The position numbers and the translations under genes were made by a program. The notes under the pieces were generated by a model. The model saw only the letters and a list, made by a program, of their open reading frames with translations, ran no database searches and was not told the origin of the DNA. 64,000 nt of DNA, taken from Atopobiaceae bacterium (lineage in GTDB: Bacteria > Actinomycetota > Coriobacteriia > Coriobacteriales > Atopobiaceae). The stretch covers positions 2,070,902 through 2,134,901 of the forward strand of contig JAKVOB010000001.1 in assembly GCA_022483015.1 (NCBI GenBank), in the 5' to 3' direction. Of this stretch, positions 1 through 64,000 are shown one piece after another (position 1 is the stretch's first letter; every line of letters starts with the position of its first letter).

Positions 1-2094
1 GTCCATGTCGGCGCTCGCGGCGGCCATGTCCTCCTCGAGGGTCTGGATGAGACGCGCCATCTCCTCCTTGGGAAGGTCTTTGAGCTCCGAGGCCACCGAA
101 GCCGCAGCCTCCGCCGCAGGGGTCGTGAACTCGCCGTTCACGCGGTCGCGCTTGTCCACGTTGGCCGACGCCTCCGAGATGAACCCCGAGATGTCGTTGA
201 TCGCCTTGCGCACCGTGCGCGGCTCTATGCCGTGCTCGGTGTTGTAGGCCTCCTGGATCGCGCGTCGACGACGGGTCTCGTCGATGGCGACGCGCATGGA
301 GTCCGTGACGTCATCCGCATACATGATGACCTCGCCCGAGACGTTACGCGCGGCGCGTCCCATCGTCTGGATGAGGCTCCGCCGGTTGCGCAGGAACCCC
401 TCCTTGTCGGCATCGAGGATCGCCACGAGCGAGACCTCGGGGATGTCGAGGCCCTCGCGCAGCAGGTTGATGCCCACCAGGCAGTCGATCTTCCCCTGGC
501 GCAGGTCCCTGATGATGTCCACGCGGTCGAGGGTCTTGGTGTCGGAGTGCATGTAGTTGACCTTGATGCCCTCGTCGAGCAGGTGGTCGGTGAGGTCCTC
601 GGCCATCCGCTTGGTGAGCGTGGTCACGAGCACGCGCTCGTGCCGGGCAGCGCGGGCCCGGATCTCGTCCACGAGGTCGTCGACCTGCCCGCGAACGGGG
701 CGCACGTCGATCCTTGGGTCGAGGAGCCCCGTGGGACGGATGAGCTGCTCGACCGTCTGCTGGCTCACGGACTCCTCGTAGTCGCCGGGCGTGGCCGAGA
801 CATAGAGGAACTGGGGGATGCGGCTCTCGAACTCATCGAAGCGCAGGGGCCTGTTGTCGAGCGCCGAGGGAAGCCTGAACCCGTGTTCCACGAGCGTGAC
901 CTTGCGCGAGCGGTCGCCCTCGTGCATGCCACGGATCTGCGGGATCGTGACGTGGCTCTCGTCGATGATGCAGAGCATGTCCTTGGGGAAGTAGTCGATG
1001 AGGGTGTATGGGGGCTCGCCGGGCTTCCTGCCGTCGAGGTGGCGCGAGTAGTTCTCGATGCCGTTGCAGTAGCCCATGTTCTCGAGCATCTCGAGGTCGT
1101 AGGCGGTGCGTTCCTTCAGACGCTGGGCCTCGAGCAGCTTGCCCTCGCCCTTGAGCTGTGCCAGGCGGCTAGTGAGCTCGTCGTTGATGGTCTCCAGGGC
1201 ATGGTTCACCTTGGGTCGCTCGGTCACGTAGTGCGAGGCAGGCCAGATGGGGATGGCGTCGTACTCGCGCAGGACCTCACCCGTGACCTCGTCGACGTCG
1301 GCGATGAGCTCGACCTCGTCGCCGAAGAACGAGACGCGCAGGGGATGCTCCGCATAGGGAGGGAAGACGTCGATGACGTCCCCGCGCACGCGGAAGGTCC
1401 CGCGCGAGAGGTCGAAGTCGTTGCGGTCGTACTGGATGTCGATGAGGTTGCGGATGAGCTCGTCGCGCTCGAGCGGGACCTCCTTGTCGACGTTTGGGGC
1501 GAGCCCCGCGTAGTCCTGGGGGCTGCCGATGCCATAGATGCACGAGACGGAGGCCACGCACACCACGTCGCGCCGCGAGAGCAGGCTCGAGGTGGCCTGG
1601 TGCCTGAGCTTCTCGACCTCCTCGTTGATGGAGGCGTCCTTCTCGATGTAGGTGTCCGACTGCGGGACGTAGGCCTCGGGCTGGTAGTAGTCGTAGTACG
1701 AGACGAAGTAGACCACGGCGTTGTGGGGGAACAGGTCGCGCATCTCGCCGGCCACCTGGGCGGCGAGCGTCTTGTTGGGCTCGATGATGAGCGTGGGCTT
1801 GTTCACGGCCTCGATGGTCTTCGCCATCGAGAAGGTCTTGCCGCTGCCCGTGACCCCCATGAGGGTCTGGTAGCGCAGGCCGTCGTCTACGCCCCTTGCC
1901 AGCTTGGCGATGGCCTGCGGCTGGTCGCCGGAGGGCTCGTAGGGAGCCACCACCTCGAGGGGTACGCCCCCCTGCTCCATCCCGAAGCGCTTGAGCTCGC
2001 CGCCGAAGCGCTCCGGCGCGGCAGACGTGCCGCTCGCACCAGGATGTGCCAGCGAGAGGTCACGCGCGATGTCCTCGTCTTCCGTGCTGTCCAT
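1..2094 (-). CDS. uvrB: UvrABC excinuclease subunit B (3' end outside window)
   Basis: DNA-damage-binding helicase subunit of the cytoplasmic UvrABC nucleotide excision repair complex. The minus-strand frame stays open from an ATG at 2094 to the window edge, giving 698 codons. Visible motifs are the Walker A GVTGSGKT at residues 80-87, the aromatic beta-hairpin [10 protein letters not shown] near residue 130, the helicase DESH box near 375, the TMGRAARN helicase motif, and the start of a C-terminal UVR-type helix ([17 protein letters not shown]), so only a few residues should be missing. The start has a strong GGGGAGGGG ribosome-binding site just upstream. The first 45 or so residues are a non-conserved acidic extension. 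A long antisense frame on the plus strand is a codon-bias shadow. Confidence 0.97.
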
Positions 2095-2182
2095 GGCCCC
2101 TCCCCTGCCCGACTCGTGGCTCCAGTGTAGCGTGTCATGGCAGGGGCGTACAGACGTTCGGTGCCGTCCGCCCCGGGACGAC

Positions 2183-2779
2183 CTAGGCCGCGAGAAGCCC
2201 GTCCGGATAGCAGCGCCGGTAGGATGCGTACGCATCGTTCACCCGCGTGAGGTAGGCACGGGTCTCGGCATAGGTGATGGAGCCTGCGAAGTCGCTCCCC
2301 TGGGACCTCCAGACCGACACGTTGCCCAGGCCGGCGTTGTACGCCGCGACGACCTCGTCGGAGGTGTCGAGGTTGTCTTGCAGGTATCCGAGGTACGCAC
2401 ACCCGTACTCGATGTTCGTGGCCGGGTCGGTGAGGTCGGCCGGATCGTAGGCGTTCCCGTCCACCAGGCCCATGTCGGCGACCTCCTGGGCCGTCTCGGG
2501 CATGAGCTGCATGAGGCCGACGGCGCCGGCAGCCGAGGAGGCGTCGTCGTCCCAGCCTGACTCGCACTTGATGATGGCGCAGGCGAAGAGCGGGTCGATG
2601 CCGTGCCTGGTCGCGGACTCCTCCACGAGGTCGGCATGGCTCACCGGGCAGAGCACCTGACGCGTGAGGCCGATGGGACCGTAGGTGAGCCCCACCGAGA
2701 CAACGGCGAGCACGAGCATGGCCACGAGGGGGACCGTTCGGAACCAACGCCAGAAGCGTGGCTTGGAATGCCTGCTCAT
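2183..2779 (-). CDS. Membrane-anchored lytic transglycosylase (SLT/GH23 type)
   Basis: Peptidoglycan-cleaving lytic transglycosylase, 198 residues. One N-terminal membrane segment (about residues 16-36) anchors or exports the protein. The SLT fold follows, with catalytic Glu73 in [12 protein letters not shown], the [12 protein letters not shown] motif near 86-96 and the AYNAGLGNV motif near 145-155, all diagnostic of family GH23. The ATG at 2779 is preferred over a frame-open start 57 bases upstream because it forms an ATGA overlap with the coaE stop, so the two are probably translationally coupled. It is short for the family and carries no peptidoglycan-binding repeats, so a housekeeping or cell-wall-remodelling role is inferred. 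Confidence 0.9.
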
Positions 2780-3414
2780 GACAACATGCCCCCTGGGACG
2801 GACTTCCAGCCACCCTTGGCGCGGGACCGCCACCATGCGTCCACCGCCAAGACGAGCGCCGACTCGGTACCCGTGTTGTCGATGATGGTATCGGCGTGCT
2901 CGCAGAGGTAGGCGTCGCTCGGCTGGGCCGACACGCGCCGGTCGAAGTCGGCCGCGTCCATGCCGCGCCCCTGCGCACGGACGCGCCTCGCGCGGAGCGG
3001 GCAGGTCACGGCCATGACCTCGTCAGCCAGGGGAATCAGGTCGATGACGCGGTCGAGCAGGGGTATCTCGACCACGCAGACGTCAGGTCTGGTGGCACAG
3101 CACGGCACGTCGGTGAGCTGGCGGGTCAGCTCGGCCTTGATGGCCGGCATCTCGATCCCCTCGAGGAGGCGTCGCGAGTCATCGCTCACGAAGGCGCGTG
3201 CGGCGAGAAGGGCACGGTCGAGCTCGCCCGTCTCGGGGTCGACGAGGTCGTCGCCGAAGGCCTCGGCAAGGTCTCCCTCGATGTCTCCCCCAGGTCGGCA
3301 GACGTCGCGCGAGACCTGGTCGAGGTCGATCCTCATGGCACCGTGGCCCTCGATGAGGCGGGCGACGGTCGACTTGCCTGAGGCGATCCCCCCGGCAAGG
3401 AAGACGGTATACAC
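2776..3414 (-). CDS. coaE: Dephospho-CoA kinase
   Basis: Last step of coenzyme A biosynthesis: ATP-dependent phosphorylation of dephospho-CoA at the ribose 3'-OH, in the cytosol. It has 212 residues, the usual family length. The P-loop GGIASGKST is at residues 8-16, followed by the acidic LDQVSRDV segment (about 31-38) and a lid region containing RRVRAQGRGMD. The coaE stop overlaps the start of the lytic transglycosylase as ATGA, so the pair forms an operon. The coaE to uvrB neighbourhood is common in actinobacteria. The product is assigned with high certainty from the motif order. Confidence 0.96.
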   Translation of the reverse strand: MYTVFLAGGIASGKSTVARLIEGHGAMRIDLDQVSRDVCRPGGDIEGDLAEAFGDDLVDPETGELDRALLAARAFVSDDSRRLLEGIEMPAIKAELTRQLTDVPCCATRPDVCVVEIPLLDRVIDLIPLADEVMAVTCPLRARRVRAQGRGMDAADFDRRVSAQPSDAYLCEHADTIIDNTGTESALVLAVDAWWRSRAKGGWKSVPGGMLS

Positions 3415-3556
3415 GGGTGAGACCTCCTCGGGTGCGTTTTGGGTGTGGGCCCATCATGACACGTGAGGCCCACGGGTGGTGCCTCGTCAGCAATCCCCCG
3501 TCATTCTACGCAACGCCCAATCGGGCAACCACCCGGTCCCGACCCCTCCAGAACGG

Positions 3557-3588
3557 AGGGTGCCCTCCCCGGTCGGGAAGGGCACCCT
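3557..3588 (-). terminator. Intrinsic terminator after the PTS operon
   Basis: Inverted repeat with arms AGGGTGCCCTCCC and GGGAAGGGCACCCT (one bulged base) around a five-base loop. It lies 36 bases beyond the EIIC stop and upstream of coaE, so it separates the two minus-strand transcription units. No long U-tract follows. Confidence 0.8.
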
Positions 3589-3623
3589 ATGATGCGGAGC
3601 ATGGGTGGAGAAGGAATCGTTGC

Positions 3624-4985
3624 CTATGCCGCGGCAGGGGCAGCCTCGATCCCCTCCTCCTTCTCGTCCTCCTGGACCTTGAGCTTCTTGTCGTAGGCCT
3701 TGAAGAACGGGAAGTAGATGGCACTGGCCACGACGAAGTTCACGAGGGCCAGCGCAGCGCCGCGCCAGTCGGCTCCCACGGCAAGGAAGCCGCCGATGCC
3801 AATGGGGGTAGGCCACGGCTGTTGGACGATGATGGGAGGGACGATGCCCAGGGCGATTGCCCAATAGGCAATGGAGGCGCAGGCCATGGGGGCAAGGATG
3901 AACGGGATGGCCATGTTGGGGTTGTACACGATGGGCAGACCGAAGATGATCGGCTCGTTGATGTTGAACAAGCCTGGTACGATGGCGGCGCGTCCCAGAT
4001 ACTTGAGCTGGTCGGACTTGGCCAGGAAGCACATCATGAGACAGAGGCCCAAGGTGGAGCCAGAGCCGCCCATGAACACGAAGGCATTGTAGAACTCGCC
4101 TGCGAACGGGATGGACGTGGTGCCAGCGACGTTGGTGGCAAGGTTGGCGAGCGCAATCGGAGAGATGAGCGATGACACGATCGTGGCGCCATGGATACCC
4201 ACGAGCCACAGGGCCGAGATGAGGAAGAAGATGACCAGGATGCCGCCCCAGGAGTTGGTCAGGTTGGTGACGAAGCCGAAGGGGATGGAGATGAGCTTGT
4301 AGATGTCCGTGCCCGCGAGGGCAAGCAGACCCTCGACGACCATGGCACCTAGGGCGAGGAACGCCGCGGGGATGAGAGCCGTGAACGAACGGGCGACGCC
4401 ATCGGGAACGCTGTCAGGCATGCTGACGACGATATGCTTGGTGACGCAGAACACGTAGCACCGCACGGTGAGGTACGAGGCGATGATGGCTGTGAAGATT
4501 CCCGTGGCAGCCAGACGCGAGACGCCGGTGCTTGCCATCGTGAACCCGTAGTAGGTGATCGACGAGTCGGTGGTGGCATTGGCAAGCGAAAGCTTGCCGT
4601 CGGCGCACACGAACTCCGGGATGAGCATGAAGAGGAGGAAGCAGGCCATGAGGACCGCGTTCAGCGGGTTGATGTCGACGTCATCCTCCTCGGCGATGAT
4701 CTTGGCGTACTCATAGGTGGTGGCCACCAGGAAGTAGACCGAGATGATGCCCATCGAGGCGTTGTAGGCCACGAGGTAGAGGTCCTTGAAGTTGTCGAAC
4801 GAAGCCGCCCAGACACCCGCGAGCACAGGGAACGCCTGAGGGATGACACTGATGACCAGGAACATGGAGCCCACGATCGTGAAGGAGATCGACGCCATGC
4901 CCGCAGCCGTGATGGCACGGACCATGCGGAACTGGGAGATCTTGGTCATCGGCCCCATGAGATACTTCTGCAAGAATTCAAACAT
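3624..4985 (-). CDS. PTS lactose/cellobiose-family EIIC permease
   Basis: Sugar-translocating membrane subunit of a phosphotransferase system of the Lac (lactose/N,N'-diacetylchitobiose/beta-glucoside) family; 453 residues with about ten hydrophobic segments. The family signature GLFNINEPIIFG lies near residues 337-348 and the MVRAITAAGM start is also typical. It is the last gene of a minus-strand operon: regulator, IIA, IIB, small membrane protein, IIC. The upstream gene ends four bases before this ATG. The C-terminal tail is charged and cytosolic (KVQEDEKEE). The substrate cannot be read from sequence; cellobiose or another beta-glucoside is the likeliest guess. Confidence 0.93.
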   Translation of the reverse strand: MFEFLQKYLMGPMTKISQFRMVRAITAAGMASISFTIVGSMFLVISVIPQAFPVLAGVWAASFDNFKDLYLVAYNASMGIISVYFLVATTYEYAKIIAEEDDVDINPLNAVLMACFLLFMLIPEFVCADGKLSLANATTDSSITYYGFTMASTGVSRLAATGIFTAIIASYLTVRCYVFCVTKHIVVSMPDSVPDGVARSFTALIPAAFLALGAMVVEGLLALAGTDIYKLISIPFGFVTNLTNSWGGILVIFFLISALWLVGIHGATIVSSLISPIALANLATNVAGTTSIPFAGEFYNAFVFMGGSGSTLGLCLMMCFLAKSDQLKYLGRAAIVPGLFNINEPIIFGLPIVYNPNMAIPFILAPMACASIAYWAIALGIVPPIIVQQPWPTPIGIGGFLAVGADWRGAALALVNFVVASAIYFPFFKAYDKKLKVQEDEKEEGIEAAPAAA

Positions 4986-4989
4986 GTAC

Positions 4990-5517
4990 CTATCTCACCA
5001 TCCTGTCGTTGTTGAGGAGAGCTTGGTAGCGGTCGAATCCCCTATCGAGGTGATCGTGGATTCGGCCGATCTTGAAGATGATTGCCGCCTTGACGACCAG
5101 GGCCACGGCGAGCGCCGCGCATGCCGGGCCCACGGAGGAGAAGAATGGGAAGAGCAGGCTCGTCCCAGCAGAGAGGGTCACCACGAGGGTGACGCCTGAG
5201 AGGAACGACGAGCCGACCATGAGGTCCCTCGTCAGCGGCAGGTCCTCTCGCGCCGAGACCAGGACCGCATAGTGCTCCCACATGCAGATGCCGCAGATGG
5301 TCATCCCCACGGTCGGGAGTACAGCGGCAATGCCCAGGTGTCCCGTGAACCCCAGGAGCAGCACCCAATAGAAGTCGAGGAAGAAGAGGACGGCCACGCC
5401 ATAGCGAACCAAGGCATAGCGGCTGTTCTTCGCACTTCTCAGCTGCGTCCTGCGTGCGGTCTCGTCATAGCCCTGGTCATGGACGACCGCCCTCCCGGCA
5501 TGTCCCTTCCTTGCCAT
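4990..5517 (-). CDS. Small polytopic membrane protein inside the PTS operon
   Basis: I do not recognise this family. It has 175 residues: a basic N-terminus of about 33 residues, then four hydrophobic stretches (roughly 35-58, 62-80, 98-120 and 127-148), then a charged C-terminal tail with GRIHDHLDRGFDRYQALL. It has a good ribosome-binding site (GGGGAG) and sits 29 bases after the IIB gene and four bases before the IIC gene, so it is certainly co-transcribed. A PTS accessory or EIIC-interacting protein is inferred only from position. It does not look like EIID or a fragment of EIIC. Confidence 0.8.
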   Translation of the reverse strand: MARKGHAGRAVVHDQGYDETARRTQLRSAKNSRYALVRYGVAVLFFLDFYWVLLLGFTGHLGIAAVLPTVGMTICGICMWEHYAVLVSAREDLPLTRDLMVGSSFLSGVTLVVTLSAGTSLLFPFFSSVGPACAALAVALVVKAAIIFKIGRIHDHLDRGFDRYQALLNNDRMVR

Positions 5518-5546
5518 GTGCCACTCCCCTTCCGTGAGGTCCGGTG

Positions 5547-5846
5547 TTACCTGCCAGCCAGCGTCGAGTCGATGAGGGCAAAGATGTGCTCACAGTTGCC
5601 CAGTCCGTAGTCCTGCATCTCGATGACGGCCATCGGCTTGTCGCCGATCTTCTTGCGCACGGCGTCCTTCTGGTAGCTGATCTGGGGTCCTAGAAGCACG
5701 ACGTCATAGGCAGAGACGTCGCGGAGCTGGCCCACGCCCAGAGCGGCGACCTCGAGGTCGATTCCCTTCGAATCGGCATACTTCTCCATCTTCTTCATGA
5801 GGACGGAGGTGGACATTCCACCTGCGCAAACAAGTAATACTTTCAT
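5547..5846 (-). CDS. PTS lactose/cellobiose-family EIIB
   Basis: Cytosolic phosphocarrier that takes phosphate from EIIA and transfers it to the sugar at EIIC; 99 residues. The phosphorylated cysteine is Cys7 in LLVCAGGMSTS, followed by LLGPQISYQ, the classic cellobiose-type IIB pattern. The ATG at 5846 is chosen because GGAAGGTG lies directly upstream and it places the cysteine loop where the family has it; a start 27 bases further upstream would add nine non-conserved residues. It lies between IIA (71-base gap) and the small membrane protein. Confidence 0.93.
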   Translation of the reverse strand: MKVLLVCAGGMSTSVLMKKMEKYADSKGIDLEVAALGVGQLRDVSAYDVVLLGPQISYQKDAVRKKIGDKPMAVIEMQDYGLGNCEHIFALIDSTLAGR

Positions 5847-5917
5847 AGTTGATTCACCTTCCGACAGATTCATCCTCTTCGGTTGAGACTAGATCTTTCA
5901 GTGGATGCTAGCCGATT

Positions 5918-6271
5918 CTAACTTCGAGGCTCGGCAAGCCTCTTGTAGAGCCCCACCATCTCGGTGACGAGCTCACGTGCCAACATCGCGCACATCAGGT
6001 GGTCCTGGGCATGGACGAGCATCACGTCGACGGGCGTATGGTCCCCGTTCGCTTCTTTCACGAGCAGCTGCGTCTGTGCGTCGTGCGCCTGGAGATCTGA
6101 CTTCTCCGCCTCCCCGAGGAGCTCGTCGGCCTTGTCGAAGTCCCCCTCCTTCGCAGCGGCAAGCGCTGCATAGGACTTGCTGCGTGCATCACCAGCCGCA
6201 GCGATGATGCCGAAGGAGGTCATCTGGCTCTCTTCGAGGGCCTCCTGCTCCTCCTTGGTCATGGTTGTCAT
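5918..6271 (-). CDS. PTS lactose/cellobiose-family EIIA
   Basis: Cytosolic phosphocarrier that accepts phosphate from HPr and passes it to EIIB; 117 residues, all helical, as usual for the Lac-type IIA trimer. The active-site motif VHAQDHLM contains the histidine pair at residues 87 and 91. The start codon overlaps the stop of the upstream regulator as ATGA, giving translational coupling. It may also phosphorylate the PRD regulator encoded by the first gene of the operon, as is known for related systems. Confidence 0.93.
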   Translation of the reverse strand: MTTMTKEEQEALEESQMTSFGIIAAAGDARSKSYAALAAAKEGDFDKADELLGEAEKSDLQAHDAQTQLLVKEANGDHTPVDVMLVHAQDHLMCAMLARELVTEMVGLYKRLAEPRS

Positions 6272-8256
6272 TTTCTATCACCCCCCTTGCGACAGGTCGG
6301 CGCGCCGTTCGTATCTGAATCGCCCGTTCCGCCATAGAGGCCGATGAGCTTCGTCATGGTTGTCCAGTCCTGTGCACAGGTCAGCTCTTGGATGGAATCG
6401 GAGCTGCTCAACAGGTTTGCGAGACGGTCGAAGAAGGGCTGCTGACCCTCGTCGACGTCAGAGATGGAGACGAGGAAGACCGCGCTCACGGCATTGCCGC
6501 CCCAATCGATGGGGCGGTCGAGCAGCCCTACGCACACGAAGGCCCTCTCACTCGTGGCCTCGAGCGGATGCGGCATGGCGATGTCGTTTCCGAAGGAGGT
6601 AGGGACGCTGAGCTCACGCTTCCAGACGAGCTCCGAGAAGTCCTCTCGCACCAGGCGTTCGTGTGACACCTGTTCGCAAAGGTAGTTGAGAACATCATGC
6701 TTCGTCGAGAAGGACAGGTGCGGGAAGAAGAGGGCCTGGTCGAAGCGTGTCGAGAAGTCACAGGCCTCCGAGCGGTCACGAAAGAACTTCCGGGTGTCCT
6801 CGACATCGCTCGACTCGAGGAAGAGCTTGACCTCGCGAACGGGAACGGGCAGCTCATGCGCGAGCGGTACCGTAGTGAAGACGTAGTCAATTCCCGAGAA
6901 GTCGTAATCGTCCACATGGTTCACGTCGCACATGAAGATGTCGCCGATGTAGTCACCAAACTCGCGCCTGTAGATATGCTCGAGGAGGCGGGCGCTGCCC
7001 ATCCCCGTGGCGCAGACCATGAGGATGCTCTTCTTGGGAAGGGACGTCCTCTGACGCTCGAGGGCCAACGCGAAGGCGAGGGCGATGTAGCCGGTCTCCC
7101 CCGCCGACAGGGGAGCCCCGTAGTGCTCCACGAGTAGGGAGCCTGAGTCCTGGGCCATCGAGTAGGCCAAGGGGAAGCGTGAGCGGATGTCTGGGAGGAG
7201 TGGGTTCTCGACCCGCATGTTGTAGCGAAGCCGATAGGACAGCGGCACGACATGCCGCGCCAGGTTCATATGGAGCTCGAGGTCTCCCCTGAAGTCATAG
7301 TGGAAGGTCTTCCAGACGAGCTCGAGCATGGATGAGACGAGGTCCCAGACCTCATCGGAGATGACGATGCCCCGTTCGTCGTCCTCGTCGGCAAACGTCT
7401 GGAGCGTCTCCTTGCCGGCAAGGTGGATGGCGACGTAGCCAACCTCGTCCACGGGGAACCTCATGTCAAACTCATGCTCGATGGACTGCGCGATCTTCTC
7501 GGCCACCGCATACTCAGGCGTGCCCGAGAGCCGCTTGAGCCCATCTTGGTCGAGGGCGATCGAGAAGCCTTGGTCACACCTCATGTAGGCGACCATGATG
7601 TGCACGACGAGGTTGCGGAAGACGAGCGAGTTGACGTGCAGAGTCTTGTCATCCGCCATGACCCCCTGCACGCAGGCCTCGATACGAGAGAAGGTCCTGC
7701 GTTGCTCGTCAGGCGACATGCTCGGAGCGGTCAGGCCCTCGGCGCAGCCGTCTGCCGTCGCAATGGAGTTTGCGAGGCAGATCCTACGGGCGAACTCGCC
7801 GCCCTTGACCCGGATGCCGTAGCACGGGCGCCGTTCGATGACGAGCCCATACTCCTCGAATCGCGCCTCGACGACCTTGAGGTCGTTCGAGACGGTCGCC
7901 CGCGAGATGCAGAGCATCCCAGCGAGTTCATCAAGGGTCACCCATTCCTGACGCGTGAGGAGGTTGTCAAGGATGAAACGGGAACGATCTGCCGGGGTGG
8001 TCGGGAGACGACGCTCACAGACGGGCTCCTCGGACGAGAGGAGCGAGGCGAGCGTCTCCTCGTTCGTGACGAGGAAGGAATACCCCTTGCCACGATGAAG
8101 CGTCACCGACGCGCAGCCGTCGAGGGCCGTGTTGGTCTGCTTGACGCGATTGCGGAGCGTACGCTCGGACACGCCGAGACGGCTCGAGAGCTCCTCGGGC
8201 GTGATCCCAGAGTTACCCCGCACGCACGCTATGATCTCTCGGCTGTTCGCATCCAT
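6268..8256 (-). CDS. PRD-domain PTS-regulated transcriptional activator (LicR/MtlR-like)
   Basis: First gene of the operon and probably its own activator; 662 residues. Domains in order: winged HTH (about 18-40), second Mga/LicR-type HTH (about 106-140), two PRD domains with conserved histidines (about 190-290 and 310-400), an EIIB-like domain with Cys near 414 (MVCATGMGSARLLEHI), and a C-terminal EIIA-like domain with His near 562 (NDIAMPHPLEA). In this family, phosphorylation of the PRD histidines and of the EIIA/EIIB-like domains couples activity to sugar supply. The start has GGAGG 6 bases upstream. An operator-like inverted repeat lies in the upstream region. Confidence 0.92.
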   Translation of the reverse strand: MDANSREIIACVRGNSGITPEELSSRLGVSERTLRNRVKQTNTALDGCASVTLHRGKGYSFLVTNEETLASLLSSEEPVCERRLPTTPADRSRFILDNLLTRQEWVTLDELAGMLCISRATVSNDLKVVEARFEEYGLVIERRPCYGIRVKGGEFARRICLANSIATADGCAEGLTAPSMSPDEQRRTFSRIEACVQGVMADDKTLHVNSLVFRNLVVHIMVAYMRCDQGFSIALDQDGLKRLSGTPEYAVAEKIAQSIEHEFDMRFPVDEVGYVAIHLAGKETLQTFADEDDERGIVISDEVWDLVSSMLELVWKTFHYDFRGDLELHMNLARHVVPLSYRLRYNMRVENPLLPDIRSRFPLAYSMAQDSGSLLVEHYGAPLSAGETGYIALAFALALERQRTSLPKKSILMVCATGMGSARLLEHIYRREFGDYIGDIFMCDVNHVDDYDFSGIDYVFTTVPLAHELPVPVREVKLFLESSDVEDTRKFFRDRSEACDFSTRFDQALFFPHLSFSTKHDVLNYLCEQVSHERLVREDFSELVWKRELSVPTSFGNDIAMPHPLEATSERAFVCVGLLDRPIDWGGNAVSAVFLVSISDVDEGQQPFFDRLANLLSSSDSIQELTCAQDWTTMTKLIGLYGGTGDSDTNGAPTCRKGGDRK

Positions 8257-8554
8257 GCAAGGCCTCCTCTCCGGCTACAAAGAGGGTACCTTGGATGTAC
8301 CAGGCGCTCCACGAAATGTTGTTCCGAGCCAAGCGGAAGCCAACTTAACAAGACTGCCTAACATGCATTTACATCATTGTTCCTGTAAATCTTCTAATCT
8401 GGTTCAGGTGTGTGCCAGCAAATGGCGCCTCCATGTCATACCACTCACGAAAGAACCCCGACCGTTCGCATATGATGCGGGACGGGCAGGAGACCCTTGG
8501 GAGTGGACGCCAAGGAGCATCGGCAAGAGCCATCGATACCTCCGCGCAGGCGCC
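8257..8554. promoter_or_regulatory. Upstream region of the PTS operon with an inverted repeat
   Basis: A 298-base gap between the regulator start and the zinc-ribbon gene, more AT-rich in its centre than the neighbours. TTTACA (8368-8373) and TGTAAA (8384-8389) form an inverted repeat with a ten-base spacer. The minus-strand TTTACA could also serve as a -35 box, but I see no convincing -10 at the right distance. No gene was found here. Confidence 0.4.
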
Positions 8555-8965
8555 CTAGGCCTTGCCCTCGAAGGAGGTGCCGCACTTGGAGCAGGTGATG
8601 CGGACCTTGCCCTTGCCACGAGGCACGCGCACCTTCTGATGGCAGTTGGGGCACTTGAAGTGCTTGTAGGCACGGGCCTCCGTGAAGGCGGCCTTGGGGG
8701 TCGCGACCCACGGACGCAGGGGGCCGAGGGCCTCCATGAAGCGCTCGCTCTCGCGGGCACGGGCGGCGACGTTCTTCGAGAGCATCCGCCAGTCGCTGTA
8801 GACGATGAGCGCCAGCGCGACCCAGGTCGCCCAGAGCCATCCCGAGAAGAGCGCCACGATGACGAGGATGACGGCCAGCGTGCTGGTCACCCTTGCCAGG
8901 TCGTCCGCGCCGTTACGGCCCTGCATCCACGCCGCGAAGCTGCGTGTGAAATCACCCTTTGCCAT
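8555..8965 (-). CDS. Membrane protein with C-terminal zinc ribbon
   Basis: 136 residues. Two closely spaced hydrophobic segments (about 27-55) are followed by a soluble region and a four-cysteine zinc ribbon, CPNC at 105-108 and CSKC at 125-128. The ATG at 8965 fits the ribosome-binding sequence GCAGGA; a longer frame upstream has no support. This architecture (small membrane protein with rubredoxin-like ribbon) is widespread but functionally uncharacterised. It sits downstream of rpsA behind a terminator, so it is probably transcribed alone. Confidence 0.75.
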   Translation of the reverse strand: MAKGDFTRSFAAWMQGRNGADDLARVTSTLAVILVIVALFSGWLWATWVALALIVYSDWRMLSKNVAARARESERFMEALGPLRPWVATPKAAFTEARAYKHFKCPNCHQKVRVPRGKGKVRITCSKCGTSFEGKA

Positions 8966-9072
8966 ACCATCCTGCTTTCCATCGTTGACGTGAGCTCTTC
9001 GTACCCGTTTGGTGGGCCGAGTTCCCCACACCCGTGCACGTGCACATGGTCTACGCACGCAATCATAAGAAA

Positions 9073-9100
9073 GGGGGGCCGTCCACAGGGACGACCCCCC
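9073..9100 (-). terminator. rpsA terminator
   Basis: GGGGGG-C-CGTCC and GGACG-A-CCCCCC form a near-perfect stem. Read on the minus strand it is followed by TTTCTT, as expected for an intrinsic terminator 22 bases after the rpsA stop. Confidence 0.85.
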
Positions 9101-9121
9101 TCGTCAGATCGGAGGAACGGA

Positions 9122-10366
9122 CTACTCGGCGGCGGGCTCGTCAGCCTTCTCGGGCTCGGCTGCGGGCTCTGCGGCCTCGGGAGCGGTCTCAGGCTCGGCG
9201 TCCTTCTCGGGCTCGGAGGCATCCTCGGGCTCGTCCATGGGGGCGACCTCGACCTCGAAGCCGAGGGTCTCTGCCGCGGCCTTCATCGAGAGGGAGATAC
9301 GACGACGATCCAGGTCGATCTCCATGACCTTGACCTGCACCTTGTCGCCGACCTTGCAGACCTGCGCGGGGGCGTCGACATGGCTCTTGGCCATCTCGGA
9401 GATATGGACCAGGCCCTCGATGCCGTCGCCGAGGTCGACGAAGGCGCCGAACGGGACGAGCTTGGTGACGGTGCCCTCGACGATGGCGCTGACGGGGTAC
9501 TTCTTGACGAGCGTGCGCCAAGGATCCTCGGTGGTCTGCTTGAGGCCCAGCGAGATGCGCTCGCGGTTGAGGTCGACGTCGAGCACCTCGACCTCGATCT
9601 CCTGGCCGACCTTGACGACCTCGGAGGGGTGGTTGACGTGGTTCCAGGAGAGCTCGGAGATGTGGACCAGGCCGTCGATGCCGCCGAGGTCGACGAAGGC
9701 GCCGAAGTCGACGATCGAGGACACGGTGCCCTTGAGGCGCATGCCCTTCTTGAGCTTGGAGAGGATCTCGGAGCGCTCGGCCTTGCGAGCCTCCTCGAGG
9801 ACGACACGACGGGAGAGGACGACGTTGTTGCGGTTGCGGTCCATCTCGATGACGCGGGCCTCGATGCGGGTGCCCATGTAGGCGTTGAGGTCCTTCACGC
9901 GGCGAAGGTCGACGAGCGAGGCGGGAAGGAAGCCGCGAAGGCCGATGTCGAGGATGAGGCCGCCCTTGACGACCTCGATGACCTCGCCCTCGACGTTCTC
10001 GCCGGCGTTGAACTTCTCCTCGATGCGGTTCCAGGAGCGCTCGTACTCGGCACGCTTCTTGGACAGGATGAGTCGACCGTCCTTGTCCTCCTTCTGGAGC
10101 ACGAGGGCCTCGATGGTGTCACCGATGGAGACGATGTCCTCGGGATTGGCATCCTTGCGGATGGAGAGCTCGCGAAGGGGAATGACACCCTCGGACTTGA
10201 AGCCGATGTCGAGAAGGACCTCGTCGTGCTCGATCTTGACGATCTTGCCAGTAACCAGGTCTCCCTCATCGAAATCGGTGATGGTGCCGTCGATGAGCTT
10301 GTTCATCTCTTCGTCTGAGACGGAATCATCTAGCGAGAAGACGGACGTGTTCTGAATCTCACTCAA
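9122..10366 (-). CDS. rpsA: 30S ribosomal protein S1
   Basis: RNA-binding ribosomal protein that helps mRNA docking; 414 residues. Four S1 (OB-fold) domains are visible at about 35-100, 115-180, 200-270 and 288-357, the last two with the strongly conserved [20 protein letters not shown] and GLVHISE patterns. The C-terminus (365-414) is a low-complexity Glu/Ala/Pro tail. The start is TTG with AAAGGGG upstream. It has its own promoter about 150 bases upstream and a clear terminator, and is flanked by unrelated genes. Four domains, rather than six, is normal for actinobacterial S1. Confidence 0.97.
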
Positions 10367-10507
10367 AGGTGGACCCCTTTCAAAGCGGGGCCCCGACCAT
10401 CATGATCATCGCCTGCAGCGCCCGGGACATGACACCCGCGCGCCGACCTGGAATACACATGCTCGGGGGCCGACAGATACGTGTGTGTAGGCATCTTGCC
10501 CACACGA

Positions 10508-10536
10508 TGGATAGAGTACCGAAACCACACGGTCAA
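10508..10536 (-). promoter_or_regulatory. rpsA promoter
   Basis: On the minus strand TTGACC (10536-10531) and TATCCA (10513-10508) are separated by 17 bases. It predicts a start near 10501 and a leader of about 135 nucleotides, long enough for S1 autoregulation, although no conserved element was recognised. Confidence 0.65.
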
Positions 10537-10600
10537 TTTCAAGCTTGAAGAGCAAATAATACGTGACCGGACCGATTCTTCTCGTTCTGGTGACAAATAT

Positions 10601-10616
10601 GGGAGGCGAGCCTCCC
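10601..10616. other. Small hairpin upstream of the HAD gene
   Basis: GGGAGG-CGAG-CCTCCC, a six-pair stem with a four-base loop, in the 299-base divergent gap between rpsA and the HAD hydrolase. TAGAAT at about 10630 could be the -10 of the HAD gene. Nothing else is recognisable in this gap apart from the rpsA promoter. Confidence 0.4.
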
Positions 10617-10665
10617 ATGAACAACGTTAGAATGGGGCTTCGGCTTTCCCTCGGAAGGACTCTCT

Positions 10666-11406
10666 ATGATCAAGGCCGTCCTGTTCGACATGGACGACAC
10701 GCTCCTGAGCATCAACCTCACCGCGTTCGTGGCGGTCCATGCCGCGAAGCTCACCAGCATGCTCTCACGCATCTCCCGCACGTCGGCGGCACCCCTGGGG
10801 ATCGCCTATACCAGAGCCTACCTCGCCATCTCCGCAGAGGGCCGCACGGACTCGCTCACCAACGACGAGCTGTTCTGCCAGACCTTCCAGAGGCTCACCC
10901 ACATCCCCTTGGACGACCCGGCCATCGCCGACGCCCTCGACACCTTCGAGCGCACGGTCACGCCGCGGCTCTCGGGCGGACCCGTGCAGGCACGGCCTCG
11001 ACCTGGCGCACGCAAGGCCGTGACCTCGGCACTTGACCTCGGCCTCGACGTGGCCCTCGCCACCAACCCGAGCTTCTCGGCATCCTGCGTGCGCACGCGC
11101 ATGGAGTGGGCGGACGTCGCCGACATCGACTTCGTCCGCGTCTCCTCCATGGAGAACTCCACCCGCGTGAAGCCCTTCGCCCGCTACTACCAGGAGTTCG
11201 CAGGCGCCATGGGACTCACCTGCGACGAGTGCCTCATGGTGGGCAACGACGCCTCGCGCGACTTCCCCCGCCCCGACTGCGGCCTCGCCACCGCCTATGT
11301 GGGACATGGCTGGCCCAAGCGCGCGGTCTGGAGGGGCGACCCCGAGCGGCTCGCCCGGGACCTCCCCTTCCTGGTCGATGACCTCAACCGGAGGGCCGAC
11401 GCCTAG
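10666..11406 (+). CDS. HAD-superfamily hydrolase
   Basis: Soluble phosphatase-like protein, 246 residues. All four HAD motifs are present: DMDDT with nucleophile Asp8 and Asp10, a threonine in LATNPS (motif II), the lysine in RVKPF (motif III) and GNDASRD at 193-199 (motif IV). The cap region between residues 15 and 100 is helical (C1 type). The substrate is not predictable. It has a good ribosome-binding site (GGAAGGA) and is a lone plus-strand gene between rpsA and rnhA, so it is probably monocistronic. Confidence 0.88.
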   Translation: MIKAVLFDMDDTLLSINLTAFVAVHAAKLTSMLSRISRTSAAPLGIAYTRAYLAISAEGRTDSLTNDELFCQTFQRLTHIPLDDPAIADALDTFERTVTPRLSGGPVQARPRPGARKAVTSALDLGLDVALATNPSFSASCVRTRMEWADVADIDFVRVSSMENSTRVKPFARYYQEFAGAMGLTCDECLMVGNDASRDFPRPDCGLATAYVGHGWPKRAVWRGDPERLARDLPFLVDDLNRRADA

Positions 11407-11410
11407 GGTG

Positions 11411-11902
11411 TCAGCCCTCGAACCCCTCGTCCTTGATGAGGGCACCCCCGTCGGCCGCGCTCGTGGCAAGCTCGTCGCACCGCTCGTTGAGGTCGTGGCC
11501 GGCATGGCCCTTGACCCAGACGTAGGTCATCTCGTGCGATGACGTCGCCTTCACGAGGCGCTTCCAGAGGTCGGGGTTCTTGACCGGCTTCTTGGCTGCC
11601 GTCTTCCAGCCGTTGCGCTGCCAGCCGAGGACCCAGCGCTTGTTGAAGGCGTCTATCACGTAGCGGGAGTCGGAGTGGAGCTCGACGGCGCAGGGCCTCG
11701 TGAGCGCCTCGAGCGCGGCTATGGGCCCCATGAGCTCCATGCGGTTGTTGGTCGTGCGGGCATAGCCCTGCGACAGCTCACGGACGTGCGGCGTGCCGGC
11801 GGAGTCCACGAAGCGCATGACCGCCCCGTAGCCCCCATGACCGGGGTTGCCGCGGCTCGAGCCGTCCGTGTAGATGACGACCTTGGGAAGGGTGCTCGTC
11901 AC
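11411..11902 (-). CDS. rnhA: Ribonuclease HI
   Basis: Cleaves the RNA strand of RNA-DNA hybrids; 163 residues. The catalytic tetrad is Asp13 (YTDGSSRGNPG), Glu56 (NNRMEL), Asp78 (HSDSRY) and Asp143 (ERCDELA), with the mobile His133 in VKGHAGH. The start is GTG with GGGGGAGAG upstream, 12 bases after the polA stop, so polA and rnhA form an operon. That pairing fits a joint role in removing RNA primers. Confidence 0.96.
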   Translation of the reverse strand: MTSTLPKVVIYTDGSSRGNPGHGGYGAVMRFVDSAGTPHVRELSQGYARTTNNRMELMGPIAALEALTRPCAVELHSDSRYVIDAFNKRWVLGWQRNGWKTAAKKPVKNPDLWKRLVKATSSHEMTYVWVKGHAGHDLNERCDELATSAADGGALIKDEGFEG

Positions 11903-11914
11903 TGGTCTCTCCCC

Positions 11915-14572
11915 CTACTTCGCGTCGGCCCAGGTCTCGCCATACGAGACCTCGGCGAGGAGAGGGACCTTGAGCTCGGTGACGCCTTCCATGGTCGAGC
12001 GTACGAGCTCCGAGACCTCCTCGATCTCTGCCTGGGGGACCTCGAGGTCCAACTCGTCGTGGATCTGGAGGATGAGACGGCTCGAGAGCCCCTCGTCGTC
12101 GAGGGCTCGCTCGACCTCGGCCATGGCGACCTTGATGATGTCTGCTGCCGTGCCCTGCATGGGATGGTTCATGGCGGTGCGCTCGCCGAAGGAGCGCACG
12201 GCGGCGTTCCTCGCATGGATGTCAGGCACGTGGCGCTTGCGCCCGTACATGGTGGTCGCATAGCCGGTCGCCTTGGCGTCGGCGACCGTGCGGTCCAGGT
12301 ACGTGCGGACGCCGGGATAGGCCTCGAAGTAGCGGTCGATCATCTGCTGGGCCTCGCCCATCGGGATGTGGAGCGACTGCGAGAGCCCATAGGCCTGCTG
12401 GCCATAGACGATGCCGAAGTTCACGGCCTTCGCCCGGCTGCGGAGGGCCGGGGTGACCTCGGCCACCGGGATCCCGAAGACGCGGGCGGCCGTCGCCGCA
12501 TGGAAGTCCGCCCCCTCGCAGAAGGCCGCGATGAGATGCTCGTCCCCCGACAGGTGCGCGAGAAGCCTGAGCTCGATCTGGGAGTAGTCGCAGGCCAGGA
12601 AGACGCAGCCGTCGGGCACCGTGAAGGCGGCACGCACGCGACGACCGAGGTCGCTCCTCACGGGAATGTTCTGCAGATTGGGGTTCGAGCTCGAGAGCCT
12701 GCCGGTGGCGGCGACCGTCTGGTTGAACGAGGTGTGGACCCGACCGTCGGCGGCGATGAGGTTGGGCAGGGCGTCGAGGTAGGTCGACTTGATCTTGGTC
12801 TTCTCGCGGTAGTCGAGCACGGACGCGACGACGGGGCTCGTCTGCGCGAGCTCCGAGAGGACCTTGGCATTGGTCGAGTAGAAGCCCTTCTTGGTCTTCT
12901 TGAGGCCAGCCGTGGGCAGGCCCAGCACGTCGAAGAGGACGTGCGAGAGCTGCTGGGGCGAGTCGATGTTGAAGTCCTCGCCCGCCGCCTCGTGGATGGC
13001 CGCGGCGCTCGTGGCGACGTCTGCCCCCAGCTCGGCAGACTGCGACGCGAGGATGGATGGGTCCACGTACATGCCCAGGCGCTCCATCCGTGCGAGCACG
13101 GGAACGAGGGGCATCTCGATGTCGCGGAAGCAGGCGAGCGAGCCGTCAGAGTCGAGCAGCCCGGCAAGCTGGGCACGGACCAGGCGCGCGCAGGCCGCCG
13201 AGAGCGCAGCGGCCGGGAGCTCGTCGGACGCGGCGGGGAGAAGGGCCCCGTAGCGCTCGGCCACGGCCTCGGCCGTGTAGTCGCCGTTGGACGAGTCGAG
13301 CAGGTAGGCCGCCACCGCCACGTCGAACAGGCGCTCGGGGGCGACGTCAGCCAGGTCAAGGGCGGCGTCGACGGCGGAGTCGACGGGGTAGACCGCATGG
13401 ATCAGGGCCTTCGCGTCGACCGCGGCGACGTTGCCATGGGCAAGCAGGTCGACGAGGGCCTTGTCGGCGTCATCGCCCGACAGGTGCGCGAGGCCTCCCT
13501 CGCAGGAGACCCAGAGCTCGTGGCCCAGGCCGAAGAGGGTGCCGGCCTCGGCCCCGTCGTCCGCCGCGCAGCCCACCCACTCGCCTTCCGAGACCGCCTT
13601 CGCGACCATCGTGGCCGCCGCCTCGCCCACGAGCGGATCGCCGAGGTCGACGGTCGCGGCCGCCACGGCAGCCCCCGCCCCCTCGCCGCCCGCGAGCGCG
13701 AGCACGCGTGCCGTGAGCGAGGTGAAGCCCAGGTCCGAGAAGGCCGCGCGGACCGTGTCGGCGTCGAACGTGGGGAACTCCGCGGTCGCGAGGTCCACGT
13801 CGATGGGGGCGTCGCACCTGATGGTCGCGACCTTGCGCGAGAGCAGCGCGTCGTCCACATGGGCACGGAGGTTCTCGCCCATCTTGCCCTTGACCTCGTC
13901 GGCATGGGCGATCACCTCGTCGAGGCTTCCGTACTCGCCGATGAGCGCGGCCGCCTTCTTGGGACCGATGCCCGGCACGCCGGGGATGTTGTCGGACGAG
14001 TCGCCCTTGAGGCCGTAGAAGTCGGGGACCAGGGCGGGCGTGATGCCGTGATAGAGGTCCTCCACGCTCGCCGGGTCCATGACGGCGACGTCGGAGAGGC
14101 CCTTGCGGGTGCCGATGACCTTGACGTGGTCGGTCGAGAGCTGGTACATGTCGCGGTCGCCCGTCACGAGGAGCATGTCATAGCCCGCCTCCTCGCCCTG
14201 CCGGGCGAGCGTGCCCAGGAGGTCGTCGCCCTCCCATCCCTCGAGCTCGACCACGGGCACGTCCATGGCCCGGAGCAGGTCCTTCACCATGGGGAACTGC
14301 TCGTGCAGCACCGGGTCCATGGGAGGGCGCTGGGCCTTGTACTGGGGAAGCATCTCCATGCGCACCCGGGGCTTGCCCTTGTCGAAGCAGCAGATCACGC
14401 CGTCGGGCGAGAGGCTCTCGACCATCTTGACGAACATCGACGTGAACCCGAACAGGGCGTTGGTGGCGCGACCGTCAGGTGCCGTCATGGTGGGCGGGAT
14501 GGCATGGAAGGCGCGGTGCATGAGGGAGTTGCCGTCCACGATGGCGATGGTTCTCTGCGGGGCTTGGGCCAT
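11915..14572 (-). CDS. polA: DNA polymerase I
   Basis: Repair and Okazaki-fragment-processing polymerase, 885 residues. The N-terminal 5'-3' nuclease domain (about 1-290) has VDGNSLMHRAF, EADD-like WEGDDLLG and YGLKGDSSDNIPGVPGIG. The polymerase domain has motif A DYSQIELRLL near 661, motif B RSRAKAVNFGIVYG near 711 and motif C QIHDELD near 834. The central region lacks the DxE and other 3'-5' exonuclease residues, so proofreading is probably absent, as in many Gram-positive enzymes. The ATG at 14572 is selected because the protein start MAQAPQRTIAIVDGN matches the family; the longer open frame is non-conserved. Confidence 0.96.
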   Translation of the reverse strand: MAQAPQRTIAIVDGNSLMHRAFHAIPPTMTAPDGRATNALFGFTSMFVKMVESLSPDGVICCFDKGKPRVRMEMLPQYKAQRPPMDPVLHEQFPMVKDLLRAMDVPVVELEGWEGDDLLGTLARQGEEAGYDMLLVTGDRDMYQLSTDHVKVIGTRKGLSDVAVMDPASVEDLYHGITPALVPDFYGLKGDSSDNIPGVPGIGPKKAAALIGEYGSLDEVIAHADEVKGKMGENLRAHVDDALLSRKVATIRCDAPIDVDLATAEFPTFDADTVRAAFSDLGFTSLTARVLALAGGEGAGAAVAAATVDLGDPLVGEAAATMVAKAVSEGEWVGCAADDGAEAGTLFGLGHELWVSCEGGLAHLSGDDADKALVDLLAHGNVAAVDAKALIHAVYPVDSAVDAALDLADVAPERLFDVAVAAYLLDSSNGDYTAEAVAERYGALLPAASDELPAAALSAACARLVRAQLAGLLDSDGSLACFRDIEMPLVPVLARMERLGMYVDPSILASQSAELGADVATSAAAIHEAAGEDFNIDSPQQLSHVLFDVLGLPTAGLKKTKKGFYSTNAKVLSELAQTSPVVASVLDYREKTKIKSTYLDALPNLIAADGRVHTSFNQTVAATGRLSSSNPNLQNIPVRSDLGRRVRAAFTVPDGCVFLACDYSQIELRLLAHLSGDEHLIAAFCEGADFHAATAARVFGIPVAEVTPALRSRAKAVNFGIVYGQQAYGLSQSLHIPMGEAQQMIDRYFEAYPGVRTYLDRTVADAKATGYATTMYGRKRHVPDIHARNAAVRSFGERTAMNHPMQGTAADIIKVAMAEVERALDDEGLSSRLILQIHDELDLEVPQAEIEEVSELVRSTMEGVTELKVPLLAEVSYGETWADAK

Positions 14573-14620
14573 GGAGAAATGCCTCTCGTTGTGGTGTGGT
14601 GCGTCTGCCCCATTGTAGCG

Positions 14621-14658
14621 ATGGCGCCGCCTGCGCCCGAAGGCGGAGGCGGCGCCAT
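14621..14658 (-). terminator. Strong hairpin after the MFS gene
   Basis: ATGGCGCCGCCT and AGGCGGCGCCAT are perfectly complementary (12 pairs), with further pairing CGCC/GGCG inside the loop. It lies between the MFS stop and the polA start, so it probably ends the MFS transcript. There is no U-run. Confidence 0.65.
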
Positions 14659-14690
14659 CGAAGAAGCGCGAGGCGAAGGTGGACCGAAGG

Positions 14691-16103
14691 CTATGCGTCG
14701 TCCACGACGACCCTCGAGGCCTCGACCTGCCGCTTCGAGATGAGGCCGTAGGCGAACGCGAGGACCATGCCGCACGCACCGATGACCGCAGCCACGATGA
14801 TCGCCGACGTGAAGCCGCTCGCCTCGGCAGAGGCGGCACCCATGCCCGTCGCCGCCGCCGTCGCGGCCGAGGCCGACAGCACGCCGACGAACAGCGAGGG
14901 CCCGATGGAGGCCGACACCTGGATGAACGTCGCCTGGATGCTGACCCCGAACGAGTTGAGCTCCTTGGAGAGCGCGCTCAGCCCCGAGGTCTGGACGGTG
15001 CTCATGGACAGCCCGACGCCGAAGTAGCACACGAGGGCGCCCACCTCGACGAGGACGAGGGAGAGGAGCGACGAGACCGACGCACATACGCACAGCCCCA
15101 CGAAGATCACCGCGAAGCCGATCGGGATGAGCGGCCAGTCACCATGCGCATCGAACGTGCGCCCGCCGATGAGGGCACCGACGGCCTGGCCGAGCACCGG
15201 CACGAGCACGAGCACGCCTGCCATGAGGACGCTGGTACCAAGCGCGACCTCGAAGTAGAGGGGCAGCAGGACGCTCATCGAGAACGTCATCATCATGCAG
15301 ACGGCCGTGAGCAGGCAGGAGGCCGAGAAGCGACGGCTGCGCATCGGCTCGAGGTTCATCACCGGGTTGGCGACACGGCCCTGCCGGACGACGAACACGG
15401 CACCGATCGCGACGCCGACGACCATGAGGACGATGCCAGGCACGGTCGCCGTCGAGACCTCGGAGACGCCGTAGCAGAACGCCGTGAGCGCGAGGGCCGA
15501 GAGCACCAGGCTCGCGACGTCGAAGCTCGCCTTGGCCTGCGTGCCGATATCCTTCACGAAGAAGGCACCGAAAATCGCGATGATGACCATGGCCACCAGC
15601 GGTACCACGAACATGCCGCGCCATCCCAGGAACGTGATCATGAGACCGGAGACGACCGGGCCGAACGCCGGACCGAACGTGATGCAGCAGCTTGCGATCG
15701 ACATGTAGGTGCCGACCTTCTCACGCGGTGCCACGACCAAGACGGTGTTGAGCACCGTCGGCACGAAGATACCCGTGCCGATGGCCTGGAGCAGGCGGAA
15801 GCAGAGCAAGATGGGGAACGTCGGGGCCAGGATGGCACCGGCGGAACCCACGATCAGCACGGCCGCGCCCGCAAAGAAGATCTGTCGGAGCCTGAAGCGC
15901 TTGAGGAGGAACCCGACGATGGTGACGACGACGGCGGAGACGATCATGTAGCCCGTGACGAGCCAGTTCGCCGTCACCGTGCTGATCGAGAATCCCTCCG
16001 CGACGGACGAGAGGCCGACGTTGATGATGTTCTCGTTGAGCGCCGAGACGAACGCGACGCAGAACAGGACCATCAGCATCGGTGTGCTGCTTTTCTTACC
16101 CAT
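14691..16103 (-). CDS. DHA2-family (14-TM) MFS efflux transporter
   Basis: Proton-coupled exporter of the drug:H+ antiporter-2 family, 470 residues and about 14 hydrophobic segments. Family traits include an N-terminal helix rich in small residues, the short basic loop after TM2 (LLKRFRLRQIF), and the LLQAIGTGIFVPTVLNTVL stretch in TM4. The substrate is unknown. It has a good ribosome-binding site (AGGAAGGG) and is bounded downstream by a hairpin. No adjacent TetR/MarR regulator is visible. It is probably expressed alone. Confidence 0.88.
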   Translation of the reverse strand: MGKKSSTPMLMVLFCVAFVSALNENIINVGLSSVAEGFSISTVTANWLVTGYMIVSAVVVTIVGFLLKRFRLRQIFFAGAAVLIVGSAGAILAPTFPILLCFRLLQAIGTGIFVPTVLNTVLVVAPREKVGTYMSIASCCITFGPAFGPVVSGLMITFLGWRGMFVVPLVAMVIIAIFGAFFVKDIGTQAKASFDVASLVLSALALTAFCYGVSEVSTATVPGIVLMVVGVAIGAVFVVRQGRVANPVMNLEPMRSRRFSASCLLTAVCMMMTFSMSVLLPLYFEVALGTSVLMAGVLVLVPVLGQAVGALIGGRTFDAHGDWPLIPIGFAVIFVGLCVCASVSSLLSLVLVEVGALVCYFGVGLSMSTVQTSGLSALSKELNSFGVSIQATFIQVSASIGPSLFVGVLSASAATAAATGMGAASAEASGFTSAIIVAAVIGACGMVLAFAYGLISKRQVEASRVVVDDA

Positions 16104-16303
16104 ATGGAATTGACCCTTCCTGATGATGACGACGCGACGTTGTCATGGAGGGGCCAGATGGCCAGGCCGCCTCCCGCAACACGAGGTAGGTCCCCCGCGC
16201 CCGTCCGCCGTCCGTACGAACTCCCTTGGGGAGGTCGCACAAGGGATCATTCTATGCGAAAGCCAGACATATGGGCACGACACATTAGAAGAACGGATAT
16301 GGG

Positions 16304-16624
16304 TCAGAGGGAGCTGCCCCCGCGACGTCCCGGGGAGCGGACGACCCTTACCGAGAGGAACGGGTTCTCGCGTGCCGCCCGCCTCATGACCGGCACCATC
16401 CGCTCGAGCGCCTCGGCTGCGGCACCTGCCGTGGGCCCCGTGAGGTCGACCACGAGGCACGTCGGGACACAGACGTCTCCCAGGCAGTCGGCGAGCGCCG
16501 CCAGGTTGTGCCCATAGTAGCTGGGGAATCCCAGCTCTCGGGCAAGGTGGTCATGGACGTCGCGCGCACCGGTGAGCCCGGCAGCAACGAGACGTACCTC
16601 TCGCACGCCCTTGTCCCGCCCCAT
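16304..16624 (-). CDS. Barstar-like ribonuclease inhibitor
   Basis: 106 residues. The segment FPSYYGHNLAALADCLGD (33-50) matches the barstar core that plugs the barnase active site; Tyr36 aligns with barstar Tyr29 and Asp46 with the key Asp39, while positions matching barstar Asp35 and Trp38 are both Ala (42 and 45). It starts 11 bases after the stop of a barnase-like gene, so it is the cognate cytosolic immunity protein by both homology and context. The ATG at 16624 gives the conserved length; a longer frame upstream overlaps the RNase gene and is rejected. Confidence 0.88.
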   Translation of the reverse strand: MGRDKGVREVRLVAAGLTGARDVHDHLARELGFPSYYGHNLAALADCLGDVCVPTCLVVDLTGPTAGAAAEALERMVPVMRRAARENPFLSVRVVRSPGRRGGSSL

Positions 16625-16635
16625 GACGCCTCCCC

Positions 16636-17130
16636 TCAGTAGAGCTGCTCGAACGTCTGGTAGTGGTCGTCGGTGTAGAAGACAAGCCCGTCGTTGGAGA
16701 AGATCTCGCGCTCGGAGCCCCGATAGCCCCCGTGGTAGTCGATGTCGCACTCCGTCCACGTGCGCCCATCGGCGTCGGGCAGGTCCCCGTCATCGTCGTA
16801 GTAGGTGCTGCCGCCGATGCTCCTGCCTGGCAGGACCTCGTCGAGGTTGCCCTCCGACGAGACCCAGCCGGCCGCCCGGGCCTTGGTCTTCGAGACGAAG
16901 TTGGACGGGAGGTGGCCATAGGTATGTATGTAGAGGGCGACCTCGTCCTTGCTCGTATAGGTGCCGTCCTCGGTGACGCCTGCCTGCGAGGCCGCGGCGG
17001 ACGTCGTGGGCGTGGCCGACGCGGCCCCTGCACCCGAGGCCGAGCAGCCGAGGAGGCCCGGTGCCACTGCCAGCACCAGTGCGAGCCCGAGGGCAACCAT
17101 GCGTTCGATATGTGAACGTCGACATCCCAT
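16636..17130 (-). CDS. Lipoprotein-type barnase-family ribonuclease
   Basis: Guanyl-preferring extracellular RNase of the barnase (microbial N1/T1) family, 164 residues. The N-terminus is a lipoprotein signal ([10 protein letters not shown], hydrophobic core, lipobox LLGC with Cys29), followed by a Ser/Ala/Thr-rich linker. The mature domain aligns along the whole of barnase: [49 protein letters not shown]. Catalytic residues are kept: Lys81, Glu127, Arg137, Arg141 and His156 (barnase Lys27, Glu73, Arg83, Arg87, His102). Membrane anchoring is unusual, since classical barnase is freely secreted. A barstar gene follows directly. Confidence 0.92.
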
Positions 17131-17136
17131 GCGTCC

Positions 17137-17142
17137 ACTATA
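17137..17142 (-). promoter_or_regulatory. -10 box next to the RNase start (possible leaderless mRNA)
   Basis: TATAGT on the minus strand ends six bases before the ATG at 17130, so transcription would begin at or beside the start codon. No ribosome-binding site is visible, in agreement with a leaderless transcript. The -35 region is weak. Confidence 0.45.
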
Positions 17143-17322
17143 GCGACCGGAAGGCCGCTGGTGAGGGCATGCAAGACCGCCGAATGCGCAACGTGTGCAC
17201 ATCGAGAGGGCAACCAACCAGTAATGCCCGCGAAACAGAAGCTCGGTAGAGTGTTCAACTGTTTACGGGCCCATGGGGCCAAGGCAAGAGGCACGGACAT
17301 CTCGAAGAGAAAGCGAGCCAGC

Positions 17323-19413
17323 ATGCCGAACAAGGTCAGGGAGGAATACGGGAGCCTCGTATTCAACGACGCCGTGATGCAGGAGCGGCTCCCCAAGCCC
17401 ACCTATAAGGAACTCTCCCATGTCATCAAGGAGGGCAAGGCCCTCGACCTCGACATCGCCAACGAGGTCGCACACGCGATGAAGGAGTGGGCCCTCGAGA
17501 AGGGTGCCACGCACTTCACGCACTGGTTCCAGCCCCTCACCGGCATCACGTCCGAGAAGCACGACGGCTTCATCACCCCCAAGACAGACGGCACCACGCT
17601 CCTGACCTTCTCGGGCAAGGAGCTCATCCAGGGCGAGCCCGACGCGTCGAGCTTCCCCTCGGGCGGCCTACGTCCCACCTTCGAGGCCCGTGGCTACACC
17701 GCCTGGGACCCCACGAGCCCGGCCTTCATCAAGGATGAGGTCCTCTGCATCCCCACGGCCTTCATCTCGTACAACGGCGAGGCGCTCGACAAGAAGACGC
17801 CGCTGCTGCGCTCCATGGTGGCCCTCGAGAAGCAGACCAAGCGCGTGCTCGCGCTCTTCGGCAAGACCGACATCACCAAGGTCACCTGCACCATCGGCCC
17901 CGAGCAGGAGTACTTCCTCATCAAGGAGGAGGACTTCGCGGCACGCCCCGACCTCATCCTCTCGGGCCGCACCCTCTTCGGCTGCGAGCCCGCCAAGGGC
18001 CAGGAGCTCGAGGAGCACTACTTCGGCGCCATCAGGCCCACGGTCAACGAGTTCATGAAGGAGCTCGACGACGAGCTCTGGAAGCTCGGCGTGCCCGCCA
18101 AGACCAAGCACAACGAGGTCGCCCCCTGCCAGCACGAGCTCGCCCCCATCTATGAGCCGGCCTCGGTCGCCATCGACAACAACCTCCTCACCATGGAGAA
18201 GATGAAGCTCATCGCGAGCCACCACGGCCTCACCTGCCTCGAGCACGAGAAGCCCTTCGACTACGTCAACGGCTCGGGCAAGCATGACAACTGGTCCATC
18301 TCGGCAGACGGCAAGAACCTGCTCGACCCGTCCGACACCCCCGAGGAGAACCTCCAGTTCCTGGTCTTCCTCACCTGCGTCATCGCCGCGGTCGACAACC
18401 ACCAGGACCTCATGAGGGCGAGCGTCGCCTCCGCCGGCAACGACCACCGTCTGGGTGCCAACGAGGCCCCTCCCGCGATCATCTCGATCTTCCTCGGCGA
18501 CGACCTGGCCGGCGTGGTGGATGCCCTCATCAACGACCGTCCGTATGCCAGCCACGCGCGCGAGGTCATGGACCTCGGCGTCCCCCAGCTTGCCGACGTC
18601 CGCAAGGACAGCACCGACCGCAACCGCACGAGCCCCTTCGCCTTCACGGGCAACAAGTTCGAGTTCCGCATGTGCGGCAGCCAGCAGAACCTGTCCGACC
18701 CCAACACGGTGCTGAACGTCGCCGTGTCCGAGATGCTCGACGAGTTCTCCACCAAGATGGAGACCGTCTCCGAGGCCGACTTCGTGGCGGAGTCCCTCGC
18801 CTGGATCAAGGCCACCCTGACCGCCCACCAGCGCATCATCTTCAACGGCAACGGCTACTCGGAGGAGTGGCCGGAAGAGGCCGAGAAGCGTGGCCTGCTC
18901 AACATGCGCACCACGCCTGACTGCCTCCCCTGCATCGTGAAGAACTCCAACATCGCGCTCTTCGCGAAGTATGGGGTCCTCTCGGAGCCCGAGGTCCGCG
19001 CCCGCTACGTCTCGAAGGCCGAGCAGTACGCCAAGCTCCTGAACATCGAGGCCGGCACCATGGTCTACATGACGCACCACATGTACCTGCCGGCCCTGTT
19101 CGAGTACTCGGGTGACATCGCCACGACCGTGGCGACCAAGGCCGAGCTCGGCATCGAGGCCAAGTCCGAGAAGGCCCTCGTCGAGAGGCTCACGGCCGGC
19201 ATCGACACCATCTCCGCCGCCGTGGCCGACCTCGAGGCCAAGAACGACGAGGCGAAGGCCATCACCGACTGCAAGGAGCAGGACGACACCTACCGCGACT
19301 CCGTCATCCCGGCCATGGACCACCTCCGTGAGGCCGTCGACGCCATGGAGAAGGTCTGCGGCCACGACTACTGGCCCGTGCCCTCCTACAACAAGATGCT
19401 CTTCTACGTGTAG
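17323..19413 (+). CDS. glnN: Glutamine synthetase type III
   Basis: ATP-dependent condensation of ammonia and glutamate to glutamine; 696 residues, the typical size of the large GSIII class rather than the 470-residue GSI. Conserved segments are [17 protein letters not shown] near the N-terminus, [16 protein letters not shown] (about 64-79), the ATP/metal region [29 protein letters not shown], and GSGKHDNWS. The ATG at 17323 fits this conserved start; an upstream in-frame ATG at 17224 would add 33 unconserved residues. It stands alone, followed by a strong terminator. No PII or TnrA/GlnR partner gene is adjacent. Confidence 0.96.
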
Positions 19414-19436
19414 GGACGCATCCAAGCAAGGAACGA

Positions 19437-19471
19437 GGACCCCCGCCGCTCGATACGAGCCGCGGGGGTCC
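19437..19471 (+). terminator. glnN terminator
   Basis: GGACCCCCGC and GCGGGGGTCC form a ten-pair stem, followed on the plus strand by TTCCTTT. It begins 24 bases after the glnN stop. Confidence 0.9.
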
Positions 19472-19524
19472 TTCCTTTGGTCGTGCATGCTGGATGGAGA
19501 CGTCCAGGGAAGCTCGTCCCGGCC

Positions 19525-20076
19525 CTAGACGAGGTCCTTGGGCATGCGGATGCCCACGATGACGTCGGTCACGCCGTCGAAGATGAGCGAGATGCCCGTC
19601 ACGACCATGACCGCCCAGGCCATGGTGAAGGGGGCCACGATGACGAAGAGGCCGAGGACGATGGTGATGATGGCGAAGGCGAGCGTCCATCCCCAGCTCA
19701 TGCCCATCCCCCAGGTGGTGTTGGCGCGCTTCTCGGCGAAGGCCAGGCTCACGTCCTCGAAGCCCGAGACGAGGATGAGGATGCCCAGCAGCGTGTAGAC
19801 GAAGGCCACGAAGACGCCGGGCCACACGAGGACGCAGATGCCGAAGATGATGGCGATGATCGAGATCAGGAAGTCCCCCTGGCCCATCACCGGCAGCGGG
19901 GAGCGGATGCAGCCGACGAGTGCCACCACGCCCACGATGATGAGCAGCCACGCGAGCATGAGCGTGAGGAGCTCGAGCGAGGTCCCCGGGCTCACGAGGA
20001 ACGCGATGCCGAGGACGGCGAGCGCGATGCCCGCGAGGATGACCGACCACTTGGTGTGCTTCATGAACCGTTCCAT
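19525..20076 (-). CDS. HdeD-like (DUF308) membrane protein
   Basis: 183 residues with six hydrophobic segments in pairs, the DUF308/HdeD pattern, including the LAWLLIIVGVVALVGCI and LGILILVSGFEDV repeats. Members of this family are linked to acid tolerance in enterobacteria, but in actinobacteria the role is unknown. The ATG at 20076 is backed by AAGGGGGACC. It is convergent with glnN and divergent from the adhesin gene. Confidence 0.82.
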   Translation of the reverse strand: MERFMKHTKWSVILAGIALAVLGIAFLVSPGTSLELLTLMLAWLLIIVGVVALVGCIRSPLPVMGQGDFLISIIAIIFGICVLVWPGVFVAFVYTLLGILILVSGFEDVSLAFAEKRANTTWGMGMSWGWTLAFAIITIVLGLFVIVAPFTMAWAVMVVTGISLIFDGVTDVIVGIRMPKDLV

Positions 20077-20263
20077 AGGGTCCCCCTTAGGATCGACGGC
20101 CTGATGCCGCTTTGGGTCTTGATACCCAACGCACGCACGTCCAACGCCCCGAGGCACGCAGAAATCGGCACAAGGGCCCCCTGGGCGGTTGATGTGCTTC
20201 CTGTGGAGGCATCGCGGACCCCGCCGATGCGGTTCCGACCCGAATGGGCCCTCCGACCCCGTC

Positions 20264-20314
20264 GCTGACAGCTCCTGTCAGCTCCTTGCCAGCCAAGACC
20301 GATTCCCTGTCAGG
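20264..20314. promoter_or_regulatory. Operator-like repeats upstream of the adhesin gene
   Basis: GCTGACAG-CTC-CTGTCAGC (20264-20282) is a perfect inverted repeat, and a third CTGTCAG copy follows within CCTGTCAGG (20306-20314). A possible -10 (TAGGAT) is at 20324-20329. The arrangement suggests a regulator-binding site for the adhesin-sortase operon. Confidence 0.4.
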
Positions 20315-20377
20315 TCCCGTCCCTAGGATGGGCGCCCCAGGGGGCTGACGTGCCCCTCCCAGACGGAAGGAGCGGAC

Positions 20378-23300
20378 ATGGAACGACACGCCCACATCGC
20401 GGCGGAGGCAGGCGGACGCCGGGCCGAAGGCACGTCGCACGACGGGAGGGGCCTCGGCCATGGCGTCCGAGGCCCGAGGACGCCGCTGCTTGCCCTGATG
20501 CTCCTCGTGGTCCTGGTCGGCCTCGCCAGCCATGCGACCCCGTCGCACGCCAAGGTCAACCCCTACCAGGACGTCACGGTCGACCAGAGCTGGATGGGCC
20601 AGTCCTCTGGGCTCTCGTTCGACCAGAACGCCGCCAGGCTCGACGAGTCACGGTCGTGGGCGAGCTTCCCCAATGCCGACGAGGAGCTCCACATCGGCAG
20701 GGACATATGGGGCGGCGAGGCAGAGGGGCAGTACACGGTCAGGCTCCCCGTCCCGCTGGGTCGCCGCAACGACCCGACCACGGTCACCTCGAACGCCATC
20801 GGCCAGCACATGCTCGACGGCGGCGAGATCATGGTCGTCTATGCGCTCGAGGGCACCACCTACCACGGCCATCCCATAGACATGACGGTGCACGTCACCA
20901 ACCTGAGGGACTGCTACTACCTGCAGCGGAGCAACAACAACCCGTACCTGTTCAACAAGGCGGCCGTGGTCTGGGACGACCCCGACCACGGCATCGGCTA
21001 CGTCTTCTCCTTCACGCCGTTCTCCACCTCGAGCTCCCGCCTGGAAGGAATCCAGTCAGCCGACATCGAGGTCACCTTCGCCTACTCCGACGGCCATAGC
21101 GACACCGCGTCTGACGGCTCCGTCGTCCCCGACCACATGGTCGACATGGACGACGCGGACCACCTCTGGTGCACTGCGGGCCAGCTCGACCAGGACTACC
21201 TCGGCGTCGAGGGCGTCCAGATTCTCGACAACGCCTGGCAGGGGTACTTCTCGACCACCACGTCCATGCTGAGGGGAGACGTCACGAGCGCCTCCGGCTA
21301 CCAGCTCAACACCGCACGTGACCTTCGTGACGACGGCCGCACCTGGTCGCCGACGCTGCTCGGCGCCCCCTACTCCGACACCCCGGCGACGCCCACCTAC
21401 TACGGGACCACGCCCGACATGCGCATCCAGCCGGCCGACCGAGGCGTGCTCGACGGCTACATAGGTGACACGAGCAGGGTCGAGGGTGCGCCCTTCGAGA
21501 GCTACCGCAGGGCGATGGTCGCCGCGGGCTATTCCACGTGGATCGACGCGGGCGTGTCCTGGAGCACCGAGCCAGGCTCCTGGGCACGGACCAAGTTCAC
21601 GGTCCTGGACCAGGTCGGGTCGATCGGCTGGCCCATGAGCTTCGCCCCCATCACGGCCGAGGAGCCGACCGCCCCCACCAAGACCGTCGACAAGGACGAG
21701 GCATGGCAGGGAGACGTCCTCACGTACGAGGTCACGCAGAGGATCAACCAGGCCGGCGTCGACTGCGCGAACAACTACCACTACACCTCCTGGGTCTTCT
21801 CGGACACGCTCCCCGTCGGGGCGACGCCCACGGCCCTCAGGGTCGAGTGGGAGGACGCAGAGGGCACGCGCCATGATGCCACGGCCGAGCAGGGCACCAC
21901 CAGCATCGAAGGCCAGACCGTGACCTACACCTTCGACGCGGCCGCCCTGGGCAGGATGGTCCTCAACGGGAGCGACTACCACTTCGTCATCTCGGCCGTC
22001 GTAGACGCCAGCACCCCCGGGGGAAGCGTGCTCACCAACACGGCGAGCAACACGTTCAACTCCCGCTACACCATCGAGACGAACCCCGTCTCGACCACCG
22101 TCATCCCCACCTATGGCGTCTCGGTCACGAAGCGGGACGACGCCGGCGGCACGACGGCGCAGGGGGACGCCACCCTCGAGGGGGTCACGTTCGACGTCAT
22201 CAACAGCTCGGGCAGGGCGGTCACGACCAGGGGTGGCACCACCTATGCCGACGGGGCCATCATCACCAGCGTCACGACGGATGGGTCGGGCCTGGCCGCG
22301 ACCGCACCGACGCTCCTCCCGTCAGGCACCTACACGCTCAGGGAGTCGGGGGCCAACCCCTCGCTGCTCGTCGGCAGGGACGTCTCGAGGACGGTCGAGG
22401 TCCTACCGGGCACCGCGGACGGCACCGTGGTCGCGGCCGAGGCATCCGTGTGCGACCCCGTGGTCCGCGGTGGCATCTCCGTGCGGAAGGTCGACGTCGA
22501 GACGGGCGAGGCCCGGCCGCTCGGGGACGCCACGCTGTCGGGCGCGGAGTTCACGCTCACCAACTCGAGCCAAGGGCCCGTCGTGGTGGATAGCACCACC
22601 CATGGGGCGGGCGAGGTCGTCTGCGTCCTCGTCACCGACGAGGACGGCCTCTGCCAGACCGGACCGACGGACCTCCCCTATGGGACCTACACCGTCACGG
22701 AGACCAAGGCACCGACCGGCTACGAGCTCGCCCCCACCTGGGAACAGGTCGTCCAGGTGCGGGACCAGGGCGTCGTGGTCCCCTGCCAGGCCGACTGCGC
22801 CGACCAGGTCTTCCGCGATGACATGGCCTTCTCGAAGGTCCTCCTGGACAAGGCCGCCGGCACCCAGGAGCCCCTGAGGGGTGGCACCTTCCTGGTGACC
22901 AGCAGGACCACCGGCGAGTCGCACGCGATCGTCCTCGACGAGAACGGCACGTACGACTCGAGCGAGCACCCCCACAGCGAACGCACCAATGCCAACGACG
23001 ACGCCGTGAGCGTGGGCGACGACGGCATCCGACGGGTGGACGAGTCCAAGCTCGACCCAGGCGCGGGGACCTGGTTCTTCGGCCACACCCTCGAAGGCCG
23101 TCCCGGAGCAGGCTCCACGCCGGGCGACGAGGTCGGGGCCCTCCCCTACGACACCTACGAGATACGGGAGCTCCGTACCTCCGGCAACGCCGGGTACCAG
23201 CTCGTCAGCTTCACGTTCGAGTGCCACAAGGACCGTGCCCTGACCGACCTCGGCACCAAGGTCGACCTCAGGCAGGCCGCACCCGGCAAGGCCTACGACA

Positions 23301-24586
23301 CCAACAACACGCTCGGCGTGGACGACCCCGTGACCGACGCATCGGCCGTGGGCATCGGCGACCGGGTCTGCTACCGGCTCTGCGCCACCAACACCACGGA
23401 CGAGGCCGCCTCGATGACCTTCACGGACACGCTCTCGAGGGGGCTTGCCTATGACGGGAACGCCGTGGCATACGACGCCGACGGCAAGGAGCGCACCATC
23501 GACTCGCTGGATGCCAGCACGCACGACGACGGGACCACGACGCTGACCATCCGCCTCGACGAGGTCGCCGCCAACGGCGTCGCGAGCGTCCACTACACCG
23601 CCACCGTCGGTGCCGACGCGACCGACCAGGTCGAAAACGACGCGTCCGTGGGCATAGGGGCCGAGACGGACGTCCGGCTCGACAGGCTCACGAACCCCGT
23701 CGCGGCGCCACGGGTGCGCATCGACAAGCACCTCGCCTCCGTCGACCTCGACGGGGGCACCGCCTCCTACGACATCACCGTCACCGCCGAGGGCGCAGAC
23801 GTCGCGGCCGGCTACCGCGTCGCGGACACGTTCGACAACCTCGAGGTCGCCGGCTTCACGGCCACCGACACGGACGGCACCGACATCACGGCCGACGTCT
23901 CCTTGGATGACGGCACCTTCACGATGCCTGGGTTGGCCGCCGACAGCCCTGTGACGCTGCACGTCAGCTTCGCCATCACCGACACGGCCATACGGTTCCA
24001 GAACCACGTGCGCCCCAAGGACCCCGACCAGTCCTACGAGCTCGACAAGGTCCGTTGCGACGAGGACGGCACCGCCTTGGCGACCGACCAGGCACCGGCG
24101 GCCGTCGGCGACACCGTCCACTACCTCGTGAGCGTCACCAACACGGGCACGGAGGCGCTCCCCTCCCTCACCGTGGAGGACGTGGCCTCGAAGAACATGA
24201 CGCTCGTCGCGGCCTCGGCAGGCAAGCTCGCGGACGGCGCCCTCACCTGGGACACGGGCGAGCTCGAGCCCGGCGCGACGGCCAGCGTCATCGTGGACGC
24301 GACGGTCGACTCGACAGGGGACGGCACCTACACCAACACCGCCAGCACGCCCGACCACGCGGTCGTCGTGACCGACCCGTTGGCAGGACCTACCGCCGAC
24401 ACGTCCCCGACCCCTGGCGATGCGGGGCCCTCCGATGCCCCGGGCGGCGGGACCATGCCAGGAACGGGCCTTGGCACCGCGGCCTATGCGCTCGCGATCG
24501 GGGGCGCGGCGGTCATCGGCGCAAGCGTCGTCGGGCTCCTCCGCCACAGGAGGCGGGCGGACGCCCGAGGGCACGAGATCGGATGA
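20378..24586 (+). CDS. Sortase-anchored surface adhesin with isopeptide/SpaA-type domains
   Basis: Large cell-wall-anchored protein, 1,402 residues. A long signal region (basic/polar 1-37, hydrophobic 38-52, cleavage near SHA at 56-58) is followed by an N-terminal region of about 380 residues without a recognised fold. Next come an isopeptide-type domain (about 430-570), two SpaA/Cna-B-like repeats (about 580-690 and 695-800), a VaFE-like segment beginning AFSKVLLDKA (about 815-960), and further D2/DUF11-type beta domains to about 1,345. The C-terminus has a sorting signal, MPGTG, a hydrophobic helix and the tail RHRRRADARG. MPGTG varies from the LPxTG consensus. The start has GGAAGGAG upstream and the stop overlaps the sortase start. 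Confidence 0.9.
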   Translation: MERHAHIAAEAGGRRAEGTSHDGRGLGHGVRGPRTPLLALMLLVVLVGLASHATPSHAKVNPYQDVTVDQSWMGQSSGLSFDQNAARLDESRSWASFPNADEELHIGRDIWGGEAEGQYTVRLPVPLGRRNDPTTVTSNAIGQHMLDGGEIMVVYALEGTTYHGHPIDMTVHVTNLRDCYYLQRSNNNPYLFNKAAVVWDDPDHGIGYVFSFTPFSTSSSRLEGIQSADIEVTFAYSDGHSDTASDGSVVPDHMVDMDDADHLWCTAGQLDQDYLGVEGVQILDNAWQGYFSTTTSMLRGDVTSASGYQLNTARDLRDDGRTWSPTLLGAPYSDTPATPTYYGTTPDMRIQPADRGVLDGYIGDTSRVEGAPFESYRRAMVAAGYSTWIDAGVSWSTEPGSWARTKFTVLDQVGSIGWPMSFAPITAEEPTAPTKTVDKDEAWQGDVLTYEVTQRINQAGVDCANNYHYTSWVFSDTLPVGATPTALRVEWEDAEGTRHDATAEQGTTSIEGQTVTYTFDAAALGRMVLNGSDYHFVISAVVDASTPGGSVLTNTASNTFNSRYTIETNPVSTTVIPTYGVSVTKRDDAGGTTAQGDATLEGVTFDVINSSGRAVTTRGGTTYADGAIITSVTTDGSGLAATAPTLLPSGTYTLRESGANPSLLVGRDVSRTVEVLPGTADGTVVAAEASVCDPVVRGGISVRKVDVETGEARPLGDATLSGAEFTLTNSSQGPVVVDSTTHGAGEVVCVLVTDEDGLCQTGPTDLPYGTYTVTETKAPTGYELAPTWEQVVQVRDQGVVVPCQADCADQVFRDDMAFSKVLLDKAAGTQEPLRGGTFLVTSRTTGESHAIVLDENGTYDSSEHPHSERTNANDDAVSVGDDGIRRVDESKLDPGAGTWFFGHTLEGRPGAGSTPGDEVGALPYDTYEIRELRTSGNAGYQLVSFTFECHKDRALTDLGTKVDLRQAAPGKAYDTNNTLGVDDPVTDASAVGIGDRVCYRLCATNTTDEAASMTFTDTLSRGLAYDGNAVAYDADGKERTIDSLDASTHDDGTTTLTIRLDEVAANGVASVHYTATVGADATDQVENDASVGIGAETDVRLDRLTNPVAAPRVRIDKHLASVDLDGGTASYDITVTAEGADVAAGYRVADTFDNLEVAGFTATDTDGTDITADVSLDDGTFTMPGLAADSPVTLHVSFAITDTAIRFQNHVRPKDPDQSYELDKVRCDEDGTALATDQAPAAVGDTVHYLVSVTNTGTEALPSLTVEDVASKNMTLVAASAGKLADGALTWDTGELEPGATASVIVDATVDSTGDGTYTNTASTPDHAVVVTDPLAGPTADTSPTPGDAGPSDAPGGGTMPGTGLGTAAYALAIGGAAVIGASVVGLLRHRRRADARGHEIG

Positions 24587-25392
24587 GCGCACGCGTCGCC
24601 AGAGGGGACCGGAGGGCCGACCACCGCCTCGGCAGGAGACACCCGACCAGGCACGGCAGGCTCGTCACGGCCTGCCTCTGGTCGGGGGTCGCGCTCGGCC
24701 TCCTCCTCATAGGCCTCGCGGCCCCGCGCCTCGTGCAGGACGCACGGTCCCGCACGGCCTCCGAGGAGCTCTCGGAGGCGGCGGGGCCCGCCTCCCGGGA
24801 GGCCTCCGACCACCAGGGCACGGGACCCGACTGGGCCACGCTGAGGCAGGTCAACCCCGACGTCATCGCATGGATGAGGATAGAGGGGACCACCATCGAC
24901 CATCCGGTCGTCCGCTCAGAGGCGTCCCGTCCCACGTGGTACCTCTCGCATGCGTTCGACGGGAGCGATGACGTCTGCGGGAGCCCCTACGCCGACGTCG
25001 GGTGCGAGGCCGACGACGCGGCCGTCGTCGTCTTCGGGCATAACTGCTGGCCACGGACCGACCTGGTGTTCTCGCCCCTGCGGGACACCTACGAGCAGGG
25101 GCGCTTCCTGGGGCTCGGCGAGCTCGGCTGGTGGACGCCCGGCCGTGGCCTCGTCCGTCTCAGGCCGCTTCTCGCCCTGCTGCTGCCCGAAGGGACCCTG
25201 ACGTCACGCCTCCGACCCGAGGCCCAGACGCCCGCGGGCGTCCGCACGCTCCTTGCGGGGCTGCTCGCAGACGCCACGGCGACCTCGCCCACGGCGGCAC
25301 AGGACCTCGCGGAGGCACGGCGCTACGTCCTGCTCTCGACCTGCTCGCCCCAGGGCGGCGAGCGCAGCGTCGTCGTCTTCGTGGCCGCATGA
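24583..25392 (+). CDS. Class B-like sortase
   Basis: Membrane transpeptidase, 269 residues, whose start overlaps the adhesin stop as ATGA, which makes the adhesin its obvious substrate. A basic N-terminus and one membrane segment (about 27-47) orient the catalytic domain outside. The catalytic triad is His153 (VVFGHN), Cys254 (LLSTCS) and Arg261 (GGERSVVVF). The NPDVIAWMRIEGTTIDHPVV segment is characteristic of class B. Canonical SrtB enzymes cut NPQTN-type motifs, while class B enzymes of pilus clusters recognise other signals; the neighbouring MPGTG signal therefore suggests the pilin/adhesin branch. Confidence 0.88.
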   Translation: MSARVARGDRRADHRLGRRHPTRHGRLVTACLWSGVALGLLLIGLAAPRLVQDARSRTASEELSEAAGPASREASDHQGTGPDWATLRQVNPDVIAWMRIEGTTIDHPVVRSEASRPTWYLSHAFDGSDDVCGSPYADVGCEADDAAVVVFGHNCWPRTDLVFSPLRDTYEQGRFLGLGELGWWTPGRGLVRLRPLLALLLPEGTLTSRLRPEAQTPAGVRTLLAGLLADATATSPTAAQDLAEARRYVLLSTCSPQGGERSVVVFVAA

Positions 25393-25555
25393 GACGATTC
25401 GCTTTGCACGAGATGCCACGCATGCAAGGCTTCGTTCGGCAAACGGTAGAATCCGAGACACGAACGGCCTCATACGGGCGTAAAATGCCGTTGGCGCGTA
25501 GCGCCACGCGACCGGGCAGGACCCGACCGTGCCGCCGTCTTTCCTAGGAGTCACC

Positions 25556-27106
25556 GTGTTAGAGATGCTCGGAATGTTCCTGCTCGCGCTTCTGCCCATC
25601 GTCTGGCTGGTCATCGCCCTGTGCGTGCTCCACATGGAGGCCTACAAGGCCTGCATTGGTGCCGCGCTCGTCGCGCTCGTCTGCGCCCTGTTCGGCTGGC
25701 AGATGACCCCCATCAACGCCGCGACCGCCGCGCTCGAGGGCTTCGAGATGGCCCTCTGGCCCATCGGCATCGTCATCATCGCCGCCGTCTTCACCTACAA
25801 CCTCACGGTCCACACCGGTGCCATGGACACCATCAAGCAGATGATCGTGTCGGTGAGCTCGGACAAGCGCGTCCTGGTGCTGCTCATCGGCTGGTGCTTC
25901 GGTGGCTTCCTCGAGGGCATGGCCGGCTTCGGCACCGCCGTCGCCATCCCCGCGAGCATGCTCGTGGGCCTTGGCTTCAACCCCGTGAACGCCATCCTCG
26001 TGTGCCTGCTGGCCAACGGCACGCCCACCATGTTCGGCTCCATCGGCATCCCCACGACCACGCTCGCAGGCATCACGGGGCTCTCGTCGAGCTCGCTTGC
26101 CCTCACGCAGTCGCTCCAGGTGCTGCCCTTCGTCATCATCTGCCCGTTCCTCATGGTCATGGTGGTCGGCGGAGGCGTGAAGGGCCTCAAGGGCATGGTC
26201 CCCACCATCCTCGTGTCAGGCCTCTCGTTCGCCATCCCCGAGGTCCTCACGGCCGCCTTCATCGGCGCCGACCTCCCCGTCATCGTGGGTTCGGTCTGCT
26301 CGCTCGTCTGCACCTTCCTCTTCGCGCTCAAGAACCATGACAAGGCCGTGCCCGAGGAGTACCACATGGAGGCCGTCTCGACCGAGCATGCCCACCTGCA
26401 TGCCGCCGAGGCCCTGAGGGCCTGGTCGCCGTTCATCCTGATCTTCGTGGTCCTGCTGCTCACGAGCAAGCTCTTCCCGCTCATCCATGACCCTCTGGCG
26501 AGCATCGCCAGCAAGGTCAACGTCTATGCGGGTGACCCCAGCACAAGCCTCACCTTCACCTGGATCGACACGCCCGGCGTCCTCATCATGCTGTGCGGCA
26601 TCGTGGGCGGCTGCATCCAGCACTGCAAGCCTCGCGAGATGCTCCAGGTGCTGGGCCAGACCTGCAAGCAGATGTCCAAGACCATCGTCACCATGCTGGG
26701 CGTGCTCGCCTGCGCCAAGATCATGGGCTACTCGGGCATGATCGCGAGCATCGCCACGTTCTTCGTGGGCACGCTCGGCAGCTACTACCCGCTCGTCGCC
26801 CCGCTGCTGGGCGCGGTGGGCACCTTCGTGACCGGGTCGGGCACCTCCAGCGAGGTCCTCTTCGGCAACGTGCAGGTGCAGGCCGCCCAGTCCATCGGCG
26901 TCGACCCGACCTGGCTCGCCGCCGCCAACTCGCTCGGCACGAGCGCAGGCAAGATGCTCGCGCCGCAGTCCATCGCCATCGGCACCTCCGCCTGCGGGAT
27001 GAACGGCAAGGACGGCGAGGTCCTGGGGCGCGTCTTCCCGTATGCCGTCGGCTTCGTCGTCGTGATGGCCGTGATCGTGTTCGCCGGTACCGTCCTCGGC
27101 CTCTAG
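25556..27106 (+). CDS. L-lactate permease
   Basis: Lactate/proton symporter of the LctP family, 516 residues and about 13 membrane segments. Recognisable stretches are GGFLEGMAGFGTAVAIPASMLV near residues 114-135 and TGSGTSSEVLFGNVQ near the C-terminal third. I chose the GTG at 25556 because AGGAG lies five bases before it; a GTG 27 bases upstream has no ribosome-binding site. It stands alone between the sortase and mntP, with a palindromic terminator. No lactate dehydrogenase gene is adjacent, so import or export of lactate is not decided. Confidence 0.92.
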   Translation: MLEMLGMFLLALLPIVWLVIALCVLHMEAYKACIGAALVALVCALFGWQMTPINAATAALEGFEMALWPIGIVIIAAVFTYNLTVHTGAMDTIKQMIVSVSSDKRVLVLLIGWCFGGFLEGMAGFGTAVAIPASMLVGLGFNPVNAILVCLLANGTPTMFGSIGIPTTTLAGITGLSSSSLALTQSLQVLPFVIICPFLMVMVVGGGVKGLKGMVPTILVSGLSFAIPEVLTAAFIGADLPVIVGSVCSLVCTFLFALKNHDKAVPEEYHMEAVSTEHAHLHAAEALRAWSPFILIFVVLLLTSKLFPLIHDPLASIASKVNVYAGDPSTSLTFTWIDTPGVLIMLCGIVGGCIQHCKPREMLQVLGQTCKQMSKTIVTMLGVLACAKIMGYSGMIASIATFFVGTLGSYYPLVAPLLGAVGTFVTGSGTSSEVLFGNVQVQAAQSIGVDPTWLAAANSLGTSAGKMLAPQSIAIGTSACGMNGKDGEVLGRVFPYAVGFVVVMAVIVFAGTVLGL

Positions 27107-27153
27107 GGCCCACGACACATAATCCCATCCCCGTGCGGCGAGACGGGTCAGGT

Positions 27154-27183
27154 GGCCGGCCAGGAGCATGCTCCTGGCCGGCC
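27154..27183 (+). terminator. Palindromic hairpin after the lactate permease
   Basis: A perfect 30-base palindrome built from GGCCGGCCAGGAGCA and its complement, 47 bases past the permease stop. It can form up to 13 base pairs with a minimal loop. No U-run follows. Confidence 0.65.
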
Positions 27184-27208
27184 CCGTGCATTTCTGGAGG
27201 AGTCAGAA

Positions 27209-27307
27209 GGGGCCGACGTATGAGCTCGGGGCGAGTTCCGCAGTGCTCGGCGCCCTGTGCCGAGCGGGACGAGGACTGCTCGAGCCCAGGGCTCATACGT
27301 CAGCCCC
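27209..27307 (-). ncRNA. Rod-like structured element between lactate permease and mntP (possible small RNA)
   Basis: The 17-base outer arms (27209-27225 and 27291-27307) differ at one position, which is a C/A mismatch in plus-strand RNA but a U-G pair in minus-strand RNA. Inside, GGG/CCC with CGAG/CTCG, then GCAGT/ACTGC, then an apical GCTCGGC/GCCGAGC hairpin can also pair, giving a nearly continuous rod of about 99 nucleotides. It begins 12 bases after the mntP stop and is followed on the minus strand by TTCT. It may be a bidirectional terminator or the 3' end of mntP mRNA. It matches no RNA family that I recognise. Confidence 0.45.
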
Positions 27308-27318
27308 AAAGAACAGCC

Positions 27319-27891
27319 TTACGAGAGAAACGCCTTGAGCCCGATGGCCACGAGCACGACGCCGCCGGCCACCTCGGCACGGTCTCCCAGGAGATGGCCC
27401 AGCTTGCGGCCTACGACCAGGGCGACCACACAGCAGGCGGCCGTGGTGAGGGCTATGATCGCGGCCGCAAGGACGATGTCGACCGTCTGCGCACGCAGGC
27501 TCACGCCCACAGCGAAGGCGTCGATGGCCGTGGCGACCGCCTGGAACAGGAGTGCGGGTATGGTGAGCCGCGAGGTGACGCAGGAGTCGGCCTGCTCGGC
27601 CCTATCGGGATGACGGAGCGCCCCCACGCCCTCGCGGATCATGTTGCCCCCGATGATGCCCAGGATGACGAGCGTCACGATGCCGGCGTACTCCTCGATG
27701 AGCTGGGCCGCGAGGCCTCCCAGCACGTAGCCCAGAAGGGGCATGAGGCCCTGGAAGAGGCCGAAGAGGATGGGCATGAGGGCGAGGCGGGCGCGCGTCT
27801 CATGGCAGTAGACGAACGTGTTCGAGATCGTGACGGCAAAGGCATCGCAGGCGAGGGCCACGCCCAGCACGACCAGCTCTATGACGCTCAA
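27319..27891 (-). CDS. mntP: Manganese efflux pump
   Basis: Membrane exporter of Mn2+ of the MntP (DUF204) family, 190 residues with six hydrophobic segments. The two internal repeats carry the conserved aspartates, ACDAFAVTISN near the N-terminus and AIDAFAVGVSL in the second half. The start is TTG with GGGGGAGCG upstream. A -10-like TATGAT lies about 40 bases upstream, leaving too little room for the yybP-ykoY manganese riboswitch often found before this gene. A rod-like RNA structure follows the stop. Confidence 0.92.
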   Translation of the reverse strand: MSVIELVVLGVALACDAFAVTISNTFVYCHETRARLALMPILFGLFQGLMPLLGYVLGGLAAQLIEEYAGIVTLVILGIIGGNMIREGVGALRHPDRAEQADSCVTSRLTIPALLFQAVATAIDAFAVGVSLRAQTVDIVLAAAIIALTTAACCVVALVVGRKLGHLLGDRAEVAGGVVLVAIGLKAFLS

Positions 27892-28051
27892 GGCGCTCCC
27901 CCTTCAGTCTTGGCACACGTAGGTTCGCTATCATAGCGCGCATACCCAGCCGATGCCATTTGGTCTAGGCTACGCTACGTATCCCACGGGCGCCCGCTGC
28001 CCGTCCGTCACAAGACCCGACGCGGCACTGCCGCTGCACCCAGGAGCATCC

Positions 28052-28999
28052 ATGCCAGCACTCATCACCCATCACCTGTTCGGGGAGCGCGCCGCGCGCA
28101 CGCTTCCCGACGACGTCCTCTCGACCCAGGAGGACCTTCTCGCCTTCCTTCTCGGGAACCAGGGACCCGACCCCTTCTATGCGCGCTTCTCGGCCACGCC
28201 CGAGAAGGTCGAGCAGGCGCACCGGCTCGCCGAGCGCGCACATGGCGAGCGCATGTGCGACGTCTTCGCCAGCCTCGGCGACGGCATAGGCCGCCTGCCC
28301 GCCTGCGACACGGACATCGGGCGCGCCTTCGGCCTGGGCATGCTCGCCCACTACGCGCTCGACCGCTCTGCCCATCCCCTGGTCCTCGCCGAGCAGGCCG
28401 CCACCATCGCCGCCAACCACGACCTCGACGGTGCGGACGATGCGGTGCACGCCCTCATAGAGAGCGACATCGACGTCTGGATGCTCTGGAGGTGCCGCCA
28501 CACCACCGTCCTCGAGAACCTCCCCGCCACGTGGCTCTGCCACACCCCGCGCATCGCCCGCGTGGCCGGCGCCCTCACCAGCCAGGTCGCACACACCGTC
28601 TGGGGCATGGACCTGGGCGCCGACGAGTACGCCGCCACGCTCGCCAACATGCAGTTCGTCTATCGCGCCATCGAGCCCGCAGGCTCGGTGCGCTCCAGGG
28701 CCCTGGGCGGCATCGAGCGCTCCTTCGAGGACCACTCGCTGCTGCAGGCCCTCGCCCACCGCGTGAGCCGATCTGACACCTGCGAGTTCACGAACGACGA
28801 CCACAGGCGCTGGCAGGACCCCTTCACCGGCGACTGGTCGCGAGGGTCCTTCTCGGATGCCATGGACCAGGCCCTCGACGACTGGAAGGCGCTCGCCCAG
28901 GCCTTCCTCGCCCACGACGACCTCTCCGGCCTGGTCGCCCACGTCAACTACCTCGGCATGGCCATCGGCCCTGACGAGCGTTGGGAGCGCCTGGGCTGA
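28052..28999 (+). CDS. Zinc-dependent phospholipase C-like protein
   Basis: 315 residues, family zn_dep_PLPC-like (PF00882 type), by the pattern of putative zinc ligands: THHLFGERAA at the N-terminus, LLGNQGPDPFYAR near 28-45, MLAHYALDRSAHPLV near 98-112. No signal peptide is visible, so it is probably cytosolic, unlike the secreted toxins of the family. The ATG at 28052 has CAGGAG upstream; the longer open frame has none. Substrate and physiological role are unknown. Confidence 0.75.
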   Translation: MPALITHHLFGERAARTLPDDVLSTQEDLLAFLLGNQGPDPFYARFSATPEKVEQAHRLAERAHGERMCDVFASLGDGIGRLPACDTDIGRAFGLGMLAHYALDRSAHPLVLAEQAATIAANHDLDGADDAVHALIESDIDVWMLWRCRHTTVLENLPATWLCHTPRIARVAGALTSQVAHTVWGMDLGADEYAATLANMQFVYRAIEPAGSVRSRALGGIERSFEDHSLLQALAHRVSRSDTCEFTNDDHRRWQDPFTGDWSRGSFSDAMDQALDDWKALAQAFLAHDDLSGLVAHVNYLGMAIGPDERWERLG

Positions 29000-29139
29000 C
29001 CGCCCGGCGCTGACGCCATGGCCTGCGGGCCACAACGTATCTCCGCAGAGGGACACGGACGGGCGCACGAGGCCGTCGACCATCTATACTTGCTGCAAGA
29101 CCAGCGCTTCGGCGCATGACGGGCGAAAGGTGTCCCGAT

Positions 29140-31428
<2,289 letters not shown>

Positions 31429-31468
31429 GACGATGATGTATTGGGAGGTCGGCACGACCGACCGAGGG

Positions 31469-31495
31469 GCCCGAGGCCGCAAGCCGGTCTCGGGC
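31469..31495 (+). terminator. Hairpin between rlmKL and kup
   Basis: GCCCGAG and CTCGGGC pair around a 13-base centre with additional CC/GG pairing. It lies 41 bases after rlmKL and 20 bases before the kup start, so it might be a terminator or a translational control hairpin. There is no U-run. Confidence 0.4.
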
Positions 31496-31514
31496 AGACA
31501 CGTTGGGAGCGCTG

Positions 31515-33767
31515 GTGTCTCTCTTGAGGAGAAAGTCCGCGACGGAAGCGGGTACGGCAGTGGCTGGAGCCACCAAGGGGGCTGACCGCCGCAACGGGGC
31601 CATCCCCTTCTCTGTGGGTATGGTCCTCGTGACCTTGGGCGTCGTCTACGGCGACATCGGCACGAGCCCGATGTACGTCATGAAGGCCATCGTCAACGGC
31701 AACGGTGGCCTCTCCAGCGTCTCGGAGGACGTCATCCTGGGTGCGCTCTCGCTCATCATCTGGACGCTCACCCTCATCACCACCGTGAAGTACGTGGTCA
31801 TAGCCATGAAGGCCGACAACCACAACGAGGGTGGCATCTTCGCCCTCTACAGCCTCGTGCGCAAGTGCGGCAAGTGGCTCATCATCCCGGCCATGGTGGG
31901 TGGCGCGGCGCTGCTCGCCGACGGCATCCTCACCCCCGCCGTCACCGTGACCACGGCGATCGAGGGCCTGCGCACCACCGACTTCGGGGCCGCCTTCCTG
32001 GGCGAGACCCCCACCAAGGTCATCATCATCACCATCGCCATCCTGGCCGTGCTCTTCCTCGTGCAGCGAGCTGGCACGTCGAGCATCGGTCGCGCCTTCG
32101 GCCCCATCATGATGCTGTGGTTCCTCTTCCTGGGCGCCACCGGCATCTGGGGCATGAGCGGCAATCTCGGCGTGCTGAGGGCGCTCAACCCCGTGCGCGG
32201 CGTGATGTTCCTCTTCAGCCCCACCAACCACGCCGGCCTCATGGTCCTGGGCTACGTCTTCCTCGCCACGACCGGTGCCGAGGCGCTCTACTCCGACATG
32301 GGCCACGTGGGCAAGTCGAACATCTACGCCTCCTGGCCCTTCGTCAAGGTCTGCCTCATCCTGAACTACCTCGGCCAGGGCGCCTGGCTCATCGCCAACG
32401 CCAACAACGCCACCCTGGACGCCATCCCCGACATGAACCCGTTCTTCCAGATGCTGCCCGAGCAGATGCGTACCTTCGCGGTCATCCTCTCCACCGTGGC
32501 GGCCATCATCGCCAGCCAGGCCCTCATCACGGGCTCGTACACGCTCGTCTCTGAGGCCACGCGCCTCGACCTGATGCCCCACCTGCAGATCCACTACCCC
32601 TCCGAGACCAAGGGCCAGCTCTACATCCCGCTCGTCAACACCATCATGTGGGTCGGCTGCACGGGCGTGGTGCTGCTCTTCCAGACCTCGAGCCACATGG
32701 AGGCCGCCTACGGCCTGGCCATCACGCTCACGATGCTCATGACCACGCTGCTGCTCACGGTCTACCTCGGGCGCGTGCGGCACAACCCGGCCGGGGCCGT
32801 CGTGTTCTGCTGCTTCTTCGTCGTGCTCGAGGCCGCGTTCTTCTTCTCGAGCCTCACCAAGTTCGCCCACGGCGGCTACGTCACGATCCTCATGGCGGCC
32901 GTGCTCTTCGCCCTCATGGTGATCTGGCGCCGTGGCACCGCCGTCGAGCACACCCAGACGGTGTACCTGCCCGTCGAGCGCTACGTGGACCAGCTCCGCC
33001 ACCTCCGCGACGACGCGAGCTACCCGCTCCTGGCCGACAACCTCGTCTTCCTCACCAACGACTCCTCGCTCGAGATGCTCGACCGCGACATCCTCTACTC
33101 GATCCTCGACAAGCACCCCAAGCGTGCCAAGGCCTACTGGTTCCTGAACGTCACGGTGACCGACGAGCCCTACACGCACTCCTACGTGGTCAACTCGTTC
33201 GGGACCGACTTCATCTTCAAGGTCCAGCTCCAGCTGGGCTTCAAGGTGAACCAGCGCGTGAACGCGTACCTGCGCCAGGTCGTGGCCGACCTCATGACCA
33301 CGAGCGAGCTGGCGCCCCAGCACCACGAGTACTCGATCTACAAGCATCCCGGCAGCGTCGGCGACTTCCGCTTCTGCATGATCCGCAAGGTCCTCGCCCC
33401 CGAGACGGACATCACGCACCAGGACCGTGCCGTCATGACGGCCAAGTACTTCATCCGCCGCGTCTGCGGCAGCGCCGCCCAGTGGTACGGCCTCCAGAGC
33501 TCGGCCATCATCTTCGAGTACGTGCCCCTCTTCGGGCGCGAGCGCTCGGTGGACCGCCTCGAGCGACTGCCGCTCGCCGGCGTCATCATGGCGCACGACT
33601 CTGAGGCCGACGAGGAGGACATCTTCACCGACTCCATGGCAGCGGCCCGTGCCGCCAACGCCGAGGAGACCTACGAGCAGGTCATCGGCGGCGAGGAGAC
33701 GGGCTCCTTCCCCGCCATGCCCACCGACGACGACTACTCCGACGGCAACGACTCCAACGACGCGTAG
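31515..33767 (+). CDS. kup: KUP-family potassium uptake protein
   Basis: Proton-coupled K+ importer, 750 residues. The signature GVVYGDIGTSPMYVMKA is near the N-terminus; about 12 membrane segments run to residue 460 or so, followed by a 280-residue cytosolic domain and an acidic C-terminus. Other family stretches are ADNHNEGGIFALYSL and LLADGILTPAVTVT. Two starts are possible, TTG 31503 and GTG 31515; the latter has GGGAG at normal spacing. The gene is followed by a strong terminator. Confidence 0.94.
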   Translation: MSLLRRKSATEAGTAVAGATKGADRRNGAIPFSVGMVLVTLGVVYGDIGTSPMYVMKAIVNGNGGLSSVSEDVILGALSLIIWTLTLITTVKYVVIAMKADNHNEGGIFALYSLVRKCGKWLIIPAMVGGAALLADGILTPAVTVTTAIEGLRTTDFGAAFLGETPTKVIIITIAILAVLFLVQRAGTSSIGRAFGPIMMLWFLFLGATGIWGMSGNLGVLRALNPVRGVMFLFSPTNHAGLMVLGYVFLATTGAEALYSDMGHVGKSNIYASWPFVKVCLILNYLGQGAWLIANANNATLDAIPDMNPFFQMLPEQMRTFAVILSTVAAIIASQALITGSYTLVSEATRLDLMPHLQIHYPSETKGQLYIPLVNTIMWVGCTGVVLLFQTSSHMEAAYGLAITLTMLMTTLLLTVYLGRVRHNPAGAVVFCCFFVVLEAAFFFSSLTKFAHGGYVTILMAAVLFALMVIWRRGTAVEHTQTVYLPVERYVDQLRHLRDDASYPLLADNLVFLTNDSSLEMLDRDILYSILDKHPKRAKAYWFLNVTVTDEPYTHSYVVNSFGTDFIFKVQLQLGFKVNQRVNAYLRQVVADLMTTSELAPQHHEYSIYKHPGSVGDFRFCMIRKVLAPETDITHQDRAVMTAKYFIRRVCGSAAQWYGLQSSAIIFEYVPLFGRERSVDRLERLPLAGVIMAHDSEADEEDIFTDSMAAARAANAEETYEQVIGGEETGSFPAMPTDDDYSDGNDSNDA

Positions 33768-33796
33768 GGTCGGCCCCACAGCACAAGCTCACGCAG

Positions 33797-33830
33797 ACGG
33801 CCCCCACGCCCGGACGGACGTGGGGGCCGT
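33797..33830 (+). terminator. kup terminator
   Basis: ACGGCCCCCACG and CGTGGGGGCCGT form a perfect 12-pair stem with a ten-base loop, followed by CCCTT on the plus strand. Confidence 0.88.
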
Positions 33831-33871
33831 CCCTTGATGCGACCGGCCACGACCGGGGCACACATACCAGA

Positions 33872-33905
33872 GGAGGCGCGGCACCCGAGCGGATGCCGCG
33901 CCTCC
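33872..33905 (-). terminator. Terminator of the capsule regulatory operon
   Basis: GGAGGCGCGGCA and TGCCGCGCCTCC pair perfectly (12 pairs, ten-base loop), 35 bases past the stop of the DUF4012 gene on the minus strand. With the kup hairpin it forms a back-to-back pair between convergent genes. Confidence 0.82.
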
Positions 33906-33939
33906 CTCATGACGTTCCTGCAGGAGCGAGCCTAATGCC

Positions 33940-35835
33940 CTACCAGCCGGCCTCGCAGTCGGGGGTGGTGCGGACGCTCAGGGTCTGCGTGGCCTGCGTC
34001 GACGTGGTGACGCTGTAGCTCACCGTGGTCGACTCCCCGCCCTCGGTCTGCACGATGCCCGACCAGACGTCGAATCCCGTGATGGACCCCTCGGCCAGGT
34101 TCCACCCGCCGCTCACCTGAACGTCGGTGATGGAGCCACCGGCAGGCGCATAGAGGTACAGGTGTGTGATCATGTCCGTCTTCGAGCGCTTGAGAGGCGA
34201 ATACCCATAGACATATTCGGGCGCGCTTGCCGCAATGTCCTTCGTGAACGAGTTCGAGAGCGTGGTCGTGACCTTATAGGTGTACGACCCGTCGGCATTG
34301 TGCACGGAGGAGCCGACCTTGGTGTCGATGCCCAGGTACCAGCACATCTTGGCCCAGGTGTCGTCGTTCACGTAGACGCCGACCACCGGCGTGGTCTCGT
34401 CGGTCGAGAGCGCGCCCGACATGCCCATAGCATCGATCGCGGACTCCTCGGAGGCGTCCCTCATCCAGACCTGCAGACGGTGGTCCGAGGCGGAGTCGCT
34501 AATCAGGGAGGCCAGGGAGGTGAGCTTGACCTTGCCGATGTTCGAGAAGAACTGCGAGAACGCCGAGTCGGCGACCGAGGCGAAGTAGGCGTCCTGGTCG
34601 GCCACCGGGATGTCCCAGTAGACGGTGGAGAGCAGCACCTTGGCTGCGTTCGTGCCGTCGACCGTGGTGCCGTCAGGGGCGGTGACGCCGCCCACGAGGC
34701 CCAGCATGCTCTGGAGGAAGACGGGGTCGATCGCGATGATGCCGTCGACCTGCTGGCCCTTCTCGGTCTGCCAGAACTCGCTCATGATCTCGGCCGAGCG
34801 GGGGAAGTCGGGGTTGAAGTTGGCGCTGCCGGGGCTCTGCTGGGTGCCCACGCCGAAGAGGCTGACCTCCTCGTCGGTGAGCGAGGGCTGGTCGGCCGTA
34901 TCGGGGCGGGCGCCGGCGATGGTCGTGAAGTCGCCCAGGGTGATGTGGCCGTCGGAGACCGTCATCGTCCCCCAGGAGCCGGGGAACCCGCCGGTCGCAC
35001 GGATCTCGGAGTTACCCTGCGCGATGATGAGGTAGGTACGGTCCTGCCCGTCACCGCCGAGCATCGACGAGAGGTAGGGGGCTATCTGGTTGGCCTTCTC
35101 GGCCGCGGAGGAGGCCGTGGAGAAGGCGCTCTTCACCTTCGAGACGATCGAGGTGATCTGCGAGACATGGGTCTCGGGGAGGGCGTCCACCGCAGCCGAG
35201 TCACGCGTCAGGACGGGCGAGACGTCGCTCAGCACCGTCGCCAGGCTCTGGAGGGTGGCGACGTCGATGGAGCCATCATCGCCTATGAGCTTCGAGAGTG
35301 ACAGGCCGGGCAGCTGCTCGGAGACGGGAAGGAGCGCGTTCTGCGCGACGTCGTCGAGGACGTCCACGAGGTCGCAGGTGGCGGACACGTCGGAGCCGTA
35401 GACCGGGACGTAGCTGGCGGCCTTCCACAGGGGGCTCGAGGTCTCCTGCTTCATGTCGGCGGCCTTGGTGCTGATGGTATTGGCTGCCGTCGCGGCCGAG
35501 GCGGAGTCCCCCGAGACCGCCGCCGTCTCGAACGTGGACAGGTTGCTCATGACCGCCGTGGCATCGGACTTCACCGTGGTGGCGGAGCGATAGAGCAGGT
35601 AGCCGCAGGCACCGAGGGCGACCACGAGGGCGACCAGCACGCAGGCCACGACCTTGGCGACCACATGCCTATGCCGACGGCCGTGGTGGTTGGAGCTGTG
35701 GCGACGCTGGTGGGACCTCATCGCACGCTTCTGGGAGTTCGACCCGGTGAAGGTGTACGCGTGCCCGTAAGGCACCCAATCAGACCCGTTGGCCGCATGC
35801 GACGGTGCCGCAGCGTGACTTCCGTGCTTGCTCAT
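33940..35835 (-). CDS. DUF4012 membrane-anchored extracytoplasmic protein
   Basis: 631 residues. A basic, His-rich cytosolic N-terminus (RSHQRRHSSNHHGRRHRH) precedes one membrane segment (about 58-80), so nearly all of the protein lies outside. The body matches DUF4012, with the conserved LIIAQGNSEIRATGGFPGSWG near 275-295. The family is commonly encoded in actinobacterial capsule and teichoic-acid loci; its function is unknown, and polymer attachment or assembly is an inference. It is last in the wzz-kinase-phosphatase-DUF4012 operon. The ATG at 35835 has GGGGAGCG upstream. Confidence 0.85.
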   Translation of the reverse strand: MSKHGSHAAAPSHAANGSDWVPYGHAYTFTGSNSQKRAMRSHQRRHSSNHHGRRHRHVVAKVVACVLVALVVALGACGYLLYRSATTVKSDATAVMSNLSTFETAAVSGDSASAATAANTISTKAADMKQETSSPLWKAASYVPVYGSDVSATCDLVDVLDDVAQNALLPVSEQLPGLSLSKLIGDDGSIDVATLQSLATVLSDVSPVLTRDSAAVDALPETHVSQITSIVSKVKSAFSTASSAAEKANQIAPYLSSMLGGDGQDRTYLIIAQGNSEIRATGGFPGSWGTMTVSDGHITLGDFTTIAGARPDTADQPSLTDEEVSLFGVGTQQSPGSANFNPDFPRSAEIMSEFWQTEKGQQVDGIIAIDPVFLQSMLGLVGGVTAPDGTTVDGTNAAKVLLSTVYWDIPVADQDAYFASVADSAFSQFFSNIGKVKLTSLASLISDSASDHRLQVWMRDASEESAIDAMGMSGALSTDETTPVVGVYVNDDTWAKMCWYLGIDTKVGSSVHNADGSYTYKVTTTLSNSFTKDIAASAPEYVYGYSPLKRSKTDMITHLYLYAPAGGSITDVQVSGGWNLAEGSITGFDVWSGIVQTEGGESTTVSYSVTTSTQATQTLSVRTTPDCEAGW

Positions 35836-35906
35836 CAAACGCTCCCCTGCTCGTCTGTACCCTACCTGATTGCGATACCAGCATAAGCCACCTGACCACC
35901 CCGCGG

Positions 35907-36665
35907 TCATCGGGCGAAGTGCTTGCCCCTATAACCCGGGGTCTTGCCGTCCCCCTGCACGGGGTCGCCTGACCCGGACGGCCCGGCCGCTGCGTCGAGC
36001 CCGGCGAACAGGTCGTCGGGCTCGTCCATGGCTGGCACATGGTAGCGCCTGCAGACCTTCTCGAGATAGTGGTAGTGCCTCACCATGTGCGCATCGCTCG
36101 CCACGAAGGTATAGAGCCCCTCGTCGAGCATGGCCTTGGCGGGGGCCTTCTCGCGTCCGAACCGGCCACCGGCGATGAAGTCCGTGGAGGCCTGAAGCCT
36201 GCATCCCATGCGCACGAGCTCCCGCGCGACCTCGATGTCATCCTGGACGGCCACATAGCGCTCCGGGTGGGCGATGATCACGTCGTAGCCCATGCCCTGA
36301 AGCTCGAAGATGGTGCGCTCGTAGACCTCGAAGCGCGAGGGCGACGCCCCCACCGAGAGCTCGAGCAGGAAGTCGTTGCTGCCGTCCACATGGAGCCGCT
36401 CGGCCCATCCCATCCCGAGCTCCATGAGCTTGCGATGGTTTACCTCGAAGCCCATGCGCAGGGGGAACCCTCCCGCCGCCGCCTTGAAGGCGTCGAAGGC
36501 GCCCCACATGGCGTCATAGTCGAAGTAGGGGTCGCGGCAGTGCGGCGTGCACACCATGCTCGTGACGCCAGCGGCCTTGGCCGCGTCGAGCATGGCGAGC
36601 GAGTCGGCCATGGTGCGGGCGCCGTCGTCGACGCCAGGCAGGATATGGCAGTGGATGTCACGCAC
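35907..36665 (-). CDS. PHP-type protein tyrosine phosphatase (CpsB/YwqE-like)
   Basis: Manganese-dependent tyrosine phosphatase that dephosphorylates the capsule kinase; 252 residues. Metal-binding motifs are DIHCHILPGVDDGA (3-16), TPHCRDPY, AHPERY, and SDAHMVRHYH. The start is GTG with AGGGGC upstream, eight bases after the kinase stop. By analogy with CpsB-CpsD of streptococci, it resets the kinase and thereby controls polymer length or export. Confidence 0.93.
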   Translation of the reverse strand: MRDIHCHILPGVDDGARTMADSLAMLDAAKAAGVTSMVCTPHCRDPYFDYDAMWGAFDAFKAAAGGFPLRMGFEVNHRKLMELGMGWAERLHVDGSNDFLLELSVGASPSRFEVYERTIFELQGMGYDVIIAHPERYVAVQDDIEVARELVRMGCRLQASTDFIAGGRFGREKAPAKAMLDEGLYTFVASDAHMVRHYHYLEKVCRRYHVPAMDEPDDLFAGLDAAAGPSGSGDPVQGDGKTPGYRGKHFAR

Positions 36666-36673
36666 GGCTGCCC

Positions 36674-37657
36674 CTACAGGTCCTCGTCATCCGATGACGA
36701 GAGGTAGGGGTTCCTCGCGGAGGGCGCATAGCCGCCCTTCGGCCGGGCGTACGGGGCTGCCAAGGGAGCCGCGGCAGGTTGGGGTGCCGGGTCCTGGGAG
36801 GTGCGGACCCGGGGCGTCGAGGCCATCGCGGCCTTGTGCGCCGTGTTGGCCTCGAGCACGTACTCTGCCGTCGAGTCTGCTGCAGGTACCGCGCGACGCG
36901 GCGCAGGGGCCGGTCGCGAGTAGCTCCGTGCGGGCTGGGGGGCAGGCTGCTCCTGCGGCATGGCGATGGGCGAGACGTCCCTCTTGGATCCGTCGGAATC
37001 GTTGTAGTACTCGTAGTAGTACTCGGAGCCCCTGCTCTCGCAGGCGTTCATGACCACACCGGCGAGGTTGCCGCCAGCCTTCACCAGCTGCTCGGCAGAG
37101 GCGGCGATATCAGGCTTCTTGGTATAGTCCTCGCGCACCACCAGGAACGTCGCGTCGCACATGTGCGAGAGCACGGCGGCATCAACGAAGGTGCCTACCG
37201 GGGGCGTATCAAAGACCACGTACTCATAGGAGTCCAAGGCCTCCTGGAGGAGCTCCGCGAAGCGCTTGGACGAGAGGATGTCGGGCGGGTTGGGGATGTG
37301 AGGCTCGGCGTCGAGGAAGAAGAAGTTCTTCTGCGGCGTCCTCACGACCGCACTCTCCAGGCTGCTCTGGCCCGAGAGCACGGAGTAGATCCCGGACTTG
37401 GGGTGCACGCCCATGCTGTTGGCACAGGAACGCCTGCGCATGTCGCCCTCGACCAGCAGGACCGTCTTGCCCGACGTCGCGATGGCCTGGACCAGGTTGA
37501 CCGTGACGAAGGTCTTGCCCTCGTTGGGAACGGAGCTCGTCATGACGATGGAACGGACCGGCTTGTCGACGCTCATGAAGCGGATGTTGGCCAGGAGGGT
37601 CTTGGCTGCGTTCTGGACCTCAAGGGCCTGGTCCTGGGCCTTCTTCATCTTTGCCAT
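36674..37657 (-). CDS. Capsule BY-type tyrosine kinase (CpsD/YwqD-like)
   Basis: Cytosolic ATPase/kinase partner of the Wzz-like adaptor; 327 residues. Walker A SSVPNEGKTF is at 41-50, Walker A' LLVEGDMRR at 67-75, and Walker B VVFDTPPVG near 170. The tyrosine cluster SEYYYEYYN near 212-217 is the probable autophosphorylation site. Unusually, a further 100-residue Pro/Ala-rich tail follows the cluster, whereas in streptococcal CpsD the tyrosines are at the very end. It is two bases downstream of the wzz stop. Confidence 0.93.
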   Translation of the reverse strand: MAKMKKAQDQALEVQNAAKTLLANIRFMSVDKPVRSIVMTSSVPNEGKTFVTVNLVQAIATSGKTVLLVEGDMRRRSCANSMGVHPKSGIYSVLSGQSSLESAVVRTPQKNFFFLDAEPHIPNPPDILSSKRFAELLQEALDSYEYVVFDTPPVGTFVDAAVLSHMCDATFLVVREDYTKKPDIAASAEQLVKAGGNLAGVVMNACESRGSEYYYEYYNDSDGSKRDVSPIAMPQEQPAPQPARSYSRPAPAPRRAVPAADSTAEYVLEANTAHKAAMASTPRVRTSQDPAPQPAAAPLAAPYARPKGGYAPSARNPYLSSSDDEDL

Positions 37658-37659
37658 GA

Positions 37660-38319
37660 CTATCTCCCATCCACGAGCGGGAAGTGGCCGACCACGGGGA
37701 CACCGAGGAGCTCCTCGACCTCGTGGCCGCTGCGGGCACGCGTGTCGAGCATGTCGCGGAGCACCACATATGCCACGGCGACGAGCAGGCCGGCGACGAA
37801 GCCCACGAGCACGTACATCAGGCGGTTGGGGCCGCTCGCCGAACTGGGAGCCTGGGCCGCATCGATGGTGTTGATGGCCTCGACGCCCATCGCGGACTTC
37901 GCGACGTCGGAGGCAGCACTCACGTAGGCATTGGCCACGTCAGCCGCGACCTGGGCGTCAGGGCCCGTGACCGAGAGCGAGACGACGCGCGTGGTGGTGG
38001 AGCTCGTGACCGAGAGCGTGTACGAGCTGAGGTTGCTGATGCCCAGCGAATCCGCGACGGCCTTCTTCACGTTGGAGCTCTTGATGATGGTGACCACGTC
38101 GTTGCTCAGCATCTGGCTGGCCGAGAGATCGGTGTACGTGCTGTTGGACGAGCTGCTGGACGACGAGGAGTTCGAAAGCACGTACACCGTGGTGGATGCC
38201 GTGTACTGGTTGGGCAGAAACACGCTCACGATCCCTACGACCACGGCAGCACCCACCGCAAGGGTCACAATGAAGCTCAGGTGCTTCCGAAGCAGATGGA
38301 AGAGCTCTAGAAGGGTCAC
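37660..38319 (-). CDS. Wzz/CpsC-type chain-length adaptor
   Basis: Membrane co-polymerase that activates the tyrosine kinase and sets polysaccharide length; 219 residues. Membrane segments at about 21-42 and 165-188 flank an extracytoplasmic region with a Ser-rich stretch. The C-terminal cytosolic tail (DMLDTRARSGHEVEELLGVPVVG) has the usual kinase-docking pattern. I chose GTG 38319 because AAAGGA lies seven bases upstream; a start 27 bases further upstream lacks this. Confidence 0.88.
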   Translation of the reverse strand: MTLLELFHLLRKHLSFIVTLAVGAAVVVGIVSVFLPNQYTASTTVYVLSNSSSSSSSSNSTYTDLSASQMLSNDVVTIIKSSNVKKAVADSLGISNLSSYTLSVTSSTTTRVVSLSVTGPDAQVAADVANAYVSAASDVAKSAMGVEAINTIDAAQAPSSASGPNRLMYVLVGFVAGLLVAVAYVVLRDMLDTRARSGHEVEELLGVPVVGHFPLVDGR

Positions 38320-38354
38320 GCCTAATCCTTTCACAGAGGGCAACAAACGTGAAA

Positions 38355-38360
38355 ATTATA
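38355..38360 (-). promoter_or_regulatory. -10 box for the wzz operon
   Basis: A consensus TATAAT on the minus strand, about 36 bases before the GTG of wzz, with a weak -35. It lies in the 162-base gap after wzy, where base composition changes, so the regulatory operon can be transcribed independently of the glycan genes. Confidence 0.55.
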
Positions 38361-38481
38361 ACGCACCTGCACAGCGTCAGGCAGCGCAGCCTTACCAACC
38401 AAGCACTGTCAAAGCCCGTTCACTTTCCATTGCTCTAGTCGTTTGCGACGTCTGAAACCGAACGGCACGATTCGAGATTAG

Positions 38482-39756
38482 TCATACGTCTTCCACATCA
38501 TCAGCATGCAGCCTATAACTCACCGTAATCATCAAGCATATGGCAAGATAAACTGACATCGGAGCAAAGAATGCCGAGGACGCGAGGCTGGAAATGAACA
38601 GGTACGCAAACGTGATCAGCATAGCTAGGAAGGGCCCCACATCGCCGGAAGCATTGCATAGGGACGCCTTCGCATAGATTGCTTTCAGGAGCAGGAAGAT
38701 CGAGCCCGCATATAGCAAGGTTCCAGCCCATCCGAACTGACCCAGTAAAATCGGCCAGAAGGTATCCGAGATGAAGCTTGAGGACAAAACAGATAGTCCA
38801 TATACCGTAGATAGGCCCAAGGACTCATACAAAGGCGAATAGAACTCAGCCTGCGCAGTGATCGCAGAACCGTACGTCGCGAACCCGGTGCCTAATGGAA
38901 AGTACCTATTTGCCAGCAGCAACCCACCATTCAGGAGCTGATTTCTGGCTTGGGCATCGTTCTCATAATAATTCGTAATCTGGCTCCAGGCGACTACCAG
39001 AATCACAAGAACCAGCAAGGCAACGACGAGTTTCCAGGATCTACGAAAACTTGGAATGCCAAGAATGAGAATTGAAGCGAGGATGGCGAATCCTATTGCC
39101 TTGGTTCTCAACGTGAGGACCATTGGTAACAGAGCAAGAAGCATCCAAAAGCGATTTCGCCTGTAGCTCGAACATAGTATCGCAATCAGCCCAACCATCA
39201 GAAGGTTGACTACCTCAGGATGGCTGAATATGAACTCAAAGCTCTTCAGACCAAAACGAACCTCATTGGTATTCATCCCTATATCGATGGACAAGCTGAT
39301 GCAGCCACATAAAGCCGCAACAGCAATAATCAGCTTCGCCTCTGCTTGAAGCATGTTCACAAACGCGTCAGTCAGGTGGATGCTACCTAGAATCAGGAAC
39401 AGGGCCACAACCGTAACAATGAACTTCGAACAAGTAACGACATCTATTGCAATTGCATAGGTCGAAAGCTGAATCTGGTTCACTACTGTTCCGACCAGCC
39501 CATCAACGACCAAAAGAGCCAATAGGATGAGAGAGCCCCTTACAGCCGATTCGATACCGCCTCTGTACTTTAAGCAAGCTACCGCGAGAAGGATACAGGC
39601 TGCTTCATCAATATACGAAAACGCCCCTCCATAGGCATCCTGGAAATACAACTGGAATGCGAGCAGATTAATAACAATAAGGCAGCCAAGCTCGGAGACC
39701 CGCATATTATAGAGTTGAGAGTTGTTGTCGCTTTCGTGTATCGATATTCGAGTCAT
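38482..39756 (-). CDS. Wzy-like polysaccharide polymerase / O-antigen ligase-type membrane protein
   Basis: 424 residues and about 11 hydrophobic segments with a large extracytoplasmic loop near residues 265-330 (NYYENDAQARNQLLNGG...ANRYFPLGTGFATYGS), the layout and GTGFATYGS-type motif of Wzy/O-antigen ligase proteins. It would polymerise capsule repeat units outside the membrane. Codon use is clearly AT-richer than in the genes downstream. The ATG at 39756 follows the preceding small gene with almost no gap. Sequence alone cannot separate polymerase from ligase; the locus lacks another Wzy candidate. Confidence 0.8.
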   Translation of the reverse strand: MTRISIHESDNNSQLYNMRVSELGCLIVINLLAFQLYFQDAYGGAFSYIDEAACILLAVACLKYRGGIESAVRGSLILLALLVVDGLVGTVVNQIQLSTYAIAIDVVTCSKFIVTVVALFLILGSIHLTDAFVNMLQAEAKLIIAVAALCGCISLSIDIGMNTNEVRFGLKSFEFIFSHPEVVNLLMVGLIAILCSSYRRNRFWMLLALLPMVLTLRTKAIGFAILASILILGIPSFRRSWKLVVALLVLVILVVAWSQITNYYENDAQARNQLLNGGLLLANRYFPLGTGFATYGSAITAQAEFYSPLYESLGLSTVYGLSVLSSSFISDTFWPILLGQFGWAGTLLYAGSIFLLLKAIYAKASLCNASGDVGPFLAMLITFAYLFISSLASSAFFAPMSVYLAICLMITVSYRLHADDVEDV

Positions 39757-39759
39757 CAC

Positions 39760-40029
39760 CTATGCCGTGGGCCAAATAGCCATGACCGACGCCCTCCTCC
39801 CAGACGAATAGCTGGAAGGCACGATACGCTGCATCAAAGCTACCTCCCGAACATGGTCCCCAACAATGGTGTTACGTTCCTTCTTGAAGCTCTTGCTAAA
39901 CAATGCCCAGATTTTCCGTGCTATCTCAGGTCGAACCAAGTCGAGTGGATAGAATGGAACGCCCCGTCGGATCTGCTCCATACTAGCCGCACGAAGGCAC
40001 CGGCGTGCGGCTGCGCTCCTTCTGCTCAT
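39760..40029 (-). CDS. Small hypothetical protein or gene remnant in the glycan cluster
   Basis: 89 residues if started at the ATG at 40029, 11 bases after the glycosyltransferase stop; the stop abuts the wzy start. The N-terminal third is basic (SRRSAAARRCLRAAS) and the middle reads GVPFYPLDLVRPEIARKIWALF, with no membrane segment. I do not recognise it. The tight packing suggests a real gene, but it could equally be the remains of a degraded transferase. Confidence 0.35.
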   Translation of the reverse strand: MSRRSAAARRCLRAASMEQIRRGVPFYPLDLVRPEIARKIWALFSKSFKKERNTIVGDHVREVALMQRIVPSSYSSGRRASVMAIWPTA

Positions 40030-40039
40030 GACACCCGTT

Positions 40040-41101
40040 TCAAACGAGATCATCATATATGCTAACCAAGCGAGCAACGGCTTTGTCTATTGAAAAGTCC
40101 TCTGCAATCCTCTGTCGACCAGAAGAACCGATCTTGGCCCGTTTCTCAGGCGAACCAAGCAAGTCTGCGAGTAACGAGCTGAGCCTCAATTCGTCTCCTG
40201 GCTCTATAAGATAGCCATTTTTGCCGTCATCGATGATCTGCGGGATTCCTCCGACGCTCGTTGCGATAGAAGGGATGCCACACGCCATCGATTCAAGCAA
40301 ACTCATAGGCATTCCCTCATGTCTTGAAGGCAAACAGAAAATGGCGGCGCGCTCAAGTAAGTGGTCTTTCTCCTTGCCAGATACCCATCCGCAGAACCTG
40401 CATCTATCAGCGATGCCCAACCTCTTGGCCAAGGCCTCATACTCCTCAGCAGACCCATCGCCCCCAAAAACGAGGCTGGTATTTGGGTTCATTTCTAGCG
40501 CTTGCCTTGAGGCGCGTATAAGCATGTCAGGGCTCTTCCTCGCCCCGAGCCGACCAAGAAATAGAATATCCTGGTTCTCACTTGAGAAACATGCCACCGG
40601 CGGTACTTTGACCGCATTATGCAGGACAATTAGTTTGTTATCATCGCAAATATTGTCGGCAAAATAGTCCCTCCATTCCTCTGAAAGCACTACTACCCTA
40701 TCTGCAATTGCAAACGTCCCACGTACGTCTTCGCGATACGCATTGGTGCCTGCTTCGAAATCATCTTTGAACTCACCACTATGCTCATGGAGGATGACTC
40801 TCTTCCCATGAGAGCGGGCTATCCTGGCCATCATTGATTTTCGTCTATATGATCCGTGGATGCTCAGATGCAGATGAACGATATCGTAGTTGTCGACAAC
40901 CGCCTTGTAATGCCGTAGAGCCCTTGCGAACGACAGGCTCTTCTGAAGTAAGTTGCTACCAACCCCCGTGCCAACAAATGCAAGCTGGCAATAATCTCCT
41001 AGTCCTGCATCGATATAGCCATTGACCACGCTTACAATTCCACCTTGAAGCGACCTATCAGGTCCGACCATTAGGACCTTAGGACCAGCATGATTAGTCA
41101 T
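40040..41101 (-). CDS. GT4-family glycosyltransferase
   Basis: Cytosolic glycosyltransferase of the GT-B fold, 353 residues. It shows the N-terminal glycine loop GPDRSLQGGIVSVV, DIVHLHLSIHG, and the C-terminal nucleotide-sugar binding region SRHEGMPMSLLESMACGIPSIATSVGG (E-x7-E motif). It would add a sugar to the lipid-linked repeat unit. The ATG at 41101 is chosen over a TTG 42 bases upstream on ribosome-binding-site and family grounds. It is followed by the small gene and wzy. Confidence 0.9.
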   Translation of the reverse strand: MTNHAGPKVLMVGPDRSLQGGIVSVVNGYIDAGLGDYCQLAFVGTGVGSNLLQKSLSFARALRHYKAVVDNYDIVHLHLSIHGSYRRKSMMARIARSHGKRVILHEHSGEFKDDFEAGTNAYREDVRGTFAIADRVVVLSEEWRDYFADNICDDNKLIVLHNAVKVPPVACFSSENQDILFLGRLGARKSPDMLIRASRQALEMNPNTSLVFGGDGSAEEYEALAKRLGIADRCRFCGWVSGKEKDHLLERAAIFCLPSRHEGMPMSLLESMACGIPSIATSVGGIPQIIDDGKNGYLIEPGDELRLSSLLADLLGSPEKRAKIGSSGRQRIAEDFSIDKAVARLVSIYDDLV

Positions 41102-41217
41102 AATTCGTACCACCCCATGAATCAACCTAGAATTAAGGGTCAATCAACATTGCATGTAACGGCCGAAGATATCAACTCGAACCAAACGGCGCCTTAGTTC
41201 CCGATCTTCCACGTCGC

Positions 41218-41403
41218 TTATGTACTATCTACAAGCCATACGTTCGGTGTTTCACCTATGGTTCCTAACGACTGACTGAACGTTCTTTGATAGGACGATA
41301 CTCCAGGCAGCAGTACTGAGCTTCTCCAAACGCGACTTCGAACAATTCCCCAATCACGTTCTAGGTAGTCGTCAAAAGCGACAATGGGAACACCGACTTC
41401 GCC
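41218..41403 (-). pseudogene. Untranslated in-frame remnant after the WecG-type gene
   Basis: Beyond the WecG-type stop (TAA at 41404-41406) the same frame stays open for 61 codons and starts GEVGVPIVAFDDYLERDWG. The composition looks protein-like, but there is no start codon near its beginning. It may be the tail of an eroded glycan gene or a former C-terminal extension. No function is assigned. The rest of this gap, up to the GT4 gene, holds nothing recognisable. Confidence 0.3.
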
Positions 41404-42213
41404 TTATCCGTTGTTCCTCTTCATCTTCAGCTCTTTGCGGAGGATTCCGTAAAATCGCAAATTACCTACTACGTAACGCTTCAGAAGTCGTCCGGGCTCC
41501 TGAATTAACCGAAATAGCCATTCAAGGCCAGCGTCTTGCATCCACTTCGGAGCACGCGAGACATTGCCAGAAATCACATCGAACGAGCCCCCGACACCAA
41601 CAAAAGCACCAGCAGCGCCAGCCTTACGGAATTCCTCAATCATCAGCTCCTTCTTGGGGGAAGTGATTCCAACGAATACTATTAACGGTTTGACACTTTC
41701 AACCTCGGCAACCACCGCATCGAACTCATCGTCCGTAAAATACCCGTCACGCATGCCGGCAAGCTGTAAGGCCGGAAACTGCTTCTGAAGTGCCTTTGCC
41801 GCTTCGTGAACAACGGAGTCCTTTGCTCCAAGCAGATAGATGGGATAGCCCTTGGCCTCGGCCAAGGCGCACAGCGCCATCATGAGATCAATCCCGGCGA
41901 CACGCTCAGGAACGTGAACTCCAAGCTTATTTGACGCCATTACCATTGAGGCGCCATCCGCATTGACTATTTCACAGTGTCGAACGATGGAGTCCATTTC
42001 CAGGCTGTCTCGCATCTGAAGTACCTTATCGGCATTCACACCAATGAGATGTGCAAAATGCCCAGTCTTTATATACCAATCCGTTGCATCTACCGTTTGG
42101 GTCATCGTCCATGGATCTATAGGTACGTCGAGCACATCAACCCGCAGTGGAAGACCCGTACTCTCATAGAACAACGAAGGGACAGCTTCATCCGTTGACA
42201 CAAAAAACTCCAT
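41404..42213 (-). CDS. WecG/TagA/CpsF-family glycosyltransferase
   Basis: Transfers N-acetylmannosamine or its uronic acid (family knowledge) to a lipid-linked acceptor on the inner membrane face; 269 residues. Family motifs: LIGVNADKVLQMR near 57-69, NADGASMVMA, VPERVAGIDLM, YLLGAKDSVV, VFVGITSPKKELMI and VGGSFDVISG. A UDP-GlcNAc 2-epimerase (wecB) encoded nearby would supply UDP-ManNAc, which supports ManNAc as the donor. The ribosome-binding site is weak. It is divergent from the wbaP-like gene. Confidence 0.9.
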   Translation of the reverse strand: MEFFVSTDEAVPSLFYESTGLPLRVDVLDVPIDPWTMTQTVDATDWYIKTGHFAHLIGVNADKVLQMRDSLEMDSIVRHCEIVNADGASMVMASNKLGVHVPERVAGIDLMMALCALAEAKGYPIYLLGAKDSVVHEAAKALQKQFPALQLAGMRDGYFTDDEFDAVVAEVESVKPLIVFVGITSPKKELMIEEFRKAGAAGAFVGVGGSFDVISGNVSRAPKWMQDAGLEWLFRLIQEPGRLLKRYVVGNLRFYGILRKELKMKRNNG

Positions 42214-42330
42214 TCTCGGAATTGCTCGTCATCGACAAACCAATGAAACCCAAAGTTCCTACTCATTACCACCTGCTGTGCACACCTCATGGTATGCTAC
42301 ATCAGAGTTTTATTCTAGAGAGGATGGTCA

Positions 42331-43776
42331 TTGACTTTCATGAACGCAGCCGAGTCAATATATACAAGACTTAGTCATTATCTGGGAAATCACCTCTGGG
42401 TTGTGACCTTCGTATGCGATGCTGTCGCATCAGTGTTGGCTAATACGATTGCCTTTGGTGCCCTGGGTTTGTTTTACATAGAATCCTGCGGTTTGCCTAT
42501 CTTCCATCTCCTTGCGGTCTCTGCTGTACTCATCACATTTGTCGTCTTTCTCGCCTGCGGTCTCTATGCCTCGCGCAGGTATAGACCATTCTCATTCGAA
42601 GTCGGCCGTCTTCTCTTAGCCAACTCCATCGTGTATTTGCTCGAAATTTCTGCCCTGTACTTCTTTCATCTTAACGACATGTCGCGCCTTGCCCTTCTTC
42701 TGGCGTTCGGGTTTACCAATTTGCTCGATATCGCAGAACGCTTCATGTGGCGCCGTATCGTTGCATCATGCTACAGAGGAGGTGTCGGTCTTCATAAACT
42801 GCTAATTATTGGCAGTAGCAATGTAGCAGAGCAGTTCTATAACGAAGCCGTAAAGACCGGTAGATCGTCTGCATATGGATTTGAGTATGTCGGTTATATC
42901 GCTCACAAGAGGAACAGTAATCTATCAACCTATCTTGGAGACATAGACTCGCTCGATTCCTTACTGCGCAGCCAGCAGGTGACTGAAATCATTATTGCCA
43001 GTGAATTGCCAAACAACGATACATGTGGCCAAGTCATTGCAGCATCAAGCGTATTCGGAATTCGAGTTTCCGTGATCCCAGAAATAGGAGACTTTTTCCC
43101 TCATAATTCGAGCGACGAGACAGTTGGCACTCTCAAGTTATTCACGTTGCAATCAAGTGCCGACTCGAATCCCGGATGGGGCATTAGCAAGCGCTGTCTT
43201 GACATCCTCGGAGGCGTCTTGGGGCTTGTATTATCGAGCCCTCTCATGCTCCTGGGAGCTATCTTAATCAAGACAGCCTCACCAGAAGGTCCAGTGATAT
43301 TCAAACAACAACGCCTTGGCAAAAATGGCAAGCCGTTCACGATGTATAAGCTCCGCACGATGGTTCCCGACGCAGAGAAGCTTCGTAAGGACCTCGACGA
43401 GGCCAACGAAGTGGATGGGCCCGTATTTAAAATGAGCAGTGATCCCCGGGTGATCAAGCATGGGGCCTTTCTTCGAAAAAGTAGCATCGATGAGCTGCCT
43501 CAGCTTCTGAACGTTATCCAAGGATCCATGAGCCTTGTAGGACCACGACCACCTCTTCCGGATGAGGTCGAAAGATATGATAGCTGGGAACGAGTGAGGC
43601 TTGCCGTTAAGCCGGGTCTCACCTGTTATTGGCAGGTAAGCGGCAGAAGCAACCTCAGCTTCGATGAATGGATGGAGCTCGATCTCCGATATGTCGAGAC
43701 TCAGAGCTTTATGACGGATATTATGCTGATTCTCAAGACGTTTGGCGAAGTATTCAGCAGAGACGGCGCATATTGA
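42331..43776 (+). CDS. Polyprenyl glycosylphosphotransferase initiating polysaccharide synthesis (WbaP/CpsE-like)
   Basis: Transfers the first sugar-1-phosphate to undecaprenyl phosphate; 481 residues. Four or five membrane segments lie in the first 125 residues, followed by a CoA-binding-like region (LLIIGSSNVAEQF near 155) and the C-terminal bacterial sugar transferase domain (about 286-481) with KRCLDILGGVLGL, KQQRLGKNGKPFTMYKLRTM and DELPQLLNVIQGSMSLVGPR. TTG at 42331 has AGAGGA six bases upstream and is preferred; ATG 42340 is an alternative. It is divergent from the WecG-type gene. Confidence 0.92.
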   Translation: MTFMNAAESIYTRLSHYLGNHLWVVTFVCDAVASVLANTIAFGALGLFYIESCGLPIFHLLAVSAVLITFVVFLACGLYASRRYRPFSFEVGRLLLANSIVYLLEISALYFFHLNDMSRLALLLAFGFTNLLDIAERFMWRRIVASCYRGGVGLHKLLIIGSSNVAEQFYNEAVKTGRSSAYGFEYVGYIAHKRNSNLSTYLGDIDSLDSLLRSQQVTEIIIASELPNNDTCGQVIAASSVFGIRVSVIPEIGDFFPHNSSDETVGTLKLFTLQSSADSNPGWGISKRCLDILGGVLGLVLSSPLMLLGAILIKTASPEGPVIFKQQRLGKNGKPFTMYKLRTMVPDAEKLRKDLDEANEVDGPVFKMSSDPRVIKHGAFLRKSSIDELPQLLNVIQGSMSLVGPRPPLPDEVERYDSWERVRLAVKPGLTCYWQVSGRSNLSFDEWMELDLRYVETQSFMTDIMLILKTFGEVFSRDGAY

Positions 43777-43799
43777 TCAGGTATTGGCAATTTGAAAAT

Positions 43800-44066
43800 G
43801 CAAGAGATTGGTTCTGCTAGAAGTACCCCTAGCACTGGAAGAAATCAAAGCTAGGCTGATTCATGTTTTGGTTGCACAAACCATCAGGACCTCGTTCAAT
43901 GCCTCGGTTGGGATTCTCCATCAGCGGGTCTTGCTTCGTCACCTTGTCGTCAGTCACCTTGTCGAACTGCGCCCCCCTGGGGAAACGACAGACAATCAAG
44001 TTGTTGTTCTAGTTTCTGCCTTACTAGATTGTGTCGCGAAAGTTGGTGTAGGCACATCCCCCTACT
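43800..44066 (-). mobile_element. IS256-like element remnant (end plus start of transposase)
   Basis: Read on the minus strand from 44066, TGCCTACACCAACTTTCGCG looks like an IS256/Mutator-type terminal repeat. About 95 bases further in, an ATG-less frame reads DDKVTKQDPLMENPNRGIERG, resembling a transposase N-terminus, before stops appear. Everything after that is missing. A second related end lies at 46040-46070. Assignment to IS256 rests on the end sequence and remains tentative. Confidence 0.4.
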
Positions 44067-44238
44067 AGGCCTCCCGCCCAAGGGGAACGGCCGTCGCCCT
44101 AGAATCTCAAACGCCGAGTACTGAGACCAGAAACGGCGATGACCACTATGGCGATCATTTGATCCAAGATTACCGTCACAGCCCTGGTGGCTCAGAAATG
44201 CTTGACGAAACACAGCGCTGCCCCGACATACATGCTTC

Positions 44239-44272
44239 CTTCCTCGCGGGCCCGGACGGACCCGCGAGGAAG
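44239..44272. repeat. Perfect 12-pair GC-rich hairpin
   Basis: CTTCCTCGCGGG and CCCGCGAGGAAG with a ten-base loop. It may be a displaced terminator for the wbaP-like gene, since it is GC-rich in AT-rich surroundings, but it is 460 bases beyond that gene and has no U-run. Confidence 0.55.
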
Positions 44273-44467
44273 GGATTCCCATACCCAGCAGGACGCGTAC
44301 GGTTGGGTATGGAATCGTGGGTGGGGTGCACAGCTCAACTTGCGAATCAACTAAATGCAGCCGCTTCATGATGAAATGGCGGCAAATTGTCGAACTTTCT
44401 TTGAGGGAATCGACCTTGATGCTAATGTAGTAAGTATTCTTGCACAATCAGCGTCCATGGAGGATTT

Positions 44468-45562
44468 TTGAAGAGGATTCTATTGGTGTTCGGGACTCGT
44501 CCTGAGGCCATTAAGATGTGCCCCCTTGTGAACGAGCTGAAAACGCGTGCCGATATTGATGTACAGGTGTGCGTGACGGGGCAGCATCGCGAGATGCTCG
44601 ACCAAGTCTTGGAAGCATTCGGGGTGGTTCCTGACTACGATTTGTCCATCATGAAGAAGGGACAAACGCTCTTCGACATCACCACGGGTGTTCTCGATGG
44701 AATTAAGGGCGTGCTTGAGTCCACGGAGCCTGACATCGTGCTGGTTCATGGCGATACGAGTACTACGTTTGCCACTGCGCTCGCATGTTTCTACCTCCAC
44801 ATCCCAGTAGGGCATGTTGAGGCAGGGCTTAGGACCTACAACATCGAGTCGCCGTGGCCTGAGGAGTTCAACCGTCAAGCTGTTAGCATCGTTGCTCGCT
44901 ATAACTTTGCTCCTACTGAGCTGTCGCGTCAGAACCTTCTTCGTGAGGGGAAAAACTCCTCTTCCATTTATGTCACGGGCAATACCGCTATCGATGCGCT
45001 TAAAATTACCGTACGTCCTGACTATCACCACGAGGAGCTCGATTGGGCGGCGGGTAGCAAGCTCATCCTCATCACGGCCCATAGGCGGGAAAACCTCGGT
45101 GAGCCGATGCATCACATGTTTCGTGCTATCAGGCGGATTATTGATGAGCATCCTGACGTTAAGGCAATTTATCCCATTCATATGAACCCGATAGTGAGAC
45201 AAGAGGCCGACGAGGAGCTGGCAGGGGACGATCGTATTAAGATTATCGAGCCCCTGGGGGTCCTTGATTTTCATAACTTCATGGCCAGAAGTTACCTTAT
45301 CCTCACGGACTCCGGTGGCATTCAGGAGGAGGCTCCGTCACTTGGCAAACCTGTCCTCGTGATGAGGAACACCACTGAGAGGCCCGAGGGCATTGAGGCA
45401 GGCACGCTCAAGTTGGTAGGGACCTCTGAGGAGACCATTTACTATGAGTTTGCGAAGCTCCTAGATGATGATGCTGCCTACGGGGCCATGGCGCATGCAT
45501 CTAATCCATATGGTGACGGGCATGCCTGCAAGCGGATTGCTGACATCCTCGAGGCCGAATGA
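44468..45562 (+). CDS. wecB: UDP-N-acetylglucosamine 2-epimerase (non-hydrolysing)
   Basis: Interconverts UDP-GlcNAc and UDP-ManNAc in the cytosol; 364 residues. Family motifs: FGTRPEAIKMCPLV at the N-terminus, VHGDTSTTFA near 98, GHVEAGLRTYNIESPWPEE near 117-135, ITAHRRENLG, and DSGGIQEEAPSLGKPVLVMR near 280-300. The start is TTG with GGAGG five bases upstream. It is flanked by IS debris on both sides and is less GC-rich than core genes, so it was probably acquired separately. It supplies the donor for the WecG-type transferase. Confidence 0.95.
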   Translation: MKRILLVFGTRPEAIKMCPLVNELKTRADIDVQVCVTGQHREMLDQVLEAFGVVPDYDLSIMKKGQTLFDITTGVLDGIKGVLESTEPDIVLVHGDTSTTFATALACFYLHIPVGHVEAGLRTYNIESPWPEEFNRQAVSIVARYNFAPTELSRQNLLREGKNSSSIYVTGNTAIDALKITVRPDYHHEELDWAAGSKLILITAHRRENLGEPMHHMFRAIRRIIDEHPDVKAIYPIHMNPIVRQEADEELAGDDRIKIIEPLGVLDFHNFMARSYLILTDSGGIQEEAPSLGKPVLVMRNTTERPEGIEAGTLKLVGTSEETIYYEFAKLLDDDAAYGAMAHASNPYGDGHACKRIADILEAE

Positions 45563-45715
45563 TAGTTAGGTCAGACTCTCAACAGTATGTGGACGCATTG
45601 GAGTGGATATGCGCATAGGGATCTATGACACTCGGCGGTGTATATATCACTTATAACTTTGGCTGCAAGACCATTGTACGCGGCACCTATCAAGGTATTA
45701 TGCGGATGGAGTCCA

Positions 45716-45785
45716 TGCCAGGACGAGGCGCTGGGGCGCCCTAGTGTTGTTCAACGCAAGGGCGCCCCAGCGCCTCGTCCTGGCA
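45716..45785. repeat. 70-base element with perfect 27-base inverted arms
   Basis: Left arm 45716-45742 and right arm 45759-45785 are exact reverse complements around a 16-base loop (AGTGTTGTTCAACGCA). The arms are GC-rich (GGACGAGGCGCTGGGGCGCC core) in AT-rich DNA, 154 bases after wecB. It is too long for an ordinary terminator and has no U-run. A MITE-like or IS-derived structure is possible. Confidence 0.7.
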
Positions 45786-46039
45786 AACAAGCAGCAGTTC
45801 TACTCGAGGACGATGTAACGTTGCCAGACAATGGTGCCATCGGAGAGGCCTTGTTGAACAGCACTAGAAACTGCCCCGTTTGGTCATCGTGATCGAAGCG
45901 ACGTGGTCACGAGAAACCGAGTAGTCCCTTCTGCTCAGATTCTCTTGACAGGACACAGGCTGGTGAAGGCGGACGGAGTTGACCCGAGGAGGAGAGCGGC
46001 ATAGGATGCGTTAGGAGAAAGCTGGTTCACGAGCGAAGG

Positions 46040-46070
46040 CACCGCTTACACCAACTTTTGAGACACTACC
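46040..46070 (+). mobile_element. Second IS256-like terminal repeat
   Basis: GCTTACACCAACTTTTGAGA matches the end at about 44040-44066 (TGCCTACACCAACTTTCGCG on the opposite strand) at most positions. The outer edges of both ends face each other across wecB. Only about 45 bases of possible IS interior lie to its right before wzx. Confidence 0.4.
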
Positions 46071-46113
46071 AACACATGACCTGGCCCAACTTAATACCTG
46101 CACTCCCGAATCG

Positions 46114-47352
46114 TTAACTGCTCCGCAACTCAGCACGTAACTTTTTGCACTGGTCAAGCCGGAGGAAGCACATCACGGCTTCCGTAAGATCTCGAATAAG
46201 GGCTATGACGGTTACAGACTCGATGCCGATTGCAACGGATACCAGCAACAAGGCAATATTCAATAGCGCCGAATATAGCGTCGATAGGGTGATTTCCTTC
46301 ACTTTGTCCGCTGCACCGAGTATTGGCCATCCAAAGAACATGCCATAAAATGAAAAGAAAACGACCGGTGCCACAAGTCTGATTACGTATGATCCAGCAA
46401 GGTAGTCTTCCCCACCGAGTATGCTCATAAGCGGATCAGCCCATGCCGCAAAGAGGGCTGTTCCGATTGCTATAAATGGAAGTGCGGTCAACCCGAGCTT
46501 CTTTGCATAGTGAAAATCCCTGTTTGTCACCATATGAGGGTACAGGCTGTTAACTATTGGAGAATACAGGGCTTGAACCGCTGATAGACAAGTCATAGCG
46601 AGTGACCAATAGGAAATTTGGCTCTTATCAGTTATCACAATCCCAATCAGAAGCGTCGAGAAGCCAGAGAACGCAGTCGAGGAAACATTCGAGATGCAGT
46701 AAATACCGGACACTTTCAGCTCATCAAACGTGTCCTTGAAGGATGCTCGTGCCCAAGACAATCCCCACCGCTTGTACATCGCCGCAAAGGACCAGACAAG
46801 TGCGATCATTCCAGAGATGATATCGAGCACGGGAATCCATAACAAGTCAGCTACAGTGTGAATGAACACGAACGTAAGTGCCGCAGCGGTTCCCTTTGAT
46901 ATGAGATACCTCGACGTTATGGGGCCCATCTGCTCCTTGCCTTGGAAGACAAAATCTGGTGCAAGAGCCTTTAAGCTGACACCAATATAGGCAAGAAACA
47001 CATAGAAGAGATTCTCGCGAAGTATGGGAATAAACTGACTAATGACCAATACGGCAATTCCAAGAGCAAAGCAGAGCATCAGCCTTGCCTGCATGATTGC
47101 CCCGGTGACTCGATTGATTTCGTCGCTCGACGAAGCGGATGCAACCTTCTTCGTGCCAGATAAGTTGAAACCAAAATCGGCAATCACCTGTACGAATGTC
47201 ATAAATGACAAAACGTACGCGTAGACAGCATACCCTTCGGTCCCAAGCACGCGAGTCAGATAAGGAAGAGTAATAAAGGGGAGTATATATTTCACTATTT
47301 GTAGACCATATTGCCACATCATATTGTGATAGAAAGACTTATGTGAGGTCAT
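46114..47352 (-). CDS. Wzx-type polysaccharide flippase
   Basis: Flips the undecaprenyl-linked repeat unit to the outer face; 412 residues with about 12-14 hydrophobic segments, MATE/PST-like. The N-terminus YGLQIVKYILPFITLPYLTRVLG and GFNLSGTKKVA (about 70) are typical of Wzx. The ATG at 47352 is chosen for fit to the family; its ribosome-binding site is weak. TATAAT about 50 bases upstream on the minus strand (47401-47406) may be its -10. AT-rich codon use matches the other glycan genes. Confidence 0.9.
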   Translation of the reverse strand: MTSHKSFYHNMMWQYGLQIVKYILPFITLPYLTRVLGTEGYAVYAYVLSFMTFVQVIADFGFNLSGTKKVASASSSDEINRVTGAIMQARLMLCFALGIAVLVISQFIPILRENLFYVFLAYIGVSLKALAPDFVFQGKEQMGPITSRYLISKGTAAALTFVFIHTVADLLWIPVLDIISGMIALVWSFAAMYKRWGLSWARASFKDTFDELKVSGIYCISNVSSTAFSGFSTLLIGIVITDKSQISYWSLAMTCLSAVQALYSPIVNSLYPHMVTNRDFHYAKKLGLTALPFIAIGTALFAAWADPLMSILGGEDYLAGSYVIRLVAPVVFFSFYGMFFGWPILGAADKVKEITLSTLYSALLNIALLLVSVAIGIESVTVIALIRDLTEAVMCFLRLDQCKKLRAELRSS

Positions 47353-47565
47353 TATTACAATCCGCTCAGATATCAAAAACACCTACAGGACTAACGGAGG
47401 ATTATAGATGTGTGTAGGATTTTCTTTCAAACATCCATGCATCAGCCATCTTTTGGCGCACCAAGCGTATATATGCATAGTTTCGCAGTGCATCTAGCCT
47501 AGATAATGGATACGTCTACAATTAAATGATACTCGAAGGATATACGCAAAGAGAGGGCTTACTAC

Positions 47566-48366
47566 ATGCAAATAATGCAGCTGCAAGATATTCAATCTGA
47601 AGAGGCTTCGCTTCTTTCTTCTTTCGACGGCTTTTGCACCTACCATGATATTACTTACTATTTAGCATATGGCTCTTTACTAGGTGCAGTCCGAAATCAA
47701 TCCCCCATTCCTTGGGATGATGACACCGATGTTCTCGTTCCCAGAACTGACTATGAGCGTCTAAGGACCTTGATTTCGAAGGCGCCCGCAGGAACTTCCC
47801 TTCTAACTCCAGACACGGTCTCTTACCCTTGGCCGTGGATGAAGCTCATCAGTACTCGGACATATTTCGACGAGCCCGTGCTCCGTTGTAATCCTTCTTA
47901 TTACGGCGTATTTATAGATATTTTTCCGCTCGATAACATTCTGAACAAAGCTGATACGAAGCGATATAACAAGGTGCATCTCACCAGGCGCATCTACGAT
48001 TACTCGTACGTTGTTAATCATAGACTACCTCAGCTCAGCGACGCCAAGGAACCTCTCCGCAGAGTCATTGGAGCAGCTGGGCATATCCATTCGCGTGACT
48101 ATTACCTTCAGAAAATGGATTCACTCGCAACAGAACGCTCCTCTTGCAAAAGTGAGTTTGTCGCCAACTTCTACTCTCCCTACTCTTTTGATAAAGAGTG
48201 CATAGAGGCTGCTGACTGCGAGGGCTATTCGTTTGTTGACTATTCCGGTCACCGAATCAGAACCTTTAAAGATCCCGTAAAATACCTGGAGCGCGTCTAC
48301 GGACCAACATGGAGAACGCCCATCAAACGAGAAGCAGAAAACCATGGCACGGCCTATTGGAGATAA
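47566..48366 (+). CDS. LicD-family phosphotransferase
   Basis: Transfers a phosphocholine or phospho-alditol group onto a glycan; 266 residues. The family signature YLAYGSLLGAVR...PIPWDDDTDVLVP occupies about residues 31-60, with a second conserved stretch YGVFIDIFPLDNI near 107-119. It has GAGAGGG upstream. Its stop directly abuts the stop of the convergent licC-licA fusion gene, with no spacer. Together with that gene and the tarI-like gene it suggests zwitterionic or phosphodiester decoration of the capsule. Confidence 0.9.
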   Translation: MQIMQLQDIQSEEASLLSSFDGFCTYHDITYYLAYGSLLGAVRNQSPIPWDDDTDVLVPRTDYERLRTLISKAPAGTSLLTPDTVSYPWPWMKLISTRTYFDEPVLRCNPSYYGVFIDIFPLDNILNKADTKRYNKVHLTRRIYDYSYVVNHRLPQLSDAKEPLRRVIGAAGHIHSRDYYLQKMDSLATERSSCKSEFVANFYSPYSFDKECIEAADCEGYSFVDYSGHRIRTFKDPVKYLERVYGPTWRTPIKREAENHGTAYWR

Positions 48367-49971
48367 CTACTCGCTGAGTGTCACGTCAATGCCAGGATTG
48401 AGATAATCGTTAATGGTACTTTCGTAGTACTTCTCGGCATTGTTATAGGCATTCAGCATAAAGTGCCCGGAGTCCTCGCCTATGCTGTCCTTGAAGAGGC
48501 TCCAGCAGAAAAAGTAGTAGCCAGTTAGCGCGACAAAGCCATAATAGTGCCGGCGTTCAAAGGTCGTCGGCCGCCTCCCAAAGTATGTCTCGAGCAACCA
48601 GGCGACTTCCTCATCCTCGAAGTGCTCCCTGGACACAATCCCACCAAAGTCATTTGCAGGGTCCCCCATAGCGGAGAATTCCCAATCAATCAGATAGGTC
48701 ACTTCTCCGTTGACGAGGAAATTCGGAGCATAGCAGTCGTTGTGACATAGAACCTTTGGTACCTCATCGCTCTCTATGAAATGGTAAAGCCTGACCATCT
48801 TGTTTCGAAGGGGCTTGAACTGTTGAAATAGGTCTCCCTTAGTGTTGCAAGCCAACCTCATTAATTTGTCTGACTCTCTAAGAACATCGAACTCATAGGG
48901 AGTCTTTGCTGTCGAGGTGTGCAGCTTACGGAGCATCTGCAAAATCTGCGTGCACTCAATCTTGTTCTTATACGTGAAATCATGCGCACCACTGACGAAC
49001 CTTGAAATCTTCCAGCCGTGATCCTTATCGACATAGATACATGTCTCATCGAGTCCAAGGGCTTTTGCATGCTGTTCAGAGAGCTTCTCACTCGCGCGGT
49101 TAGCGAAGTTGTCGGAACTCCCGCCCGGATGACGATATACATAACGAGTGCCTCTCACAGTGAATAGAAAGAGGACATTTGATAGGCCCTTGTTCAGTAT
49201 CTCGATGTCTTCGATTTCGGACCGCTTGCACTCAAGCAGTTCCGTAATATTCTCGACGATCTGGCTGTCTATACTATCAAGAAAGCTCTTGTCAAACCGC
49301 GCTATCTCTTCAAGGCTGTCAAACTCACGAAACGAGTCTGCATCGATAATCTTGGCCGCCAGCGGGAGATCGCTGCTATGACGAAGCCAGAACTCCTCCC
49401 AGAACATCCTACGAACACCGAAGTTGTCAATTTCTGCATTGGCGTAATCAATGAATGCTCTTGAGAAGTCCGGCGAGAAATAGGCCTCGCCCACCATGCA
49501 ATACGAGTCACTCCCACCCATATTAATTGTGTCAATTAGGCCATCGGCACCAATTGTCGCTGAGAACTCACTGAACTCTCCAGTGCGATACTCGCAGGCA
49601 CGATAGGCACAGGACATGTCATGACTAGTTGAGAAGGGATTGGTCTGAAAATAGTGATCGGCACAGCACACATATGTCGATTCGAGATAGTCTTTCGCCA
49701 GGAGAAGTGAGACGAGGTTCCCATTGTTATCAAACCCATTATTGAAGATGATGTCGACTCCGTACTTCTTCTGAAGATAGAAGAACTTCTCCTTCATAAA
49801 GCCGACAACGATATGAATATCCTCAATACCAGCATCATGGAGCTGCTCTATCTGGCGTTCAACCAATGGCTTCCCATTGACCTCGAATAGGCCTTTGGGC
49901 TTCTCATACGAAAATGGAGCGAAAGCCTGTGAGCGTCCTGCAGCCAGAATGATTGCATTGGGTTTTGTCAT
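48367..49971 (-). CDS. Fused cytidylyltransferase-choline kinase (LicC-LicA-like)
   Basis: 534 residues with two enzymes in one chain. Residues 1-230 form a nucleotidyltransferase: AIILAAGRSQAFAPFSYEKPKGL, then PLVERQIEQL. Residues about 255-534 form a choline/ethanolamine kinase: LSNVLFLFTVRGTRYVYRHPG, VLCHNDCYAPNFLV (catalytic HND) and YLIDWEFSAMGDPANDFGG. Such a protein could phosphorylate choline (or a similar alcohol) and activate it with CTP for LicD. The ATG at 49971 has GAGAGG upstream. Choline itself is inferred from the family. Confidence 0.88.
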   Translation of the reverse strand: MTKPNAIILAAGRSQAFAPFSYEKPKGLFEVNGKPLVERQIEQLHDAGIEDIHIVVGFMKEKFFYLQKKYGVDIIFNNGFDNNGNLVSLLLAKDYLESTYVCCADHYFQTNPFSTSHDMSCAYRACEYRTGEFSEFSATIGADGLIDTINMGGSDSYCMVGEAYFSPDFSRAFIDYANAEIDNFGVRRMFWEEFWLRHSSDLPLAAKIIDADSFREFDSLEEIARFDKSFLDSIDSQIVENITELLECKRSEIEDIEILNKGLSNVLFLFTVRGTRYVYRHPGGSSDNFANRASEKLSEQHAKALGLDETCIYVDKDHGWKISRFVSGAHDFTYKNKIECTQILQMLRKLHTSTAKTPYEFDVLRESDKLMRLACNTKGDLFQQFKPLRNKMVRLYHFIESDEVPKVLCHNDCYAPNFLVNGEVTYLIDWEFSAMGDPANDFGGIVSREHFEDEEVAWLLETYFGRRPTTFERRHYYGFVALTGYYFFCWSLFKDSIGEDSGHFMLNAYNNAEKYYESTINDYLNPGIDVTLSE

Positions 49972-49993
49972 AGTGTTACCTCTCATAAGGTGC

Positions 49994-50713
49994 TTATTCT
50001 GCCTGTTCGTCCCCTTTGAGAGCAAGCAGGTAACCCTTGAAAATTAGCAGGTCTTCCTTCGTCGTAATCTTAATATTCAGATGGTTGTCCTTAGAGAAGT
50101 ACACGGGTTCCCCCATAGCGAACATAAGTGGCGCTGTATGAGGATCAACAGCATCCAGAAGCCCACGCTTCTGAGCCTCCTCATATAGCCAGCACGCATA
50201 ACCGAATTTGAACGCCTGGGGGGTATTAAGACACATTATCTTATCTCTATCAAGCCACTTGCGACCCTCTGTTCCGTCGATGCTGTCAGTAGCCAAATAG
50301 ACGAGCGAAGCCGCGGGAGAGGCGTTGCCCTTATCCTTGCAAACTCGTATCGCATCGCTAATCACGTCAGGAGCAGTAAGTGGAGAGGCACCGTAGTGGA
50401 CGAGAATCACATCATCATCCGACAGAGCCCCCTTGAGTGCATTGATCCCGTTGATCACCGAGTCCTGGAAGGTCGCTCCGCCTGACGTAATCCAACGGAC
50501 TTTGTCAAAATGGCCATCCTCGAGTATTTTATCGAGCGCATCGCGATAACTCTCAAGACACACGACCTCAACTGCATCGACTTCGGGATGACACTGAAAA
50601 ATCTGAAGTGTGTAATAAAGGACTGGCTTCCCAAGCACAGGAATGAACTGCTTAGGAATGTCAGCACCCACCCGCTTTCCCACACCACCAGCAAGTACTA
50701 TTGCAGCGTTCAA
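49994..50713 (-). CDS. IspD/TarI-type cytidylyltransferase
   Basis: 239 residues with AIVLAGGVGKRVGADIPKQF at the N-terminus, ILVHYGASPLTAPDVI near 115 and NIKITTKEDL near the C-terminus. This fold makes CDP-ribitol/CDP-alditol (TarI) or CDP-methylerythritol (IspD). The position 22 bases upstream of the licC-licA fusion in a glycan locus favours a TarI-like role. A TarJ-type reductase is not present in the window, and canonical IspD activity cannot be excluded. The HYGASP segment replaces the more usual HDAARP. The start is TTG with AGGGG upstream. Confidence 0.85.
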   Translation of the reverse strand: MNAAIVLAGGVGKRVGADIPKQFIPVLGKPVLYYTLQIFQCHPEVDAVEVVCLESYRDALDKILEDGHFDKVRWITSGGATFQDSVINGINALKGALSDDDVILVHYGASPLTAPDVISDAIRVCKDKGNASPAASLVYLATDSIDGTEGRKWLDRDKIMCLNTPQAFKFGYACWLYEEAQKRGLLDAVDPHTAPLMFAMGEPVYFSKDNHLNIKITTKEDLLIFKGYLLALKGDEQAE

Positions 50714-51234
50714 AAGGACCCCTCATATTGGCGTACATTGCAAATCTTTTGTAATGATAGCAGCCTGTATTAGCAATCGGCTCTTGAGAGCATTGCCCGA
50801 GAATCACCACGACCAATATCAATGGCTCGTCTCGCCCGAAAAGGGCACAATCTCATGTTTCTTTCGAACACCTCGAGCGATCGTATAGGAGCCAGACCAC
50901 CTGCCGGCTTCTATACTTTACATATTTTGTTATACCTTTATCGCTGTAGCCAATCACCTGCCCTGGCACTGCCGGCTGGACACTTGACTCGCGTTAGCTC
51001 ATTCACCTTAAGTTTTGTTGAATGGGCACAATAATCGTGCTCCGACCTCGCACGAGAGCAGAGCTACCGTTCGCCGTTAGCGTGCCTTCTAAGGATTCTC
51101 AGCCATTACAATCTGTTCGCTCGAACATTCCAAGTGCCCCTACTGGGCATTCCTGGTCTCCAGACCAATGCGCTCCTCGTAACTTGCGCCACCCACACCA
51201 GCAGCCGAACCACACCAGAATCGATGGAGGTACC
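50714..51234. other. AT-rich boundary region between the capsule locus and the EAL gene
   Basis: 521 bases without a convincing gene. It must hold divergent promoters for the tarI-like gene (minus) and the GGDEF-EAL gene (plus); TTTACA and TTATAC-like boxes are seen around 50,915-50,945 but none is clear. Base composition returns to GC-rich after about 51,240. Confidence 0.5.
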
Positions 51235-53188
51235 TTGCCCGCCTATCAGTGCCAGTACGATGTGGCCTCTCTCTTCTTCCTTCTGATCGTCATCGTCAGG
51301 TACTTCTCGACAAGGCGGTTCCTAAGCAAGCTCAACACCCTCTTCGGCATCATGATCGTCGCGGTGCTCGTCGACGTGCTGCTGGAGGTCGTGATCGCCC
51401 ACACCGCCATGGCCCCCTTCCTCTTCCCTGCCTGGGCCATCTACCTCTCCAACATCATGTTCTTCTCGCTCCAGTTCATCATCCCCGTGCTCATGCTGCT
51501 CTACCTTGCCTATTCCGCTGGCATCGACCCATGGAAGGACCTCCCGTTCAAGGTCCTCATCGTCCTCGCCGCGCTCATCGTCTGCGTCATAGTGACGGAC
51601 CCCCTCAACGGGTGGACCTTCTACCTCACCGGATCGGGCTCCTCCCTCACCTACCACACGGGGCCGCTCTACACGGTCTGCTATGCCACCTGCATCTTCT
51701 ATCTGCCTGCCACGATCGCCCTGACCATCAGGAGCAGGGACTGGCTGACGCGCAGGCAGTTCTGGGCCATCGTCCTGTTCGTGCTTCTTGTCATGGTGGC
51801 CGCGGCATGGCAGCTCACCCACCCTGGTATCCTCGTCACGGGCATGTCCTTGGTGGGGTCGATCCTCCTGATGTACTTCAACATCCAGAACCCCGATGAC
51901 ATGCTCGACCCCATATCGGTCACCTTCAACTACTCCACGATGGTCTCGTTCATGGAGGAGCAGATCCGCCGCAAGAGCCAGGTCGCGCTCATAGCGGTCG
52001 ACCTCAGCGGCTTCCGTCGCATCAACACCGTCTATGGGGTCCACGCCGGCAACGCCGTCCTCCAGCAGGTCGGTACCTTCCTCATGGGCCTCGGCAAGGG
52101 ATGCTGGGCCTTCAGGATGATCGGCACGCGGTTCCTGGTCATGTGCCCCATCGACGACGTGACGGACATGACCGTGCAGACCATCCAGAAGCGCTTCAAG
52201 GGCACGTGGGATGCTTCCGGGCACCCCGTAGGCGTGAAGGCCTCGATACGCCGCTTCAACGACGACCAGGGGCTCTGCAAGAGCGCGGAGGACATGGTGA
52301 ACCTCGTGGACATGTCCCTCCTCGACAAGTCACCGGACGACGAGGACGACACGCGCATCGTCAGCGGTGACATCCTCGAGACCGTCGACCGGCGCCTGGC
52401 CGTCGAGGATGCCCTGAGGGCCGCCCTGGACGGGGAGCAGGAGCACGGCAGCGAGGCGAGCCCGAACGGCTTCAAGATCTTCCTCCAACCGGTCTTCCGC
52501 CCCAACGTCGGGCGCTGCCTCGACGCCGAGGTGCTCCTGAGGTTCTCTGACGCGAGGCTGGGACAGGTCTCCCCTGCCGAGTTCATCCCGGTCGCCGAGC
52601 AGAGCGGCCTCATCTTCCGCATAGACAGGATGGTGGTCGAGAAGGCCTGCCGCTTCATCGAGGCCAACGACGACCTCCTCAGGCAGCACGGCTTCGACCG
52701 GATCAGCATCAACCTCTCGGCCCCTGGAAGACTACTCCGAGACGGAGGCATGGGTGGACGAGGCCCTTGCCAGGCATTCGGTCTCACCCGAGCGCGTGAC
52801 GTTAGAGATCACGGAGACCGCGGCCGCCACCAGCAACGGGACCCTCAACGACTTCATGGTCTCCATGAACCGGCGGGGCTACCGCTTCGCGCTTGACGAC
52901 TTCGGGACCGGCTATGCCAACCTGGCCCAGATCCTCGTCCTGCCCTTCTCGGCCGTCAAGCTCGACAGGGAGCTCCTCATATCACGGGACTCCAGGATGC
53001 GGAAGCTGTTCCGCGACTTCCTGGCCATGTTCGGCAACGTGGCGTTCACGACCGTCGTGGAGGGCGTCGAGACCGAGGACCAGGCGGCGTTGGCCATCGA
53101 TGCCGGCGCGACGAGGATCCAGGGGTTCTACTACGCCCGGCCCATGTGCGAGGACGACTTCGTCGGCTTCCTGACGGCCCAGGCGTAG
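51235..53188 (+). pseudogene. Membrane GGDEF-EAL protein with a one-base frameshift
   Basis: N-terminal sensor with about six or seven membrane segments (roughly 1-215), a degenerate GGDEF domain (about 225-380; the catalytic motif reads GTRFL) and an EAL domain (about 420-650). EAL residues are mostly kept: DAEVLLRF in place of EAL, INLS, ITET, LDDFGTGY, VVEGVET, so c-di-GMP hydrolysis or binding would be possible if intact. A CCCC run at 52721-52724 carries one extra C: dropping it joins INLSA to LEDYSETEAWVDEAL and the downstream frame to 53188. The TTG at 51235 has GGAGG upstream. Without correction the protein ends in junk at 52896. Confidence 0.82.
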
Positions 53189-53229
53189 GGCCTGGGAGCC
53201 GGGATGTGCGCGGCACGAGGAACGCTGGA

Positions 53230-53286
53230 ACTTATGCGTACGCATAAGTCGCGACTCCCGGGGCCTTGATTTATGCGTACGCATAA
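53230..53286. promoter_or_regulatory. Tandem palindromes (operator-like)
   Basis: ACTTATGCGTACGCATAAGT (53230-53249) is a perfect 20-base palindrome; its 16-base core recurs at 53271-53286. The centres are 39 bases apart. They lie between the EAL gene and the downstream convergent ATPase gene, where no promoter or gene is recognised. Confidence 0.6.
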
Positions 53287-53450
53287 GTACCTGAGACACC
53301 GAGCGGCCTACAGGCTTATCTATCGCCTCAGGATGTCGATGTTTCGGAAGGGTCTTCTTGTAGAAGGGACTCCACCAGCCTATAGAAGGTGGTCACACCC
53401 TCAGGAGGCACCTCATCTGGCTTGCCCCTGTCGAGCCTACGGGCATGGTC

Positions 53451-54791
53451 TCACTCCTCGCCAGCGAACATGGGAATCCCGCCGAAGCGGCCGGCGAGGT
53501 AGCTCCTGACCAGGTCCCTGTCATAGCGCAGGCCCTCGAACTCATTAAGACCCGTGAGCTGCGACCGGCCCGTCCTGTCCCTCTCGATGATGTACATCTC
53601 GTCACGCCTCAAGAGCGATTGGTCCATCAGGAGCAGGTCGTGCGTGGTGAAGATGAGCTGCTTCCTGGTCTTCGCGTTGCAGGTGTCGAGGAAGGTCTCG
53701 ATGATGTGCTTAGACAGCATGCTGTGCAAGCAGCGGTCGAGCTCGTCGACCAGATAGACCTTCTCGCAGCTGGCCGCCTCGTCGCCCGAGCAGAAGTCGT
53801 ACATCATCGGCAGCAACGAGATGAGCCGCTTGGTTCCGGCAGACTCACGGTTGAGGTCGAACGCCACCTCACGTCCGCCAGTCGCCTTGTGGATGGACCT
53901 GAGCTTGCGAACCGTGGGATGGTCGTCTGTGACCGTTGCGGTGTAAACCTCGAAGTCATAGTCCCCGGGATTCTTCTCGAAGATCATGACCAGCTGCGTA
54001 TCGGGTTGCATCGACTCGATCTGGTGCTCGATATCGGTTGGCATGCCGATGGAGTGGTAGTCCACGTCGACGCCCTCGAGCCGCTCGATACCAGTGTCAA
54101 GGACATGCAGCTGGTGAGATGCGAAGTCGAGGAAGCCGTTCCTCATGAAGTACGCGCCAAATGGGCGCGGCCCTGCATTGGCCCCCAGCACCACGAGGCA
54201 GTCCCTGAACCAGAGGTAGGCCTCTCGCAGCTCATCGACGTTCTGCGAGATCGCGTTATGGAGGAAGAGCTGGTTGTCGCGAGTGCCCTCGAAGACGAAC
54301 CGCACACGGTCAGGGGCATCGAAGCAGCCCTCACCGATCGCGAACGGCGTCTCGTCAGACGGGTCACGGCGATAGAGCTCCTTGAACCCCCCGTTGTCCT
54401 TGACCTGGCCGAGCGACTCGAAGCAGACCCTCTCGCGCGTGAGCCCGACGGTCAGCTGATAGACCGTCTCTCCCTTGAGGAAGGTGACATCGAGCACCAC
54501 CGGGTCCTCCTGCGAGGCCGACCCGAGGAGGAAGGGATCAACGGGGATCGGCATGTCCGGGGCGACGCCTTTCACCACCAGCTGTCGCAGGAAGCCGAGT
54601 GCCTCCAGAAGGCTCGTCTTCCCTGAGGCGTTCCCGCCATAGACCGAAATCACCGGGAGCGCCTTGAGCGAACGGAAGCCAGGGACCTCGGAAAGGGTCT
54701 CTCTATGCTGACGCTCCCTGGAAGGAGTCAGCACCAGGGACGTCTCTTTCTCGAACGACTTCCAGTTCCTTATGGTCAGGTTGAGAAGCAT
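53451..54791 (-). CDS. RloA/AbiLi-like AAA15-family ATPase (second copy)
   Basis: 446 residues. Walker A YGGNASGKTS is near 51-60 after the typical N-terminal LNLTIRNWKSF; Walker B YLVDELDRCLHS and the switch histidine IFTTHD lie near 340-375. This arrangement is that of ABC/SMC-like COG1106 ATPases found in RloA, AbiL and related phage-defence systems. The ATG at 54791 has GGTGGGG upstream. No RloB-like partner follows: only 260 bases of non-coding DNA lie downstream. It shares the general layout of the ATPase at 55684-57138 but is not a close copy. Confidence 0.85.
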   Translation of the reverse strand: MLLNLTIRNWKSFEKETSLVLTPSRERQHRETLSEVPGFRSLKALPVISVYGGNASGKTSLLEALGFLRQLVVKGVAPDMPIPVDPFLLGSASQEDPVVLDVTFLKGETVYQLTVGLTRERVCFESLGQVKDNGGFKELYRRDPSDETPFAIGEGCFDAPDRVRFVFEGTRDNQLFLHNAISQNVDELREAYLWFRDCLVVLGANAGPRPFGAYFMRNGFLDFASHQLHVLDTGIERLEGVDVDYHSIGMPTDIEHQIESMQPDTQLVMIFEKNPGDYDFEVYTATVTDDHPTVRKLRSIHKATGGREVAFDLNRESAGTKRLISLLPMMYDFCSGDEAASCEKVYLVDELDRCLHSMLSKHIIETFLDTCNAKTRKQLIFTTHDLLLMDQSLLRRDEMYIIERDRTGRSQLTGLNEFEGLRYDRDLVRSYLAGRFGGIPMFAGEE

Positions 54792-54884
54792 GGTCCCCAC
54801 CATTCACGAGAGAGTTGTTGAACGTCTAAAGAGATATTATCACGTTGGGTGTCATACACTTGCGAGGCAACGGACACGACGGAA

Positions 54885-55015
54885 CGTACGCACGAGCGCC
54901 TGATATGACGACGGGCCGCCGGCATCGCTGCCGACGGCCCGTCTGCTTGGTTGTTCTCCCCGCCTTACAGGCCCTGCAGGGCCACCACGTCGAGGTCGCC
55001 CTCACGGGCGGTACG
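54885..55015. repeat. Direct repeat copy 1: displaced carB 3' end and terminator
   Basis: 131 bases that match 58410-58540 at all but seven positions. It contains the terminator hairpin (54911-54942) and the last codons of carB read on the minus strand (...[12 protein letters not shown], stop). It has no carB gene attached and starts two bases from the rloB-like stop. It marks the left boundary of an insertion at the carB 3' end. Confidence 0.85.
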
Positions 55016-55016
55016 A

Positions 55017-55691
55017 CTACCCGACGCGTACGTCAGGGAGGACCGCGTCGACCACGATGGGCATGTCCGTCCACGGGGCGAAGCCCGTCGTATCGAGCTG
55101 GTAGCGCAGGCGCTCATGTTCCTGCGTGCGATGGCTGGCGACGTTCTTGCACGCGGCATTGATATGCGGCTCCAGCTTATCCTTGACGATTTCCTTGTTG
55201 TTGCGCCCCGTGGTCAACCCGAGATTATGTGCCTGCCTTTCGCATTCCTTTGTACTCGTCCATGAGGATGAGCACGTGCGCTCATGATCGATAAGCCAGA
55301 CCTCGAAGCAGGGGTTCGAGATTATGAGCCTCATGCCCTCAGCCTTACAAGTCCTCTCGGCCGACCTCAACTTATCGCTGCTGAATTCGTCCACGTCCGT
55401 CAATACGAAGGTAGCACTGTAGCTCTCATAAGGCCCGCCATCCTTGCTGCACGACGCCTTGTCTTCGCTTCGCTTGGCCTTCATTGCCGCGATGGCAAGG
55501 TTCGCAGGATCCCTGGGACAGCACTTCCGCGTCACCGTGGCTGTGGTGCTGACATCATCAAGCATCTTAAGGTACTGTTTCTCCGTCACCTCCCCTCCCA
55601 TCACACAAAGCAACCGCTTCTTCCGTGGGTGCCCCGCTACGGAACGCCCTGCAGAAAGGGTCTTATGACCAGAGGATGCCTTCCTACTCAT
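55017..55691 (-). CDS. RloB/AbiLii-like protein
   Basis: 224 residues, RloB family (PF13707 type) by KKRLLCVMGGEVTEKQYL near residues 25-42, VLTDVDEF near 93-100 and IISNPCFEVWLIDH near 123-136, a Toprim-like layout. The usual CEGE-x-TE motif reads MGGEVTE here, so the first acidic residue is Gly. It overlaps the upstream ATPase gene by eight bases (ATGAGTAG) and has GGAGG upstream, so both are translated together. Known relatives act with RloA or AbiLi in phage abortive infection; the molecular activity is unknown. Confidence 0.87.
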   Translation of the reverse strand: MSRKASSGHKTLSAGRSVAGHPRKKRLLCVMGGEVTEKQYLKMLDDVSTTATVTRKCCPRDPANLAIAAMKAKRSEDKASCSKDGGPYESYSATFVLTDVDEFSSDKLRSAERTCKAEGMRLIISNPCFEVWLIDHERTCSSSWTSTKECERQAHNLGLTTGRNNKEIVKDKLEPHINAACKNVASHRTQEHERLRYQLDTTGFAPWTDMPIVVDAVLPDVRVG

Positions 55692-57138
55692 CCTCGGCCT
55701 CCTCTGTGGGCGCATCAGGCTCAGGCTTCTGGTTCAGGAGCTGGATGACATGTGCGAACCGCTCATGGAAGACTGGGTCAGGAATGGCACCGTAGATGCC
55801 ATGTAGGTAGTTTCTTCCATGGTTCTCGGCCTCGCGAGACTGGACAGAGGTCAAGGGGTACAGCGTCGCCGCTCCATAACAGTCCTTCTCGACAAACCAG
55901 ATCTGGTCACGTGCCAGCGGTCTCTCGTCATTTCCAGACTTGGTGATGAGCGAGGTGTCGTGGGTCGTGAAGATGAGCTGTGCCTCATTTGGATTGGTGG
56001 CAGGGTCCTTGAAGAGCTCCACCAGCTGCTCGACGAGAATCGGATGAAGGCTCGTATCGATCTCGTCCACTATGGCGACCTCACCATTATGGATCGCCCT
56101 GAGCGCCATGGAGAAGAATGCGAGCATGGCAAGGGTTCCATTAGACTCCTGAGACCGGTTGAAGACGGCCTTGCAATCCTTACCTTGGTGCGTGAACGCA
56201 AGCTTGAGGTTTGGAATCGCCTGGTCGGGATTCACGCGCGCGAGCTTCTTTGCCTTTTGCAGGCGCTCCTCCTTGTCCATGGTAGGATCCTGGACCATCA
56301 GGACGCTCGAGAGGTACTCCTCATAGGGGGAATCACCCGCCCCGGCCGTTTCCTGCGATGCATCATAGAGGTCGCTGAGCTGATCGCGCGCCTGAACGGC
56401 TCCTATTCCGAAACCAGAGCCAGCGATGAGTTGGGAGAGGGCCTCAGCGCCTCCCTTGTTCTTATAGAGATCCTCCGTGATTCCATAGAGCTCGTCCTCG
56501 TACAGGCTGGCGTCATAGAAGCCGACCTGATGCGCGAGGAACTCGAAGGCAGGCATGACGGTCTGGTTGTTCATCGCCGCCATGACGGAGAGCATGGGAG
56601 TACCAGGCTTGACCGCATCCTCATATACGCTACGTCGGCCACGGAACAAGTTCCCATATGAGTACCCATAGGTAGCACCCTTGCCCTTACGAGCCTCCCT
56701 TTCGAAGAGGCGCGACGAGCATACGCGGGCAGCACCGGGCTCAGAGAAGATTCGAAGGGACTCATAGGTGACGACCCCCTTGGGGCCGTCGAGGTCCAGC
56801 TCGTATCTATACCGTCGGCCATCTTGGCCCAGGAAGTCGACGAGGAATGAGGATATGGCCGACGAGCTGCTCTTATCAAGAGCAAATGGATGCAGCTCTT
56901 TTGAAAGGTCGAATCCATCGCTAAAACCTCTCGCGACATAATGTGAGACGAACGAGAGGGCCTCGATAAAGCTGCTCTTGCCAGAAGCGTTTCCACCATA
57001 TATGGCAGCCACGGTGGAGAGCTCGTTATGCGGCCAGTCGTATGGCTCGTTCTTCTGGGCGACACCGGTCCGTTCGAGTGAGAACTGTTGAGGGTCCTTG
57101 AAAGACTTGAAATTGGAGAAGCTGAAGTTGATGAGCAT
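55684..57138 (-). CDS. RloA/AbiLi-like AAA15-family ATPase
   Basis: 484 residues. N-terminal MLINFSFSNFKSFKD, Walker A YGGNASGKSS near 46-55, then a long coiled/insert region, SQESNGTLAM signature near 333, Walker B AIVDEIDTSLHP near 360, and IFTTHDTSLI near 390. This is the ATPase half of the two-gene RloA-RloB/AbiL-type module. The ATG at 57138 has GAGGAGG upstream and a good promoter precedes it. The neighbouring rloB-like start is inside its last codons. Nucleic-acid sensing by the ATPase is the common hypothesis for the family. Confidence 0.9.
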   Translation of the reverse strand: MLINFSFSNFKSFKDPQQFSLERTGVAQKNEPYDWPHNELSTVAAIYGGNASGKSSFIEALSFVSHYVARGFSDGFDLSKELHPFALDKSSSSAISSFLVDFLGQDGRRYRYELDLDGPKGVVTYESLRIFSEPGAARVCSSRLFEREARKGKGATYGYSYGNLFRGRRSVYEDAVKPGTPMLSVMAAMNNQTVMPAFEFLAHQVGFYDASLYEDELYGITEDLYKNKGGAEALSQLIAGSGFGIGAVQARDQLSDLYDASQETAGAGDSPYEEYLSSVLMVQDPTMDKEERLQKAKKLARVNPDQAIPNLKLAFTHQGKDCKAVFNRSQESNGTLAMLAFFSMALRAIHNGEVAIVDEIDTSLHPILVEQLVELFKDPATNPNEAQLIFTTHDTSLITKSGNDERPLARDQIWFVEKDCYGAATLYPLTSVQSREAENHGRNYLHGIYGAIPDPVFHERFAHVIQLLNQKPEPDAPTEEAEDE

Positions 57139-57195
57139 ATGTCCTCCTCGCGCCATTGGACCTCTAGGCGACTCAAGCTTTGAAAGAATGCGACA

Positions 57196-57224
57196 ACTAT
57201 ACTCGTGAGTTCTGTATATAGCAA
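57196..57224 (-). promoter_or_regulatory. Promoter of the rloA-rloB operon
   Basis: On the minus strand TTGCTA (57224-57219), 17 bases, TATAGT (57201-57196). It faces away from the HEPN gene. The -35 box is half of the inverted repeat TAGCAA-CTTT-TTGCTA (57219-57234), so a regulator bound there would cover it. Confidence 0.65.
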
Positions 57225-57254
57225 CTTTTTGCTAGTTTTCGCCATATTTCGTTT

Positions 57255-57260
57255 TATAAG
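57255..57260 (+). promoter_or_regulatory. -10 box of the HEPN-motif gene (possible leaderless mRNA)
   Basis: TATAAG ends six bases before the ATG at 57267, and no ribosome-binding site is visible, so transcription would start at the ATG. The nearest -35-like TTGCTA (57229-57234) has a long 20-base spacer. Confidence 0.4.
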
Positions 57261-57266
57261 TAACGT

Positions 57267-58433
57267 ATGTCCCATTCATCGTTTATGATTGCCCCGTCGA
57301 CCGCCGCCGACGCCGAACTTCATGCGTCACCTGGCGGGCTTCAACGAAGACGAGCATTTCCCTTGCTCAAGTTATTGGGGTACTTGGTGAGGAATGGTGA
57401 GGCACGCGAGACTGCCCGGGGCATCAGCAATGACCTCGATGATCTCATTTCACTAGTTGACGGCTTCTATCGCTTGCTCGGACCAAGGAACTGGGTCTTC
57501 TCAAATGCACTGAATCTCGAACGTATGAGGAAAGTCGTCGCCATGCCCACTCCCGAAGAGGCGGAGCGAGAGCTCGCCGCATACCTCGGCGAGGACGGAA
57601 CCCTCCTGCAGATGGTCTCTTGGCTGAACAGGTTTCCAGACATGCGCCCTCGACTCCCACTTCTCAAGAAAGCCGTTCGGGACTACCTCGAGGGACGTTA
57701 CTACAGCTCGGTGCTTGTGACGGTCTCCACGATGGACGGCTTCGTCAACGATGCCTTTAGGTCTGAGGAAAGAAGAGGTCTGCATGCAAGGCGTCCAGAG
57801 GAGCTACACGTCGATGACTGCGTTGCAACGGTCTGGGACGGCCTGCCCTCAGCCCAGGAGGCATTCACAAAGTCGTTCTATGCAAGAGTGGACACGCCTG
57901 TTTATGAGGTCTACCGCAATGGAATCATGCATGGGATGATTACCGACTATGACAATGTCATAGTCGCCTCTAAGGCCTGGTGCATGCTCTTTGCCATCGG
58001 AGACTGGGTCGATGCCAAGACCATCAAACAAGAGAATAGTAAGAAGGAACCTCGGACTCCGACTCAAGTGCTCAAGGGCCTCTCGGAAGCACGGAACCGC
58101 AAAGCTGACACCGACAAGAAGCTCGCTGCCTGGAAGAAACACCGTGTGAAACTCGAAAGCCCAATTGGACCTGACATCGAGCTTATCAAGGACTGCAACG
58201 CCTTCTTTGCAGCCTGGCAATCGAAAAACTACGGATCGCTCGGCTCCTATCTCACGAATTCCGATTCCAGAACACCTGGCAAGCAGGCAGGTGAGGCAAA
58301 GAACTGCTATCACCTCCATCCGATTGAGAGATTCGAGGTCGAGGAGATTGACAGGCAGGCCCCTGAGACATCTGGTAATCGATGTCGGCACAGGTCGAAC
58401 TGGCTCACGCGTACGCACGGACACCTGATATGA
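57267..58433 (+). CDS. HEPN-motif protein divergent from rloA-rloB
   Basis: 388 residues, no family firmly recognised. Residues about 45-130 are helical and charged. The segment VYEVYRNGIMHGM near 214-226 contains R-N-x3-H (RX4H), the active-site motif of HEPN ribonucleases, followed by KAWCMLFAIGDWVD, a pattern seen in HEPN/Apea-like domains. The last 200 residues are basic, with low-complexity turns. The final eight codons lie inside the 131-base repeat, so the natural C-terminus may have been altered. It shares a 128-base AT-rich divergent promoter region with rloA. An RNase effector is an inference. Confidence 0.7.
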   Translation: MSHSSFMIAPSTAADAELHASPGGLQRRRAFPLLKLLGYLVRNGEARETARGISNDLDDLISLVDGFYRLLGPRNWVFSNALNLERMRKVVAMPTPEEAERELAAYLGEDGTLLQMVSWLNRFPDMRPRLPLLKKAVRDYLEGRYYSSVLVTVSTMDGFVNDAFRSEERRGLHARRPEELHVDDCVATVWDGLPSAQEAFTKSFYARVDTPVYEVYRNGIMHGMITDYDNVIVASKAWCMLFAIGDWVDAKTIKQENSKKEPRTPTQVLKGLSEARNRKADTDKKLAAWKKHRVKLESPIGPDIELIKDCNAFFAAWQSKNYGSLGSYLTNSDSRTPGKQAGEAKNCYHLHPIERFEVEEIDRQAPETSGNRCRHRSNWLTRTHGHLI

Positions 58434-58435
58434 CG

Positions 58436-58467
58436 ACGGGCCGCCGGCATCGCTGCCGACGGCCCGT
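58436..58467 (-). terminator. carAB terminator
   Basis: ACGGGCCGCCGGCA and TGCCGACGGCCCGT pair with one C/A mismatch and a TCGC loop, 22 bases after the carB stop. The same hairpin is duplicated at 54911-54942. Confidence 0.8.
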
Positions 58468-58489
58468 CCATTTGGTTGTTCTCCCCGCC

Positions 58490-61696
<3,207 letters not shown>

Positions 61697-62983
61697 CTAG
61701 AAGCGCCTCCCCTCTCGGACGTCGATGGCAAGGTAGTCGGGCACGCCCTCCATGAGGCGACGGAAGGCCTCGAAGAGGTAGACGGCATCGTGCGGGCCGG
61801 GGCTCGCCTCGGGGTGGTACTGCACGCAGAAGCAGGGGACGTCGAGGAACTGGATGCCCTCGGGCGTGCCGTCGTTGAGGTTCACGTGGGTGAGGCGGAT
61901 GCGGCCGAAGCGGTCGTTCGCCACGACCGGCGCGATGCGGCGCTCGCTCCAGAAGCGGAGGTCGCAAGGATCGGCCGCAGCCCAGGCGGAGGCCACGTCG
62001 GCCCCGCCGGACTCCTCGGCGACGAGCGTGCCCAAGGTCGAGAAGTCCAGGCCGTAGTTGTGGTTCTGGGCCGTGACCTCGACCATGCCCGAGAGGAGGT
62101 TCATGACGGGCTGGTTGCCGCCGTGATGGCCGTACGGGAGCTTGTCGATGGTGGCGCCCGTGGCCTGGCAGATCATCTGGTGGCCCAGGCAGATGCCGAA
62201 CAGGGGCACCTTGCCGATGAGCGAGGCCGCCACGGCCGCAGGCTCGGGGACCTCACGAGGGTCGCCAGGGCCGTTCGAGAGGAAGACGCCGTCGGGCTCG
62301 AGCGACATGATCTCCTCCGCGGAGGTGTCCCAGGGGACGACCGTCACGTCCAGGCCGGCGTTGGCCAGGCCGTGCACGATGCCGCGCTTCTCGCCGCAGT
62401 CGAGCGCGACCACATGGAGGCGCTTGCGAGGGTTGTCGGGGTCGAGGCGGGGGTCCACGTCATAGCGGTCGGCGCACGAGACGTCGGCCACCCAGTTGTG
62501 CGAGGAGATCGAGGGGCTGGTGCGCACACGCTCGACGAGGTGGGCGGGATCGAGGTCCACCGTGGATATCGCGGCGCGCATGGTACCCTGCTCGCGCACG
62601 CGGAGCACGAGCTCGCGGGTGTCGACGCCCTCGATGGCCACGATGCCGGCCTTCTCGAGGAAGTCGGGGAGGCTCTGCTCGGACTGCCAGTTGTTGGGGG
62701 TGTGGCACATGTCGCGCACGACCACGCCCGCCAGCGCCGGGCGCTCGGCCTGCATGTCGGCCGCGCAGACGCCGTAGTTGCCGATCTGTGGATAGGTGAA
62801 GAGCACGATCTGTCCGGCATAGGAGGGGTCGGTGATGACCTCCTGGTAGCCGGAGAGGCTCGTGTTGAATACGATCTCGCCAAAGGTCTCGCCCTGGGCG
62901 CCTACCGAGAGGCCCTCCAGGCAGGTGCCATCCTCCAGGGCTATGAGCGCGTGGGGGGTGTCGTGCGCCAACAGTGAATTCAC
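61697..62983 (-). CDS. carA: Carbamoyl-phosphate synthase small subunit
   Basis: Glutaminase subunit that feeds ammonia to CarB; 428 residues. The amidotransferase domain has FGICLGHQM with the catalytic Cys near 280 and YHPEASPGPHD with His/Glu near 402-405. The start is GTG with AGAGAGGGA upstream, which fits the conserved length. It is the first gene of carAB. Pyrimidine or arginine control of the operon is likely, but no PyrR site was recognised in the 150-base upstream region. Confidence 0.97.
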   Translation of the reverse strand: MNSLLAHDTPHALIALEDGTCLEGLSVGAQGETFGEIVFNTSLSGYQEVITDPSYAGQIVLFTYPQIGNYGVCAADMQAERPALAGVVVRDMCHTPNNWQSEQSLPDFLEKAGIVAIEGVDTRELVLRVREQGTMRAAISTVDLDPAHLVERVRTSPSISSHNWVADVSCADRYDVDPRLDPDNPRKRLHVVALDCGEKRGIVHGLANAGLDVTVVPWDTSAEEIMSLEPDGVFLSNGPGDPREVPEPAAVAASLIGKVPLFGICLGHQMICQATGATIDKLPYGHHGGNQPVMNLLSGMVEVTAQNHNYGLDFSTLGTLVAEESGGADVASAWAAADPCDLRFWSERRIAPVVANDRFGRIRLTHVNLNDGTPEGIQFLDVPCFCVQYHPEASPGPHDAVYLFEAFRRLMEGVPDYLAIDVREGRRF

Positions 62984-63040
62984 GGGTTTTGTCCCTCTCT
63001 TCCCTTGCAGGTATCCCGTACCGGCTTAAAGGTCTGGGAC

Positions 63041-63046
63041 AGTATA
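63041..63046 (-). promoter_or_regulatory. -10 box of carAB
   Basis: TATACT on the minus strand, about 58 bases before the carA GTG. The -35 is weak. A mirrored TATACT at 63102-63107 faces the divergent gene. Confidence 0.4.
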
Positions 63047-63137
63047 CGCGCATCTGCATGGCGGCGGGGCCCTCCTTCGTAAGGCCGACACAACGAGTCC
63101 GTATACTGCCCAAGAAAAGCGTCCATAAGGAGACCCA

Positions 63138-64000
63138 GTGCCGACAGACCATCTTGACCAGACCGACCACACGAGCGATTCGTCAGCGGATGCGGCACGG
63201 CAGGCAGCGGGGTCGCAGGACGCCCGTGCCACCGATGCGGCCGACACCACCCAGGTGCCGGTGCAGAAGGTCATCATCAAGGAGGTCCCCAAGAAGGAGA
63301 CGGGCCTTTCGGTCTCGCAGATCGTGGCGCCGGCGCTGGCGGCCCTCACGAGCTTCCTCATGTCGTCGCAGATCGGCATCGCCGGCTCGGTCATCGGCGT
63401 GGTCGTGGGCTCCATCGTGGCCACGGTCTCGTCCCAGGTCTACAAGCACGTGCTCAACGCCTCGGCCGAGAAGATCCGCGACATCGCCTCGACCGACGAC
63501 GCTGGCACCCCCGACGTCACCACGCGCCTGGCCGACGCCGCCCACGAGACGGACGCGTCGCAGTCCCCCTATGTCACGGCATCCGCCGACCAGACCACCA
63601 GGCTCAAGCGCGCCGACCCCTCCCGGATCGCCTCGGAGGCCGATGCGACCCAGGTCGCCGCGGAGAACGGCGCGACGCGCGTGGCACCGGCCAGCGTCCG
63701 TGCCGCCGCCGCGACGCGCGAGAGCAAGGCCACGACCCGCAAGGTCATGATCGTGGGCATCATCGTGGCCATCGTGGCCGTCCTGGCCACGGCACTCGTC
63801 ATCAACCTCGCCACCTCGGGCGAGGGCATCGGCACCAAGACCGACCCGATCTTCTCGCCCGCGTCCACGACGGCCCAGACGGCGGCGGCCAGCACCGACC
63901 ATGCCGCCGCCACGAAGGGCGCGCCCTCGGCGAGCGCCTCGGCGACCTCGCAGGAGGCGGCCACCGGCTCTCAGACCCAGGAGGCGGCGACGGGCTCGCG
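63138..64000 (+). CDS. Hypothetical membrane protein (cut by window end)
   Basis: The frame from GTG 63138 is open to the window end, 287 codons so far. AGGAG lies seven bases upstream. A polar, Ala/Asp/Thr-rich N-terminus is followed by hydrophobic stretches near 60-95 (IVAPALAALTSFLMSS, GIAGSVIGVVVGSIVATVSS) and another near 200-222 (VMIVGIIVAIVAVLATALVI), then an Ala/Ser/Thr-rich, probably extracytoplasmic tail. I do not recognise the family. It is divergent from carA. Confidence 0.75.
   Translation, partial: MPTDHLDQTDHTSDSSADAARQAAGSQDARATDAADTTQVPVQKVIIKEVPKKETGLSVSQIVAPALAALTSFLMSSQIGIAGSVIGVVVGSIVATVSSQVYKHVLNASAEKIRDIASTDDAGTPDVTTRLADAAHETDASQSPYVTASADQTTRLKRADPSRIASEADATQVAAENGATRVAPASVRAAAATRESKATTRKVMIVGIIVAIVAVLATALVINLATSGEGIGTKTDPIFSPASTTAQTAAASTDHAAATKGAPSASASATSQEAATGSQTQEAATGS

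Follow-up and report, generated by a model that had tools for sequence, protein, structure and literature searches.

The minus strand of positions 16304-17130 of the window, by which we mean the whole 64,000-nucleotide stretch that was analysed, consists of two open reading frames (ORFs), one for an RNase and, 11 nt downstream, one for a barstar-family inhibitor (Table 1), in agreement with the preliminary description of a barnase with an adjacent barstar. The RNase ORF scored 55 bits against Pfam PF00545 (Ribonuclease; cut-off 24) and the inhibitor ORF 53.4 bits against PF01337 (Barstar; cut-off 23.4). Among PDB sequences, the RNase aligned without gaps to barnase residues 7-108 (E ~1e-32) and the inhibitor to 1b2u/1a19 (E ~4e-6). 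RNase relatives were gathered from Coriobacteriia, other Actinomycetota, Bacilli and Clostridia (196 loci), many of them originating from rumen and other gut metagenomes according to the record titles, and in 165 of these loci the RNase gene is immediately followed by a same-strand barstar gene. The family scores, together with the adjacency of barstar in the relatives, exclude a chance origin of the gene pair. Each of the two genes is present in a single copy in the 2.28-Mb genome, which holds no orphan immunity gene.

Table 1. Features of the RNase and barstar genes, in window coordinates
Feature	Position	Strand	Basis
Barnase-family RNase P0001, 164 aa, predicted lipoprotein	16636..17130	-	ORF, Pfam, PDB matches
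Leader, 29 residues: Arg-rich n-region, hydrophobic core (h-region), lipobox	17044..17130	-	sequence
Lipobox LLGC, residues 26-29	17044-17055	-	sequence
Cys29 codon	17044-17046	-	sequence
Ser/Thr/Ala-rich linker, residues 30-60, from Cys29 to RNase domain	16951..17043	-	sequence; domain starts at residue 61
RNase domain, residues 61-162 (barnase 7-108)	16645..16950	-	PDB alignment
Guanine-binding loop Asp112-Asp113-Asp114 (barnase Asn58-Arg59-Glu60)	16789..16797	-	alignment
Asp113 (barnase position 59), charge-swapped	16792-16794	-	alignment
TGA stop of RNase gene	16636-16638	-	sequence
11-nt spacer, ribosome-binding-site-like GGGGAGG ahead of barstar ATG	16625..16635	-	sequence
Barstar-family inhibitor P0002, 106 aa, without signal peptide	16304..16624	-	ORF, Pfam, PDB matches
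Barstar helix-2: Ala42 (Asp35), Ala45 (Trp38), Asp46 (Asp39, kept)	16487..16501	-	alignment
Barstar Arg82 (canonical Glu76), partner of barnase position 59	16379..16381	-	alignment

No widely recurring neighbour other than barstar was found around the related loci, the commonest being present in only ~7-11 of them, and a glutamine synthetase III neighbour is common to the window locus and that of its closest relative (L005) alone. A conserved neighbourhood was consequently dropped as a clue to function, barstar alone being widely shared. A search with PADLOC gave no match and NCBIfam gave matches below cut-off only. Elsewhere in the window, a 1402-aa surface protein (20378-25392, plus strand), named from its sequence alone, ends like a sortase substrate, with MPGTG, then a hydrophobic tail and basic terminal residues, and is followed by a sortase-like ORF. 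Among the relatives, six Lachnospiraceae loci (L051, L054, L057, L058, L064 and L074) encode Arg59 barnases without an adjacent barstar and share same-strand neighbours of ~273, 388 and 494 aa, some of them membrane-like. Many Bacilli genomes hold two barnase-family genes (L142-L152 and their sister copies), one of which adjoins a gene for a conserved ~334-aa protein with a lipobox-like leader.

Contact residues and the 59-76 charge swap

The statement of the preliminary description that all catalytic residues are kept stood for Lys27, Glu73, Arg83, Arg87, His102 and Tyr103 (barnase numbering), which are present in the window RNase, the first five as Lys81, Glu127, Arg137, Arg141 and His156, and identical in all 113 relatives first compared; the protein is presumably a catalytically active RNase. 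It did not extend to the Asn58-Arg59-Glu60 loop, which reads Asp-Asp-Asp, and with Asp at these positions the guanine specificity may be lowered or altered. Arg59, absent from the window RNase, was retrieved in just 46 of the 165 paired relatives and is, to judge from the alignment, a trait of barnase itself, variable in PF00545 (Tyr, Arg, Asp, Phe) rather than family-defining. On the side of the inhibitor, the active-site plug Asp39 is retained, and Asp35 and Trp38 are both replaced by Ala, as had been noticed before. The contact of Asp35 with the guanine-binding loop is likewise a trait of canonical barstar, variable in PF01337 and not family-defining. Two further changes, that of Arg59 in the RNase and that of Glu76 to Arg82 in the inhibitor, were absent from the preliminary description and turn out to be linked.

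Barnase-barstar is a standard model for protein-protein recognition, in which the Arg59-Glu76 contact has been dissected earlier with engineered mutants. In published structures, Arg59 touches barstar Asp35 and Glu76 in the “site I” contacts (PMC11408511; PMC8837141), and an Ala substitution at Glu76 has a cost of 1.6 kcal/mol (PMC4148194); the Arg59-Glu76 coupling is described as relatively weak in one study (PMC7830974) and listed among the hot-spot pairs with strong coupling in another (PMC2231411). The window pair shares with that of Bacillus amyloliquefaciens (PDB 1BRS) both protein families, the adjacency of an exported RNase and a cytosolic inhibitor, the catalytic residues and the Asp39 of the active-site pocket. 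It differs from it by a lipobox in place of a secretion signal, by Arg59 changed to Asp together with Glu76 changed to Arg, and by the Ala residues at 35 and 38. The global charge of the window pair is also inverted relative to that of B. amyloliquefaciens, the RNase domain (16636-16950) having a net charge of -12 and a pI of 4.4, against +1 and 8.1 for the barnase segment used in the comparison, and the inhibitor (16304-16624) a net charge of +3 and a pI of 9.1; the other pairs of the clade described below are less extreme on average. The pairs of Lachnospiraceae and other Bacillota resemble that of the window in their adjacency, their frequent lipobox and an RNase domain mostly 55-65% identical, whereas they have Tyr, Phe or Arg at 59, keep Asp35 and, in most cases, have Asp or Glu at 76.

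Among the 165 adjacent pairs, an acidic residue occupies position 59 in 48, and every one of these has Arg at barstar 76 and Asp at 39, Asp35 being lost in 42 of them. The 46 pairs with Arg59 all have Asp35; their barstar 76 is acidic (Glu or Asp) in 45 cases and Gln in the remaining one. Tyr59 is mostly paired with Asp76. In a set of 122 non-redundant pairs, residues 59 and 76 are oppositely charged in 62 and like-charged in none. Ranked by corrected mutual information, the 6732 inter-protein column pairs are headed by 59-76, followed by 59-35. Asp35 is kept alongside Asp59 and Arg76 in five non-redundant pairs, which suggests that the 59/76 swap does not require the loss of Asp35. A possible second swap, between barnase Lys29 and an acidic barstar 43, was discarded because an acidic 43 is also common in pairs that lie outside the clade described next.

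When the loop columns were left out, an RNase tree (105 columns; many forks unresolved) grouped the acidic pairs into a clade of 35 rows, 33 of them acidic, with an SH-aLRT of 95, and indicated that the acidic state at 59 arose essentially once. The members of this clade are Coriobacteriia records throughout, save L007 and L067, which have other titles. Within the clade, both proteins of L007 have changed together (Tyr59 with Asp76), as have those of L067, where Ile59 occurs with Ile76 and Asp35 is present. Facing Ile76, the Ile59 of L067 may substitute a hydrophobic contact for the swapped salt bridge.

This single origin leaves room for a reading of the 59/76 covariation as the mere shared ancestry of one clade, free of any physical compensation. 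When all columns were simulated as independent of one another along the same tree, the 59-76 value was attained by a given column pair in only ~3-9 per 100,000 cases, and by the maximum anywhere among all pairs in 14 of 100 simulations. A blind test on the top inter-protein covariation is therefore not significant under the phylogenetic null, and we rely on the contact having been known beforehand. The coupling is also weak outside the clade, since 59-76 drops to rank 156 (z 2.5) when the acidic pairs are removed, and sign tests on independent pairs have too few independent events to draw on. Taken together, rank 156 and the 14 of 100 imply that most of the signal stems from one evolutionary event and two later coordinated changes, so that the case rests on the known contact and the complete charge complementarity, and not on many independent events. 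Ancestry alone nevertheless seems an unlikely account: the 59-76 contact was chosen independently of its ranking, it outranks every other pair of clade-diagnostic columns, barstar 76 is the sole barstar column changed uniformly with the clade (33/33), and L007 and L067 altered both sides together. In place of the drifted interface proposed previously, the alignments point to an interface that is not drifted and has undergone a coordinated charge swap on both proteins, fixed throughout one Coriobacteriia clade. No description of a charge-swapped barnase/barstar clade was found in the open-access literature and, as far as that literature shows, this clade is undescribed, the pair itself belonging to the known barnase and barstar families.

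Possible antagonism, anchoring or release

Barnase domains and barstar serve as toxin and immunity protein in polymorphic toxin systems, of which simple pairs have been proposed to be the forerunners (PMC3482391). The window pair could thus represent an antibacterial toxin, either diffusible or dependent on contact, to which barstar confers immunity, with the swap as an arms-race switch of specificity, an idea close to the contact-dependent antagonism first suggested for this locus. The much faster evolution of barstar than of the RNase (mean identities within the clade of 38% and 72%, respectively) goes in the same direction. The pair shares the RNase fold and the immunity family with Tox-Barnase/Imm-Barstar systems (PMC3482391) and departs from them in having no trafficking, repeat or pre-toxin domain in its 164-aa RNase and no immunity cluster, a single barstar being present. 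No polymorphic-toxin or contact-dependent machinery was detected, and no secretion genes recur among the neighbours of the related loci, where barstar is the only conserved one. Throughout the clade the swap is a fixed trait that does not diversify between neighbours, and close competitors should therefore cross-protect each other. Finally, a linker of ~31 residues would probably not extend far enough for the RNase to reach a neighbouring cell through the wall. With these points against it, antagonism has a low probability as the role of the pair, and the earlier suggestion of contact-dependence finds no support.

The lipobox previously noticed at Cys29 was confirmed in the sequence, where it follows the Arg-rich and hydrophobic regions expected of such a leader, and the genome encodes a signal peptidase II (lspA; PF01252, 122.6 bits). 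An alternative is processing by signal peptidase I and release of the RNase, as for barnase, the LLGC motif being incidental, and AxA-like sites do occur in the Ala-rich linker. This is quite improbable in the light of the relatives, 110 of 196 of which (56%) have lipobox-like leaders, against 1.5% of shuffled leaders, and of the nearest two, L005 and L003, in which the Cys recurs at the matching place despite different linkers. A lipobox-like site is present in 28 of the 48 acidic-clade loci, and those lacking it mostly present an N-terminal helix that resembles a transmembrane (TM) anchor, with no cleavage site apparent (one truncated locus aside). The occurrence of either a lipobox or a TM helix across the clade implies that tethering is a shared feature of which the chemistry varies. 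The membrane tethering of the RNase proposed at the outset is thus supported by the comparison of leaders, and Cys29 would be the lipidated residue. Judged from these leaders, lipobox-bearing barnases are common and not peculiar to the window; no description of lipid-anchored barnases was found in the open-access literature.

Predicted docking and a proposed self-protection module

The preliminary description had advised a prediction of the complex, which was run by proxy on the pair of L005, the closest relative, with an RNase domain 87% and a barstar 55% identical to those of the window. The RNase and barstar of L005 share a reading frame interrupted by a TGA, which was read as Gly; the own stops of 40 other pairs were treated likewise, giving a paired alignment for AlphaFold2. 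The read-through model obtained is confident (pLDDT 88, pTM 0.81), for the L005 pair and not for that of the window, and its sole disordered part is the linker of ~30 residues. The RNase half matches barnase with a Z of 20.6 (rmsd 0.8 A over 109 residues) and the other half matches barstar with a Z of 12-13. As a pTM ceiling of ~0.5, estimated from the domain sizes, would be expected for two domains without a defined mutual arrangement, the value obtained suggests that they dock, presumably at the canonical site. By homology and by this model the window RNase is predicted to have the barnase fold, and the docking geometry of its pair would follow by extension from L005. The possibility that the window barstar is a poor inhibitor at a drifted interface, to which the two Ala residues and the low barstar identity within the clade could be ascribed, is very improbable given the invariance of Asp39 and Arg76 in the 48 acidic pairs, the complementarity of 59 and 76 in every charged case, the maintained adjacency of the genes and the confident joint model of L005.

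The explanation that we favour, with good confidence for the whole, is a self-protection module made of an anchored RNase and a cytosolic barstar with a swapped rim contact. Sec would export a guanyl-type RNase of the barnase family, which its lipobox would tether by a lipid to the external side of the cytoplasmic membrane, while the cytosolic barstar would cap RNase not yet exported and thereby protect the producer. The two would dock as barnase and barstar do, with barstar Asp39 in the Lys27/Arg83/Arg87/His102 pocket, and at the rim an acidic RNase residue facing an inhibitor Arg would take the place of the canonical Arg59-Glu76 (and Arg59-Asp35) contacts. Outside the cell, the RNase would most likely cut RNA near the membrane for nucleotide or phosphate supply. 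Breakdown of RNA at the surface, with barstar as self-protection, is in our opinion a reasonably probable role; the scavenging of RNA at the cell surface put forward in the preliminary description is compatible with the data as a proposal, to which no gene of the context points.

We also propose, more tentatively, that the Coriobacteriia pairs with an acidic 59 and Arg76 could constitute a natural orthogonal specificity class, whose barstars would give no protection from canonical barnases and whose RNases would not be stopped by canonical barstars. If so, a textbook high-affinity interface would have inverted its rim polarity in nature. A naturally reversed charge pair represents ready-made material for understanding how tight interfaces change their specificity, and the clade makes available intermediates with Asp59, Asp35 and Arg76 (L017 and L009) as well as two later coordinated re-switches. 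The clade further suggests that surface-tethered RNases with cytosolic inhibitors are common in gut Coriobacteriia and Lachnospiraceae.
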